Assembly (NCBI GenBank): GCA_016932995.1
Contig: JAFGBU010000013.1
Span: forward strand, 1 to 52,234
DNA: 52,234 bases
Source: Desulfovibrionaceae bacterium
GTDB taxonomy: Bacteria > Desulfobacterota > Desulfovibrionia > Desulfovibrionales > Desulfovibrionaceae
Direction of reading: 5' to 3'
The notes beneath the pieces are model-generated. The model was not told the DNA's origin. It searched no databases and saw only the letters and a list, made by a program, of their open reading frames with translations. Within the stretch, counting starts at the first letter, position 1, and every line of letters begins with the position of its first letter. The translations under genes were made by a program, and so were the position numbers. Positions 1-52,234 of this stretch are shown here, one piece after another.

Positions 1-85
1 ACTCGGGGCACCAGTCCTCGAATTTCTGAAGGAAACCGTCCTCGTCAACCTCAAAGTTTTTTCCCTGAAATTCAACAACCGCCAT
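1..85 (-). CDS. dsrC: DsrC/TusE family sulfur carrier, N-terminal fragment (runs off the left edge)
   Basis: The reverse strand from an ATG at 85 reads MAVVEFQGKNFEVDEDGFLQ and continues KFEDWCP, which is the characteristic N-terminus of DsrC (the EVDEDGF and DWCP words). An AGGAGG ribosome site lies at about 93-98. DsrC is the small cytoplasmic protein that works with dissimilatory sulfite reductase DsrAB; the sulfur is held as a trisulfide between its two C-terminal cysteines and passed on to membrane reductases. Only 28 codons are visible, so the C-terminal cysteines cannot be checked. TusE, the tRNA-thiolation paralogue, shares this N-terminus, but the genomic context here favours the sulfate-reduction form. 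Confidence 0.88.
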   Translation of the reverse strand, partial: MAVVEFQGKNFEVDEDGFLQKFEDWCPE

Positions 86-199
86 ACTAAAACCTCCTAT
101 GGGAAAACCTTCATTCCAGACCCCGGAAGACCGCGGGCCGACCCTCTCCATACAAAGCAGCGCAGCTGCCTGTGTCCTGGATTCAAAACTCGGCGATTT

Positions 200-231
200 G
201 ATACCTAATAACAAGAACGTGGTTTTGTCAA
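200..231 (-). promoter_or_regulatory. Candidate sigma-70 promoter of dsrC
   Basis: Reverse strand carries an exact TTGACA at 226-231. Possible -10 boxes are TAGGTA (18-base spacer) or TATTAG (15-base spacer) around 206-215. The region 86-277 has no convincing gene; it is AT-richer than its surroundings and holds the leader of dsrC. Confidence 0.45.
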
Positions 232-277
232 CCGGTCCGGCAAACAAAAGCGCCTTTTTCCAATTATATCCATATGG

Positions 278-2020
278 TTATAGCCAGCTGGTCCGGTCCG
301 CGAGCAGCTCGTCCAAACATTTTCTAGCATACTCCAGGCCCGCGTCCAGGTCCAGGGCCAGGCTCAGATACTCCACCGCGGCCTGCCTGCGGCCCATGAA
401 CTTGTGGCACAGCCCGAGGTTGGCCAGGTCCGAGGCCGAGCCCTTGTCCAGGCCGACGGCGGCCTCGAAGTCCCCGGCCGCCTCCTCGTAGAGCCCCTGC
501 TTGAACAGGCAGACCCCGCGCAGATTGAAGTACTCCTTGACCCCGCAGTCCAGGTCAACGGCCCGATCAAGGCACGGCTTGGCGGCCTCGAAGTCGCCCT
601 CCCGGGTCAGGGCGTAGGCCCGGTAAAAGGCGGCCATGGCCCGCTCCTGGGCCTCGGGCTGGACGGCCTCGGCCTCGGCGAACCTGGCCGCGGCCGCGTC
701 CGGGTCCTCCAGGCGCAGGGCGAGCAGGCCCTGGAAAAAGGGCAGAAACGGGGCCTTGGGATATATCCCGGCCAACCGGCAAAGCCCGGCGCGCGCCTCA
801 TCCACAGGCGCCTCCTCGGCCAGTATCCGGCCCACGAAGAGCCCCAGGCTCTGCTGCCCGGTCCGCTCCCTGAACCGGAATCCGGGCGCGAAGCTGTAGT
901 TGGCCGGAATCCCCAAATCAGCGTGGCTTATGTCCACGCTGAACAGGTTATAGCCCAGGCCCCTCAGGCCGCGGCCCAGGGCCACGAGCTCCTCCAGGAT
1001 GTCGTCGCGCTCCAGGCAGGGCAAGGCGTCCAGCCCGACCACGGGGCCCTGCTCCAGCCGGGCGGCCTGGTCCAGGGACTTGAGCTTGGGCAGGCCCGAG
1101 GGCTCGTAGACCTGGCCGGTCTCGAAGTCCCCGGCCAGCTGGGCGACCTCGGTCACCGCCCGGATGGCGGCCTTGGCCGGGGAGGAGGCCGTGCCCGCGG
1201 TGAACACGATCTCGCTCAAGGCCGGAAAGGTCCCGGGGTCAAAGGCCAGGGCCGCGACCGTGGGCACGGGCAGGCCCATGCTGAAATCCTTGAGCGCCAA
1301 CCTGATCCCCCGGGACTCGAACCTGGCGCACAGGTCCCTGAGCACCGGGTCGGCGAACCCGGAGCTGTCCAGGGTCGGCAGGACCGGCCGGTCCCGGTCA
1401 AAGAGCGCGCACACGTGGCGCTCGACCAGCTCGCAGGCCCCCTGGAGCAGGGACTCCTCGAAGCTGTTGCCGGCCGAGGACCCGTTGTACTCGTTGAGCT
1501 TCCTGAACCAGTCCAGGGGGACCATGCGCCTGCGGCCGGCGGACAGGTCCAGGGCCGGGCAGAAGCGCCAGCTGACCAGGTCCATGACCCGGACCGCGGC
1601 CTTGGGGTCGAGGTCCTCGGAGACCGAGGCCAATATCTGATCCATGGCCACGATCTCCGCGGGCCAGCGGGCCGCGGCCTCGGACCAGCAGAGGGTCTCG
1701 AAGTTGGCCTGGTTCTGGAAAAAGGAAAAAAAGCTGTAGCGCTCGACCAGCTCCATGAGCGCCGAGGCCTCGGCCTGGGCCGGGGAGGCGCCCTTGCCCA
1801 TCTGCTTGCGCACGGGCATGACCTCGGCGGCCGCAGGCCCGCACATGCTCATGAACACGGGTATCCCCAGCCGGCCGGTGTCCACCCGCCTGGTCTCGGC
1901 CAGAATCCCGGCCCGGCCCGCGGCCAACACCGCCCTGACCCTGGCCACGGTCTCCTCGGGCAGGGCGGCCTTGTCCAGGTCCGCGGTGTACTTCTTGGGG
2001 CAGGGCTTGAGCTCGAACAT
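278..2020 (-). CDS. YcaO-domain protein with C-terminal TPR repeats
   Basis: 580 residues. The first two thirds are a YcaO domain: GKGASPAQAEASALMELVER at residues 75-94 and NSFEESLLQGACELVERHV at about 185-203 carry the Glu/Arg pattern of the ATP site. The last third (about 400-570) is built of 34-residue TPR units such as AAVEYLSLALDLDAGLEYA. YcaO enzymes use ATP to activate peptide-backbone amides, giving azolines, thioamides or amidines. There is no TfuA, leader-peptide or E1-like gene nearby, so the substrate is unknown. The start overlaps the stop of the upstream methyltransferase (TGATG), so the two are translationally coupled. The C-terminal Pro-rich tail of classic azoline-forming YcaO proteins is not present. 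dsrC lies next on the same strand, about 190 bases downstream. Confidence 0.85.
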   Translation of the reverse strand: MFELKPCPKKYTADLDKAALPEETVARVRAVLAAGRAGILAETRRVDTGRLGIPVFMSMCGPAAAEVMPVRKQMGKGASPAQAEASALMELVERYSFFSFFQNQANFETLCWSEAAARWPAEIVAMDQILASVSEDLDPKAAVRVMDLVSWRFCPALDLSAGRRRMVPLDWFRKLNEYNGSSAGNSFEESLLQGACELVERHVCALFDRDRPVLPTLDSSGFADPVLRDLCARFESRGIRLALKDFSMGLPVPTVAALAFDPGTFPALSEIVFTAGTASSPAKAAIRAVTEVAQLAGDFETGQVYEPSGLPKLKSLDQAARLEQGPVVGLDALPCLERDDILEELVALGRGLRGLGYNLFSVDISHADLGIPANYSFAPGFRFRERTGQQSLGLFVGRILAEEAPVDEARAGLCRLAGIYPKAPFLPFFQGLLALRLEDPDAAAARFAEAEAVQPEAQERAMAAFYRAYALTREGDFEAAKPCLDRAVDLDCGVKEYFNLRGVCLFKQGLYEEAAGDFEAAVGLDKGSASDLANLGLCHKFMGRRQAAVEYLSLALDLDAGLEYARKCLDELLADRTSWL

Positions 2021-2739
2021 CAGCGCCGCCTCATGCGGTACAAGACCACGGGCCGCCGCTCCGACGCGCTCCAGGTGCAGGGCACCTCCTTTCTGGCGAC
2101 CTGGAAGCGCTCCTGGGCGAGCCTCAGGAACTGGGCCCCGGGCCGCCTCATGTCCTGGGCCAGGACGACCTCGGCCTCGGGGTCCTCGGACAGGTGCGCG
2201 GACAAGAACTCGATCATGCCCGGATAATTCTTTTCACCGTAAAGGACCTCGCAGCCGACGATGCGCTGAAAGGATTTCTGGAGCCGGTCGGAGGTGAAAT
2301 CCGCCCTGAGCACCGAGGCCTTGGCGGCCAGTCCGTTCTTCAGGACGTTGATCCTGGAAAACAGCAGGGCGTCCGGATCGATGTCCGAAAGCACCACCTG
2401 GTGTCCCTTTGTCGCCGCGCACAGGCCCACGAGCCCGATGCCCGTGCCGATCTCGAGCATGGGCCGCGCGGCCTCGGCCGGAATCCGACCCAAAAACATG
2501 GCCAGGACAAAGCAGGCCGGCCAGACCTTGGCCCACAGCGGCAGGTCCACGGACCGCCCGGACCCGGCCCGGCCGACAAGGCCGTCCAGGTAGGCGGACA
2601 TGTCCTCGACCTGAAGCAGGTCCAGCTCCACGCCGCCCACGGCCAGCCTGTCGAAGCGGACCTTTTTGAAACGCCTGCGGGCCTCGTGGAGCAGATCGTC
2701 CAGGGGCGCGTTGAGATCGAAGTCCTTTTTCCGGACCAT
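2020..2739 (-). CDS. Class I SAM-dependent methyltransferase (lysine/protein methyltransferase-like)
   Basis: 239 residues from ATG 2739. The SAM-binding motif I LEIGTGIGLVGLCAA is followed by the acidic motif SDIDPDALLF and then by CEVLYGEKNYPGMIEFL, a layout seen in the METTL21/protein-lysine methyltransferase group; an upstream PLWAKVWPAC segment matches the usual W-P word before motif I in that group. The frame is open further upstream, but the sequence there is the opposite-frame shadow of the Tim44-like gene, so the ATG at 2739 is chosen. It overlaps the YcaO start by the TGATG coupling, which suggests that the two enzymes act on one substrate. The substrate itself cannot be read from the sequence. 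Confidence 0.8.
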   Translation of the reverse strand: MVRKKDFDLNAPLDDLLHEARRRFKKVRFDRLAVGGVELDLLQVEDMSAYLDGLVGRAGSGRSVDLPLWAKVWPACFVLAMFLGRIPAEAARPMLEIGTGIGLVGLCAATKGHQVVLSDIDPDALLFSRINVLKNGLAAKASVLRADFTSDRLQKSFQRIVGCEVLYGEKNYPGMIEFLSAHLSEDPEAEVVLAQDMRRPGAQFLRLAQERFQVARKEVPCTWSASERRPVVLYRMRRR

Positions 2740-2783
2740 GTGTTCTCCAGGGCGACAACGCTCGGCCGCGCCTTGCCCAAACC

Positions 2784-3662
2784 TCAGTTGACGGGCTCCA
2801 TGTCCCTGAGCTTCCAGGTCGAGGCCGGGTCCCCGGGATCGCGCACGAACCTCCAGACCTCGCGATTCTGGCCGGGCTGCTCCCCGGACCTGCCGAGCGT
2901 GGCGTCGTAGAAGACCACGGCCTCGGTCTCGGTTTGGCCCTCTTTGAGCTCCATGAGCCTGGCCTCGAGCAGGATGATCTCGGTCTTGGAGGCCTTGTCC
3001 TGTCCCCCGGACAAACGCCTCATCCGCTCCACGGCCTCGGGAAGGGCGAAGTCGGCCGCGTCCTCCCAGTTGCGCTCGTCCCAGGCCTGTCTGATGCGGA
3101 CGTATGCGGCCTTGGCCCCTTCCAGGAACTCTCCGGGGTCGAAGCCCTTGGAGGCCCCGGTCTTGGGGCCCGGCCCGGGCCGGGCCTTTTCCGCGCCCGG
3201 CTTGGACCCGAGCGCGTCCCACATGGCCCGGGCGTGGTCAAAACGGTCCGGCCGGGCCTTTTTGCCGGGTCCGGGCCCTGGCCCGCCCGGGCCTGCCGGG
3301 CCCGAATCCGGCCCCGTTGAATCCGGCCCGCCCGAGGCGGGCCGCCCCCCCCGGCCGGGCGGATTGCGCCCGGCGCCGAAGACCCTGAACAAAATGTACA
3401 CGGCCACGGCCGCCAAGAGCCCGATCATCAGCCCCCGGGTCAGGTTGGGGCTGTTGCGGCCCCAGCCGCCTTCGGCCGAAGGGCCGCCCTCGGGCCCGGG
3501 GACCGCATCCCTTAAGCCCGCGGGCGTCTGGGCCCGATCCGGACCCGGGTCGGCCGACCAGGCCCGGGCCTCGGCCGCGGGAAGGCCCAAAAAGGCCTGC
3601 CCGAACACCGCGCCAAGGGCCGCGGCCAAGAGCAACGCAACGATGATCAAACCCGCCCGCAC
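2784..3662 (-). CDS. Tim44-like domain membrane protein
   Basis: About 292 residues from a GTG at 3662, which follows a GGGGGAGGG stretch; a second in-frame GTG lies at 3737. A hydrophobic N-terminal segment (AGLIIVALLLAAALG) and a second one near residues 105-120 (LMIGLLAAVAVYILF) flank a periplasmic-type loop. A long Pro/Gly-rich linker follows, then a C-terminal domain with AAYVRIRQAWDERNWEDAAD and EVWRFVRD, the pattern of bacterial Tim44-like proteins. In bacteria this fold is linked to membrane-associated or transport roles, but its function is poorly known. It sits 44 bases upstream of the methyltransferase gene and may be co-transcribed with it. Confidence 0.75.
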   Translation of the reverse strand: MRAGLIIVALLLAAALGAVFGQAFLGLPAAEARAWSADPGPDRAQTPAGLRDAVPGPEGGPSAEGGWGRNSPNLTRGLMIGLLAAVAVYILFRVFGAGRNPPGRGGRPASGGPDSTGPDSGPAGPGGPGPGPGKKARPDRFDHARAMWDALGSKPGAEKARPGPGPKTGASKGFDPGEFLEGAKAAYVRIRQAWDERNWEDAADFALPEAVERMRRLSGGQDKASKTEIILLEARLMELKEGQTETEAVVFYDATLGRSGEQPGQNREVWRFVRDPGDPASTWKLRDMEPVN

Positions 3663-3839
3663 AACCCTCCCCCGCCTGTTTGGGGCCTGAAACCGAGCCT
3701 CCGGGCAAGGGCCGCCCGGCAAGCCGATGCTTAGCACGGCCGGACCCGGTTGTTCAACCGCAACCGCCGACTTGCCACGGACCGGCCCGGCGTATTACTA
3801 CCTTGACGCCGGACCGCCGAGGCCAAGGAAAAAACAGCC

Positions 3840-4154
3840 GTGAACACGCTCCTTAAGCTGGTCTGCCAACAGGCCCAGATGTCGCAATGGGACTTCTGGC
3901 CCTTTGGCCCGGGCTACGGCCAGAACTGGACCCTGACCCTGGCCAAGGCCGCGTACGTGGCCGTGATCCTAGGCCTGATCCTGCTCTTTTTGCGCTTTTT
4001 GTTCGGCCCAAAGGGCGTTTTCAGGGACAAGGAGCTCGAGCGCGAGGCCGAGGAAGAGAAAAAAAAGGCCCTTGAAGAGCTTGAACTCGACTTCGCGGCG
4101 GGCAGGATCGAGGAGTTCGAGTACCGGCTGAAGAAGAGGTCCCTGAAAAAATGA
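3840..4154 (+). CDS. Small single-pass membrane protein with charged SHOCT-like tail
   Basis: 104 residues from a GTG at 3840, preceded by AAGGAA. One membrane segment (AAYVAVILGLILLFLRFLF, about residues 37-55) is followed by a highly charged coiled region and a tail, ELDFAAGRIEEFEYRLKKRS, that resembles the SHOCT oligomerisation motif. An internal ATG at 3879 lacks a clear ribosome site. The stop overlaps the start of the HD gene (ATGA), so they form a coupled pair. Function unknown. Confidence 0.7.
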   Translation: MNTLLKLVCQQAQMSQWDFWPFGPGYGQNWTLTLAKAAYVAVILGLILLFLRFLFGPKGVFRDKELEREAEEEKKKALEELELDFAAGRIEEFEYRLKKRSLKK

Positions 4155-4945
4155 ACCCGCCCCTGGAAGAGCTCAAGAGGCGCTTCGCCGCCTTTGTGGC
4201 CGGATTCGCCAAGGGCTCGGACCAGGACCTCTACAACATCAGGCTCAAGGAACAGCACTCCCTGCGGGTCCTGGACCAGGCTCAGGGCATAACCCGGGCC
4301 TGCGGGTTCGACCTCGAAACCGCCTACCTGACCCACGCGGCCGCGCTGTTCCACGACGCCGGGCGCTTTCCCCAATACGCCGAGTACAAGACCTTCAGCG
4401 ACGCGGATTCCGAGAACCACGCCCGGCTCGGGGTCAGGACCCTCCTGCGTTCGGACCTGCTCCGCGGCCTGTCCAAAAAGGCCCGCCGGGTGATCATCGG
4501 CGCCGTGGCCCTGCACAACGTCCATCGCCTGCCGGCCGACCTGAACCCGACCCTGGACAAGGTGACCAGGGTGGTCCGGGACAGCGACAAGCTGGACATC
4601 ATCCCGGTCATCCTGGAGCACCTGGGCGGGGACCGGCCCCTGAACCCGGTGGTGGTCCTGGGCCTTGAGGACGACGCCGAGCGCTACAGCCCCGAGATAC
4701 TGGCCCAGGTCATGCGCCGGGAGCTCGCCGAGTACCGGCTCATGCGCTGGGCCAACGACTTCAGGCTGCTTTTGATCAGCTGGGTCTACGACCTGAACCA
4801 CGCCTGGGCCCGCCGCGCCCTGCTCGAACGCGGCCTCCTGGACCGATTGTTCCAGGGCCTGCCCGGGGACCGCGCGGTCTCGGCCCTCCGGGACCAGGTC
4901 AACCAAGACCTCAAGGCCCTGATCCAGGGCCGGACCTTGGCCTGA
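4151..4945 (+). CDS. HD-domain phosphohydrolase
   Basis: 264 residues. The metal ligands of an HD domain are visible: H36 in KEQHSLRV, the H68-D69 pair in LFHDAGRFPQ, H122 in VALHNVH and D144/D146 in VVRDSDKLD. HD proteins hydrolyse phosphate esters of nucleotides or second messengers; the substrate is not evident. The GYP motif of c-di-GMP phosphodiesterases and the signature of RelA/SpoT hydrolases are absent. The start overlaps the stop of the small membrane protein, so the enzyme may be positioned at the membrane through that partner. Confidence 0.82.
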   Translation: MNPPLEELKRRFAAFVAGFAKGSDQDLYNIRLKEQHSLRVLDQAQGITRACGFDLETAYLTHAAALFHDAGRFPQYAEYKTFSDADSENHARLGVRTLLRSDLLRGLSKKARRVIIGAVALHNVHRLPADLNPTLDKVTRVVRDSDKLDIIPVILEHLGGDRPLNPVVVLGLEDDAERYSPEILAQVMRRELAEYRLMRWANDFRLLLISWVYDLNHAWARRALLERGLLDRLFQGLPGDRAVSALRDQVNQDLKALIQGRTLA

Positions 4946-4959
4946 CCCCCCGGCCCGGC

Positions 4960-4987
4960 TTGCCAGGGCCCGAAAATCGCCTATTAT
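4960..4987 (+). promoter_or_regulatory. Sigma-70-type promoter for the thioredoxin-reductase-like gene
   Basis: TTGCCA at 4960-4965 and TATTAT at 4982-4987 with a 16-base spacer, 50 bases ahead of the ATG at 5038. The gap to the preceding stop is an AT-rich patch in very GC-rich DNA. Confidence 0.6.
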
Positions 4988-5037
4988 CTTAAATCAGAGG
5001 CCGAGGACCTCGCGCCAGGACCATAACCGGAGGCAAA

Positions 5038-5940
5038 ATGCCGAAAAAACGGACCGTTGACGTGGTCATACTGGGCTCGGGACCGGCCGGGCTCCAGGCC
5101 GCCATCCACGCGGCCAGGAAAAAGGCCGCGACGCTCATGCTCGGCAGGCTCAAGGAGAGCAGCCTGTACTGGGCCCATGTCGAGAACTACTGCTGCATGT
5201 TCAAGGTCTCCGGAGAGGAGATACTGCGCACGGGCCGGGCCCAGGCCCAAGGCTTCGGGGCCGAGATCCTGGACCAGGACGTGTTGAGCGTCTCGCCCGC
5301 GCCCGGGGGCCGCTTCGACCTCGCCCTGGAGGACGGCGAAATCATCACGGCCAAGTCCCTGGTCATCGCCACCGGAACGGCCAGGAACAAGCTGGGCGTT
5401 CCCGGGGAAAAGGAGCTCTTGGGCCGGGGGGTGAGCTATTGCGTGGAGTGCGACGCCGGGTTCCACAAGGGCGGCCGGGTGGCCGTGGTCGGGGACGGGA
5501 GCGCCGCGGCCGGGGGCGCGCTGTTTCTGACCCGCTTCGCCGCGACCGTGCACCTGGTGTGCAACGATCTGGAGGTGTCCGGGGCGCTTGAAAAAAAAAT
5601 CCGGGACAGCGCGGTGATCCTGCACCGCAAGGCCAAGGTCCTTGAGATCGTGGGCCCGGACAGGGTCGAGGCCCTTGTCCTGGACAACGGCCCGCGCCTG
5701 GAGGTCTCCGGCGTGTTCATCGAGCTTGGGGCCAAGGGCGTGCTCGAGCTGGCCGCGGGCCTGGGCGTGGCCCTGGACCAGGACATGAAGTACATTGTAA
5801 CCGACAAGAGGCAGGCCACCAACGTGCCCGGGGTGTTCGCGGCCGGCGACGTGTGCGGCCCGCCCCTGCAGATGGCCAAGGCCGTGGGCGAGGGCTGCGT
5901 GGCCGGCATCGAGGCCGCGGCCCGGGCCAAGGCGCTCTAA
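5038..5940 (+). CDS. Thioredoxin-reductase-like FAD oxidoreductase (atypical)
   Basis: 300 residues from ATG 5038 (GGAGGC upstream). The FAD Rossmann motif ILGSGPAGLQAA lies at 11-22, the redox CxxC pair is C135-V-E-C138 in YCVECDAGF, and the C-terminal FAD motif is NVPGVFAAGDVCG. This is the low-molecular-weight thioredoxin reductase fold. The second nucleotide-binding region is unusual: VVGDGSAAAGGALFLTR replaces the usual GGGDSA word, and the HRRDxxR arginine motif that binds the NADPH 2'-phosphate is replaced by VCNDLEVSG. NADPH is therefore an unlikely donor; NADH, F420-like or ferredoxin-based donors are possible. No thioredoxin gene is adjacent. The stop codon overlaps the stop of the facing phosphatase gene. 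Confidence 0.85.
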   Translation: MPKKRTVDVVILGSGPAGLQAAIHAARKKAATLMLGRLKESSLYWAHVENYCCMFKVSGEEILRTGRAQAQGFGAEILDQDVLSVSPAPGGRFDLALEDGEIITAKSLVIATGTARNKLGVPGEKELLGRGVSYCVECDAGFHKGGRVAVVGDGSAAAGGALFLTRFAATVHLVCNDLEVSGALEKKIRDSAVILHRKAKVLEIVGPDRVEALVLDNGPRLEVSGVFIELGAKGVLELAAGLGVALDQDMKYIVTDKRQATNVPGVFAAGDVCGPPLQMAKAVGEGCVAGIEAAARAKAL

Positions 5941-6632
5941 GGCAACACGTACATGTAGTTCGGGACCTTGAAGGCCCTCTCGCAATACCCGCCCGAGAGG
6001 TCGTCCTCCTGGTCCCCGATGTTGGCCAGAATCACGTAGCCCATCTCGGATATCGCCCGCCTGGCCCCGGTCTTGAACTCCCTGGCCGACGCCTCCCGGT
6101 CAGCGTCGCTGCGCATGAAGAAGCCGGCCCAGCCCGGGCAGCCGACCCTGGCCAGGTTGTCCATGGTCGCCAGGCGCAGGTCCTCGGTCCGGCCGGTGAC
6201 GATGAAGATCGCCGCCCTGTCGTACAGGCGGCAAAAGAGCTCGACCATGGGCCTGATCCCCGTAAACGACGAGGTCAGGGCCGCGTCCCTCCAGGCGGTC
6301 AAAAAGCACTCGTTCCAGCCGTAGTCCGCGGCCTGAAAGGTCTCGAAGTTGGACAAAAGCGTGTCGTCCACGTCAAAGACCACGGCCGCTTTCTCCACGC
6401 CCTGGGCCAGACGGCGCTCCACGTACTGCCCGGCCTCTCGGGCCACCGCGGCCGCCTCGTTGTCGAACATGCCGCTTCGGTAATAGACCGTGACCGCGTC
6501 CTTGGCCTGGGGCAGGCCGATGATGTCCCGGCGGCCGGCCTCGGACCTTGCTCCCGCGGAAAACGCGGCGTTGCACCCGGCCAGGCAGAGCACGAGGACG
6601 AGCGCCAGGGCCCGGCGCAGACAGATGTTCAT
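5937..6632 (-). CDS. HAD-family acid phosphatase, class B/e(P4)-like lipoprotein
   Basis: 231 residues. The N-terminus is a lipoprotein signal with the lipobox LCLAGC, so the enzyme is probably tethered on the outer side of the inner membrane or in the outer membrane. The HAD catalytic motif VVFDVDDTLLSN is followed by motif II FIVTGRT and by an acidic motif NIGDQEDDL, as in class B and plant vegetative acid phosphatases. A likely role is removal of phosphate from nucleotides or other phosphomonoesters in the periplasm. It converges with the upstream flavoprotein gene; their stops share the bases CTAA at 5937-5940. Confidence 0.82.
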   Translation of the reverse strand: MNICLRRALALVLVLCLAGCNAAFSAGARSEAGRRDIIGLPQAKDAVTVYYRSGMFDNEAAAVAREAGQYVERRLAQGVEKAAVVFDVDDTLLSNFETFQAADYGWNECFLTAWRDAALTSSFTGIRPMVELFCRLYDRAAIFIVTGRTEDLRLATMDNLARVGCPGWAGFFMRSDADREASAREFKTGARRAISEMGYVILANIGDQEDDLSGGYCERAFKVPNYMYVLP

Positions 6633-6823
6633 GGGACCTCCACACGGATTCCGGCCTGTCTTGCGCCGGAATCATTCCACAACCAGCGGCCGGAACGCAA
6701 GCCCCGCGCCGAAGGGCAGGGCCCCCATTTTCAAGCCGGGCAAAAACGTATATGGAAAAACACGGATTTTTCGGATAAAAGGGCAGACCGGCTCCGCGCA
6801 ACATCATCAACAAGGCCGACACG

Positions 6824-7567
6824 GTGCCCAAGCGCTACATACCCGCCGCCATCCTCACCCTGGCCCTGCTCGCCACCGGCGTGGCCGGATACCTGGTCCC
6901 GGACGAAAACCAAAAGGTCCCGGTGCGCATCCTGTTTGACAACAGCGGGGGCAAGGTCGTGTTCGCGCACCTTACGCACCACCGCAAGTACCAGATCGCC
7001 TGCGCCAGGTGCCACCACGAGAGCGGGCAGGACCAGACGCCCCTGCCCTGCGGCTCCTGCCACCCGGCCAGCTTTGACCAGGACTACGTGCGCGACCACG
7101 TGGCCGCCTTTCCGGACCAGAAAAGCTGCGTCAAGTGCCACCACGCCGAGTTCGGGGAGTTGGCCTTCGACCACCAGGCCCACAAGGCCTACGCCGGAGA
7201 CGACTGCCGGGCCTGCCACCACGGCCCGGACATCGAGCCCGAGCCCGGGCACTGCAAGGACTGCCACACCCTGACCGGCGACGGGAACATGCCCAACCTG
7301 CGCGACGCCTCGCACAGGCGTTGCGCCGAATGCCACAAGGACATGTTCGACAAGGGGGTCAAGGGCTGCTCGCCCTGCCACCGGATGAAGGACATGAAGG
7401 GCTACCAGGGGCCGTTCACCCCCTGCCGGCAGTGCCACCAGGCCCCGAACCATCAACTGATCCTCAACAGGACCAACGCCTTCCACGACCAGTGCATGCA
7501 GTGCCACAAAAAGGAAGGCAAGGGCCCGCGCACGGACAAGGACTGCGGCGAATGCCACATGAGGTAG
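6824..7567 (+). CDS. Periplasmic decaheme cytochrome c of the rnf operon
   Basis: 247 residues from a GTG at 6824. An uncleaved or cleaved N-terminal hydrophobic segment (about residues 5-22) exports the protein. Exactly ten CxxCH haem sites are present (CARCH, CGSCH, CVKCH, CRACH, CKDCH, CAECH, CSPCH, CRQCH, CMQCH, CGECH), with extra histidines available as sixth ligands. It lies one base ahead of rnfC. In Desulfovibrio species a multihaem cytochrome precedes the rnf genes, and it is thought to let the complex exchange electrons with the periplasmic cytochrome c3 pool. The 190 bases upstream (6633-6823) hold the operon's leader; I see an AT-rich patch at 6745-6785 but no clean promoter. Confidence 0.92.
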   Translation: MPKRYIPAAILTLALLATGVAGYLVPDENQKVPVRILFDNSGGKVVFAHLTHHRKYQIACARCHHESGQDQTPLPCGSCHPASFDQDYVRDHVAAFPDQKSCVKCHHAEFGELAFDHQAHKAYAGDDCRACHHGPDIEPEPGHCKDCHTLTGDGNMPNLRDASHRRCAECHKDMFDKGVKGCSPCHRMKDMKGYQGPFTPCRQCHQAPNHQLILNRTNAFHDQCMQCHKKEGKGPRTDKDCGECHMR

Positions 7568-7568
7568 G

Positions 7569-8732
7569 ATGCTGATGCCCAGGGCCGAGTTCCTGCTCAC
7601 CACCGGCGGCGGCGGGCCGCTCAGGGAGGCCGATGTCCCGGCCGAGGTCCGGGTGCCCCTGGCCTGCCACCGGCCCCTGGTCTCGGCGGGCGACGCGGTC
7701 CTGGCCGGCCAGAAGCTGGCCGAGGCCTGCGAGCCGGGCGTGGGCGACGCGCACTCGCCCCTGGCCGGGGTCGTGGCCGAGGCCGGGGAGTGCGTGATCG
7801 CCGTGCGCGGCGAGGGCCAGGGCCAAATCAAGGCCGCGGACCTCTCCGGGCTCAGCGGCCAGGACCTGGCCGAGGCCCTGCGCGGGCTGGGCCTGGACAC
7901 CGCCGGGCTGGTGAAGGCCGAAATTCTGGTCGTCAACGCCGCGCCCCCGGACATCGGGGCCTGCGCCCCGGAGCGGCTGCTCTCCCTGTTCCCGGAGACC
8001 GTGGCCCTGGGCCTTGAGGCGGTCAAGTCCGTGGTCGCCCCGAAAAGGACCGTCCTGGTCATGGCCCACGGCCTGGGGGCCGCGCTCAAGGGCTGCGAGA
8101 TGTTCACGGTCCCGCCCTATCACCCCAACGGGGTGGACGGGCTCGCGGCCAGGGCCGCCCTGGGCCGGAAGGCCGAGGGCGCGGTCGTGGTCTCGGCGGC
8201 CGCGCTGTTCCACGCCGGCCGGATAATGGAGACCGGCCTGCCCCTGACCGAGATATACTTCAGCCTGGGCAACGGCCTGGTCAAGGCCGCGGTGGGCTCG
8301 CCCCTGGCCGATATCCTGCCCCTGGCCGGGCTGTCCGCCGGGGAGAACGACAGGCTGATCCTGGGCGGGCTGCTCCGCGGCCAGGCGGCCCGCTCCCTGG
8401 ACCAGGGCCTGCCCAAGGGGACCCTGGCCCTGTGCCTGGTCCCGCACGGGGCCTACCCCCCGGTGGCCGACGCGCTGTGCCTGAACTGCGGGGAGTGCGT
8501 GCTGCGCTGCCCGGCCAGGATAATGCCCAACATGATCAGCCGCTGCGCGGAGTTCAGGCTCTTCGAGCGGGCCAGGCAATACCACCTGGAGGCCTGCGTG
8601 GAATGCGGGCTGTGCGGCTATTTCTGCCCTTCGAGGAGGCCGATTCTGCAATACATCCAGCTGGCCAAGTTCGAGCTCGCCGCCCTGGACAGGCTGGCCG
8701 CGGAAAAGGCCGCCCAGGAGGAGGCGTCGTGA
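7569..8732 (+). CDS. rnfC: Rnf electron transport complex subunit RnfC
   Basis: 387 residues, starting at ATG 7569 (a second ATG is two codons later). The protein has the barrel-sandwich-like N-terminus HSPLAGVV that is normal for RnfC, a central NADH/FMN-binding type region, and two C-terminal [4Fe-4S] motifs, CLNCGECVLRCP and CVECGLCGYFCP. RnfC is a cytoplasm-facing peripheral subunit that exchanges electrons with the soluble partner or, here, perhaps passes them towards the cytochrome. It is shorter than proteobacterial RnfC with its long Ala/Lys-rich tail. The stop overlaps the next GTG start. Confidence 0.93.
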   Translation: MLMPRAEFLLTTGGGGPLREADVPAEVRVPLACHRPLVSAGDAVLAGQKLAEACEPGVGDAHSPLAGVVAEAGECVIAVRGEGQGQIKAADLSGLSGQDLAEALRGLGLDTAGLVKAEILVVNAAPPDIGACAPERLLSLFPETVALGLEAVKSVVAPKRTVLVMAHGLGAALKGCEMFTVPPYHPNGVDGLAARAALGRKAEGAVVVSAAALFHAGRIMETGLPLTEIYFSLGNGLVKAAVGSPLADILPLAGLSAGENDRLILGGLLRGQAARSLDQGLPKGTLALCLVPHGAYPPVADALCLNCGECVLRCPARIMPNMISRCAEFRLFERARQYHLEACVECGLCGYFCPSRRPILQYIQLAKFELAALDRLAAEKAAQEEAS

Positions 8733-9091
8733 AAAGGGCCGCGATTATCCTTTTGATTCTGGCCGTTTCCGGGGCAGTGGCCCTCCAGCTCGGGCTGGTG
8801 CCCGGATCCTGGCTGCCCAAGGCGTACTGGGAGTACAAGGCCGAGCACCAGCGCAAGAAGGTCCGGGACCTGAGGATCGAGATCCGCGACCTGAGGATCA
8901 AGGCCGAGCAGGCGCCAAAGGCCGCGCAACAGGCCGCGGGCTCCCTGGACCGGGCCGCGGGCGAGGGGCTTGACCGCCTGCGGGCCGAGATCGAGGCCCT
9001 GGAGATCGAGCTCGGGGTCCAGACCCAGAAGCTCGGCCAGGCCGAGGAGCAGCTCATCGGAATAAACCCCAGAAAGGCCGAAAAGCCATGA
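8729..9091 (+). CDS. Small membrane-anchored coiled-coil protein inside the rnf operon
   Basis: 120 residues from a GTG that overlaps the rnfC stop (GTGA, 8729-8732); its own stop overlaps the rnfD ATG (ATGA, 9088-9091). One N-terminal membrane segment (IILLILAVSGAVALQLGL) is followed by about 85 residues of heptad-rich charged helix (KVRDLRIEIRDLRIKAEQA, then RLRAEIEALEIELGVQTQKL). The helical part contains no cysteine and no cofactor motif. Tight coupling on both sides argues for a real gene with a structural or assembly role in the Rnf complex. I do not recognise it as a named Rnf subunit. Confidence 0.8.
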   Translation: MKRAAIILLILAVSGAVALQLGLVPGSWLPKAYWEYKAEHQRKKVRDLRIEIRDLRIKAEQAPKAAQQAAGSLDRAAGEGLDRLRAEIEALEIELGVQTQKLGQAEEQLIGINPRKAEKP

Positions 9092-10044
9092 GCACTTTTT
9101 CGCCGCCCTCGCCCCTTCTGACCGTGTCCGCGCCGCCGCACGCCCACTGCGGCCGGACCACCCGGGGCCTGATGGCCGAGACCCTGTTCGCGCTCGCGCC
9201 CGCGGCGATCATGGCCGTGCTGGTCTTCGGGCTGCCCGCCCTCCGGGTCATGGCCCTGTCCTGCGCCGTGGCCGTGATCTGCGAGACGCTCTGCGCCAGG
9301 GCCATGGCCGGGACCCCGGCCGTGGACGACCTGAACGCCCTGGTCATCGGCCTGCTGTTCGCCTTTTTGCTCCCGGCCTCGGCCCCCTGGTGGCTCGTGG
9401 CCGCGGGCAGCGCCACGAGCGTGGTCCTGGGCAAGATGGTCTTCGGCGGGCTGGGCGGCTCGCCCCTGTGCGCGCCCCTGGTCGGCTGGGCGGTGTGCAA
9501 GCTGTCCTGGAAAGGGGCCATGGACTACGACCTGTCCATGCTCTCCTCGTCCCTGACCTCGCCCCTGGCCCAGCTCAAGCACCTGGGGCCCCAGGCCGTG
9601 GCCGGGATCAGCCTCCAGGACCTGCTCCTGGGCCAGCAGCTCGGCGGCCTGGGCGCGGTCCAGGTCGCGGCCCTTCTGGCCGGCGGGGCCTATCTCCTGA
9701 TCCGGGGCCGGCTCAGGCCGCACATACCCCTGGCCTTCCTGGCCGGGACCTTTCTGACCGCCCTGATCTACTTTTACCTCGATCCCGCGGCCTGCGCCCC
9801 GCCCCTGTTCCACCTGCTGGCCGGCGGCGCGGTCCTGGGCGCGTTCTTCCTGGCCCCGGACTGCTCGTCCTCGCCCGTGGGCCATGTGCCCATGATCGTG
9901 TTCGGGCTTTTGGCCGGCTGCCTGGTGGTCGTGATCCGGGTCTACGGCGTGTACCCGGACGGCGTGCCCTTCGCCATACTCCTGGCCGAGCTCCTGACCC
10001 CGCTTGTGGACCGCATCCGGCCCAGGCCCCTGGGGGTGGGCTGA
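9088..10044 (+). CDS. rnfD: Rnf electron transport complex subunit RnfD
   Basis: 318 residues with about nine or ten membrane segments, the NqrB/RnfD family. VFGGLGGSPL (118-127) and APLVGW correspond to the conserved core near the flavin site. The covalent FMN motif of the family (consensus around S/T-GAT-PL) aligns with S-S-L-T-S-P-L-A at about 153-161, in which the Gly-Ala-Thr core is lost, so the usual phosphoester-linked FMN may be absent or differently placed. RnfD forms the membrane channel part of the ion-pumping complex. The start overlaps the coiled-coil gene stop. Confidence 0.9.
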   Translation: MSTFSPPSPLLTVSAPPHAHCGRTTRGLMAETLFALAPAAIMAVLVFGLPALRVMALSCAVAVICETLCARAMAGTPAVDDLNALVIGLLFAFLLPASAPWWLVAAGSATSVVLGKMVFGGLGGSPLCAPLVGWAVCKLSWKGAMDYDLSMLSSSLTSPLAQLKHLGPQAVAGISLQDLLLGQQLGGLGAVQVAALLAGGAYLLIRGRLRPHIPLAFLAGTFLTALIYFYLDPAACAPPLFHLLAGGAVLGAFFLAPDCSSSPVGHVPMIVFGLLAGCLVVVIRVYGVYPDGVPFAILLAELLTPLVDRIRPRPLGVG

Positions 10045-10046
10045 AG

Positions 10047-10634
10047 ATGCGCGAAGCGGCCAGGATGATCATCGTGCTCTCGCTCATCGCCGGGCTGTCC
10101 GGCCTGACTCTGGCCAGCCTGCGCCAGGCCACCGGCCCGCTCATCGAGGAGCAGGTCCTGACCTATGTCCAGGGCCCGTCGCTCGGCCAGATATTCGCGG
10201 ACACGGAGAACAACGCGGTCAGGGACCGCAAGACCTTCCGGCCGCCCGGCGCGGACCGCGAGCTGACCGTGTTCCCGGCCAGACGCCAGGGCAGGCTGGT
10301 GGGCGTGTCCTTCGAGACCTCGGCCAAGGGCTACGGCGGCGAGATCGGGGTCATGGTCGGGTTCACCATGCCCGAGGGCAAGCTGGCCGGAATCGCCATA
10401 ACGACCATGAAGGAGACCCCGGGCGTGGGCTCGCGCGTGGCCAAGCACGGCTTCACCACCCAGTTCCGGGGCCACGGCCTGGACAACCTGGACCTGAGGT
10501 CCAAGGGCGGGGACATCGACGCGGTCTCCGGGGCGACCATCTCGTCCACCGCGGCCACGGCCGCGGTCAAGCAGGCGGCCCAGGACTTCAAGGCCATCCG
10601 CGAAGAGCTGGCCAAGGCCTGGCCCGAATCGTGA
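10047..10634 (+). CDS. rnfG: Rnf electron transport complex subunit RnfG
   Basis: 195 residues from ATG 10047, two bases after the rnfD stop. A single N-terminal membrane segment (MIIVLSLIAGLSGLTLA) anchors a periplasmic FMN-binding domain. The flavin-transferase target DAVSGAT is intact, with acceptor Thr at about residue 164 (codon 10536-10538), which fits the known ApbE recognition pattern Dxx(S/T)GAT. The preceding TPGVGSR word is also family-typical. FMN would be attached by ApbE, whose gene is not in this window. Confidence 0.92.
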   Translation: MREAARMIIVLSLIAGLSGLTLASLRQATGPLIEEQVLTYVQGPSLGQIFADTENNAVRDRKTFRPPGADRELTVFPARRQGRLVGVSFETSAKGYGGEIGVMVGFTMPEGKLAGIAITTMKETPGVGSRVAKHGFTTQFRGHGLDNLDLRSKGGDIDAVSGATISSTAATAAVKQAAQDFKAIREELAKAWPES

Positions 10635-10647
10635 TCCGGAGAGGGAC

Positions 10648-11322
10648 ATGGGCGCGACCTGGAAGGAGCTGACCAAGGGACTGTGGCGGGAGATACCGCC
10701 CTTCAGGCTGGTCTTGGGCCTCTGCCCGACCCTGGCCGTGACCAAGACCGCGGACAACGGCCTGGGCATGGGCCTGGCCGTGATCTTCGTGCTCACCCTG
10801 TCCAACCTCGCGGTCTCGGCGCTGCGCAGGCTCATCCCGGCCAAGGTGCGCATCGCCTGCTTCATCGTCATCGCCGCGACGCTCGTGGTCGGCGTGGAGC
10901 TCCTGATGCAGGCCTTTGCCTACCCCCTGTACCAGCGCCTGGGCATCTTCGTGCCGCTCATCGTGGTCAACTGCATCATCCTGGGCCGGGCCGAGGCCTT
11001 TGCCTCGCGCAACCCGGTCCACCTGTCCGTGGCCGACGGCCTGGGCATGGGCCTGGGCTTCACCCTGTCCCTGACCCTGCTCGGGGCCCTGCGCGAGGTT
11101 TTGGGCTACGGCACGGTCTTCGGCCTTTGCCTGTTCGGCCCGGGGTTCAAACCCTTCAGCTTCATGATCGAGGCCCCGGGCGCGTTCGTCTGCCTGGGGC
11201 TGGTCCTGGCGGGCATGAACGCCCTGACCAACTGGCAGAGGAAGCGCCAGGGCCTGGCCGCTGTCGAGGGCCCGGGCCATGACTGCAAGTCCTGCGGCCT
11301 GTGCGCCGCGGACAAAAAATAG
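10648..11322 (+). CDS. rnfE: Rnf electron transport complex subunit RnfE
   Basis: 224 residues, six predicted membrane segments, with family words KTADNGLGMG, VVNCIILGRAEAFA and GLGFTLSLTLLGALRE. RnfE and RnfA form the inverted-topology pair that holds a membrane [2Fe-2S] centre between them. The C-terminus ends in CKSCGLCAADKK, an unusual soluble tail with three cysteines in CxxCxxC spacing. A GAGAGGG ribosome site precedes the ATG. Confidence 0.93.
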   Translation: MGATWKELTKGLWREIPPFRLVLGLCPTLAVTKTADNGLGMGLAVIFVLTLSNLAVSALRRLIPAKVRIACFIVIAATLVVGVELLMQAFAYPLYQRLGIFVPLIVVNCIILGRAEAFASRNPVHLSVADGLGMGLGFTLSLTLLGALREVLGYGTVFGLCLFGPGFKPFSFMIEAPGAFVCLGLVLAGMNALTNWQRKRQGLAAVEGPGHDCKSCGLCAADKK

Positions 11323-11331
11323 GGGGCGGCC

Positions 11332-11907
11332 GTGGAATACTTCCTGCTCATAATCGCGGCCATCTTCGTCAACAACATCGTCCTGGCCCAGTACCTGGGC
11401 AACTGCCCGTTCCTGGGCTGCTCCAGGGCCACGGGCACGGCGGTCGGCATGGGCGGGGCGGTGATCTTCGTGGTCACCCTGGCCACGGCCATCACCTGGC
11501 TGGTCCAGAAGCGCCTGCTCGAACCCATGGGCCTGGAGTACCTCCAGACCATCGCCTTCATCCTGGTCATCGCCGCCCTGGTCCAGTTCGTGGAGATGTT
11601 CCTGAAAAAGGTTTTGCCCCCCCTGTACCGGGCCCTGGGCATATTCCTGCCCCTGATCACCACCAACTGCGCGGTGTTGGGCATCGCCATCATCTGCCAG
11701 CGCAAGGAGTACGGGCTGCTCAAGTCCGTGGTCTTTGCCGCGGCCTCGGCGGCCGGGTTCATGCTCGCCCTGGTGCTCATGGCGGCCATCAGGGAGCGGC
11801 TGGACACGGCCAGGGTGCCCAGGGCGCTCAGGGGCATGCCCATCGGCCTGATCCTGGCCGGGCTCATGTCCCTGGCCTTTTTCGCCTTCAGCGGGATGAT
11901 CGCCTGA
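11332..11907 (+). CDS. rnfA: Rnf electron transport complex subunit RnfA
   Basis: 191 residues from a GTG at 11332 with AGGGGGC just upstream. Six membrane segments and the family words IFVNNIVLAQYLGNCPFLG and TTNCAVLGIAI are present; the cysteines in NNIVLAQYLGNC and TTNC are the conserved ones expected to bind the membrane iron-sulfur centre shared with RnfE. Length is normal for RnfA (about 190-193). Confidence 0.95.
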   Translation: MEYFLLIIAAIFVNNIVLAQYLGNCPFLGCSRATGTAVGMGGAVIFVVTLATAITWLVQKRLLEPMGLEYLQTIAFILVIAALVQFVEMFLKKVLPPLYRALGIFLPLITTNCAVLGIAIICQRKEYGLLKSVVFAAASAAGFMLALVLMAAIRERLDTARVPRALRGMPIGLILAGLMSLAFFAFSGMIA

Positions 11908-11920
11908 CAAGGGTCTTGAG

Positions 11921-13996
11921 ATGATCGCGGAAAGCGTACTGGTGCTCTTCGGAATCGGCCTCGGCTCGGCCCTGCTCCTGGCCCTGGCCTCGCGGCTGCT
12001 CTATGTCTACGAGGACCCGCGCGTGGCCCGGGTCGAGCAGTGCCTGGCCGGGGCCAACTGCGGGGCCTGCGGCTATCCGGGCTGCCCGGGCGCGGCCCAG
12101 GCCGTGGTCGCGGGCAAGGCCGGGGCCAATGTCTGCGTGGTCGGCGGCCCGGCCTCGGCCAAGGCCGTGGCCGAGATCATGGGCCTGACCGTGGAGGAGC
12201 GGGAGCCGGAGCGGGCCTGGGTGGACTGCACCGGCGGCCGGCGGGCCGAGGCCGTCTACCGCTACGAGGGCGTGGCCGACTGCCGCGCCCAGCACCTGTT
12301 CCACAACGGGGCCAAGATGTGCCCCGAGGGCTGCCTGGGCCTGGGCTCGTGCGTGGCCGCCTGCCAGTTCGACGCCATCCGCATGGGCCCGGACAACTAC
12401 CCGGTGGTCGACCCGGAGCGCTGCGTGGCCTGCGGGGGCTGCGCCCAGGCCTGCCCGCGCGGGGTGATCTCCATTTTAAGCATGAGCGCCAGGCTCACGC
12501 ACCTGAACGAGACCTCGGACTGCCTCGCGCCCTGCCGCCAGAAGTGCCCGGGCCAGATAGACATCCCCCGATACATCCAACAGCTCCGCCGGGGCGACGT
12601 GGCCGGGGCGGTGCTGACCATAAAGGAGCGCAACCCCCTGCTCCTGGTCTGCGGCCGGGTCTGCCCCAGGCCCTGCGAGACCGCCTGCCGCAGGAATCAT
12701 GTGGACTCGCCCGTGGCCATCAACATGCTCAAGCGCTATGCCGCGGACTGGGAAATGAACTCCGGCGCCAGACTGCATATCCCCTGCGCCCCGGACACCA
12801 AACGCAGGGTGGCCGTGGTCGGCGGCGGCCCGGCCGGCCTGTCCTGCGCCTATTTTTTGCGCCGCCTGGGCCACTCCCCGACCATCTTCGAGTCCATGCC
12901 CCTGCTCGGCGGCCAGCTGCGCTACGGCATACCGGAGTACCGGCTGCCCAAGGCCGTGCTCGACTGGGAGATCGAGGGCATCCTCGAGCTCGGGGTCGAG
13001 GTCCGGACCGGGCTGCGCTTCGGCCGGGACATCGGCCTGGAGTCCCTCAGGGCCGAGGGCTTCGAGGCCGTGTTCCTGGGCATCGGGGCCTGGCTGTCCA
13101 GCGCCATGCGCGTCGAGGGCGAGGACTCCGAGGGGGTCATGGCCGGGACCGAGTTCCTGACCCGGGTCGGCCTGGGCGCGGACACCGGCCTGGGCAAGAA
13201 GGTCGTGGTGGTCGGCGGCGGCAACACGGCCATCGACGCGGCCCGGACCAGCGTGCGCCTGGGCGCGGAGGCGACCATCATGTACCGCCGCAGCCGCCAG
13301 GAGATGCCGGCCAACGACGAGGAGGTCCTGGGCGCGGAGCAGGAGGGCGTGAAGTTCATGTTCCTGGCCGCGCCGACCAGGGTCCTGACCGGCCCCTCGG
13401 GCCGGGCCGAGGCCCTGGAGTACGTGCAGATGAAGCTCGGCGAGCCCGACGCCTCGGGCCGCAGGCGGCCCGAGCCCGTGCCCGGCTCGGAGACCACGAT
13501 CCAGGCGGACACGATCATCGCGGCCATCGGCCAGAAGCCGGAGCTTGCCTGCCTGTACCTGCCGGACCAGACCTGCCCCCTGGAGGAGACCAAGTGGCGG
13601 ACCCTGGCCGCTGACCCGGACACCCTGCAGACCTCGCTGCCCGACGTGTTCACGGCCGGGGACATGTTCACCGGCCCGAACCTGGTCATCGGCGCGGTGG
13701 GCGGGGGCCGCAGGGCGGCGCGCTCGATCCACCAGTTCCTGACCCAGGGCGCGGTCACCAGGCCCGACAAGCTCCAGCGGGACATGATCCCCTACACCCT
13801 GTTCAGCAACGTGCAAGACGTCCGGCCCAGGCAGAGGGCAGAGACGCCCCACCTGTGCCACGGCCGGGAGCGGACCTGCACCTTCGCCGAGATCGAGGGC
13901 CCGCTCAACGCCGACCAGGCCCTGGCCGAGTCCTGCCGCTGCCTGCACTGCGGCCTGACCTGCTACGACCGGGACCCGGAGCCCGGCGCGGCCTGA
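11921..13996 (+). CDS. rnfB: RnfB fused to a GltD-like NAD(P)H-dependent FAD oxidoreductase
   Basis: 691 residues. Residues 1-28 form the membrane anchor, followed by the RnfB Fe-S domain (GANCGACGYPGCPGAA) and a ferredoxin domain with CPEGCLGLGSCVAACQFDA and CVACGGCAQACPRG. From about residue 200 the protein is like the small subunit of glutamate synthase/NfnB: Fe-S cysteines in CLAPCRQKCPG and CGRVCPRPCETACRR, the FAD motif VAVVGGGPAGLSCAYF, and the NAD(P) motif VVVVGGGNTAIDAAR. A third cysteine group, CRCLHCGLTCYD, ends the protein. RnfB normally takes electrons from ferredoxin; the fused module would add its own NAD(P)H site. No gltB large subunit is nearby, which supports an Rnf role rather than glutamate synthesis. 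Confidence 0.93.
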   Translation: MIAESVLVLFGIGLGSALLLALASRLLYVYEDPRVARVEQCLAGANCGACGYPGCPGAAQAVVAGKAGANVCVVGGPASAKAVAEIMGLTVEEREPERAWVDCTGGRRAEAVYRYEGVADCRAQHLFHNGAKMCPEGCLGLGSCVAACQFDAIRMGPDNYPVVDPERCVACGGCAQACPRGVISILSMSARLTHLNETSDCLAPCRQKCPGQIDIPRYIQQLRRGDVAGAVLTIKERNPLLLVCGRVCPRPCETACRRNHVDSPVAINMLKRYAADWEMNSGARLHIPCAPDTKRRVAVVGGGPAGLSCAYFLRRLGHSPTIFESMPLLGGQLRYGIPEYRLPKAVLDWEIEGILELGVEVRTGLRFGRDIGLESLRAEGFEAVFLGIGAWLSSAMRVEGEDSEGVMAGTEFLTRVGLGADTGLGKKVVVVGGGNTAIDAARTSVRLGAEATIMYRRSRQEMPANDEEVLGAEQEGVKFMFLAAPTRVLTGPSGRAEALEYVQMKLGEPDASGRRRPEPVPGSETTIQADTIIAAIGQKPELACLYLPDQTCPLEETKWRTLAADPDTLQTSLPDVFTAGDMFTGPNLVIGAVGGGRRAARSIHQFLTQGAVTRPDKLQRDMIPYTLFSNVQDVRPRQRAETPHLCHGRERTCTFAEIEGPLNADQALAESCRCLHCGLTCYDRDPEPGAA

Positions 13997-14013
13997 GCAG
14001 GGCCAAAAAGCCC

Positions 14014-14042
14014 TTGCCATCGCCCGCGCCAATGTTTATATC
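14014..14042 (+). promoter_or_regulatory. Sigma-70 promoter of tRNA-Val
   Basis: TTGCCA at 14014-14019 and TATATC at 14037-14042 with an exact 17-base spacer. Transcription would start near 14049, five bases ahead of the mature tRNA. Confidence 0.7.
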
Positions 14043-14053
14043 AATTCCCCTTT

Positions 14054-14129
<76 letters not shown>

Positions 14130-14134
14130 GAAAC

Positions 14135-14162
14135 AAAGCCCCGGCCCGGCCCGGGGCTTTTT
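14135..14162 (+). terminator. Rho-independent terminator after tRNA-Val
   Basis: Stem AAAGCCCCGG (14135-14144) pairs CCGGGGCTTT (14151-14160) around a six-base loop, ending in five T. Confidence 0.8.
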
Positions 14163-14195
14163 CGTCCCGGACCACTGGGGCCGGGGGCCTGCGCC

Positions 14196-14651
14196 ATGCG
14201 CCTGATCCTGTTCGAGCCCGAGATCCCGCCGAACACCGGCAACATCGCCCGGCTGTGCGCGGCCACCAGGACCCCCCTGCACCTTGTCGAGCCCCTGGGA
14301 TTTTCCCTGGACGACAAGCACCTGAAACGGGCCGGCCTGGACTACTGGCCGCACGTGGACCTGAGCGTGCATCCCAACTGGCCGGACCTTGAAAGGACCC
14401 TGAGCGAGTCTCGGCTGGTCCTGGCCGGGTCCGGCCGCGGCCGGCCCTGCCACGAGTTCGGGTTCAGGCCCGGCGACTGCCTGGTGCTCGGGCCCGAGAC
14501 CAGGGGCCTGCCCCAGTGGATGTTCGACTCCTACCCGGACCAGGTGCGCATCCCCATCTGGGGGCCGGTGCGCAGCCTGAACCTGTCCACCGCGGCCGGG
14601 GTGCTGCTCTTCGAGGCCCTGCGCCAGACCGGCGGCCTGAATGACCGGTAG
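14196..14651 (+). CDS. trmL: tRNA (cytidine/uridine-2'-O)-methyltransferase TrmL
   Basis: 151 residues, the length of the minimal SPOUT enzymes of the YibK/TrmL family. The three SPOUT motifs are clear: NTGNIARLC near residue 12, LGPETRGLP near 99, and IPIWGPVRSLNLSTAAGVL near 117. TrmL 2'-O-methylates the wobble base of tRNA-Leu isoacceptors. It lies 66 bases after the tRNA-Val gene but is separated from it by a terminator. Confidence 0.92.
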   Translation: MRLILFEPEIPPNTGNIARLCAATRTPLHLVEPLGFSLDDKHLKRAGLDYWPHVDLSVHPNWPDLERTLSESRLVLAGSGRGRPCHEFGFRPGDCLVLGPETRGLPQWMFDSYPDQVRIPIWGPVRSLNLSTAAGVLLFEALRQTGGLNDR

Positions 14652-14657
14652 CGCGCC

Positions 14658-14686
14658 TTGCGCATCAGGGACGCAGCGGGTATAAA
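14658..14686 (+). promoter_or_regulatory. Sigma-70 promoter of rfbB-rfbD
   Basis: TTGCGC at 14658-14663 and TATAAA at 14681-14686, 17-base spacer. The rfbB ATG (14720) follows an AAAGGA ribosome site. Confidence 0.65.
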
Positions 14687-14719
14687 CGCGAATCCATAAG
14701 ACCCGGCAAAGGACGGAAC

Positions 14720-15739
14720 ATGCGGCTACTGGTCACCGGCGGGTGCGGCTTCATCGGCGCCAACTTCATCCGGCTCATGCTCGCCAGGCACCCGGACTGG
14801 ACGATCGTCAACCTGGACAAGCTGACCTACGCGGGCAACAGGCTGAGCCTCGCGGACCTGGAGCAGGGGCCCGAGGACCGCTACCTGTTTGTGCGCGGCG
14901 ACATCTGCGACCCGGACCTGGTCGCGGGCCTGCTTGCGGACCACGGCCTGGAGGCGGTGGTCAACTTCGCGGCCGAGACCCACGTGGACCGCTCGATCAA
15001 CGACCCGGCCCCGTTCATCGGCACCAATGTCCAGGGGGCCCAGAACCTCATGGACTGCGCGAGACGGGCCAAGACCGCGCGCTTCGTGCAGGTCTCCACG
15101 GACGAGGTCTACGGCAGCCTGGGGCCCGAGGGCGCGTTCACGGAAGACTCCCCCCTGGCCCCGAACAGCCCCTACTCGGCGAGCAAGGCCGCGGCCGACC
15201 TCATGGCCAGGGCCTATTTCAAGACCTACGGCCTGCCCGTGGTCGTGACCCGCTGCTCCAACAACTACGGGCCCTACCAGTTCCCGGAAAAGCTCATCCC
15301 GCTCATGTTCCTCAAGGCCTGCCGCGACCAGACCCTGCCGGTCTACGGCGACGGGCTGAACGTGCGGGACTGGATATACGTGGACGACCACTGCCTGGGC
15401 CTGGAGTCGGCCCTGCTCAAGGGCCGGCCCGGCGAGGTCTACAACTTCGGCGGCGCGGCCGAGAAGACCAATCTGGACCTGGTCCGGGCCCTGCTCGCGC
15501 TGCTCGGCAAGCCCGAGTCGCTGATAGAATTCGTCCAGGACCGGCCGGGCCACGACCGACGCTACGCCATGAATTTCGAAAAGGCCGGAAAAGAGCTGGG
15601 CTTCGCGCCCGGCCTGGACTTTGACCAGGGCCTGGCCAGGACCATCGACTGGTACCGCGCAAACCAGGCCTGGCTGGACTCGGTCCAGAGCGGGGCCTAC
15701 AGGAAGTTCATGGACCACTGGTACGGGGACAGGCCGTGA
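14720..15739 (+). CDS. rfbB: dTDP-glucose 4,6-dehydratase
   Basis: 339 residues, an extended short-chain dehydrogenase. The NAD motif is GGCGFIGAN at 7-15, the catalytic T127-D128-E129 group is in STDEVYGS, and the Y152/K156 pair is in PYSASKAAA. It dehydrates dTDP-glucose to the 4-keto-6-deoxy sugar, the second step of dTDP-L-rhamnose synthesis. It is coupled to rfbD by a four-base GTGA overlap. rfbA is found 35 kb away at 50070 and the epimerase rfbC is not in the window. Confidence 0.95.
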   Translation: MRLLVTGGCGFIGANFIRLMLARHPDWTIVNLDKLTYAGNRLSLADLEQGPEDRYLFVRGDICDPDLVAGLLADHGLEAVVNFAAETHVDRSINDPAPFIGTNVQGAQNLMDCARRAKTARFVQVSTDEVYGSLGPEGAFTEDSPLAPNSPYSASKAAADLMARAYFKTYGLPVVVTRCSNNYGPYQFPEKLIPLMFLKACRDQTLPVYGDGLNVRDWIYVDDHCLGLESALLKGRPGEVYNFGGAAEKTNLDLVRALLALLGKPESLIEFVQDRPGHDRRYAMNFEKAGKELGFAPGLDFDQGLARTIDWYRANQAWLDSVQSGAYRKFMDHWYGDRP

Positions 15740-16623
15740 GCGGGCTGAGGGGGGCGCGCGCCGCGGTCTTCGGGGGCAGAAAGGGCCTGCTGGGCCAGGC
15801 CTTGAGCACGGCCCTGATCAAGGCCGGATGCGGGACAACGGCCCTTTCCCGCGAGGAGTTGGGCGCGCTCGACCACGAGACCCTGGCCAGGGCCCTCAAG
15901 GACCTGGCCCCGGACATCGTGTTCAACGCCGTGGCCTACACCCAGGTGGACAGGGCCGAGGACGAGCCGGACCTGGCCTTTGAGCTGAACCAGGCCTTCC
16001 CGGCCAGGCTGGCCGAGGTCTGCAAGGGAATCAGGGCCAGGCTGGTGCACTACAGCACGGACTTCGTGTTCGACGGCGGCAAGGCCGCGCCCTACACCCC
16101 GGACGACGAGCCCGCGCCCCTGAACGTGTACGGCCAAAGCAAGCTGGCCGGGGAACGGGCGGTCCTGGAGCTCGGCGGCCCGGAGGTCCTGGTGGTGCGC
16201 AGCTCCTGGCTCTTCGGCCCGGGAAAGACCAACTTCGTGCACAAGATCCTGGAGTTGGCCCGGAAGCGCAAGAGCCTGGGCGTGGTCCACGACCAGACCG
16301 GATCGCCCACCTACACCCCGGATTTGGCCGAAAACACCCTGGAGCTGGTCGTGCGCGGGGCAGGCGGGATATTCCACCTGGCCAACGCGGGCATGGCCAC
16401 CTGGTGCGAGCTCGCGGCCGAGGCCGTGGCCATCGCCGGGCTGGAGTGCAGGGTCGAGGCCATAACCGGCGCCCAGTACCCGGCCCGGGCCGAGCGTCCG
16501 GCCTACTCGGTGCTGGACACCTCGGCCTTCACCGCGCTGACCGGCAAGAGGCCCAGGCCCTGGGCCCAGGCCCTGAGGGAATACGTGTTCAAGGACCTGC
16601 GCGCCGAGCTCGCGGCCGGCTAG
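15736..16623 (+). CDS. rfbD: dTDP-4-dehydrorhamnose reductase
   Basis: 295 residues from a GTG overlapping the rfbB stop. It is an SDR-type reductase: STDFVFDGG and NVYGQSKLAGE supply the catalytic Ser/Tyr/Lys, and DQTGSPTYTPDLA is the sugar-nucleotide site typical of RmlD. The N-terminal nucleotide loop is AVFGGRKGLLGQAL, slightly different from the common GxxGQLG form. It reduces the 4-keto group to give dTDP-L-rhamnose. The stop shares the four bases CTAG with the stop of the facing SulP gene. Confidence 0.92.
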   Translation: MSGLRGARAAVFGGRKGLLGQALSTALIKAGCGTTALSREELGALDHETLARALKDLAPDIVFNAVAYTQVDRAEDEPDLAFELNQAFPARLAEVCKGIRARLVHYSTDFVFDGGKAAPYTPDDEPAPLNVYGQSKLAGERAVLELGGPEVLVVRSSWLFGPGKTNFVHKILELARKRKSLGVVHDQTGSPTYTPDLAENTLELVVRGAGGIFHLANAGMATWCELAAEAVAIAGLECRVEAITGAQYPARAERPAYSVLDTSAFTALTGKRPRPWAQALREYVFKDLRAELAAG

Positions 16624-19256
16624 CCGAGCAGGTCGCGGACCTTGACGTTGGCCTCGGCCACCCTGGCGGCCAAGAGGTTGACCAGAAACCTGTTGAAGGC
16701 CGAGACCAGCTTGGGCGACCTGGCCTGGATGGCCTCCAGCCGCTCCCTGGTCAGGCGGTAGATCACGCAGGCCTCGCCGGCCACCACCGAGGCCGAGCGC
16801 GGGGTCTTGGTGTAGAAGCCCATCTCCCCGAACACCGCGCCCGGGCCCATCTTCTTCAGGCGGAGGACCTTTCCGCCGTCGAGCTCGAGCTCCACGTTGA
16901 GAAAACCCTTTTCAATGAAGTACATGACGTCGGACAGGTCGCCCTGCCTGAACACGTACTGGCGCTTCTTGACCTCGACCTTCTGCAGGCACCTGACAAA
17001 GGCCGGGATCGAGGCCGCGTCCGGGAACACCGGCTCCAGGAGCCTGGCCAGGCCGATCTCCTGGACCTTCAGGACCCCGGCCTCCTCGAGCAGCCGGTTC
17101 TCGCACCACTCCATGCCGTAATCCAGGTCCATGAACAGCTGAAAGCGGCCGCCCTCGCGGTTCAGGACGTAGCCGCTGTTGACCAGCATGTCCTCCAGCT
17201 CCAGGGGCGCGCTGGTGAAGACCACCTGGATGTCGAAGCGCTCGCACAGGTGGCGCAGCTTGATGAAGCTGATGTTCATGGCCGAGCCCAGGCCCCTGAC
17301 GAACAGAAAGTCCAGGACCAGGAAGCGCAGGGGCAGGCGGTCGATGGCCTTGGCCCGGTCGCGGATCTCCTTGAGCAGGGCGTGCAGGGACCCGGGGAAG
17401 ATGAAGCCCTGGAGCCTGACGATGTAGATGTTGTCGCCCTTTTGCCTGAGAACCTCGACCTGGGACGGCGCGCGGTCGACGTTGCTGCGGTGCTTGGCCC
17501 CGGAGAGCCGGTTCTTGACCACCCCGGCCTTGGTGTAGCGGCTCAGGGTGACCATGAAGGCCAGGCCCACGCCCAGGCCCACGCCCATGACCAGGCCGAA
17601 GAAGACCGTGGCCAGAAAGGCGAGCACGAGCATGAAGTAGTCGTCCCTGCGGTTCAGCTCCCGGCGCGAGGCCACCAGCCAGTTGTAGAGCAGGCCCAGG
17701 CCGAAGTAGATCAACAGCCCGGCGGGCACGAACTTGGGCACGAAGCCCAGAAGCGGCGAGGCGAAGAACAGGGCCGCCAGGCACAATATCCCGGCCAGGA
17801 CCCCGGAGGCCGCGCCCCTGCCGCCGCAGGACAAATTGCCCAGGCTGCGGCCCAAGGACACCGACCCGGGCATGCCCCCGCACAGCCCGGCCAGGACATT
17901 GTCCGCGCCCAGGGCCTTGAGCTCGCCGTCCATGTCCACCTCGCGGCCCAGGGCGGCCTCCAGGTGGGTGACCGTGCTCATGGCCGTGACCACCACGAGC
18001 ACGACCATGCAGGCCATGAGTATCTCGTGCTCGGCCAGGGCCGGCCAGTGGATGAGCCCGAAGAAATCAGAGGAAAACACGTCCAGGACCCTGTCCAGAC
18101 GGACGTCGCCCGGCAGGCAATGGCCGCGCAGAAGCCCGGAGAGCAGCGGGATGTCCAAATGCCTGGCCGCGGCGTCCAGGCCGACAAAGCCCAGAATGAC
18201 CCCGAGCAGGGCGGCCGAGTTCTTGAACCTGCAAAAGACCGCCAAGAGCAGAAGGCCCAGAAACAACCCGGGCAGAAAGGCCGACAGCTCGGCCTGGGAG
18301 AACAGGCCCTGAAAACCGCCGGCCGCGTATGAGTCCCAGAGCCCGGCCAGGGACAGCTGCCGGCCGGTCATGAACACCCAGGCCCCGCGGATCAGATACC
18401 AGCCCAGGCCGGCCAGCACCCCGCCCACGATCTCCATGGGCACGAACCTGAGAAAGGTGCCCGCCTTGAGCTTGCCCAAGAGGTACGCGCCCAGGCCGGT
18501 GAGCACCGCGGTCAGGGTCACCCCGGCCACGGCCGTGGGATACAGGACCTCGGGCGGGGCCGAGGACAGGCCCGCGCACAGGCTGCCGACGAACATGAAC
18601 AGCACGGCGCAGACCGTGGTCTCCGGACCGGCCACGGCGAACGGGAACCTGCTGCGCAGGGCGAAAAACACGCCGATGATCCCGGCCGAGGCCAGGGCCA
18701 TGCCCGCGGCCTGCGAGTAGTGCCCGGAAAGCCGGCAGGGGGAGAAGACCAGGGCCGCGTAGGCCAGGCAGAAGAAGACGCTCTGCAGCCCGCTCACGGT
18801 CCCGGCGAACAGGTTGCCCAGGACCCCGCCCTGGAAAAAGCCGATGGCCTCGTCCTTGGCCTCCCCGCCCGAGGCTATGTCCTCGCGCAGGTCGTCGGCC
18901 GAAAGACCGCTGACGGCAAGCTCCCTGTCCCGGGCCTCCCCGGCCAGGTCGTCCAGCCGGATGTCGTCCTCGGACGGCTCGACGTAGTCCTTGAGCGAGG
19001 AGACGATCTCGGCCGCGCGGCCGCACTTGGGGCACTTGGCCTTTTTGCCTGCAAGCCCGGCCGGGACCTCTTTTCTGTAGCCGCAGCCCGGGCAGCTGAA
19101 GATGCCCCGCTCCCCGGCCGCGGGCAAAGGCGCTGCGGCCGGCTCCGGGCCCACGACCCCGACCCGGCCGCATTTGGGACACTTGGCCTTTCTGCCCGCA
19201 AGCCCGGCCGGGACCTGTTTCTCGAACCCGCAGGAAGCGCAACTGAACCTGGCCAA
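16620..19256 (-). CDS. SulP-family anion transporter with N-terminal zinc ribbons, STAS and cyclic-nucleotide-binding domains
   Basis: About 878 residues from a TTG at 19256 with GGGAG upstream; no ATG fits the start of the domain. Order of parts: two nearly identical zinc ribbons (C6/C9/C26/C29 and C55/C58/C75/C78), a charged linker, a SulP membrane domain with 10-12 segments (about 165-590), a STAS domain (around 625-730, LVLDFLFVRGLGSAMNISF), and a cyclic-nucleotide-binding domain with the phosphate cassette FGEMGFYTKTPRSASVV near the C-terminus. SulP proteins carry sulfate, bicarbonate or dicarboxylates. The cassette keeps the Arg and Ser that contact the nucleotide phosphate, so second-messenger control of transport is plausible. 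It converges with rfbD and follows no gene closely, so it is probably a single transcription unit or follows the 21040 gene. Confidence 0.85.
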   Translation of the reverse strand: MARFSCASCGFEKQVPAGLAGRKAKCPKCGRVGVVGPEPAAAPLPAAGERGIFSCPGCGYRKEVPAGLAGKKAKCPKCGRAAEIVSSLKDYVEPSEDDIRLDDLAGEARDRELAVSGLSADDLREDIASGGEAKDEAIGFFQGGVLGNLFAGTVSGLQSVFFCLAYAALVFSPCRLSGHYSQAAGMALASAGIIGVFFALRSRFPFAVAGPETTVCAVLFMFVGSLCAGLSSAPPEVLYPTAVAGVTLTAVLTGLGAYLLGKLKAGTFLRFVPMEIVGGVLAGLGWYLIRGAWVFMTGRQLSLAGLWDSYAAGGFQGLFSQAELSAFLPGLFLGLLLLAVFCRFKNSAALLGVILGFVGLDAAARHLDIPLLSGLLRGHCLPGDVRLDRVLDVFSSDFFGLIHWPALAEHEILMACMVVLVVVTAMSTVTHLEAALGREVDMDGELKALGADNVLAGLCGGMPGSVSLGRSLGNLSCGGRGAASGVLAGILCLAALFFASPLLGFVPKFVPAGLLIYFGLGLLYNWLVASRRELNRRDDYFMLVLAFLATVFFGLVMGVGLGVGLAFMVTLSRYTKAGVVKNRLSGAKHRSNVDRAPSQVEVLRQKGDNIYIVRLQGFIFPGSLHALLKEIRDRAKAIDRLPLRFLVLDFLFVRGLGSAMNISFIKLRHLCERFDIQVVFTSAPLELEDMLVNSGYVLNREGGRFQLFMDLDYGMEWCENRLLEEAGVLKVQEIGLARLLEPVFPDAASIPAFVRCLQKVEVKKRQYVFRQGDLSDVMYFIEKGFLNVELELDGGKVLRLKKMGPGAVFGEMGFYTKTPRSASVVAGEACVIYRLTRERLEAIQARSPKLVSAFNRFLVNLLAARVAEANVKVRDLLG

Positions 19257-19342
19257 TGTGACTCCCGAACTTTTCCCGCCGCCAGGGCGAGGACCGCTTG
19301 ATCCAGGCAATATCTCAGAAAACGCGAAAACCCACAAGGGTT

Positions 19343-21040
19343 TCAGGCAAAACTGGCGCGCATGGCTTCGATCAGGGAGCCCAGGCGAAGCTCGTAGGTG
19401 TGCTCGGCCAGGATGCGCTTCCTGGCGGCCGAGGCCACGGCCCTTCTGCCCGCCGGATCCGACAGCCAGCGCTCCAGCTCGGCCGGGACCTCCTCGGGCG
19501 AGGCAAAGCAGGCCGCCTCCCTGCCGGGCTCGAACAGCCCGTCCAGCTGGGCCCGGCGGTCGGTGAGCAGGAAGCCGCCCGCGGCCGGGACGTCGAACAC
19601 GCGCTGGTTGACCGCGCCCTTCATCTGCAGGCTGGTGCAGTTGAAGTTGACCTCGGACAAAGGATAGAACCTGGGCAGGTCTTGATAGTAGTCCAGGGGC
19701 GGCAGGCGCCGCCAGCCCGGGCCGCGGCCCAGAAGCTCGAACCAGCCCTCGTCGCCCACGATCAGGGGCGCGCTGCCCAGGGTGGCGCGCACGCACCTGA
19801 GGCGGTACTGCCGGGTGGACTCCCAGGTGATCAGCGACTCGAAGGCCAGCTGGCGCTCCACGGGCAGGGCCTGGACAGCGGACCAGACCTTGGGCCTGGA
19901 CGCGGCCAGAAACCGGGCCACGGACGCCTCGCCCCCGGCCCCGAACTCCCGGGCCAGGTCCGGATACCTGGCCAGCCCGGCCGGGGGATCGGCCGTGGCC
20001 AGGGCCCGGGCCACCGGGCCGGTCATGGAGTCGCCCACAAAGGACACCCTGGCCCGCCAGGACCCGGGCCCGGCCCCGGCCCCGGGCCTGAACCTGGCCG
20101 GGTCCGTGGCCAGGGGCAGATGGAAGACCTTGGAAAATCCCCTCTGCCTCAGCGCGGGCAGGTTGTCCGCGTCCCAGGAGAATATGGCCGTGAGCGGCCG
20201 GTTCAGGTCCTCGTAGCGGTGCAGGATGAGCTCGGGGTTGTCCACGAACCAGGAGGCCAAGGGCAGGCCCAGGTCGTCCAGAAGCCCGGCCAGCCTGCCC
20301 TCGCGGTCCAGGCCGAAGTGGTTGACCGTGAGCGCGAAGTCCGGCCTGAACCCGAGCACCGCGGACAGGAGGTCCTCGATGAACCCCGGACGGGCCGAAT
20401 CCTTCTGGCCCACCGCGACCGCGGCCAGGGGGACCTCCAGCCGGGCCAGGGCGTCCCTGATCTCGCGGTTGAGAAAATACGGCCGGTCCAGGAGCAGTAC
20501 CCTGGGGCGCTCGGACCTGAACTTGGGATACCGGGCCTTGGACCAGAAATCCGCCCGGCTGCTGGACTCCAGGCTGGCCTTGAGCGCCTGGTAGTAGTCC
20601 GGGTCCAGGCGCTGGTACAGGGCCGGGGCCAGGGCCGCGAAGGGCAGGCCCCGGTTCTCCCTCTGCCAGGCGGTCAGCTTCTTGAGGTCCTCATCAAGGC
20701 TTATTCCGTCGAGCCACAGGACCCCGGGCCGGGAGGCGTACTTTTGCCTGACCCCGGTGGCCTCAAGCAGGGCCGTCTCCCTGTCGGCCACGGCCACGGG
20801 CCCGGCCGCGAGCAGGGCCTCCAGGCACACGCCCAGGCCCGAGCCCAGAAGCACGGGCAGCGCGCCCAAGGGCGCGGAGCTGGCCAGGTCCAGCTCCTGC
20901 CGCGGGCCGTTTCGGCCCCACAGATGCCGGACCTTGCCCCCCACGGTCAGGCGCACGTCCTGAAGCCGCCCGGCCTCGCGCAGCGCCTCGGCGCGGTATG
21001 CGGGCCTGCCGATCGCCTTGGGGCCGCCGGTCTTGGTCAT
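19343..21040 (-). CDS. CgeB/DUF3880-type glycosyltransferase
   Basis: 565 residues. The N-terminal part resembles spermidine-synthase-like/DUF3880 regions and contains a glycine-rich patch (VLLGSGLGVCLEALL). The middle carries ASWFVDNPELIL and AIFSWDADNLPAL, words common in DUF3880 proteins. The C-terminus has the CgeB glycosyltransferase features NFNCTSLQMKGAVNQRVFDV and AAGGFLLTD. Such proteins are common in Desulfovibrio and are presumed to glycosylate surface polymers or flagellin; the acceptor is unknown. It diverges from the glycosyltransferase at 21210 across a 169-base spacer in which I see only an AT-rich patch (21145-21175). Confidence 0.75.
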   Translation of the reverse strand: MTKTGGPKAIGRPAYRAEALREAGRLQDVRLTVGGKVRHLWGRNGPRQELDLASSAPLGALPVLLGSGLGVCLEALLAAGPVAVADRETALLEATGVRQKYASRPGVLWLDGISLDEDLKKLTAWQRENRGLPFAALAPALYQRLDPDYYQALKASLESSSRADFWSKARYPKFRSERPRVLLLDRPYFLNREIRDALARLEVPLAAVAVGQKDSARPGFIEDLLSAVLGFRPDFALTVNHFGLDREGRLAGLLDDLGLPLASWFVDNPELILHRYEDLNRPLTAIFSWDADNLPALRQRGFSKVFHLPLATDPARFRPGAGAGPGSWRARVSFVGDSMTGPVARALATADPPAGLARYPDLAREFGAGGEASVARFLAASRPKVWSAVQALPVERQLAFESLITWESTRQYRLRCVRATLGSAPLIVGDEGWFELLGRGPGWRRLPPLDYYQDLPRFYPLSEVNFNCTSLQMKGAVNQRVFDVPAAGGFLLTDRRAQLDGLFEPGREAACFASPEEVPAELERWLSDPAGRRAVASAARKRILAEHTYELRLGSLIEAMRASFA

Positions 21041-21209
21041 GGCCCCATGTATTACTGCACGGCGCCGGGCCAGGCAAGCCGCCCGGGCCAGGGGAGCGGG
21101 AAAAGGCCAAGGCCCGGACCGAGAGATCGAAAGTCCGGCAACGATTTTTTAACCGGCCCTAAAGTTTTTCCATCCCCGGCCGATAAAACCAGCACGAAAG
21201 GGCTTCTGC

Positions 21210-22181
21210 ATGCATACGGATCGTGCATGCCAGGCCAAACCCATGGACGGGACAATGAACGCCAAGCACCTGGTATCGGTCGTCATCGCCTGCGAGGGAA
21301 ACCTGCCCGACCTCCTGCCGGACCTTCTGCTCTCCCTGTCCCGGCAGACCATAGGCCGAAACGAGCTGGAAATAATCCTCGCCTGCCGCGCGGGTCAAGG
21401 GCTGGTGCCCGAGGCCGAGTCCTGGAGGGGCATACTCGAACCCGCCCGCTTGAAGATCGCGGCCGCGGCGGACGGCGCATCCCCGGCCCGGCTGCGCAAC
21501 ATGGGCCTGGCCAAGGCCCGGGGCGGGCACCTCCTGTGCCTGCCGGCCTTTGTCAGGCTGGACCCGCGCTTTGTGGAGCGCTGCCTGCTGCTCCTGGAGC
21601 CCGAACCGGACGCCGGGCTGGCCTACGCCGACTTCATGAACCTGCGCGGCCCGGCCCAGGGCCTGGTCCGGCTCCCCGACGCCGGGTCCGAGGGCCTGAG
21701 GGCGCGCAACATCATAGGCCGCGTCGCGCTCATGCGCAGGAGCGCCTGGGAGTCGTGCGACGGCTTCAGGGAGGACAGCCCATATTTCGAATGGGACCTC
21801 TGGGTCCAGGCCGCGCTCAGGCAGTGGGGCCTTGCGCACTGCGGCCAGGCCCTCTACTCCTGCCGGGACGAGCGGCCCGGGGCGTCCTTCAGGGCCAGGG
21901 CCGAGGACGGCAGGGCCAAGGCCATGCTGGTCATCAACAACCACGCCTTCTTCAAGCCGGACACGGTGCGCTGGGCGGTCTCCTACCTGCGCGGCGAGCC
22001 CTGGGCCACGGCCTTCAGGCTCGGGGTGATCCCGGGCCGCCCGGATGTGCGCAGGCTCATAAACGAGCACGTCCTGGCCCTGTCCGGCTATGTCCCGGCG
22101 CCCTTGGACGCCGCGGTCTGGCCCCCGGAGGCGGCGATCGAGCCCGAGGACCCGGAGCCCAGGGCCAAGACCCTCATGTAG
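21210..22181 (+). CDS. Family 2-like glycosyltransferase
   Basis: 323 residues. ATG 21210 follows GAAAGGG; ATGs at 21243 and 21255 are alternatives, and the fold begins only at KHLVSVVIACEG. The GT-A pattern is present: SLSRQTIGRNELEIILA, ARLRNMGLAKARGGHLLCL, and later FEWDLWVQAALR. The usual DxD is replaced by a less obvious LAYADF segment. It ends at a strong bidirectional terminator. A role in surface glycan synthesis with the adjacent CgeB-type enzyme is likely. Confidence 0.75.
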   Translation: MHTDRACQAKPMDGTMNAKHLVSVVIACEGNLPDLLPDLLLSLSRQTIGRNELEIILACRAGQGLVPEAESWRGILEPARLKIAAAADGASPARLRNMGLAKARGGHLLCLPAFVRLDPRFVERCLLLLEPEPDAGLAYADFMNLRGPAQGLVRLPDAGSEGLRARNIIGRVALMRRSAWESCDGFREDSPYFEWDLWVQAALRQWGLAHCGQALYSCRDERPGASFRARAEDGRAKAMLVINNHAFFKPDTVRWAVSYLRGEPWATAFRLGVIPGRPDVRRLINEHVLALSGYVPAPLDAAVWPPEAAIEPEDPEPRAKTLM

Positions 22182-22183
22182 CC

Positions 22184-22221
22184 AAAAAAAAGCCGCGGCC
22201 CATGGGCCGCGGCTTTTTTTT
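22184..22221. terminator. Bidirectional terminator
   Basis: A perfect 22-base palindrome (22192-22213) flanked by A8 on the left and T8 on the right. It serves both the glycosyltransferase (plus) and the aminotransferase (minus), which converge here. Confidence 0.92.
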
Positions 22222-22228
22222 GCCGCGC

Positions 22229-23170
22229 TCAAAACTCGAGGCCGTTCTCCCGCAGATCGTTCATCAAGAGCTCCCTGAGCCGGCGGCTTACCGGGCCGGG
22301 CCTGACGTCGAAGATGGGCTTGCCCTCATAGCGGACCACGGAGACGGCGTCCACGGTGGTGCCGACGATGATCACCTCCCTGGCCTCGAGTATCTCGTCC
22401 TCGCGGATGGGCCTGAAGATGATCTCCAACTCGCCCTTGATCAGGTCCACGGCGCGCATGAGCGTGGTCCCGGCCAGGGCGTTGGTGAACTCGGGTATGT
22501 GCAGCGCGCCCCTGCGGTTCACCAGGCACACGTTCTCGGTCGCGCCCTCGGCCAGAAAACCGTGCTCGTTGAAGCACAAGGGGTAGTCGAAACCCTTTCC
22601 CACGGCCTCGCGCTTCATGAGCACGTTGGGCAGGTAGTCGACGCTCTTGATGGTCGCCAGATACGGCTGCTTGGCCGGGATCGAGGTCTTGAACGCCGTG
22701 ACCCCCTTCTGGAACACGGCCTCGGGCTTGGGGTGGATGTTGTAGGCCGCCACGTACAGGCTGGACACCGGGCAGTCGTTGGGGTCGATGCCGAAGCCGC
22801 CCGGGCCGCGGCCCAAGAGGATCCTGATCAGGCCCTGGTCCGCGCCCCCGGCCCGGGCCACCTCGACCACGATCCCGCGCACCTCTTCCCAGGCGCAGGG
22901 CGGAGCCAGGTGGATGGCCGCGGCCGAGCGGTCCATGCGCTTCAGGTGCGCGTCCAGCTGGTATATCCTGCGGCCGATGTACTTCACGGTCTCGAAAACG
23001 CCGTCCCCCCGGTGGACCAGGTGGTCGTCCCAGGGCATGAGCATGAGCCCGGGGTCGGTGCCTATGACCCCGACCCGGTGCTCGTAAAAGGCCAAGATGT
23101 CCGAGGCCCCGGGCCTGAGCGCCCCGAGCATGGCCTTGAGGTACTGATCGCTGTCCGCTGTCTTGACCAT
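22229..23170 (-). CDS. Class IV aminotransferase (branched-chain aminotransferase-like)
   Basis: 313 residues. The fold-type IV PLP lysine is K175 in LATIKSVDYLPN, and the cofactor phosphate loop is ENVCLVNRRG/AGTTLMR. DGVFETVKY near residue 56 and YEHRVG near 29 shape the substrate site. The family includes branched-chain aminotransferases, D-amino-acid transaminase and aminodeoxychorismate lyase. The proximity of the leucine operon favours a branched-chain role, but the sequence alone does not decide. It is the last gene of a minus-strand run with asd, metF, a Nudix gene and the ABC-F gene. Confidence 0.85.
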   Translation of the reverse strand: MVKTADSDQYLKAMLGALRPGASDILAFYEHRVGVIGTDPGLMLMPWDDHLVHRGDGVFETVKYIGRRIYQLDAHLKRMDRSAAAIHLAPPCAWEEVRGIVVEVARAGGADQGLIRILLGRGPGGFGIDPNDCPVSSLYVAAYNIHPKPEAVFQKGVTAFKTSIPAKQPYLATIKSVDYLPNVLMKREAVGKGFDYPLCFNEHGFLAEGATENVCLVNRRGALHIPEFTNALAGTTLMRAVDLIKGELEIIFRPIREDEILEAREVIIVGTTVDAVSVVRYEGKPIFDVRPGPVSRRLRELLMNDLRENGLEF

Positions 23171-23204
23171 CTTCCCTATTCCTTATGCCCCTTGCCGGAC
23201 GCCT

Positions 23205-24233
<1,029 letters not shown>

Positions 24234-24241
24234 AACCCCCC

Positions 24242-25117
24242 CTATAATTTGAGCTTTCCAGCTATCTCCAGGCAGGCCTCGGCCCGGTTCAGGGTGTACA
24301 GATGCACCCCGGGCGCGCCGCCGTCGATGAGCCCCTGGGCCTGGTTCACCGCGTAGTCCAGGCCCAGCCTGTAGACCGCGTCGTCCCCGCCCTGCTCAAA
24401 GGCCCTTTCCAGCTCGCTCAGGAAATCGCCCGGTATGGCCGCGGAGCACAGGGACAAAACGAACTTGGCGGATTTCAGGCTCATGATCGGCAATATCCCG
24501 GGCACCACCGGCGCGCGGGCGCCCATGTCCCGCAGCCGGTCCACGAAGTCGAAGTAGATGCGGTTGTCGAAGAACAGCTGGGTGACCACGAAGCGCGCGC
24601 CCTGGTCGAGCTTGTGCTTCATCCACCTCAGGTCCTCGCGCACCGAGGGCGACTCGGGGTGCGGGTGCGGATACCCGGCCACGCCCACGCACATCTCCGG
24701 GCAGCGGGCCCTGATGAAGGCCACCAGGTCCGAGGCGTGGCGGAACTCCTGGGAATCGAAGTCAAAGTCCCGCGTCCCCCGGGGCGGGTCCCCGCGCAGG
24801 GCCAGGACATTGTCTATGCCCGCCTTTTCAAGCTCGCTCAAAAAGGCCTCGATCCTGGCCGAAGAGGCCCCCACGCTGGTCAAATGCACCAGAGGCTCCA
24901 GCCCGGCCCCGGCCTTTATGCGCCGGGCGATCTCCAGGGTGTTGTCCTGGGTCCCGCCGCCCGCGCCGTAGGTCACGGACGCGAACAGGGGATCAACGGC
25001 CCTTACGCTGTCCACGACCTCGAAAAATCCCGGCCAGGCGTCCCTGTCCTTGGGCGGAAAGAACTCCAGGGAGATGAACGGGCCGCCCCGGCGCTCGATG
25101 AGTTCGACGATCCTCAA
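24242..25117 (-). CDS. metF: Methylenetetrahydrofolate reductase
   Basis: About 291 residues from a TTG at 25117, chosen because GGGAG lies six bases ahead and the length then matches MetF; another in-frame TTG is at 25153. Family words are ISLEFFPPKD with the catalytic Glu, ASVTYGAGGGT, LALRGDPP, GVAGYPHPHPES and VTQLFFDN. It reduces methylene-THF to methyl-THF for methionine synthesis and, in anaerobes, for one-carbon flow. Neighbours asd and metF together suggest a methionine-centred operon. Confidence 0.95.
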   Translation of the reverse strand: MRIVELIERRGGPFISLEFFPPKDRDAWPGFFEVVDSVRAVDPLFASVTYGAGGGTQDNTLEIARRIKAGAGLEPLVHLTSVGASSARIEAFLSELEKAGIDNVLALRGDPPRGTRDFDFDSQEFRHASDLVAFIRARCPEMCVGVAGYPHPHPESPSVREDLRWMKHKLDQGARFVVTQLFFDNRIYFDFVDRLRDMGARAPVVPGILPIMSLKSAKFVLSLCSAAIPGDFLSELERAFEQGGDDAVYRLGLDYAVNQAQGLIDGGAPGVHLYTLNRAEACLEIAGKLKL

Positions 25118-25196
25118 CTCCGACTCCCTGTGTTTTCGGCTCGGCCCGGACAAGGCCCGAACCAGAGGGGATACTTACCCCTCTTTTGCGCAACCT

Positions 25197-25619
25197 TCAA
25201 TGCCTGCCCGTTTTCGAACCAGCGCCCTGAGCGGCCAGGACGCGCAGGACCTCTGCGTCCGCGGGCAGAAAGCGCCGGTCCCCGGCCGGGCCCGGCTCCA
25301 TCCAGGCGTAGTCCTGGCCCTCGAGCCTGGACAGGGTCCCGCTGAAGGCGCGGACGTGGAAGAAATGCAGCCGGACCGAGTACTCCGGGTACCGGTGGCC
25401 CTTGTCCATCCAAAACTCGACGCATAGCGGCCTGATGCCCAGCTCCTCGAGCAGCTCGCGGCACAGGGCCTGCTCCAGGGTCTCGCCGGGCTCGACCTTG
25501 CCGCCGGGAAACTCCCACCAGCCCGCGTAGTCCTTGCCCTCCGGCCGCTTGACGGCCAGAAACTCGCGGCCGCGCCAGATCACCGCGGCCACGACCTCGA
25601 TCAGCCCCGCGGCGGACAC
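25197..25619 (-). CDS. Nudix hydrolase (MutT-like)
   Basis: 140 residues from a GTG that immediately follows the stop of the ABC-F gene. The full Nudix box GGKVEPGETLEQALCRELLE is seen at about 39-58, followed by ELGI; the flanking WWEFPGGK and FLAVKRPEGK are typical of the 8-oxo-dGTP diphosphatase group. It probably cleans the nucleotide pool. A second, different Nudix gene is at 40515. Confidence 0.88.
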   Translation of the reverse strand: MSAAGLIEVVAAVIWRGREFLAVKRPEGKDYAGWWEFPGGKVEPGETLEQALCRELLEELGIRPLCVEFWMDKGHRYPEYSVRLHFFHVRAFSGTLSRLEGQDYAWMEPGPAGDRRFLPADAEVLRVLAAQGAGSKTGRH

Positions 25620-27587
25620 TCAGGCCTCCAGCAGCCCGCGGCAACGCCGGTTGATGTCCTCCATGTCCCTTTCCAAATGGTGCATGCGCTCGACGATCTC
25701 CTCGGCCCGGGCCGCGACCCGGCGGTACTCCTCGCCCAGGGACAGGGCCCCGGCCGGATCGCTGTAGGCCTCCGGGTCGTTCATGCGCGCCTCCAGCCCG
25801 GCCTGGGCCTCCAGGGCCCCTTCCAGCTCGCGCTCCAGCCCGGCGTACTCGCCCTTCAGGGGCCTGAGCTCCCGGGAGGCGCTGTTGCGTATCTCGGCCT
25901 GCCTGCGCCTCTGGTCCCTGTCCAGCCTCCTGCCGCTCCCGTTGCGCGACCCGGACTCGTCCCCGGCCTCTCCAGGCCTGCGCGCGGCCTGGTACTCGGC
26001 GAACCCGCCGGAATAGACGGTCAGGCCCTCCGGGCCCAGGGCCCAGACCTCGTGGGCAACCTCCCGGAGCAGGTGGCGGTCGTGGGCCACCAGGAGGATG
26101 GTCCCGGGAAAGTCCTTCAGGGCCTTGACGAGGCCGTCCCTGCTCTCCAGGTCCAGGTGGTTGGTCGGCTCGTCCAGGACCAGGAGGTTGGCCCCGGCCG
26201 TGAACAGCGCGGCCAGAAGCAGGCGGCTCTTCTCCCCGCCGGAGAGCACCCCGACCGGGCGGTCGAAATACGGCTCGCCCAGAAGGAACAGCCCCAGCGC
26301 TCCCATGAGCTGCTCCTCGGTCATATTCGGGTCGCTCAGGCGCCTGAGCTCGGCCAGGACCGTGCGCCCGGTGTCCAGGACCTCGGTCCTGTGCTGGCTG
26401 AAGTAGGCCGGCCTGGTGTTCGGCCCGACCCTGACCCGGCCCGAGGTCGGCGCAAGCACCCCGGCCACCAGCTTGAGCAGGGTGGACTTGCCCGCCCCGT
26501 TGGGCGCGGCCAGGGCGATCTTCCGGCCCCGGAAGACCTGGAAGTCGAGCCTGGGCCAGAGCGGGTCCCCGCCCGGATAGCGAAACTCCAGGTCCACGGC
26601 GCTGACCGCGGCCTTGTCCCCGCGCGCGGGCTCGGGCAGCCTGAAATTGAGCCGCCTGAACGGCCGCAGGCCCGACAGCACCCGCTCCAGGCCCCGAAGC
26701 TCGTCCTCCATGCGCTCCACGCGCTTGAGCTTGCTCTGGGCCTGGGAGGCCTTTCTGGCCTTGACCCTGAAGCGCCGGATGTAGTCGCGCTCGTGGACGA
26801 TCCGGTCCCGCAAATTCTGGGCCTCGCGCTCAAGACGCAGGGAGTTCTCCTGCTCCCAGGCCAGATAGCTCTCGAACGAGCCCTTGCGGACCTGGGCCTT
26901 TCTGCGGCCCAGGACCAGGACGTGGCTGCTGACCCGGTCCAAGAAGACCCGCTCGTGGACCACGAAGGCCATGGCCCCCTTGAAGCTCAGCAGGTAGTTC
27001 TCAAGCCACTCCACGGCCTCGAGGTCCAGGTGGTTGGTGGGCTCGTCCAAAAGCAGCAGGTCGGCCCCGGCCAGGAGCACGCGGCCGAGCTTGGCCCGCT
27101 CGCGCCAGCCGCCGCTGAGCTCGCCCACGGTCTTTGCCAGGTCGGCCTCGGCAAAGCCCAGACCGGACAGGATGGCCCTGGCCTTGTGTCTCGGATTGTA
27201 CCCGAACTGGCGCTCGATCTCGGCCTGACGCTCGGAGAGCCGGGCCATGCGCGCCTCGTCGCCCGAGGCCGCGGCCCGCTCCCACTTCTCCCAGAGCGCG
27301 GACCAGCTCGGCACGGCCGAGAGCACCCAGGACAACAGGGGCCTTACGAGGTCCTCCGGGCCCAGCTCCTGGGCCACGTACCCGAGCCTTGCGCCCTTGG
27401 ACGCGCTGACCTGGCCGGCGTCTGGCTCCAGGACCCCGGCCATGATCCTGAGCAGGGTGCTCTTGCCGCAGCCGTTGGGCCCGGCCACGGCCAGGCGCAT
27501 GCCCGGCGCGAGCTCGAAGCTCAGGCCGGAGAACAGCTCCTCGCCCGCATAGGACTTTTCCAGGGACTGGACAATCATCTTGGCCAT
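25620..27587 (-). CDS. ABC-F family ATPase (Uup/YheS-like)
   Basis: About 655 residues; start ATG 27587 with GGGAG ten bases ahead. Two ABC modules without membrane segments: Walker A GPNGCGKST and APNGAGKST, signatures LSGGW and LSGGE, Walker B LLLDEPTNHLDL and LVLDEPTNHLDL, joined by the arginine/lysine-rich ABC-F linker. A C-terminal coiled-coil (about 575-650) follows. ABC-F proteins bind the ribosome E site and relieve stalled translation; some give antibiotic resistance. It leads a minus-strand run to the aminotransferase at 22229. Confidence 0.9.
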   Translation of the reverse strand: MAKMIVQSLEKSYAGEELFSGLSFELAPGMRLAVAGPNGCGKSTLLRIMAGVLEPDAGQVSASKGARLGYVAQELGPEDLVRPLLSWVLSAVPSWSALWEKWERAAASGDEARMARLSERQAEIERQFGYNPRHKARAILSGLGFAEADLAKTVGELSGGWRERAKLGRVLLAGADLLLLDEPTNHLDLEAVEWLENYLLSFKGAMAFVVHERVFLDRVSSHVLVLGRRKAQVRKGSFESYLAWEQENSLRLEREAQNLRDRIVHERDYIRRFRVKARKASQAQSKLKRVERMEDELRGLERVLSGLRPFRRLNFRLPEPARGDKAAVSAVDLEFRYPGGDPLWPRLDFQVFRGRKIALAAPNGAGKSTLLKLVAGVLAPTSGRVRVGPNTRPAYFSQHRTEVLDTGRTVLAELRRLSDPNMTEEQLMGALGLFLLGEPYFDRPVGVLSGGEKSRLLLAALFTAGANLLVLDEPTNHLDLESRDGLVKALKDFPGTILLVAHDRHLLREVAHEVWALGPEGLTVYSGGFAEYQAARRPGEAGDESGSRNGSGRRLDRDQRRRQAEIRNSASRELRPLKGEYAGLERELEGALEAQAGLEARMNDPEAYSDPAGALSLGEEYRRVAARAEEIVERMHHLERDMEDINRRCRGLLEA

Positions 27588-27658
27588 AGACAAATCGCTC
27601 CCGCGCCCGGGCCGAAGGTCCCGGACGCCCCATGAACTATATTGCCCGGCCCGCGCTT

Positions 27659-27707
27659 GGCAAGGCCGAACAAGCGCCTTGCCCTGAACGATGAACCCGG
27701 ATACAAA
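27659..27707 (+). promoter_or_regulatory. Promoter with overlapping inverted repeat upstream of the FMN reductase-like gene
   Basis: TTGCCC (27679-27684) and TACAAA (27702-27707) with a 17-base spacer. The perfect inverted repeat GGCAAGGC-N9-GCCTTGCC (27659-27683) covers the -35 box, a typical place for a repressor or activator site. Confidence 0.55.
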
Positions 27708-27751
27708 ATTTTTATGGCCTGCAACAGGGACAAAGCCCTGAAGGAGCGCTC

Positions 27752-28513
27752 ATGAGGATACTCGCGGTCAACAGCTCGGCCCGCGCTGAAAAGAGCTGCA
27801 CCCAACGCCTTCTGGACCCCCTGCTCGAGGGCATGCGCCAGGCCGGGGCGCGCACCGAGACCGTGTTCCTGGGCAGGCTCGACATCGGCCACTGCCTGGG
27901 CTGCTTCAAGTGCTGGACCAGGACCCCGGGGGTCTGCGTGCAGAAGGACGACATGGCCGGGGTCCTGGACAAGTTCGTGCAGGCGGACATCGTGATCCTG
28001 GGCACCCCGCTGTACCACTACACCATGTCCGGGCTCATGAAGAACTTCATCGACCGGACCCTGCCCACGGCCAAGTGCTGGATCATGGAAAGCCAGGCCC
28101 GGCCAGGGCTCTCGACCCATCCCCTGCGCTTCAAGAAGCCCAGGGCCATGTTCCTGGTCTCGCCCTGCGGGTTCCCGGAGTTCGAGCACTTCGAGCAGCT
28201 GGTGGCCTTTTTCAGGTTCTACGCCAGGCAGATAGGCTGGGACTATCTGGGCGAGCTGCTCAGGCCCTGCGGGGACATGCTCAGGATCGTCGAGCTCCAG
28301 GACATGCTCAAGCCCTACTTCGACCTGGTGCGCCGGGCCGGCAGACAGCTCATAGAGGACAGCGAGATATCCGCGGACCTGAAAAAAAGGCTCAGGGCCG
28401 ACCTCGCGCCCGGGGGCCCGGCCGCCTTCCGCAAGAGGGCCAACCAACACTGGGCCACGGAGCTCAAGCGCTGGGGACACGACCCCACCCCGCCGGCCGG
28501 GGCCGAGACATAG
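27752..28513 (+). CDS. NADPH-dependent FMN reductase/iron-sulfur-flavoprotein-like protein
   Basis: 253 residues with AAGGAG five bases before the ATG. Flavodoxin-like fold: N-terminal ILAVNSSARAEKSCTQ is the phosphate loop; GCFKCWTRTPGVCVQKDDM carries cysteines; LGTPLYHYTMSGLMKNFIDR is the flavin-binding segment of this family. The cysteine spacing differs from the CX2CX2CX4-7C of true iron-sulfur flavoproteins, so only FMN is assured. The protein has about 70 extra C-terminal residues. It may serve as a redox stress or multimeric flavodoxin-like reductase. It is preceded by its own promoter with an inverted repeat. Confidence 0.82.
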   Translation: MRILAVNSSARAEKSCTQRLLDPLLEGMRQAGARTETVFLGRLDIGHCLGCFKCWTRTPGVCVQKDDMAGVLDKFVQADIVILGTPLYHYTMSGLMKNFIDRTLPTAKCWIMESQARPGLSTHPLRFKKPRAMFLVSPCGFPEFEHFEQLVAFFRFYARQIGWDYLGELLRPCGDMLRIVELQDMLKPYFDLVRRAGRQLIEDSEISADLKKRLRADLAPGGPAAFRKRANQHWATELKRWGHDPTPPAGAET

Positions 28514-28523
28514 GGGCCCCGGC

Positions 28524-28790
28524 TTGGAGGCCTGGTTCGTCTACCTGGCGCGCTGCGCGGACAACAGCCTGTACTGCGGGGCGACCAAGGACCTTGCCCG
28601 CCGCCTGGCCGAGCACAACGCGGGCGCGGCCTCCAGGTACACCAGGTCCAGGCGGCCCGTGACCCTGGCCGGGTCCGCCCGCTGCCGGGACAAAAGCGAG
28701 GCCCTCAGGCTCGAGGCCGCGGTCAAGAGGCGGCCGGCCCGGGCCAAGCTGGACTTCCTGCTCGGCCGCGGGATGCGGGACCCGGACTAG
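28524..28790 (+). CDS. GIY-YIG nuclease-superfamily protein (YhbQ-like)
   Basis: 88 residues from a TTG at 28524. [18 protein letters not shown] corresponds to the GIY-YIG core (here VYL and LYCG), and [10 protein letters not shown] supplies the conserved arginine; [12 protein letters not shown] closes the domain. This single-domain group is about this size and has uncertain nuclease function. Its stop shares CTAG with the leuB stop. The start codon is the weakest point of the call. Confidence 0.8.
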
Positions 28791-29854
28791 ACATTCCCGG
28801 CCACGGCCCGGCCCATCTCCCGGCAGCCCACCAGACGGCAGCCGTCCTGCATGATGTCCCCGGTGCGCAGGCCCTGCTCCAGGGTCCTTTCCACGGCGTC
28901 CTCGATCATTCGGGCCTCCTGCTCGCGGCCCAGGGAGTAGCGCAGCATCATGGCCGCGGACAGGATGGTCGCCAGGGGGTTGGCCCTGTCCTGGCCGGCC
29001 TTGCGCGGGGCCGAGCCGTGGATGGGCTCGTAGAGCCCGGGCCCGGACTCGCCCAGGGAGGCCGAGGGCAGCATGCCTATGGACCCGGTGATCACCGCGG
29101 CCTCGTCCGAGAGGATGTCCCCGAACAGGTTGCCGGTGACCAGGACGTCGAACTGGGACGGATCGCGCACCAGCTGCATGGCCGCGTTGTCCACGTACAG
29201 GTGCGAGAGCTCGACCTCGGGATAGTCCGCGGCAACCTCCTCGACCACCTTGCGCCAGAGCCTGGAGACCTCGAGCACGTTGGCCTTGTCCACGGAGCAG
29301 AGCCTCTTTGCGCGCCTGGCCGCGGTCTCGAACCCGACCCTGGCGATGCGCCGCACCTCGGACTCGCGATAAATCATGTTGTTGAAGCCCACGCGCTCGC
29401 CGTCGCGCTCCTCCATGCCCCTGGGCTCGCCGAAGTACACGCCCCCGGTCAGCTCGCGCACGACCACCAGGTCCACCCCCCGGGCCACGATGTCCGGCCT
29501 GAGCAGGCAGGCGCTTCGAAGCTGCGGGAACAGGGCCGCGGGCCTCAGGTTGGCGAACAGGCCCAGGGCCTTGCGGATGCCCAGAAGCCCCTTTTCCGGC
29601 CGCAGGGCCGGCTCCAGGTCGTCCCACTTGGGCCCGCCCACCGCGCCCAGGAGCACTGCGTCCGAGGCCCGGCAGGCCTCGACCGTGGCCTCGGGCAGGG
29701 GCGTGCCCGCGGCGTCCACGGCCACCCCGCCGATGAGCGCCTCGCTGAACTCGAAATCAAGGCCGGTCCTGCGCCCCACGGCCTCCAGGACCGCCAGGGC
29801 CTGCTCGACTATCTCCGGACCGATGCCGTCGCCGGGCAGCACGGTTATCTTCAT
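28787..29854 (-). CDS. leuB: 3-isopropylmalate dehydrogenase
   Basis: 355 residues with AGGAG ahead of ATG 29854. GDGIGPEIV at the N-terminus, GVYFGEPRG, and the Mg/substrate motif [22 protein letters not shown]-like stretch are standard. It oxidises 3-isopropylmalate to 2-ketoisocaproate with NAD. The 68-base gap to leuD is AT-rich and holds an exact TTGACA at 29888-29893 without a good -10, so a weak internal promoter is possible. It ends the leu operon. Confidence 0.96.
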
Positions 29855-29922
29855 TCCCCACTCCTGTTTTTAATCATGTTCTTTTTATGTCAACTGGTTA
29901 TAAATCGATGTTTTCAATGCCC

Positions 29923-30420
29923 TCAGGTTTGGACAAGGCGCTTCGCGGCATACCCGACCAGGCCGCCGGCGTCCAGTATCTCGCGCATGAACCCGGGCAC
30001 GGGCCGGCACTCTACGCTCTCGCCCGTGGTCAGGTCCCGGATCAGGCCCTTGTCCGTGTCGATCTCCAGCTCGTCGCCCTGGCCGAGCCTGTCCGCGGCC
30101 TCGCCGACCTCGAGCAGCACCAGCCCCATGTTGAAGCCGTTGCGGTAGAATATGCGCGCGTAGCTCTTGGCCACGACCACCGGGATGCCCGCGCCCAGTA
30201 TGGCCAGGGGCGCGTGCTCGCGCGACGAGCCGCAGCCGAAGTTCTCCCCGGCCACCAGGACGTCGTTTTGGCTCACCCCCCGGACCCAGCCGGGCTCGAG
30301 GCCCTCCATGCATTTGCTCCCGAGCTCGCGCGCGTCCGTGGTCACCAGGTACCTGGCCGGAATGATCGCGTCGGTGTCGATGTTGTCGCCCACCTTGTGG
30401 GCCCTGCCTTTGACCTTCAT
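29923..30420 (-). CDS. leuD: 3-isopropylmalate dehydratase small subunit
   Basis: 165 residues, the short archaeal/delta-type Leu[36 protein letters not shown] and [10 protein letters not shown] are family words. It joins LeuC to form isopropylmalate isomerase. AAGGAG precedes the ATG, and leuC ends 10 bases upstream. Confidence 0.95.
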
Positions 30421-30430
30421 GTCCCGCTCC

Positions 30431-31693
30431 TTATGCCAGGTTCGCCGGGTGGATGATCTCCCCGGCCACGGCGCTGGCCGCGGCCACTGCCGGGCCGGCC
30501 AGGTAGACCTCGCTCTCCAGGCTGCCCATGCGGCCCTTGAAGTTCCGGTTGGTGGTGGCCAGGGCCCGCTCGCCGCCGGCCAAAATGCCCATGTGCCCGC
30601 CCAGGCAGGGCCCGCAGGTCGGCGGCCCGACCACGGCCCCGGCGTCCATGAACACGGCCAGAAGGCCCTCGGCCAGGGCTTGGCGCCAGACGCCCGGGGT
30701 GGCCGGGAGCACGATCAGGCGCACGTCCTTGTCGACCTTCCTGCCCTTGAGCAGGGCCGCGGCCTGGCGCAGGTCCGAGATCCGGCCGTTGGTGCACGAG
30801 CCGATGACCACCTGGTCTATTTTCGTCCCGGCCAGGTCCTCGACCGGCCGCACGTTCTCGGGCAGGTGCGGACAGGCCACCCTGGGCCCCATGCCGCCGG
30901 CGTCGAGCTCCATCCTCTGCTCGTAGACCGCGGCCGGGTCCGGGGCCAGGGGCATGTCCCCCAGCCGCCCGGCCTCGCGGCAATAGGCCAGGGTCTTGTC
31001 GTCGGCCGCGAACAGGCCGACCTTGGCCCCGGCCTCGATGGCCATGTTGGCCATGGTCATGCGCCCCTCCACAGGCATCCGGTCCACCACCGGCCCGCCG
31101 AACTCCAGGGCCTTGTACAGGGCCCCGGCCACGCCGATGCGGCCGATGACCTCCAGGATCAGGTCCTTGGCCCCGACAAAGGGCTCGAGCCGGCCGCTGA
31201 TGTCCACGCGCAGGGTGGCCGGGACCTTGAACCAGGTCTCGCCCAGGGCCATGGCAAAGGCGATGTCCGTGGAGCCCATGCCCGTGGCGAACGCGCCCAG
31301 GCCGCCGTAGGTGCAGGTGTGGCTGTCCGCGCCGACCACCACCTCCCCCGGCCCGACCAGGCCGAGCTCGGGCAAAAGCGCGTGCTCCACGCCCGCGTCC
31401 CCGCCCTCGTAGTAGTGGGTCAGGCCCATGTCCCGGGCGAACTCGCGGACCACCTTGACCTGCTCGGCCGAGGCGATGTCCTTGTTCGGGGTGAAGTGGT
31501 CGCAGACCAGGGCCACCCGGTCGCGGTCAAAGACCTGTTTCGCGCCCATGGCCCTGAAGGACTTGATCGCCAGGGGCGCGGTGATGTCGTTGGCCAGGAC
31601 CAGCGAGACCGGGCAGCGCACTATCTGTCCCGGCCCGTCGATCCGCTCGCCGCTGCGGGCGGCGATTATCTTCTCGGCTAAAGTGTGGGGCAT
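30431..31693 (-). CDS. leuC: 3-isopropylmalate dehydratase large subunit
   Basis: 420 residues from ATG 31693, which lies inside the end of leuA (16-base overlap) after AGAGGGA. Aconitase-type [4Fe-4S] ligands are seen in VIGSCTNGR and [19 protein letters not shown] and [15 protein letters not shown] mark the substrate loops. This short class I form pairs with the short LeuD. Confidence 0.96.
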
Positions 31694-33231
31694 TCCCTCT
31701 TCTCCTCCTTCAACTTCTCCAGCCTGTTCAGGGCGTTGATATAGGCCATGGCGCTGGCCACGATGATGTCCTCGTTGGTGCCCCGGCCCACGGAGATCGT
31801 GCCCGCGTCCTCTATGCGCACGGTCACCGCGCCCTGGGCGTCGGTGCCGCCGGTGACCGCGTTGACCTGGTAGCGCAAAAGCCTGGGCGCAAGGCCGGTG
31901 AGCTCGCTGATGCAGGTGAAGACCGCGTCCACCGGGCCCTCGCCAAAGGCCGAATGGCGCCTCTGCTCGGCCGCGGCGCCCTCGGCCATGAACTCCATGA
32001 CCACGGCCGCGTGGGGGGGGACTCCGCCGGTGCCCGAGAACACACTCATGTCCACGAGCCGGTAGCGGTCCAGGCGGCGATAGACCTTTTCCAGGACCAG
32101 GGCCTCCACGTCCTCGTCGAATATCTGCTCCTTCTTGTCGGCCAGCTCCTTGACCGCCTTGAACAGCAGGGCGAGCTGCTCGTCGTCCAGCTGGTAGCCC
32201 AGCTCCCTGAGCTTGGCCTTCAGGGCGTGGCTCCCGGAGTGCTTGCCGATGACGATGTCCGTGCCCTTGCGGCCGATGGACTCCGGGGTCATTATCTCGT
32301 AGGTCAGCCGGTTCTTGAGCATGCCGTCCTGGTGGATGCCCGACTCGTGGGCAAAGGCGTTGGTCCCGACAATGGCCTTGTACGGCGGTATGGGCTGGCC
32401 GATGATCTGCGACAGCCTGCGGCAGGCCGGGTATATCTGCTCGGTGTTCACCCCGGTCTCCAGGCCGTAGTACTCCTTGCGCGTGGCCAGGGCCATGACC
32501 AGCTCCTCCAGGGCCGCGTTGCCCGCGCGCTCGCCTATGCCGCTCACCGTGACCTCGGCCTGCCGGGCCCCGGCGACCAGGGCGGCCAGGCTGTTGGCCA
32601 GGGCCAGGCCGAGGTCGTTGTGGCAGTGCACGCTGAACACGGCCTTGTGGCTGCCGGCCGCGTTGGCCATCAGGTAGCCTATGAGCTCGGCGTACTCCTG
32701 GGGCTGGGCGTAGCCCACGGTGTCCGGGATGTTGACCGTGGTCGCCCCGGCCGCGATGGCCCGCTCCACCACCCGGGCCAGAAAGGCCCAGTCCGAACGC
32801 GAGGCGTCCTCGGCCGAGAACTCCACGTTCGAGGTCAGGGCGGCCGCGTGCCTGACCGCGGCCTCGGCCATCTCCAGGACCTGCTCCGGGGTCTTGTTCA
32901 GCTTGTGGCGCATGTGGATGTCCGAGGTGGCGATGAAGGTGTGGATACGCGGCTCGGCCGCGTCCTTGATCGCCTCCCAGGCCAGGTCTATGTCCCTGGT
33001 CACGGACCGGCACAGCCCGGCCACCTGGACCTCCTTGACGCTGCCCGCAATCGCCCTGACCGCCTCGAAGTCGCCCCGGCTGGCGGCCGGAAACCCGGCC
33101 TCGATGATGTCCACGCCCAGCAGCTCGAGCTGCCTGGCCATGCTGATCTTCTCGTCCAGGTTCATGGTCGCGCCCGGGGACTGCTCGCCGTCGCGCAGGG
33201 TGGTGTCGAATATGAAAACCCGCTCAGACAT
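31678..33231 (-). CDS. leuA: 2-isopropylmalate synthase
   Basis: 517 residues from ATG 33231, chosen because GGAGGA lies just upstream; another ATG at 33252 would add seven residues. The catalytic domain begins [24 protein letters not shown] supplies metal ligands. The C-terminal regulatory domain (about 390-510) for leucine feedback is complete. It condenses acetyl-CoA with 2-ketoisovalerate. It heads leuA-leuC-leuD-leuB, itself downstream of psd-pssA on the same strand. Confidence 0.96.
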
Positions 33232-33240
33232 GTCTCCTCC

Positions 33241-33280
33241 AATGAAAATCATTTCTATATGTTATTGATTGCGCTTTCAA
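33241..33280 (-). promoter_or_regulatory. leuA promoter region with a Fur-box-like palindrome
   Basis: Reverse strand has TTGAAA (33275-33280) and TATAGA (33254-33259) with a short 15-base spacer. GAAATGATTTTCATT at 33241-33255 is a palindrome (AATGA-AAA-TCATT) that resembles delta-proteobacterial Fur boxes and overlaps the -10. Confidence 0.45.
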
Positions 33281-33325
33281 CGGCCGCCCACGGGCGGCCG
33301 CCCTCCCGGACCCCGGCGGGTCCGG
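33281..33325. repeat. Two tandem GC-rich inverted repeats between pssA and leuA
   Basis: CGGCCGCC-CACG-type hairpin at 33281-33300 (8-base arms) and CCGGACCC/GGGTCCGG at 33306-33325. No T-run follows on either strand; they may pause or process the transcript between pssA and leuA. Confidence 0.6.
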
Positions 33326-33340
33326 CCCTGCCCGGTCCGA

Positions 33341-34108
33341 CTAGGAAATGTCTTCCTTGGACTCGGGTAGCAGCCTGGAGCTTCTGCGCGATAGGAAGAG
33401 CAGCGTGTACACGGGCCCGGACACGACGTAGCCCACAAAGAAGAGGAAACCCAGGATCCTGGGGGTCGAGGCCACGAGCACGAAGAGCAGCGTGGTCGTG
33501 ACCAGGGAGCTGAAGGGGTGGGCCCTGATCAGGCCGTACTCCTTGAACGAGGCGTAGCGCATGGTGCTGACCATGAGAAAGGACAGGACATAGACCAGGA
33601 CCAGGCAGCCCTTGGGCAGCGCGCTCGCGGCCAGGGCCTCGGGCACGTGCGGCGAGAAGAGGACCAAGGTGGCCAGGGTGCAGGCCGCGGCCGGGATGGG
33701 CAGCCCGGTGAAGAACTTCTTGGACGAGGTCTTGGTCTTGACGTTGAACCTGGCCAGGCGCAGGGCCCCGCAGGCGACGAGCAGAAAGGCGGCCATCAGG
33801 CCCAGGCGGCCGAAGCCCATGAGGCGCCAGTAATAGACCATGACCGCCGGGGTCACGCCGAAGGAGACCAGGTCGGCCAGGGAGTCGAGCTGGACCCCGA
33901 ACTCGCTGGTCGTGCCGGTGAGCCTGGCCACCTTGCCGTCGAGGCCGTCGAACACGCAGCTGGCCAGAATGGCCAGGGCGCAGGCCTCGAACTCGCCCTT
34001 CAGGGCCCAGGTGATGCCCAGAAAGCCGAGGAACAGGCTGGCCATGGTCAGCAGGTTCGGCAGTATGTAGACGCTCTTGTGCCGCGGCAGGCGCTTTTCC
34101 TTGTCCAT
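33341..34108 (-). CDS. pssA: CDP-diacylglycerol-serine O-phosphatidyltransferase
   Basis: 255 residues from ATG 34108 with GAGG eight bases ahead. The CDP-alcohol phosphotransferase motif DGLDGKVARLTG...QLDSLADLVSFG is intact with its four aspartates, and about eight membrane segments are predicted. It makes phosphatidylserine, the substrate of the neighbouring Psd, at the inner membrane. It starts 22 bases after the psd stop. Confidence 0.94.
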   Translation of the reverse strand: MDKEKRLPRHKSVYILPNLLTMASLFLGFLGITWALKGEFEACALAILASCVFDGLDGKVARLTGTTSEFGVQLDSLADLVSFGVTPAVMVYYWRLMGFGRLGLMAAFLLVACGALRLARFNVKTKTSSKKFFTGLPIPAAACTLATLVLFSPHVPEALAASALPKGCLVLVYVLSFLMVSTMRYASFKEYGLIRAHPFSSLVTTTLLFVLVASTPRILGFLFFVGYVVSGPVYTLLFLSRRSSRLLPESKEDIS

Positions 34109-34130
34109 GCCCAAGACCTCGCGGGGCCGC

Positions 34131-34772
34131 CTATTTCCTGACCGCGACGGCGGTCTCGCCGCCGCGCACGCGGTCCCCGACATGCACGCAGGGAGCATAT
34201 CCGTCGGGCAGATAGAGGTCAACCCTGGACCCGAACTTGATGACCCCGAAGCGCTCGCCGCGCTTGAGCTTGTCGTCCTTCTCGGCCCAGCAGACTATCC
34301 TCCTGGCGATGAGCCCGGCGATCTGGACCACGGTGAAGCGCTGGTTGCCCTTGCCCACGATCTCCAGGATGTTGCGCTCGTTGTCCTTGCTGGCCTTGTC
34401 CAGGGAGGCGTTGAGGAACCTGCCGGGCACGTAGCGCAGGGTCTCGACCTTGCCCGAGACCGGCATGCGGTTCACGTGCACGTCCAAAACGCTCATGAAC
34501 ACGCAGACCACCTGGCGCGCCTCGCCGCTCAGGGGGTCGCTGTCCCGGCCGACCCGGACCACCCGGCCGTCGGCCGGCGAGACCACGGCCTCGGCGTCCT
34601 CGGGCAGGACCCGCTCGGGGTCGCGGAAGAAGTGGCCGACCAGGGCGGTCAGGACCAGGGCCGCGAGGGCCGTGAACCCCCAGCCGAGAACGGCGAACAC
34701 GACACTGGCCAGGGCCAAAAAGCAGATGTACGGAAGGCCCTCGAGGCAGACTCCGGCTGACGGCTTGTGCAT
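34131..34772 (-). CDS. psd: Phosphatidylserine decarboxylase (short, archaeal-type)
   Basis: 213 residues from ATG 34772 with GGAG six bases ahead. Two N-terminal membrane segments are followed by SPADGRVV, FMSVLDVHVNRMPVSG and, near the C-terminus, IKFGSRVDLYLP, where cleavage between G and S generates the pyruvoyl cofactor. It turns phosphatidylserine into phosphatidylethanolamine. The proenzyme is complete. A strong hairpin lies 30 bases upstream of the start. Confidence 0.95.
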   Translation of the reverse strand: MHKPSAGVCLEGLPYICFLALASVVFAVLGWGFTALAALVLTALVGHFFRDPERVLPEDAEAVVSPADGRVVRVGRDSDPLSGEARQVVCVFMSVLDVHVNRMPVSGKVETLRYVPGRFLNASLDKASKDNERNILEIVGKGNQRFTVVQIAGLIARRIVCWAEKDDKLKRGERFGVIKFGSRVDLYLPDGYAPCVHVGDRVRGGETAVAVRK

Positions 34773-34802
34773 GGCGAACTCCAGTCTGATGACCTGAACC
34801 CT

Positions 34803-34845
34803 GACCCCGGGCGGCCGCAACCAGGCCGCCCGGGGTCGTTTTTTG
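34803..34845 (+). terminator. Orphan rho-independent terminator, antisense to the psd leader
   Basis: Fourteen-base perfect stem (34803-34816 with 34824-34837), seven-base loop, then GTTTTTTG on the plus strand. No plus-strand gene precedes it; on the minus strand it is a large hairpin in the psd leader without a T-run. Confidence 0.65.
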
Positions 34846-34933
34846 TCTGATAACCGGGGCCACCCGCAAGGTCAACCGCCGAGCGACCCGGCCGCTCTTT
34901 TCAAACCGGGCCCCAAGGCTGTATAGCCCGGAC

Positions 34934-35932
34934 ATGGACCCGCTGACCCACCTGAGCTCGGGCCTGCTCGCGGCCCAGGCGGTCCGGGGCCGGTTCCCGG
35001 CCTCGCGCGCCCTGCTCCCCTTGTGCCTGGTCGGGGCCTGGATCCCGGACATGGACAACTTCTTCGGCTCGGGCGATCCGGAAAGATACCTGCTCTGGCA
35101 CCGCGGCCTGACCCACTCCCTGGCCGGGGGCCTGGTCTTGGCCGGCCTGCTCGCCCTCCTCGGCCGGGCCCTGACCAAAAAGCTGCCCCTCGGCCGGACC
35201 TTTGCCCTGGCCTACGCCCTGATCCTGGCCCACATCTTCCTGGACCTGATCACCTCCTACGGGACCCAGATACTGGCGCCCTTTTCCAACGCCAGGCTGT
35301 CCCTGGACTGCGTGTTCATCGTGGACCCGTTCTTCACCCTCACGCTCCTGGGATTCGCCGTCGCAGCCGCCTGGCGCAGGGACCGGGGCCGGACCATCGC
35401 CGCGGCCGGGCTCGTCTGGATGCTCGCCTACCCGGCCGCCAACCTGGGGCTCAAGGCCGGGCTGGAACACCTCTACGCCGCACAGCTCAAGGCCCACGCT
35501 GTGCGCTTCGAGCGCCTGGACTTCACCCCGGACGCCTTCACCCCCTATTTCTGGAAGGCGGTGATCGACCAGGGCGGCAGATACAGCGCGACCACGGTCT
35601 GCGCCCTGGACCTCGACCGCGAGTACAAACGCGTCGCCTTTGACAAGGCCGACCGCGCGCTCATGCGCCGCCTGGGCCGGGAGGCGTCCATATTCAAGAC
35701 CTACGAGTGGTTCAGCGTCTACCCGGTCCAGTCCAGGGAAAGGCTCGACGGCGAGGAGTTCCTGCAGTTCGGGGACCTGCGCTTCACGATCACCAACCCG
35801 GTCATGCTCAAGCTCTTCGGCAACAGGCGGCCGCCGTTCACCCTGACCGCGGTCATCGACGCCTCGGGCAGGCTTTTGGAGCACCGCTTCCAGTGGGGCC
35901 GCAAGCCCCGGGTCCAGACAGTCGTGGAGTAG
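34934..35932 (+). CDS. YdjM/DUF457-type membrane-bound metal-dependent hydrolase
   Basis: 332 residues. N-terminal motifs DPLTHLSSGLLAAQ, AWIPDMDNF and WHRGLTHSLAGG, then AHIFLDLITSYGT, supply the His/Asp metal ligands typical of this family; four or five membrane segments lie in the first 190 residues. The C-terminal 140 residues are soluble and contain a YEWFSVYPVQ segment. The family is linked by homology to LexA-regulated YdjM and to phospholipase-like enzymes, but no substrate is established. It diverges from psd. Confidence 0.82.
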   Translation: MDPLTHLSSGLLAAQAVRGRFPASRALLPLCLVGAWIPDMDNFFGSGDPERYLLWHRGLTHSLAGGLVLAGLLALLGRALTKKLPLGRTFALAYALILAHIFLDLITSYGTQILAPFSNARLSLDCVFIVDPFFTLTLLGFAVAAAWRRDRGRTIAAAGLVWMLAYPAANLGLKAGLEHLYAAQLKAHAVRFERLDFTPDAFTPYFWKAVIDQGGRYSATTVCALDLDREYKRVAFDKADRALMRRLGREASIFKTYEWFSVYPVQSRERLDGEEFLQFGDLRFTITNPVMLKLFGNRRPPFTLTAVIDASGRLLEHRFQWGRKPRVQTVVE

Positions 35933-35940
35933 GGCCCGGC

Positions 35941-36936
35941 TCAGGACGCGGGCGGCCTGTCGAGTGCGGCGAGCAGGTCTCGGCCCAGGCGGTGCAGCGG
36001 GACGATCCGGTTATCCAGGACCAGGCCCTGGACCAGGAAATCGGAGCCCTCGTAGCCCGGGGGCCCCTGAAACCCGTTGTCCCGGGACAGGACAAGGGAG
36101 ACGTTGACCTCCCGGCTGTAGACGATGAGCCCCTGGGGATGAAAGACTGTCTGCCCCAGCCTGGGCCCGGCGGCCAGAAACAGGGCCCTGAAGGCCGAGA
36201 ACGCGGGCCGGGGGCCTATGCGCCTGAGCGCCCCGCTCAGGGCCGGACAGGTCACGCAGGCCACGTCCCGGTCCAGGAGCCCGGCATAGGACTCGGGCCG
36301 CGCCGCATCGGCCTCGAGCAGCCTGCCCAGGCCCAGGCTGCGGACCAGGTCCCCGGTGCGCCCGGCCACGGCCGGGTCCGGCTCCAGGCCGACGATGTCC
36401 ACGACCCCGGCCCCGGAGCGCCTGGCCAGGATGTTCTGGGCCAGGACCAGCAGGCCCGGGCCCGCGCAGAGGTCCAGGCCCAGGAAGCGCCCGCCCCGGA
36501 CCACGGGGCCGGGATCGAGGTCCGCGACGGCCCTCAGGATGCGGGCCATCCTCGGGGCGTCGGACATGACATTCAGGCCCGGCGAGACCTGACGCATGCG
36601 GTTCATGACCTCGATGTCGTCCTCGGGCTCGTTCAGGCTGCCGTGGCGCAGAAAACGCCTGTAGAGCGCGCCCACCTCGCCTACGGGCACCTCCTCGCGC
36701 TCGGCCCCGGGATGGACGTAGGCGTAAAAATACTTGAGGGCCACGTTGAGCAGCAGCCCGTCGGACAGGGCAGCGTCCGGGTCGCGGGCCGTTTGCAGGT
36801 CCAAAACCAGGCTCGAGGTCCGGTAGTGCTTAAGGCAGGCCTCAAGGGGAAAGGGGTCCTCAAGGGGCCGGGCCAGGGCCCGGGCCGAGACGGCCGGGTC
36901 ATGGGGATAGAGGTCTTGCTGCGCGGTCTGATGCAT
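35941..36936 (-). CDS. SAM-methyltransferase-like protein of unknown target
   Basis: 331 residues from ATG 36936; the ribosome site is weak. The middle carries a Rossmann-type SAM motif LGLDLCAGPGLLVLAQN, an acidic IVGLEPDP strand and LLEADAARPESY, in the right order for a class I methyltransferase. The first 130 residues are an extra helical domain. The catalytic (N/D)PPY motif of N-methylases is absent. I do not recognise the family. It lies just downstream of the tRNA terminator and converges with the DUF457 gene. Confidence 0.65.
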   Translation of the reverse strand: MHQTAQQDLYPHDPAVSARALARPLEDPFPLEACLKHYRTSSLVLDLQTARDPDAALSDGLLLNVALKYFYAYVHPGAEREEVPVGEVGALYRRFLRHGSLNEPEDDIEVMNRMRQVSPGLNVMSDAPRMARILRAVADLDPGPVVRGGRFLGLDLCAGPGLLVLAQNILARRSGAGVVDIVGLEPDPAVAGRTGDLVRSLGLGRLLEADAARPESYAGLLDRDVACVTCPALSGALRRIGPRPAFSAFRALFLAAGPRLGQTVFHPQGLIVYSREVNVSLVLSRDNGFQGPPGYEGSDFLVQGLVLDNRIVPLHRLGRDLLAALDRPPAS

Positions 36937-37023
36937 GCCTGGGTTCCGGGGCCGGGAAAAGTTTTCCGGCCGGGGCAGGCGATGCACGGACCGTACCGGG
37001 CCGGGCCCAAAAAGGCCGGCCCG

Positions 37024-37053
37024 AAAAAAGGCCGGCCCTGATCAGGGCCGGCC
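37024..37053 (-). terminator. Terminator of the tRNA Gly-Cys-Gly operon
   Basis: Perfect 24-base palindrome (37030-37053) followed on the minus strand by six T (37024-37029). Confidence 0.9.
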
Positions 37054-37064
37054 GCAGGCTGCTC

Positions 37065-37139
<75 letters not shown>

Positions 37140-37141
37140 TC

Positions 37142-37216
<75 letters not shown>

Positions 37217-37230
37217 GCATCCCTTTGCGG

Positions 37231-37305
<75 letters not shown>

Positions 37306-37322
37306 CCACGAAAGGGACCAAA

Positions 37323-37351
37323 TTCTTAACGTCCGCGTATCTGGCTGTCAA
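37323..37351 (-). promoter_or_regulatory. Sigma-70 promoter of the tRNA Gly-Cys-Gly operon
   Basis: Exact TTGACA at 37346-37351 and TAAGAA at 37323-37328 on the reverse strand, 17-base spacer, with the first tRNA beginning at 37305. Confidence 0.75.
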
Positions 37352-37455
37352 GCGCCCACGGCCAAAAAACCGAACGCCCCGGTCCGACCCTTGCCTTCGG
37401 CCCCGGGGGCTTTACTTTTGGCCTCGATTTGAGTAACCAAATCCGTTCAATATTG

Positions 37456-37475
37456 CGCTCGGCTTTGGCCGAGCG
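37456..37475 (+). promoter_or_regulatory. Leader hairpin directly ahead of the dksA ribosome site
   Basis: CGCTCGGC (37456-37463) pairs perfectly with GCCGAGCG (37468-37475) across the loop TTTG; the CGGAGGA ribosome site begins six bases later. A weak promoter (TTGAGT, 16 bases, TATTGC at 37451-37456) lies just upstream. Confidence 0.55.
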
Positions 37476-37496
37476 AGCCTCGGAGGATCACCGCGC

Positions 37497-37859
37497 ATGG
37501 AAGCAAAAGACATCGAATATTTCCGCAACCTGCTGAGCGGCATGCTCGACGACATACTCCAAAAGAGCCAGGAGACCCTGGAGGACATGACCGAATCCGG
37601 CGAGGTCTACGCCGACCCGGCCGACCGGGCCACCGCGGAATCGGACCGGGCCTTCACCCTGCGCATCAGGGACCGGGAGAGGAAGCTGATAAAAAAGATC
37701 CAGCAGGCCGTGCAGCGCATCGACGACGGCGTGTTCGGGCAGTGCAGCGAATGCGGCGGCGAGATAGGCACGGCCAGGCTCAAGGCCCGGCCCATGACCA
37801 CCCTGTGCATCAAGTGCAAGAGCAAGCAGGAAGAAGAAGAAAAGGTGCGGGGCGACTAG
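37497..37859 (+). CDS. dksA: DksA/TraR-family RNA polymerase-binding transcription factor
   Basis: 120 residues, ATG 37497 with CGGAGGA nine bases ahead. A coiled-coil N-terminus leads to DPADRA (D40, D43), the tip residues that reach into the polymerase secondary channel, then RDRERKLIKKI as in E. coli DksA, and a four-cysteine zinc finger (C83, C86, C104, C107). It potentiates ppGpp control of rRNA and amino-acid promoters. It is shorter than E. coli DksA at the N-terminus (151 residues) but has every functional motif. Confidence 0.93.
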   Translation: MEAKDIEYFRNLLSGMLDDILQKSQETLEDMTESGEVYADPADRATAESDRAFTLRIRDRERKLIKKIQQAVQRIDDGVFGQCSECGGEIGTARLKARPMTTLCIKCKSKQEEEEKVRGD

Positions 37860-37910
37860 CGGCCCCGGAGCGCAGCGGCCCCGGGTCCGGCGACCCGGAT
37901 TGAGCCTGCC

Positions 37911-39419
37911 ATGGAAGCCAACTACTTCCGCTTCCTCGCGGCGGAACTGGGCCCGGCCGTCAGCGGCGGCCGAATCGACAACCTCCACTCCCCGGCCGAG
38001 GCCGTCTGGACCCTGAGCGTCCACAAAAAACCCAAGAACATCCGGCTGCTGTTCAGGCCCGCCAAGCAGGCCGGCCTCATCTTCATCTCGGAGTTCAAGC
38101 CCGCCAACCCGCTGAGCCCCTCGGCCGGGGTCATGTGGTTCAGAAAGCGCCTGTGCGGCAGGCGGCTGCTCGAGCATTGCGCGGACTGGCCCGGGCTGCG
38201 CATGGCCTGGGGCCTTTCCCCGGGCGAGGGCCGGCACCTGGTCCTGGACATGCGCCTGGGCCTTTTTCTGGCCCAGGACCTGGACCAGGACTTCGGCCAA
38301 GAGCCGGACTGGCCCGGGCTCGACGAGGTCCTCTCGGACCCCGAAATCTGGCGCAGCCACCCGCAGATGTCGCCGCCCCTGAGAAGGACGCTCGCCGCCC
38401 TGCCCCGCCAGGAGGCCGAGGACCTGCTCCAGAGACTGCGCCGGGGCCGGGCCGAAACCTTCTACCTGCCGGTCAGGGACGGGGCCGTCCTGGACCCGCG
38501 GCCCTGGCCGGAACCGGGCCTGGAGTGCAGGACCGTGTCCAGCGCCCTTGCCGCGGCCGCGGCCTTTGGCCGGCCGACCCTGTTCCAGGCCCTTAAGGCC
38601 GCCGAGACCGGGCCCGAGGCCAAGGCCCGTGAAAAGGGGCTCAAAAGGGCCCGAAAGGCCCTCGAATGCCTGGACCGGGAAGAGGACAGGCTGGCCGGGC
38701 TCAGGCGTTCAAGTGACGCGGCCGAGGCGCTCAAGGCCGAGCTGCACAGGCTGGACGACAGGCCCGGGCTGGCCCGGATCAGTCTCAAAGGCCCGGACCG
38801 GGAAATGGACGTCGAGCTCGACCCGAGCCTCACGCCCGGCCAGAACATGGCCAGGTTGTTCAAGCTGGCGGCCAAGGCCCGGCGGGGCATGGAGCACCTG
38901 GCCCGGCGCAGGGCCGAGATCAAGGCCCAAATCAGGGACCGGACCGGGTCCGGGATCGGGGCCAAAGAGTCCGCCAAGGGCTCCAGGGCCGGGAGCGCAA
39001 GGCCCTTGCCCGAACGCTACCGGGGCGTGGCCGCAACCAGGTTCGTGTCCTCGGACGGCCTGGTCATCCTCAGGGGCAGGAACCAGCAGGCCAACCACGA
39101 CCTCCTGGGCCGGGCGGCCAGCCCCTTTGACCTCTGGTTCCACCTGGCCGACGGGCCAAGCGCCCACGTGATCCTGAAAAGGGACCACCCGGACCAGGAG
39201 GTCCCGCGCCGAAGCCTGATCGAGGCCGCGGCCCTGGCCGCGCTCAAGAGCCGCAAAAAAAACGAGGCCAAGGCCGAGGTCCTCTGCGCCCTGGTCAAGG
39301 ACGTGCGCAAGATCAAGGGCGCGGCCCCGGGCCAGGTGGTCGTGAACAGGGTCCGAGAGGTTTTGGCCGTTGAACCGGACCCGGGCCTGGAGGGGCGGCT
39401 GTCCCGGGACCGGGGGTGA
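37911..39419 (+). CDS. NFACT-family protein (RqcH/fibronectin-binding-like)
   Basis: 502 residues. The N-terminal NFACT-N domain starts MEANYFRFLAAELGP and has GGRIDNLHSP; a helical middle (about 230-350, charged coiled-coil) follows, and the C-terminal NFACT-R domain has GLVILRGRNQQANHDLL and DLWFHLADGPSAHVIL. Proteins of this layout include RqcH, which marks peptides stuck on 60S/50S subunits by adding alanine tails. It is about 60-70 residues shorter than B. subtilis RqcH, and the tRNA-binding arginine/aspartate pair could not be located with confidence. It follows dksA by 51 bases. Confidence 0.82.
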   Translation: MEANYFRFLAAELGPAVSGGRIDNLHSPAEAVWTLSVHKKPKNIRLLFRPAKQAGLIFISEFKPANPLSPSAGVMWFRKRLCGRRLLEHCADWPGLRMAWGLSPGEGRHLVLDMRLGLFLAQDLDQDFGQEPDWPGLDEVLSDPEIWRSHPQMSPPLRRTLAALPRQEAEDLLQRLRRGRAETFYLPVRDGAVLDPRPWPEPGLECRTVSSALAAAAAFGRPTLFQALKAAETGPEAKAREKGLKRARKALECLDREEDRLAGLRRSSDAAEALKAELHRLDDRPGLARISLKGPDREMDVELDPSLTPGQNMARLFKLAAKARRGMEHLARRRAEIKAQIRDRTGSGIGAKESAKGSRAGSARPLPERYRGVAATRFVSSDGLVILRGRNQQANHDLLGRAASPFDLWFHLADGPSAHVILKRDHPDQEVPRRSLIEAAALAALKSRKKNEAKAEVLCALVKDVRKIKGAAPGQVVVNRVREVLAVEPDPGLEGRLSRDRG

Positions 39420-39441
39420 AAAAAGGGCGCCTGGGGCGCCC
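39419..39441 (-). terminator. Terminator of the lysozyme-like gene
   Basis: GGGCGCC/GGCGCCC stem (39425-39441) followed on the minus strand by six T (39419-39424). It overlaps the end of the facing NFACT gene. Confidence 0.8.
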
Positions 39442-39464
39442 TGAAAGTCGTTGTCCCAAACAGC

Positions 39465-40412
39465 CTAGACCACGCGGTCCACGCCCCGGCCGTCGAGCAT
39501 GGCCAGGATGAGCTCCTTTTCGCGCTCCAGGCGGCCGGCCACGCTCTGCCTCACGGCCCCGGTGGACGAGCCGAAGCGGTCCACGCGCAGCGAGTACACC
39601 CGGTCCACGAGCTCGCGGCCGAAATCAGCGCCCCCCTCCCGGCCGAGCATGTCCTCGATGACCTTGTTGAATATGCGGGCCGCGCCGCTCGGGCCGTGCT
39701 GCACCGAGGTGCTCCACAGGGCCTCCCTCAGGGCAAAGGGGGCCTTTTCCAGGTCCACCCCGGTCTGGTCCATGATCTTCTCAAGGGCCGGGAGGTAGTG
39801 GTCCTGGCGGATGAACTCGTGCTGGAGCCTGGCGAAGCGCTCCGGATTCTCCTGGGCCAGGCGTTGCCACTCGTCGGGCATGGCCCCCGTGGTCGAGCCG
39901 GTGTTCGCCGGACCCGCGGCCCTGAGGCGTTCGGCCCACTGCGGCTCGTGCCGGTCGAGATAGCCGAGGAAGCGGTCCATGGTCCCGGCCCGGGAGGATA
40001 TCTGATAGATGCCGTAGGAGGTCCCGCCCACGCGGTCGAAGCCGACGGCCCCGGGCCCCTTGTCCCCGGACTCGAAGAGCGCGGACAGGCCGCCCTGCGC
40101 GGCCCGGGCGGTCCGGCCCGGGCCTGCCCCGGACAAGGGCAGGTCCTGGTCCCCGATGAGCCTGGAGATGGTCGACAGGGCGTCGAACATGAGCGAATCG
40201 CCCACCAGGCCCAGGCCCGCGCCGCCCGCTGACTCCACCTGGTCCTTGGGGCCGCATATGTTCCTGGCCATCTCGAGCTGGGCCGCAAAGGCCGCGGACT
40301 TGAGCCTCTCGGCCCTGGCCTGGCCGGCCCGGCCGGACCCGGCGTCGTCCCCCGGGCCGACCCGGCCCAGCATGCGGATGACGCTGTCAAGGGCCTGCGC
40401 GTTGCCGGACAT
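39465..40412 (-). CDS. Lysozyme-like-fold protein (putative peptidoglycan hydrolase)
   Basis: 315 residues, no signal peptide. After a helical N-terminal 75 residues, the segment LSALFESGDKGPGAVGFDRV and GGTSYGIYQISS look like the catalytic Glu loop and the G-x-Y-G-x-Y-Q strand of lysozyme-superfamily (chitosanase/VgrG-lysozyme-like) proteins. Later HYLPALEKIMDQTGVD and LWSTSVQHGPSGA fit the helical lobe. Absence of a Sec signal suggests export by a dedicated machine such as the flagellar apparatus. A sigma-54-type promoter precedes it. The family assignment rests on motif resemblance only. Confidence 0.6.
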   Translation of the reverse strand: MSGNAQALDSVIRMLGRVGPGDDAGSGRAGQARAERLKSAAFAAQLEMARNICGPKDQVESAGGAGLGLVGDSLMFDALSTISRLIGDQDLPLSGAGPGRTARAAQGGLSALFESGDKGPGAVGFDRVGGTSYGIYQISSRAGTMDRFLGYLDRHEPQWAERLRAAGPANTGSTTGAMPDEWQRLAQENPERFARLQHEFIRQDHYLPALEKIMDQTGVDLEKAPFALREALWSTSVQHGPSGAARIFNKVIEDMLGREGGADFGRELVDRVYSLRVDRFGSSTGAVRQSVAGRLEREKELILAMLDGRGVDRVV

Positions 40413-40469
40413 GGCACTACTCCTTGGCTGTCAATTCCCGGACGGCTCAAAGCAGTCCGAAAATCCGGC

Positions 40470-40484
40470 AGCAAGTTTCGTGCC
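40470..40484 (-). promoter_or_regulatory. Sigma-54 (-24/-12) promoter
   Basis: Reverse strand GGCACGAAACTTGCT: GG and GC exactly ten bases apart, matching the consensus TGGCACG-N4-TTGCT at every core base. It lies 58 bases ahead of the start at 40412. Confidence 0.65.
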
Positions 40485-40514
40485 TTGCGGCAACATCTTG
40501 AATATAAAAACTTT

Positions 40515-40985
40515 TTACGTAAAGGCGAGGTCGTGTCCGTCAAGAAACAGGCCCAGGCGGGCGTCGGCGAGCAGTATCCCGGCCAGTCTGCGGTGCCCGG
40601 CCGGAAAAGGGTAGTCCTCAAGGTCCCGGGGGTCCACGAAGCGGCCCTCCTCGGCCGCCCTGAGCACGGGCCGCCCGGCGTCGGCCGCGCAGTAGAAGCC
40701 GTGGATGCTCAAGTCATAGCCCCGGTCCGCGCAGTCCAGCACCGCGATCCCGGCCAGGACCCGGGCCCGGATCGCCAACTCCTCGCGCAGCTCCCTGACC
40801 AGGGCCTGCTCCGGGGTCTCGCCGGGCTCCACGACCCCGCCCGGGAACTCCCACAGCCCGCCCCAGACGTCGTCCAGCCGCCGCCTCTGGATGAATATCC
40901 TGCCCTCCCGGGCCAGAACGCCCGTGGCCAGGTCGATGCGCGCCGGGCCCCGGCCGGGATCGATGTCCGAAGCCCTGTCGGCCAC
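40515..40985 (-). CDS. Nudix hydrolase (MutT/MutY C-terminal-like)
   Basis: 156 residues from a GTG at 40985. Nudix box GGVVEPGETPEQALVREL with REELAI, preceded by VWGGLWEFPGG, the word shared by MutT and the MutY C-terminal domain. Likely an 8-oxo-dGTP or related diphosphatase. It begins seven bases after the gpmA stop, so it is cotranscribed with gpmA. Confidence 0.87.
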   Translation of the reverse strand: MADRASDIDPGRGPARIDLATGVLAREGRIFIQRRRLDDVWGGLWEFPGGVVEPGETPEQALVRELREELAIRARVLAGIAVLDCADRGYDLSIHGFYCAADAGRPVLRAAEEGRFVDPRDLEDYPFPAGHRRLAGILLADARLGLFLDGHDLAFT

Positions 40986-40992
40986 GCCGGCC

Positions 40993-41736
40993 TCAGGTCC
41001 TGGCCTGGCCCGCGACCGCCTCGGCCGCCCTGGCCGCGGCCTCGGGGTCGCCGAGGTAGTAGCGCTTGACCAGGCCGAGGTCCTGGTCCAGCTCGCAGAC
41101 CATGGGCAGCCCGGTGGGGATGTTCAGGCCGGCGATCTCCTGGTCGCCGATGCCCTCCAGGTGCTTGACCAGGCCGCGCAGGGAGTTGCCGTGGGCCACG
41201 ACCAGGACCCTCTTGCCCTCGCGGACCTGGGGGGCGATGCGCTCGAACCAGTAGGGCAGGACCCGCTCGACGGTCATCTTCAGGCTCTCCCCGGCCGGGA
41301 CCTGGTCCGCGGGCACGGCGGCGTAGCGCGGATCGCTCGCCGGGTGCCTGGGGTCGGACAACTCCAGGGCCGGGGGCGGCAGGTCGTAGCTGCGGCGCCA
41401 GGCAAAGACCTGGTCCTCGCCGTGCAGCCTGGCGGTCTCGGACTTGTCCAGGCCCTGCAGGGCGCCGTAGTGCCGCTCGTTCAAGCGCCAGGTGGCGGAG
41501 ACAGGCAGCCACATGAGGTCCATTTTGTCCTGGATGATCCACAGGGTCCTGATGGCCCGCCTGAGATACGAGGTGTGGCAGGCGTCGAACGCCAGCCCGG
41601 CCTCGGACATCAGCCCGGCCGCGCGCGCGGCCTCGGCCGCCCCGGCCTCGGACAGGTCCACGTCGGTCCAGCCCGTGAACCGGTTCTCCAGATTCCAGAC
41701 GCTCTGCCCGTGCCGGACGAGCACCAGCCTGTTCAT
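40993..41736 (-). CDS. gpmA: 2,3-bisphosphoglycerate-dependent phosphoglycerate mutase
   Basis: 247 residues, ATG 41736 with GGAGGAG upstream. [17 protein letters not shown] holds the phosphohistidine H9; [23 protein letters not shown] and [17 protein letters not shown] are the other active-site words. It interconverts 3- and 2-phosphoglycerate in glycolysis/gluconeogenesis. Confidence 0.96.
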
Positions 41737-41757
41737 GGCCCTCCTCCGCGCAAGGCC

Positions 41758-44436
41758 CTAACGCCGGCCCTTGGCCTTGGACTTCTCCAGAAAAGCCTTT
41801 TTCCTGGCCTGCTTGCGCTCCTCGGCCTCCCTGTCGAACTGCTCGAACAGGTCCCGCTTGCGCCGGTCAAAGGTGATCGCGCTCTTGACGGCCGCAAAGG
41901 CCAGGGCCAGGATGCTCAAAATCAATATCACCGCCTTCTGGAACGCCCACTTCTGGCTCCTGACCAGATCGACCATCCAGTTGTGCTCCACGCCCTTGGT
42001 CAGGTAGACAAAGGCGGGCAAAGAGACCAGGGCCAGGCCCAGGCCGACCAGCTCGAACCAGATAAAGCTCTTGCCCATGACCAGGGCGAACAGCGTGGTG
42101 TCCCTGACTATGCGCAGGGAGACCAAGCGCTTGCGCAACTCGTCGATGTGCCCGTCTATTTCCTTCAGATAGTGGAGCGTGCGCCTGAAGTTGTCGGCTA
42201 TCTTGAGATGCTGGGCCTTGATCCAGTTGATCTTCTCCACGCAGAAGTTGAAGTCCCTGTTGAAGTCGTGCAGAAACCTGGGAAACGGAAACCAGGCCGC
42301 CTCCCTCTGCACGGACTTCAGGGTCTCGAAAAGGCCGTCCACCCGCCTGTTGATGGCCCTTATCTCCTGGCCGACCTCCTGTTCGAGCTTGTCCTCGAAG
42401 GTCTGCACGCCCAGGGCCAGCTCCTGATAGGCCACGAAGTTCTTGACCTTGGTCAGGGTGCGCAGGTTCTCCAGCTCCTCGTGCGAGGACTCGAAAAAGC
42501 GGTGGTTCTCCTCGAAGCGCTGATTGATGTCCGCGGAAAGGTTCTCGAGCCTGATGGTGTTGGCCTCGACCTGCTCCTGGGCCGCGCTCCACTTGTCCCA
42601 CATGGAGTTCATTATCTGGACCCGGCCGCGGTTCAGCTCCGGGTCGATGAGTATCCTGTTGAACAGATTGGGGTCCCGGATCATGAGCTCCGAGAACAGG
42701 TCGATGGCCTGGCCGGTGAAGCCCATCTTCACCAGGCAGACGCCCTGCCGATACAGGGGTTCGAGCCACCTCAGGGCGGAGTTGTATATGGTCCGATACA
42801 GCTCAGAGGCCTCCCTGAACTCGCCCTCGCATTCCATGAGCCTGGCCCTCAAAAACTGGAAATAGTTCTTCTGCAGGGGCGTGTAGCTCAGGCGCTCGGC
42901 CTCCTCCCAATAGAACCTGGCCTGATTTAAATCCCCGGCCTCCAGGGCCACGAACCCGTGCAGGGACTGGGGCTGAAAGCTGCGCGGATGCTTGAACGCG
43001 GCCTGTTTCAGCAGCTCGCCCGCGTCCGCCAGGTCCCCGGTGATCAGGGCCGAAAGCGCGGGCATCAGAAACACGCTCTCCTCGCCGGCGAGCTGGGTTA
43101 TGCCTTCGGGCCACTCCTTGCCCCGACTGTGCCAGACGTCCTTGAGCGCCCTGACCTGGTTTATGGAGTCGATCTCCATGACCGCCCGCAGGAGCATGCC
43201 CTCCTTGCCGGTATTGTTCTCGTATATCTCGGCCAGGTCCTTGGACTCCATGAGCTCGCCCAGCTTGAAAAACCCCTTGCTGAACTCCTTCATGCTCAGG
43301 CCGGCCACGGAGCGCCAGACGTCCGGCCGGAGGTCCTTGAACCTCCGGGTCGGGCACTGCGGCGGGGCGTGGGTCTTCTGGCCGCAGTAGAAGCATTCGG
43401 TCAGCTCCCCGGAAACCAGCCTCCTGGGCAGGGAGACCTCCAGGATGACCAGGGCCGGCTGCTCCTCCCCGGCCTTGAGCCCGATGCTGCACCAGGTCTC
43501 CAGGCTCTCCTGGTCCGCGCCGCGATGGATGTCGTTGATCTTGAACCACTCGCCGAGCAGAAACGCGTCCCGGTACTGGAGGTGGGGGTAGTCCGGGGAC
43601 AGCCTGTTCCATTCCAGATTCATCTTGCCGGGCAGCTGCTCGGAAAAGGGCAGGTCCTTCTGGGGCGTCACGGCCATCACGCAGGGCCAGTAGTGCGTCC
43701 CCTTGCCCTCCTTGCCCTGGCGCACGAGCCCCAGTATCTCCCGGCAAAAGGTGCGCAACAGCCGGATGCTGTCCAGGGCGAAGATGACGAAGCCTTCCTT
43801 GACCTCCGAGATGTACTTGAGCCTCATGCGCTGGAGCAGGGTCTGGATGTCCGAGAAGAAATCCCGCCAGCCGACGATGCTCTCCTTGTCCTTGAGCTTG
43901 CCCACCGGCCGGAGCACGAAAAACCACTTCAGGGTCGATTCGTAGTCCAGGCCCTGGTCGATCAGGAGCCTGGCCCAATGCGTCGAGGCCAGGCCGGGCA
44001 GGCCCGGGGCCGGCTCCAGGGACAGGCCGCTGACCGTGGCCAGGTCCTCCTTGAGCTTGGGATGGATGTATATCTCGAAGCCCTCGATGTTCTCCATCCT
44101 CTGCAGGGAGAGCTCGGCCGGCACGGACAGGCTCAGGGACAGGTCGTGGCCCACGAGCAACGAGACCGGCAGGACCTGGCAGAACAGGGGCATGGGGTTG
44201 AGCTTGGCCCAGATGTCCAGCCTGGCCAGGGCCCTGAAGATGTCCGAGGTCGGGAAGAACCACAGGGACTGGTTCGGCTCCTCGACCATGGACATGGCCC
44301 CGTAGTCCTTGATGGTGTTGATCACCGCCGGGTTCAGGGTCCCGGGCCAGCACAGCCAGAGGCCGAATCTGGAGCTGACCATCCGGCACTGGGGGATGGA
44401 CGGCAGGACCTTGAGCAGCAGCGAAATCTCGTTCAT
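41758..44436 (-). CDS. Large TPR protein with CCHC zinc knuckle, coiled coil and two C-terminal membrane helices; function unknown
   Basis: 892 residues from ATG 44436 (AGGAG ahead). Residues 1-340 form an unrecognised domain. At 348-361 stands C-FY-C-GQKT-H-APPQ-C, exactly the CX2CX4HX4C zinc-knuckle spacing. From about 440 to 620 TPR-like helices follow (DLADAGELLKQAAFKHP, DLNQARFYWEEAERLS, EFREASELYRTIYNSALRW). About 630-760 is a long coiled coil, then two membrane helices (GLGLALVSLPAFVYL and AVILILSILALAFAA) and a basic tail. It overlaps the upstream glycosyltransferase stop/start by ATGA, so it is probably a scaffold for cell-surface polymer synthesis. I know no named family for it. Confidence 0.75.
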   Translation of the reverse strand: MNEISLLLKVLPSIPQCRMVSSRFGLWLCWPGTLNPAVINTIKDYGAMSMVEEPNQSLWFFPTSDIFRALARLDIWAKLNPMPLFCQVLPVSLLVGHDLSLSLSVPAELSLQRMENIEGFEIYIHPKLKEDLATVSGLSLEPAPGLPGLASTHWARLLIDQGLDYESTLKWFFVLRPVGKLKDKESIVGWRDFFSDIQTLLQRMRLKYISEVKEGFVIFALDSIRLLRTFCREILGLVRQGKEGKGTHYWPCVMAVTPQKDLPFSEQLPGKMNLEWNRLSPDYPHLQYRDAFLLGEWFKINDIHRGADQESLETWCSIGLKAGEEQPALVILEVSLPRRLVSGELTECFYCGQKTHAPPQCPTRRFKDLRPDVWRSVAGLSMKEFSKGFFKLGELMESKDLAEIYENNTGKEGMLLRAVMEIDSINQVRALKDVWHSRGKEWPEGITQLAGEESVFLMPALSALITGDLADAGELLKQAAFKHPRSFQPQSLHGFVALEAGDLNQARFYWEEAERLSYTPLQKNYFQFLRARLMECEGEFREASELYRTIYNSALRWLEPLYRQGVCLVKMGFTGQAIDLFSELMIRDPNLFNRILIDPELNRGRVQIMNSMWDKWSAAQEQVEANTIRLENLSADINQRFEENHRFFESSHEELENLRTLTKVKNFVAYQELALGVQTFEDKLEQEVGQEIRAINRRVDGLFETLKSVQREAAWFPFPRFLHDFNRDFNFCVEKINWIKAQHLKIADNFRRTLHYLKEIDGHIDELRKRLVSLRIVRDTTLFALVMGKSFIWFELVGLGLALVSLPAFVYLTKGVEHNWMVDLVRSQKWAFQKAVILILSILALAFAAVKSAITFDRRKRDLFEQFDREAEERKQARKKAFLEKSKAKGRR

Positions 44437-45353
44437 GGATTCTCCTGGGCCGAAACAGGGCCCCGGCCGCGATCCCCGGGCTCAGGCCAAGGGGTCGGCG
44501 GCAGGAGGCTCTCCGCGGGCACGGCGCGGCCGGCCAAGGCCATGCAAATCAAGTTCCAAACCCTGTCGGCCTCGCCCCGCCTTCCCCTCTTCCGGCAGCC
44601 CTCGACGTAGATGCGGGCCTTTTTCTCCAGCTCCAGCAGGGCGGCCCGGCCCTGGTCCGGGTCCAGGCAACCGGAGCCATGGGCCTTGAGTATGGCGTAG
44701 GCCCTGTAGATGTCCAGACAGCCCACTGAGGCCGAAAGCTGATCCGGCCTGCCCCCGCGCCTGACCACCAGGGCCTGGTCCAAGAGCCCCACCCGGTGGC
44801 CGAGGCAGACCCTGAGCCACAGGTCGTAGTCCTCGCAGGCCGGCAGCCGCTCGTCGAACGGGCCGACCTCCTCCCAGAGCCTTCTGGTGAACATCGCGCA
44901 GGAGGGGCTCACGCAGCACAAATCAAGTGAGCGCTCAAAGCAGGCCCCGTCCGGCTTCTCGTGCCTGGCCCCGGGATTGACCCGCCTGCCGCGGCGCAGC
45001 CAGATCTCGTTGGTCTGACTGATCTCATGCCCGGTTGCGGCCATGAACGCAAGCTGGCGCGTAAGCTTTTCGGGCAGCCAGTAGTCGTCCGAGTCCAGCA
45101 GGGCCAAGACCTCGCCCCGGGCCTCGGCCAGGCCCCGGTTGCGGGCCGCGGAGACCCCCCGGCGCCCCTGGCGGATGATCCGCAGGCGATTGTCCCCCAC
45201 GGCCTCAAGGACCCGGAGCGTGCCGTCGGTCGAGCCGTCGTCCACGACCAGGCACTCCAGGTCCGCGTGGCCCTGGCCCAGCACGGAGCGGACCGCGTCG
45301 GGCACCAGCCCGGCCCTGTTGAACGTGGGTATGACCACGGACACCGCGGTCAC
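44433..45353 (-). CDS. Family 2 glycosyltransferase
   Basis: 306 residues from a GTG at 45353 with GAGGAGG just upstream; the frame extends further but the domain begins here. SVVIPTFNRAGLVPDAVRS, VVDDGSTDGTL and ALLDSDDYWLPEKL contain the nucleotide-binding DD and DSDD (DxD) motifs of the GT-A fold; GPFDERLPACEDYDLWLR is the ED catalytic loop. Its stop overlaps the start of the TPR/zinc-knuckle protein. Confidence 0.92.
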   Translation of the reverse strand: MTAVSVVIPTFNRAGLVPDAVRSVLGQGHADLECLVVDDGSTDGTLRVLEAVGDNRLRIIRQGRRGVSAARNRGLAEARGEVLALLDSDDYWLPEKLTRQLAFMAATGHEISQTNEIWLRRGRRVNPGARHEKPDGACFERSLDLCCVSPSCAMFTRRLWEEVGPFDERLPACEDYDLWLRVCLGHRVGLLDQALVVRRGGRPDQLSASVGCLDIYRAYAILKAHGSGCLDPDQGRAALLELEKKARIYVEGCRKRGRRGEADRVWNLICMALAGRAVPAESLLPPTPWPEPGDRGRGPVSAQENP

Positions 45354-45442
45354 GCCGCCTCCTCTTTCCCCGGGCCTTGCCAAGGCCCCTGGGGGCTGTC
45401 ATAACTGCCCTGCGCCCGCGAAAGCGGACGGCCGCAAGGGAC

Positions 45443-46549
45443 ATGAAGACATTTCAAATCGTCAATGTCAGGTGGTACAACGCCACGGCCTGGTACGCCC
45501 TGTACCTGAGCCGCCTGCTCGCCGAGGCCGGCCACGAGGTCACGGTCGTGACCCAGCCGGGCACGGACACCGAGCGCCGGGCCGAGGCCATGGGCCTTGC
45601 GACCGCGCCCCTGGACCTGAACACCAACAACCCCCTGCGCCTGGCCCGGACCTTGGGGGACATGGCCCGACTGCTCAGGGCCAAGGCCCCGCAGGTGGTC
45701 AACTGCCACCGGGGCGAGGGCTTCTTCCTCTGGGGGATACTGAAGAAACTCGGCTTTGATTTCAAGCTCGTCAGGACCAGGGGCGACCAGCGCCTGCCCA
45801 AGGCCGACTTCCTGAACCGCTGGCTGCACGGAAGCGTGGCCGACGCGGTGGTGGTCACCAACCGGCGCATGGCCGGGCACTTCCTGGAGCGCATGCGCAC
45901 CCCCCAGGACAAGTTGTGGCTCATACACGGCGGGGTGGACACCCGGGCCTTCGCCTTTGACCCGGAAGGCCGCGAGCGGGTGCGCAGGGAGTTCGGATGG
46001 CGCGACCAGGACCTGGTCGTCGGCCTGTTGGGCCGCTTCGACCGGGTCAAGGGCCAGCGGGAGATCATCGAGGCCGTGTCCATGCTGCGCCGCGAACGCG
46101 GCCTGGACAACCTGGGCCTGCTGCTCATCGGTTATGAGACCTCGCTTGCGGCCTCGGACATCGAGTCCTGGCTCGCGGACTTCAAGGTCCAGGACATCGC
46201 CCGGATCACCGGCAGGCGGCAGGACGTGGCCGCCTGCGTCTCGGCCCTGGACATCGGCGTGGTCGCCTCGCTGTGGTCCGAGGCCATCGCCCGCTCGGCC
46301 CTGGAGATAATGGCCGCGGACAGGCCGCTGTTGTCCACGGACGTCGGCGTGATGCCCGACCTGCTGCCCGGCCGGGCCCTGGTCCCGGCCGGCGACGCCG
46401 CGGCCCTGGCCCGCAGGCTGGCCGAGGCGATCGAGGACCCGGAGTTCCGCAGCTCCCTGGTCGAGGAGCAGCGCAGGACCATGTCCCAGCTCTCGGGCAG
46501 GGACTTCCTCAAGAGGACGCTCAGCCTGTATCACGGCCTGGGCGAGTAA
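45443..46549 (+). CDS. Family 4-type (GT-B) glycosyltransferase
   Basis: 368 residues from ATG 45443 with AAGGGA ahead. The N-terminal domain has NVRWYNATAWYALYLSRLL and VVNCHRGEGFFL; the C-terminal GT-1 domain has VVGLLGRFDRVKGQREIIEA and the E-x7-E type region SLWSEAIARSALEIMA. It probably transfers a sugar from a nucleotide donor in surface polysaccharide synthesis. It diverges from the GT2 gene across 89 bases and overlaps the MltB-like gene's 3' end by 19 bases. Confidence 0.9.
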   Translation: MKTFQIVNVRWYNATAWYALYLSRLLAEAGHEVTVVTQPGTDTERRAEAMGLATAPLDLNTNNPLRLARTLGDMARLLRAKAPQVVNCHRGEGFFLWGILKKLGFDFKLVRTRGDQRLPKADFLNRWLHGSVADAVVVTNRRMAGHFLERMRTPQDKLWLIHGGVDTRAFAFDPEGRERVRREFGWRDQDLVVGLLGRFDRVKGQREIIEAVSMLRRERGLDNLGLLLIGYETSLAASDIESWLADFKVQDIARITGRRQDVAACVSALDIGVVASLWSEAIARSALEIMAADRPLLSTDVGVMPDLLPGRALVPAGDAAALARRLAEAIEDPEFRSSLVEEQRRTMSQLSGRDFLKRTLSLYHGLGE

Positions 46550-47508
46550 GGGGGCTGTCCGCCGCCCAGGACCCGGTCGATGCCCCTCAACTTGTCGGCC
46601 ACGGCCAGGATGGTGCGCGCATAGGCCTCGGAATGGTTGTAGCGGAAGAGCACGGCGCGCATGCCGTCCTCGTCGAGGTCCCGGGTCCAGCCGTGGCGCT
46701 TCAGGAAGTTGCCGATGCTGAACAGGGCGTCCGCGGCCTTGAACAGGTCCACCCTGCCGTCCCCGTCGCCGTCCACCCCGTAGCGCACGGCGGTGGTGGG
46801 CACGAACTGGCACAGGCCGATGGCCCCGAAGACCGAGCCGGTAATATCCAGGGGGTCCTGGCCGTTGGCCCGGGCGTAGCCGATGAGCGCCTTGAGCTCC
46901 CTGTAGGCCCAGTCCGCCTTGTCCCGCAACCGGCCCTTGAGCCACTCCAGGGTCTCGCCGGGCAGCTGATCCGTGTCCAGGTACGGCCTGATCCGGTCCA
47001 TGTCCCGGCAGGCGGCCATGTTGGCCAGGACCGCCCAGGCCGGATGGTCGCCCATGATCATTCCGGTCTTGGTCTCCACGAGCAGGACCGCGGCCAGGAC
47101 TTCAAGCGGCACACCATAGCGCTGGGCGGCCCGCTCAAAGTCCCCGCGGTGCTCGATCATGTAGACGTAGGCCCTGGCCAGCAGGATGGGGTTCAGGTAT
47201 CCGGAGAGCACCTCCCGGGCCGGGCCGGCGTCCTCGGTCAAGGCCGAGGCCCTGGCCCTGAGCAGGGCGTTCATCTTGCGGGCCATGACCGCGGGGTCGA
47301 AGCGGATCAGGGAGCGGGCGAACAGGTCCCGCACGTAGGCGGAATCCAGGCCGTCGGCCGCCAGCCTGGCCTCGAGCTCCCCCCAGCCCCTGTCGGCCAG
47401 GGCCGGTCCCGGGGTTGCCGGGGCCAGGGACAGGACCGCGGCCAGGGCCAGGCAGGCGATCAGGACCGGGCCGCTCCGGCGCGGGTCACAGCCTGTCCAG
47501 GGGCACAA
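46531..47508 (-). CDS. Lytic murein transglycosylase (MltB-like)
   Basis: About 325 residues from a TTG at 47508, chosen because AGGA lies eight bases ahead; another TTG at 47526 is possible. A Sec signal (VLIACLALAAVLSLAPATPG) is followed by MltB motifs: LLVETKTGMIMG with the catalytic Glu, SVFGAIGLCQFVPTT, and FLKRHGW. An EF-hand-like DGDGDGRVDL binds calcium as in MltB. It cleaves peptidoglycan glycan strands to 1,6-anhydro products. Its 5' end overlaps the end of the dual-CxxC gene, so it is part of the tolC operon. Confidence 0.87.
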   Translation of the reverse strand: MCPWTGCDPRRSGPVLIACLALAAVLSLAPATPGPALADRGWGELEARLAADGLDSAYVRDLFARSLIRFDPAVMARKMNALLRARASALTEDAGPAREVLSGYLNPILLARAYVYMIEHRGDFERAAQRYGVPLEVLAAVLLVETKTGMIMGDHPAWAVLANMAACRDMDRIRPYLDTDQLPGETLEWLKGRLRDKADWAYRELKALIGYARANGQDPLDITGSVFGAIGLCQFVPTTAVRYGVDGDGDGRVDLFKAADALFSIGNFLKRHGWTRDLDEDGMRAVLFRYNHSEAYARTILAVADKLRGIDRVLGGGQPPYSPRP

Positions 47509-47710
47509 AGGCCACTTCCTGGTCAAAGGAATCGTCCAGAAGAAAGGACACCTCCGCGGGGTTCAGGCCGACGCCGCAGGACCTGCAGCGCAGGGCCACG
47601 CGGGTTCAGCCCCTGATGACCACGAGCCGCCCGTTGCAGCGCGGGCAGAGCATGCCCCGGGGCTCGTCCGGCCCGCTCCCCCGGGCCGAGGGCTCGCTGA
47701 AGGGCGTCAC
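47486..47710 (-). CDS. Small dual-CxxC protein with an in-frame TGA: probable selenoprotein
   Basis: 74 codons from a GTG at 47710 that overlaps the tolC stop (GTGA) to a TGA at 47486-47488. Codon 35 is also TGA (47606-47608). Read as one frame, the protein has C22-P-R-C25, then selenocysteine 35, then C42-R-S-C45, and an acidic tail LDDSFDQEVAFVPLDRL. Sequence on both sides of the internal TGA is in the same frame and makes a coherent zinc-ribbon-like domain. A hairpin with a GGUCC loop begins 14 bases downstream of it (see SECIS entry). I recall a family of small dual-CxxC proteins with selenocysteine members in Desulfovibrio-type bacteria; that link needs a search. Other readings are a 34-residue and a 37-residue ORF, or a broken gene. 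Confidence 0.8.
47571..47591 (-). promoter_or_regulatory. Putative bacterial SECIS hairpin
   Basis: Transcript GCGCUGCA-GGUCC-UGCGGCGU: an eight-base stem (with G-U pairs) closed by a loop beginning GGUC. The loop starts 22 bases after the UGA at 47606-47608. The E. coli fdhF element has a UGCA-closed GGUC loop 18 bases after its UGA, and bacterial SECIS loops are found about 16-37 bases away. Confidence 0.7.
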
Positions 47711-49062
47711 TTGGCGCCCAGGTCCGGGTTCTTCACACCCATGGACACATACAGGCTGGACAGGGCGGTCTCGTAGTCGGCCAGGGCCTCGATGAGCTGG
47801 GCCTCGCTGCTGCTGACCCGGGACTGGGCGTCCAGGACGTCCGTGTTCGTGCCCACCTGGGCCTGGTACCTGGCCTGGGCCATGCGGTAGGACTCCCGGG
47901 CCGCGTCCACGGACTTGCGGGCCACGCCTATCCTGTCCGCGGCCTCCTTGAGGTTCAGGAGGCTCTCCTTGATCTCGTAGCCGGCGTTGAGCCTGGTCTC
48001 GTCGAGCTGGGCCCTGACCTTGTTCAGGTTCTCCCGGGACTCCTTGTAGCTGAAGTAGGTGCTGCCGCTCTGGAAAAAGGTCCAGTCCAGGCTCAGGCCC
48101 GCGGTCCAGGACTCGGCGCTGGCCGCGTTGTAGTTCCTGCCGCCGTTCACGTCCGGGTCCCCGCCGTACTTGTAGTAGTCCAGATCCGCGGCCAGCTCCG
48201 GATAGAACGCGCTGGCGGTGATGCCCAGGTCCTTCTCGGCGATGTCCACGCTCTTCTTGCCTATCTGGATGTCCGGGCGGCCGACGTAGGCCGTGTCCAG
48301 ACACTGCTTGAGGTCCCTGTCAAAGGGCGGCGAGGTGAGCTTGCCGGTGTAGGTCACCTCGGCCTCCAGGGGCAGGTTGAGCAGGGTGTTCAGCTTGGCC
48401 TGGCAGGTGGACACGTCGTTCTCGGCCTTGAGCAGGTCCTGCTCGGCCGTGGCCAGCTCGACCTCGGCCTGGAGCACGTCCAGCCTGGGCTTGAGCCCGA
48501 CGTCGTAAAACGCGCTGGTGACCTTGAGCTGGGACTTGAGCCGCTCCACCGCGTCCTGGGCGCTCTTCACGTCCATGCGCGCCTTGAGCAGGGCCAGGAA
48601 CTTGGACTGTATCTCCTTGACCAGGGCGAGCTCGGCGTCAAGGAGCTTGGCCTCGTTCTGCTCCTTGGTCAGCCTGGCCTTCTGGTAGCTGGACAGGAGG
48701 TTGAACCCGGTGAATATCGGCTGGTGCAGGTTCAGGTGCAGGGCCCATTCGTCCTGGTCCCCGGCCCCGGCAACCGGCCTGCGGTCCTGGTGGGTCCAGC
48801 CGTACCCGGCAGTGGCCGAGGGAAACATGTCCGAGAGGGCGGACTTGCGGCCGTAGTCCGAGCCGAGCAGGTCGGCCCTGGCCTGGACAATGGTCGGGTT
48901 GGCCTCCAGGCCGCGAAGCACCGCGGCCTCCATGTCGTAAACGGCCTCGGCCGGGGCGGCCTGCTCCGCGACGGCCTGTTCCGCGGCCAGGCCCGGGCAT
49001 GCGGCCAGGGCCAAAAGAACCACCGCCACCAGGACGCGTCCCGCGCCGAAGAATCCGGACAT
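47707..49062 (-). CDS. TolC-family outer membrane efflux protein
   Basis: 451 residues from ATG 49062. A Sec signal (VLVAVVLLALAACPGLAA) is followed by the two repeated halves of the TolC fold, each with long helices; LRGLEANPTIVQARADLLGS, LDVLQAEVELATAEQDLL, NLNKVRAQLDETRLNAGYEI and NTDVLDAQSRVSSSEAQLIE are typical. It would form the outer-membrane exit duct of a tripartite pump or type I exporter; no inner-membrane partner is nearby. It heads a minus-strand run tolC, dual-CxxC gene, mltB. The cysteine in the signal is not in a clear lipobox. Confidence 0.92.
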   Translation of the reverse strand: MSGFFGAGRVLVAVVLLALAACPGLAAEQAVAEQAAPAEAVYDMEAAVLRGLEANPTIVQARADLLGSDYGRKSALSDMFPSATAGYGWTHQDRRPVAGAGDQDEWALHLNLHQPIFTGFNLLSSYQKARLTKEQNEAKLLDAELALVKEIQSKFLALLKARMDVKSAQDAVERLKSQLKVTSAFYDVGLKPRLDVLQAEVELATAEQDLLKAENDVSTCQAKLNTLLNLPLEAEVTYTGKLTSPPFDRDLKQCLDTAYVGRPDIQIGKKSVDIAEKDLGITASAFYPELAADLDYYKYGGDPDVNGGRNYNAASAESWTAGLSLDWTFFQSGSTYFSYKESRENLNKVRAQLDETRLNAGYEIKESLLNLKEAADRIGVARKSVDAARESYRMAQARYQAQVGTNTDVLDAQSRVSSSEAQLIEALADYETALSSLYVSMGVKNPDLGAK

Positions 49063-49201
49063 ATGCTGCTTCGCCTTGTTGGTTCTGTTATCGGACCCGG
49101 TCCCGAACCCGGCCAACTCGCTGCCGGGATTTAACCATTTATCAGGACCGGGCCGTCTCGGCAAGACCCCGGCCCTCCCCGGCGGATGGGAGACCCGCGG
49201 C

Positions 49202-49927
49202 TCAGGCCAGAAAGACCGCCAGGATGCCGGTCAGAAATATGCCGTCAAAGGTCCCGGCCCCGCCTATGGAGATCACCGGGGCGTCCAGGGCCTGCCTGGT
49301 CCGGGGGTTGAACAGGTGCAGGATGTCCGCGCCGATCAGGGTGCCCAGGCTGCCCGAGATGTAGGCCACGTGCGGGGCGACCTCCCCGGGCACGAGCACC
49401 AATGCGGTCAGGGCCGTGACCAGGGGCGGTATGAGCACCGGGATGCCTATGCCCACGCCGGGCACGGGCCTGGCCAGGGCGAAGCACACGGCGCTGACCA
49501 GGACCACGGCCAAAACGGCCCACAAGAAAAACCCGCCCCGGCCGGCCATCTGGACCAGGAAATACAGGGACAGGCCGCAGGGGATCAGGCAGCCGCCGAC
49601 ATTGACCGCGAGCACCTGCTCCTTCAGGGTCCGGGCCTGGTCCGGGTCCGGAAAGGACCCGGGGCCGAAGGGGCCGAACAGGCGCACGGTCCTGACCTTT
49701 ACATCCCTGACCAGGCGCCGGCTCCGGTGCACCGGGATGTTGAGCGTGGAGCCGAACAGGGTGGCCAGAAGCAGCAGGAAGCCCTGGCCCGGGGTCAGGC
49801 CGAGCTTGGAAAAGGCCACGGTGATGATCCCGATCTGGATGAGGATGAAAAAGAAGATCAGGACCAGAAACAGGAGCACCCCGAAAAAAAGCACCGTGGG
49901 CAGGTTGAACAGGGGCCCGCGCATCAT
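49202..49927 (-). CDS. DUF1614 family membrane protein
   Basis: 241 residues from the first of two ATGs at 49927, with GGGAG seven bases ahead. Six or seven membrane segments; the family words [17 protein letters not shown]-like ([20 protein letters not shown]) and [16 protein letters not shown] are present. The family has no assigned function but is widespread in archaea and anaerobic bacteria. It diverges from rfbA across 142 bases, in which GGATAATAAAA (49977-49987) is the only promoter-like patch. Confidence 0.82.
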
Positions 49928-50069
49928 GGACGATCTCCCGGCCTTTGGAATTCGGGCCTGTTGCCATTTGGGCCCGGGGATAATAAAACCCCCGACAGGC
50001 TCACAACAAACCGATAGCGCATGCCGGAGGCGAAGTAAAACGCCCGCCGCGGCGCTGACAGAGGGCTCC

Positions 50070-50942
50070 ATGAAAGGAATAATCCTGGCCGGCGGATCAG
50101 GGACAAGGATGTACCCGCTCACCAAGGTCGTCAGCAAGCAGCTGCTGCCGGTCTACGACAAGCCCATGATCTACTACCCGTTGTCCACGCTCATGCTGGC
50201 CGGGATCCGCGACATCCTGATCATCTCCACGCCCGAGGACCTGCCGCGCTTCAGGGACATGCTCGGCGACGGCGCGCAGCTCGGGCTCAGGTTCTCCTAC
50301 CGGGTCCAGCCCAGGCCCGAGGGCCTGGCCCAGGCCTTTGTGCTCGGCGAAGAGTTCATCGCCAAGGACAGCGTGTGCCTGGTGCTCGGGGACAACATCT
50401 ACTACGGCCAGGGCCTGTCCCGGATACTCCAGGACTGCGCCCGGCTCGAAAAAGGCGGCATCGTCTTCGCCTACCCGGTCAAGGACCCGGAGCGCTACGG
50501 CGTGGTCGAGTTCGACGCCCGACACAGGGCCCTGAGCATCGAGGAGAAGCCCAAGCGGCCCAAGTCCAAGTTCGCGGTCACCGGGCTCTACTTCTACGAC
50601 AACCGGGCCGTGGAGTTCGCCAAGGGCCTGCGGCCCTCGGCCCGGGGCGAGCTGGAGATAACCGACCTGAACAACGCCTACCTCGCCCAAGGCGAGCTTA
50701 AGGTCGAGATACTGGGCCGCGGCTTCGCCTGGCTGGACATGGGCACCCACGAATCCCTGTACAGGGCGGCCGGGTTCGTGCGCACCATCCAGGAACGCCA
50801 GGGGTTCATCATCTCCTGCGTGGAGGAGATCGCCTTCCGCATGGGCTTCATCGACGCGGCCCAGCTCAGGCTCCTGGCCGGCGAGATGCTAAAAAACGAC
50901 TACGGGCGCTATCTCCTGGACGTCCTGGCCGAGGCCGGATGA
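50070..50942 (+). CDS. rfbA: Glucose-1-phosphate thymidylyltransferase
   Basis: 290 residues, GAGGG ahead of ATG 50070. [19 protein letters not shown] is the nucleotidyltransferase signature; [12 protein letters not shown] and [20 protein letters not shown] complete the RmlA fold. It makes dTDP-glucose, the first step of dTDP-rhamnose synthesis, and feeds RfbB and RfbD encoded at 14720-16623. Its stop overlaps the next gene (ATGA). Confidence 0.96.
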
Positions 50943-51457
50943 GCCCCCGGGCCGCGAAAGCCCTTTGGGCCGCCCTGGTCCCGGCCCTGGCCCTGACGGT
51001 CCTCTCGGCCGCGCCGCTCCGGGCCGCGGAGCGCGAGGCAACGCCCCTGGAGATCAAGGTCCTGGACATGCACCGCCAGGCCCTTGGGGCCATCGAGGAA
51101 AGGATCGAGGCCGACATCGGCAACACCGACCGCTCCCCGGCGCTCTTTATCCTCCGCGACCTGGCTTTTTTCTGCAAGACGGCCAGGCTGGAGCTCCACG
51201 ACATCGTCGAGACCTATGTGCTCGAAGGGTTTCCGCAGACCGGGAGCGGGTTCAGGGCCCAGAAAAGGGCCGAGCTCAGGACAAAGGCCGCGCTCACCGC
51301 CCTGGACCTGAAAAAACGCCTCCAATACCTGGCCCTGAACCGGCCCGAGACCGCCGGGCTCAGGGAGGCCGAGCAGATCGAAAAATACATCGACCAGATC
51401 GGCAAGCACCTCCAGGGCTGCCTGGCCGCGCTCAAGGCCGTGTCCGAGGCCCGCTAG
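50939..51457 (+). CDS. Secreted helical protein of unknown function
   Basis: 172 residues, coupled to rfbA by an ATGA overlap. Residues 1-30 are a Sec signal ([23 protein letters not shown] with an AxA cleavage site). The mature part is predicted almost all helix ([51 protein letters not shown]) with two cysteines that could form a disulfide. No family recognised. Confidence 0.75.
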
Positions 51458-51470
51458 GCGTCTGTCCGCA

Positions 51471-51504
51471 GGGCCGCGGGCCGCGGGCCGCGGGCCTCGG
51501 GCCG
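51471..51504. repeat. Tandem heptamer repeat GGGCCGC
   Basis: GGGCCGC three times, then GGGCCTC and a partial GGGCCG, between the 50939 gene and a minus-strand terminator. Almost five units. Confidence 0.85.
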
Positions 51505-51535
51505 AAAAAAAGGCCCCCCGCTGGCGCGGGAGGCC
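51505..51535 (-). terminator. Terminator of the 47-residue membrane protein gene
   Basis: GGCCCCCCGC (51512-51521) pairs GCGGGAGGCC (51526-51535) with one mismatch; on the minus strand seven T follow (51505-51511). Confidence 0.85.
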
Positions 51536-51567
51536 GTGTGAGCCGCGAATCGAAATCCGGATCGGGC

Positions 51568-51711
51568 CTAGTGGTGGCCCTCTTTCTTGCCCTGCTGGAC
51601 CCTGTAGACGCCTATGGTCACGATCCAAGCAAGATAAATGAAGATAAGGCTGACACCGACCATGCCCGGACCGGTGCTGTCCATCATTCCGTGAATCAGT
51701 TCGCCCACCAT
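51568..51711 (-). CDS. Short single-pass membrane protein, 47 residues
   Basis: ATG 51711 follows an exact AAGGAGG six bases ahead. The protein is MVGELIHGMMDSTGPGMVGV then one membrane helix (SLIFIYLAWIVTIGVYRV) and a basic tail ending GHH. It has its own promoter and terminator, so it is a monocistronic gene. Small proteins like this often stabilise larger membrane complexes; the partner is not evident. Confidence 0.78.
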   Translation of the reverse strand: MVGELIHGMMDSTGPGMVGVSLIFIYLAWIVTIGVYRVQQGKKEGHH

Positions 51712-51757
51712 GCCCGTCCTCCTTGTTCTCACCTGTCGGCGTTGGCTGGATTGGATC

Positions 51758-51785
51758 ATTTCAACCGAAATCAAAAAAAAGTCAA
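51758..51785 (-). promoter_or_regulatory. Promoter of the 47-residue gene
   Basis: Reverse strand TTGACT (51780-51785), 16 bases, TGAAAT (51758-51763). Confidence 0.45.
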
Positions 51786-51831
51786 GGGGCGTTCAAGGCG
51801 GCCGGGGCCGCACAGATCGCCTCCCGCGCAC

Positions 51832-51860
51832 TTGCGCGATGTCTGGTTTGCGCATATTCG
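51832..51860 (+). promoter_or_regulatory. Candidate promoter of the right-edge gene
   Basis: TTGCGC (51832-51837), 17 bases, TATTCG (51855-51860), 54 bases before the ATG at 51914. Confidence 0.35.
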
Positions 51861-51913
51861 GGGTGTAATGACAAACAAATCCGTCGCCCCTGTTTCGCGG
51901 CGAGGAACCGGAC

Positions 51914-52234
51914 ATGCGAATGCTTGAATACCTGAAGGGCCTGTTTTCAAGCCTGGCCCGCGTCATGACCCCCAAATCCAGGCCCAGGGCCCCCAAACCC
52001 GAAACAAAGGCCCCGGCCGCCGGGGCGAGGCTGAAAAACAAAGGGCCCGAGGCCCGGCCCGGGGACCGGTCCGGGGACCGGGCCGGCCAGGACAAGGGGC
52101 CGAAAAAAAAGCTCAAGAAAAAGGTCGGGCCCCAGGCCGCGGCGACCCAGGCGGGCCCAAAGGGCCCTGAAAAACAGGCCCCCGAGCCCGGCGCGACCGG
52201 CCAGCCCGGCCCGGCGCAGGCCCAGCCCCAGCCC
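51914..52234 (+). CDS. Lys/Pro/Ala-rich protein, N-terminal part (runs off the right edge)
   Basis: ATG 51914 with GAGGA eight bases ahead; the frame stays open for 107 codons to the window end. After an amphipathic N-terminal helix (MLEYLKGLFSSLARVM) the sequence is low-complexity, rich in Pro, Lys, Gly and Ala (KKKLKKKVGPQAAATQ and similar). Such a linker usually leads to a structured domain, which lies outside the window. The N-terminal helix could touch the membrane. No family can be named. Confidence 0.7.
   Translation, partial: MRMLEYLKGLFSSLARVMTPKSRPRAPKPETKAPAAGARLKNKGPEARPGDRSGDRAGQDKGPKKKLKKKVGPQAAATQAGPKGPEKQAPEPGATGQPGPAQAQPQP

Follow-up and report, generated by a model that had tools for sequence, protein, structure and literature searches.

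A member of the dual CXXC small (seleno)protein family NF041197 with an in-frame TGA between tolC and mltB in a Desulfovibrionaceae genome

The locus and its neighboring genes

The window, by which we mean the whole stretch of 52,234 nucleotides analyzed here (contig JAFGBU010000013.1 of the Desulfovibrionaceae assembly GCA_016932995.1), carries on its minus strand a small gene at positions 47486 to 47710 that was assigned by translation and profile match to the family NF041197. Its frame of 74 codons opens with a GTG at 47710, closes with a TGA at 47488 to 47486, and includes at codon 35 a further TGA (47606 to 47608, minus strand) that is very probably read as selenocysteine, given its alignment with TGA or Cys codons in relatives. 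The key residues of the protein are C22, C25, R33, U35, C42, and C45. Two CxxC motifs, at residues 22 to 25 (47636 to 47647, minus strand) and 42 to 45 (47576 to 47587, minus strand), are probable zinc knuckles. A preliminary description of this frame had recognized the 74 codons, the paired CxxC motifs, and the TGA at codon 35 without giving a strand; the plus-strand frame over coordinates 47486 to 47710 contains no CxxC. The same description placed the TGA exactly between the two pairs. It does lie between them, but the symmetry is approximate, with 9 residues separating C25 from U35 and 6 separating U35 from C42.

The first codon overlaps the stop codon of the upstream tolC gene as GTGA, the coupling that had been proposed from the sequence. 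An alternative ATG at 47653 would give a protein of 55 codons, and since the conserved part starts near this ATG, either GTG or ATG may be the true start; an N-terminal extension is also present in several relatives. The ordinary list of open reading frames reports the locus as two fragments, one ending at the TGA and one of 37 residues after it, as had been predicted for standard gene callers, and the locus thus provides a worked case of ordinary gene calling splitting a selenoprotein gene in two. The product is small and, judged by eye, probably cytosolic, and no export signal was seen by eye in the window protein.

The upstream gene encodes a TolC-type outer membrane efflux protein (47707 to 49164, minus strand; Pfam PF02321 OEP, 228 bits), and the downstream gene encodes an MltB-type lytic transglycosylase (46531 to 47526, minus strand, as the longest frame; PF13406 SLT_2, 158.6 bits). 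A DUF1614 membrane protein (49202 to 50137, minus strand; PF07758, 187.1 bits) forms part of the same conserved neighborhood. The order typical of the lineage is DUF1614, a MoCF-domain gene, tolC, the selenoprotein gene, and mltB, followed by a glycosyltransferase gene on the other strand. The MoCF gene is absent from the window, where a tblastn search for it was negative and 37 bases lie between DUF1614 and tolC. A TTG within the selenoprotein gene, 3' of its TGA, opens the longest mltB frame and is one candidate start; if it is used, translation of mltB could depend on read-through of the UGA. Elsewhere in the window are a tRNA cluster, Gly(GCC)-Cys(GCA)-Gly(GCC), at 37065 to 37305 (minus strand) and a tRNA-Val(CAC) at 14054 to 14129 (plus strand).

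Family membership and selenocysteine decoding

With Cys substituted for Sec, the window protein scored 61.1 bits against the NCBIfam model NF041197, "dual CXXC motif small (seleno)protein" (CxxC_Se_CxxC), which has a curated cut-off of 40, and the match spanned profile positions 1 to 53 of 53. A genome-wide profile search that read through the TGA (reported as "1 TGA") gave 51.1 bits for the same gene. Besides scoring above the cut-off, the protein has the two CxxC motifs with Sec or Cys between them and the R-x-U/C motif that mark members of the family. A table in a 2026 review (PMC13188914) lists NF041197 as "hypothetical protein OS_HP3" with the motif RxU and cites Zhang and Gladyshev 2007 (Nucleic Acids Res 35:4952), a paper on the Olavius algarvensis symbiont. 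The novelty implied by the preliminary description is therefore confined to the member: the family is already catalogued, the gene is an additional member of it, and no new decoding mode is involved. A literature search, with most subscription journals outside its coverage, returned no title of a functional study of the family. Its small size and the existence of natural Cys forms make the NF041197 family easy to test.

The source genome (2.48 Mb in 49 contigs, 99.5% complete) contains the complete set of genes for selenocysteine decoding, selA, selB, selC, and selD. It encodes a tRNA-Sec with anticodon UCA, SelB (365.9 bits) and SelA (593.2 bits) on one contig, and SelD (312.8 bits), which has its own in-frame TGA in SVKAAGUAAK. 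This selD gene (contig C44, positions 48036 to 48968; locus L049) is a second selenoprotein gene in the same genome. The objection that sel genes might be missing, which had been raised against a selenoprotein reading, accordingly fails.

Relatives of the gene are numerous. Among 199 sampled genomes from the same taxonomic family, 168 matched NF041197, 165 of them above the cut-off; within these 165, own genome included, one TGA was found inside the match in 45 and none in 120, part of the latter being read base by base. A phylum sample of 395 genomes yielded 112 matches, 88 above the cut-off. Outside the bacterium's own family were 71 of these 88, 56 with a TGA and 15 without, the 15 including a partial match (G554) that does not cover the site. 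A total of 173 placed rows were read, and 167 fitted a motif demanding Sec or Cys at the site. The six left out of the Sec/Cys counts were L113 and five weak, partial, or probably unrelated matches (L068, L069, L070, L072, and L191). Removal of 13 rows that were duplicates or had short flanks left 154 distinct copies with enough flank, 103 with TGA and 51 with Cys, a split that cannot reveal a third residue because the motif filter demands one of these two.

The main branch comprised 115 distinct copies (66 TGA and 49 Cys). Numbered from the site, C-13 was kept in 112 of these, C-10 in 113, and R-2 in 106, while C+7 and C+10, which form the second CxxC, occurred in all 115 but were demanded by the motif. 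Conservation continued in the same frame after the site, with D+24 in 110 copies, E+28 in 107, and R+38 in 97. The TGA of the window gene thus aligns with a TGA or a Cys codon in homologs that do not end at codon 34, which was the comparison proposed for checking the frame. The Humidesulfovibrio relatives carry TGA and the Pseudodesulfovibrio relatives Cys. A SelB search of 28 genomes gave 26 matches above the cut-off, including all 18 genomes whose family match lacked a TGA (in 4 of these 18, the SelB match extends over no more than roughly positions 1 to 340 of the 581), so that loss of the decoding machinery does not account for the Cys form. The two genomes below the SelB cut-off, G006 and G034, have no NF041197 family member at all. 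A quick tree, built with the site masked from 124 main-branch rows (66 Sec and 58 Cys), requires at least seven exchanges between Sec and Cys, although it is weak because it is based on some 50 columns.

Other searches added detail. A search with a 10-row alignment found 22 loci (12 TGA and 10 Cys), a single-protein scan of genome contigs gave 410 pattern matches with zero relatives confirmed, and a 31-row alignment yielded no usable search pattern. The rows L114 to L132 include a Cys-only group (for example, L116, L118, and L120) that starts with MKCRxC and ends with IIYD instead of DRL; the L116 protein has a main-branch score of 73.3 bits against NF041197. A contig filed as Planctomycetaceae (L208) was probably mis-binned: tolC and mltB adjoin its family gene, and the 55 residues encoded there are identical to those of L035 from a Desulfovibrio-type genome.

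The SECIS-like hairpin and a sister branch

Downstream of the TGA lies a SECIS-like hairpin (47571 to 47591, minus strand), GCGCUGCAG-GUC-CUGCGGCGU, with a 9-bp stem and, for the hairpin by itself, a free energy of -13.5 kcal/mol. The second CxxC is encoded within it, and its loop is located 23 nt past the UGA, or 22 if the loop is read as GGUCC. A hairpin near the layout of Escherichia coli fdhF, where the spacing is 18 nt, had been noted before and is borne out. The bacterial SECIS model, as given in the legend of Fig. 2 of the 2026 review (PMC13188914), specifies a loop of 3 to 9 nt, a stem of 4 to 16 bp, a spacing of 16 to 37 nt, a G in the first two loop positions, and an energy of -7.5 kcal/mol or lower; the window gene fits it with a loop of 3, a stem of 9, G as the first loop base, a spacing of 23, and -13.5 kcal/mol.

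Taken alone, the window hairpin is unexceptional, being equaled by a fraction of 0.215 of 200 synonymous shuffles. In RNAfold, a 71-nt stretch folded no better than shuffles (z = -0.01), with a best fold unlike the short hairpin, and an Rfam search of 1,601 bases around the gene returned five matches at E ≤ 10 (best E, 2.7) and no SECIS. The significance of the hairpin comes instead from comparison across the family's aligned sequences. In a script that considered uninterrupted stems only, the model was satisfied with an energy of -7.5 kcal/mol or better in 69 of 103 Sec copies versus 6 of 51 Cys copies; the remaining 34 Sec copies miss that threshold, and one Sec copy (L141) has no hairpin fitting the model. 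At the tolC locus, the model was satisfied in 22 of 28 Sec orthologs (a count that includes L100, which has tolC but in which mltB was not found) versus 1 of 17 Cys orthologs, the exception being L205, which carries a strong hairpin. The apical pair stays paired in 40 of the 45 own-family Sec copies through GC, CG, AU, and GU, against a shuffled mean of 23.3 and with none of 500 shuffles reaching 40, compared with 9 of 51 Cys copies (shuffled mean, 10.4), shuffle counts that are optimistic because the sequences are related. Nucleotide 24, in the loop, is G in all 45 own-family Sec copies versus 22 of 51 Cys copies. When each Sec copy was compared with its own synonymous shuffles, 43 of the 103 did not fall below 0.05.

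The best hairpin was found at a spacing of 22 or 23 in 75 of the 103 Sec copies, and at this spacing the codons of the second CxxC belong to the stem. A second layout, with a spacing of 17, occurred in 11 of the 103 and was seen in a sister branch of the family. The site between tolC and mltB offers an orthologous series of Sec and Cys forms in which SECIS gain and loss can be followed.

The sister branch emerged from 55 rows of the phylum search that scored below the NF041197 cut-off, 53 of them with TGA and often present as a second copy in the same genome. From these, 39 were fetched, G035 was added, and G242 was dropped, leaving 39 distinct copies (at about position 4001 in each of L153 to L190 and at 8078 to 8212 in L192). 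Their pattern is CxxCGGxAxIxGRU-A-x-ARVxC, 37 have TGA and 2 have Cys, and 21 of the 37 Sec copies satisfy the SECIS model. Four sister-branch proteins with Cys in place of Sec scored 34.8, 42.8, 44.6, and 36.4 bits against NF041197, compared with 73.3 and 74.8 bits for two main-branch proteins in the same test, which places the branch at the edge of the known family. The contexts of its genes, named by eye from the sequences, include topA, dnaX-ybaB-recR, and nrfD-type genes. In 3 of the 39 (L165, L169, and L184), all Sec copies, a CxC replaces the first CxxC, and these may represent a third group. It is possible, if rather doubtful, that the family as a whole is a zinc-ribbon family displaying Sec at the tip of a hairpin, with two or more Sec branches: the main one of NF041197 and a nearly always Sec sister that would be an undescribed subfamily, with the second-CxxC codons often doubling as SECIS stem in both. 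Were this true, the double use of the CxxC codons may explain the ready swapping of Sec and Cys.

Proposed function, alternatives, and known systems

The paired CxxC motifs and a profile search against PDB sequences point in the direction of a zinc ribbon. All Pfam matches of the window protein were sub-threshold, to zinc ribbons and the like. The profile search gave the HypA zinc domain (E, 6e-4), followed by zinc-ribbon chains at E values of 0.01 and weaker. An AlphaFold model built with 23 sequences has strands at residues 28 to 33 and 38 to 42 and puts residue 35 in the turn, but its confidence is low (pLDDT, 61.5; pTM, 0.37); with a single sequence, the pLDDT was 59.4. Foldseek with the low-confidence model gave no match at E ≤ 0.001, its best being the small zinc-finger protein ZifS (E, 0.095) and then RNA polymerase zinc ribbons. 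A faint match to MsrB (PDB 3cez; E, 0.55), which also has an R-x-C/U motif, was too weak to use.

A redox or metal role for the selenoprotein, as suggested in the preliminary description, is plausible. SelB and tRNA-Sec(UCA) very probably read the UGA at codon 35 as selenocysteine, directed by the downstream stem-loop. The core of the protein would be a zinc ribbon in which the two CxxC knuckles hold one zinc with a beta-hairpin between them, and Sec would sit in the hairpin turn, two residues after the conserved Arg (R-x-U); beyond it come a run of acidic residues and another conserved Arg, at the C-terminal end. The fold would then be maintained by the zinc and the four Cys residues. The exposed selenolate, aided by the Arg of R-x-U, would act as a redox nucleophile whose target may be a protein partner, a small thiol compound, or a peroxide. 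Cys would do the same job in the many relatives that carry it. We offer this detailed mechanism, a zinc-ribbon protein with an exposed redox selenolate, as a tentative proposal that falls somewhat short of an even chance.

The most basic alternative is that the gene is a pseudogene or contains a sequencing error, in which case the TGA would either truly end translation or stand in error for a Cys codon. A single-base change turns TGC or TGT into TGA, Cys occupies the position in many orthologs, and the TGA rests on a single assembly. The objection of an error at 47606 to 47608 is answered by recurrence, since 45 of 165 own-family genomes and 56 of the 71 others above the cut-off have a TGA at this codon; in addition, the frame past the TGA is conserved, sel genes are present, and the hairpin found in Sec copies is mostly missing from Cys copies. 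An error or pseudogene is for these reasons very improbable. As far as can be judged from sequence comparison, the UGA-containing gene very probably encodes a true selenoprotein belonging to NF041197 (OS_HP3), and the earlier proposal of a probable selenoprotein is strengthened by the sel genes, the profile match, the TGA and Cys homologs, and the SECIS comparison.

Two further alternatives accept the selenoprotein and concern its role. That it works with TolC and MltB in redox control of the envelope or of efflux is suggested by the GTGA overlap and by the repeated occurrence of family genes, in Sec or Cys form, between tolC and mltB, which was seen at 44 distinct loci (27 TGA and 17 TGC or TGT). 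Of 40 own-family loci with flanks of about 4 kb, 25 had tolC on the upstream side and mltB on the downstream side (24 of 30 with TGA and 1 of 10 with Cys). This order is confined to one lineage, however, and other family members adjoin truA/argJ, recR, or uvrC, or none of the 22 neighbor families searched. The genes from DUF1614 to the glycosyltransferase travel as one block, which suits plain synteny, and the protein shows no export signal by eye. Function from neighbors was rejected as a general explanation because the contexts differ between lineages; the association with TolC and MltB looks like lineage synteny, a shared function is not supported beyond that, and the functional link to the envelope genes drawn in the preliminary description is improbable. 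A sensor, in which Sec binds the metal or serves as a redox switch whose selenenylsulfide with a ligand Cys releases zinc, would account for four conserved Cys residues and a Sec or Cys within 55 residues and for the slight resemblance to HypA's zinc domain in the profile search. The tip of a zinc-ribbon hairpin lies far from the metal, and residue 35 is in the hairpin turn of the low-confidence model. If the ribbon is right, Sec at the tip would be away from the metal, favoring an exposed redox selenolate over a metal ligand, and we regard the sensor as unlikely, though less so than the envelope role.

Compared with known systems, the window protein agrees with NF041197/OS_HP3 in its full-length match, dual CxxC, R-x-U, and Sec or Cys at the same place, and differs in nothing essential. 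Ahead of the domain, the window copy carries an N20-type extension (20 residues with GTG as start codon), and it reads CNG, an unusual form, at the place where CGG or CG is found in most members. The DVU_1557 family redox protein (NF045645) is likewise small and Desulfovibrio-type and gives a weak local match to the window protein, but at 14.4 bits this is far under its cut-off of 60, and the window protein does not belong to that family. The fdhF SECIS of E. coli (NC_000913) and the window hairpin have in common UGCAGGUC atop a stem-loop in the coding sequence. In fdhF, this is UGCA-GGUC-UGCA at a spacing of 18 nt, whereas in the window the loop lies 22 to 23 nt past the UGA on a longer uninterrupted stem, with SelB binding putative. 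The zinc ribbons of RNA polymerase (RPB9/RPC10-type), LysW, and the HypA zinc domain would resemble the family in having two CxxC knuckles joined by a beta-hairpin; the similarity scores are weak, and the selenoprotein family would differ from these ribbons by the conserved Sec or Cys at its predicted hairpin turn.
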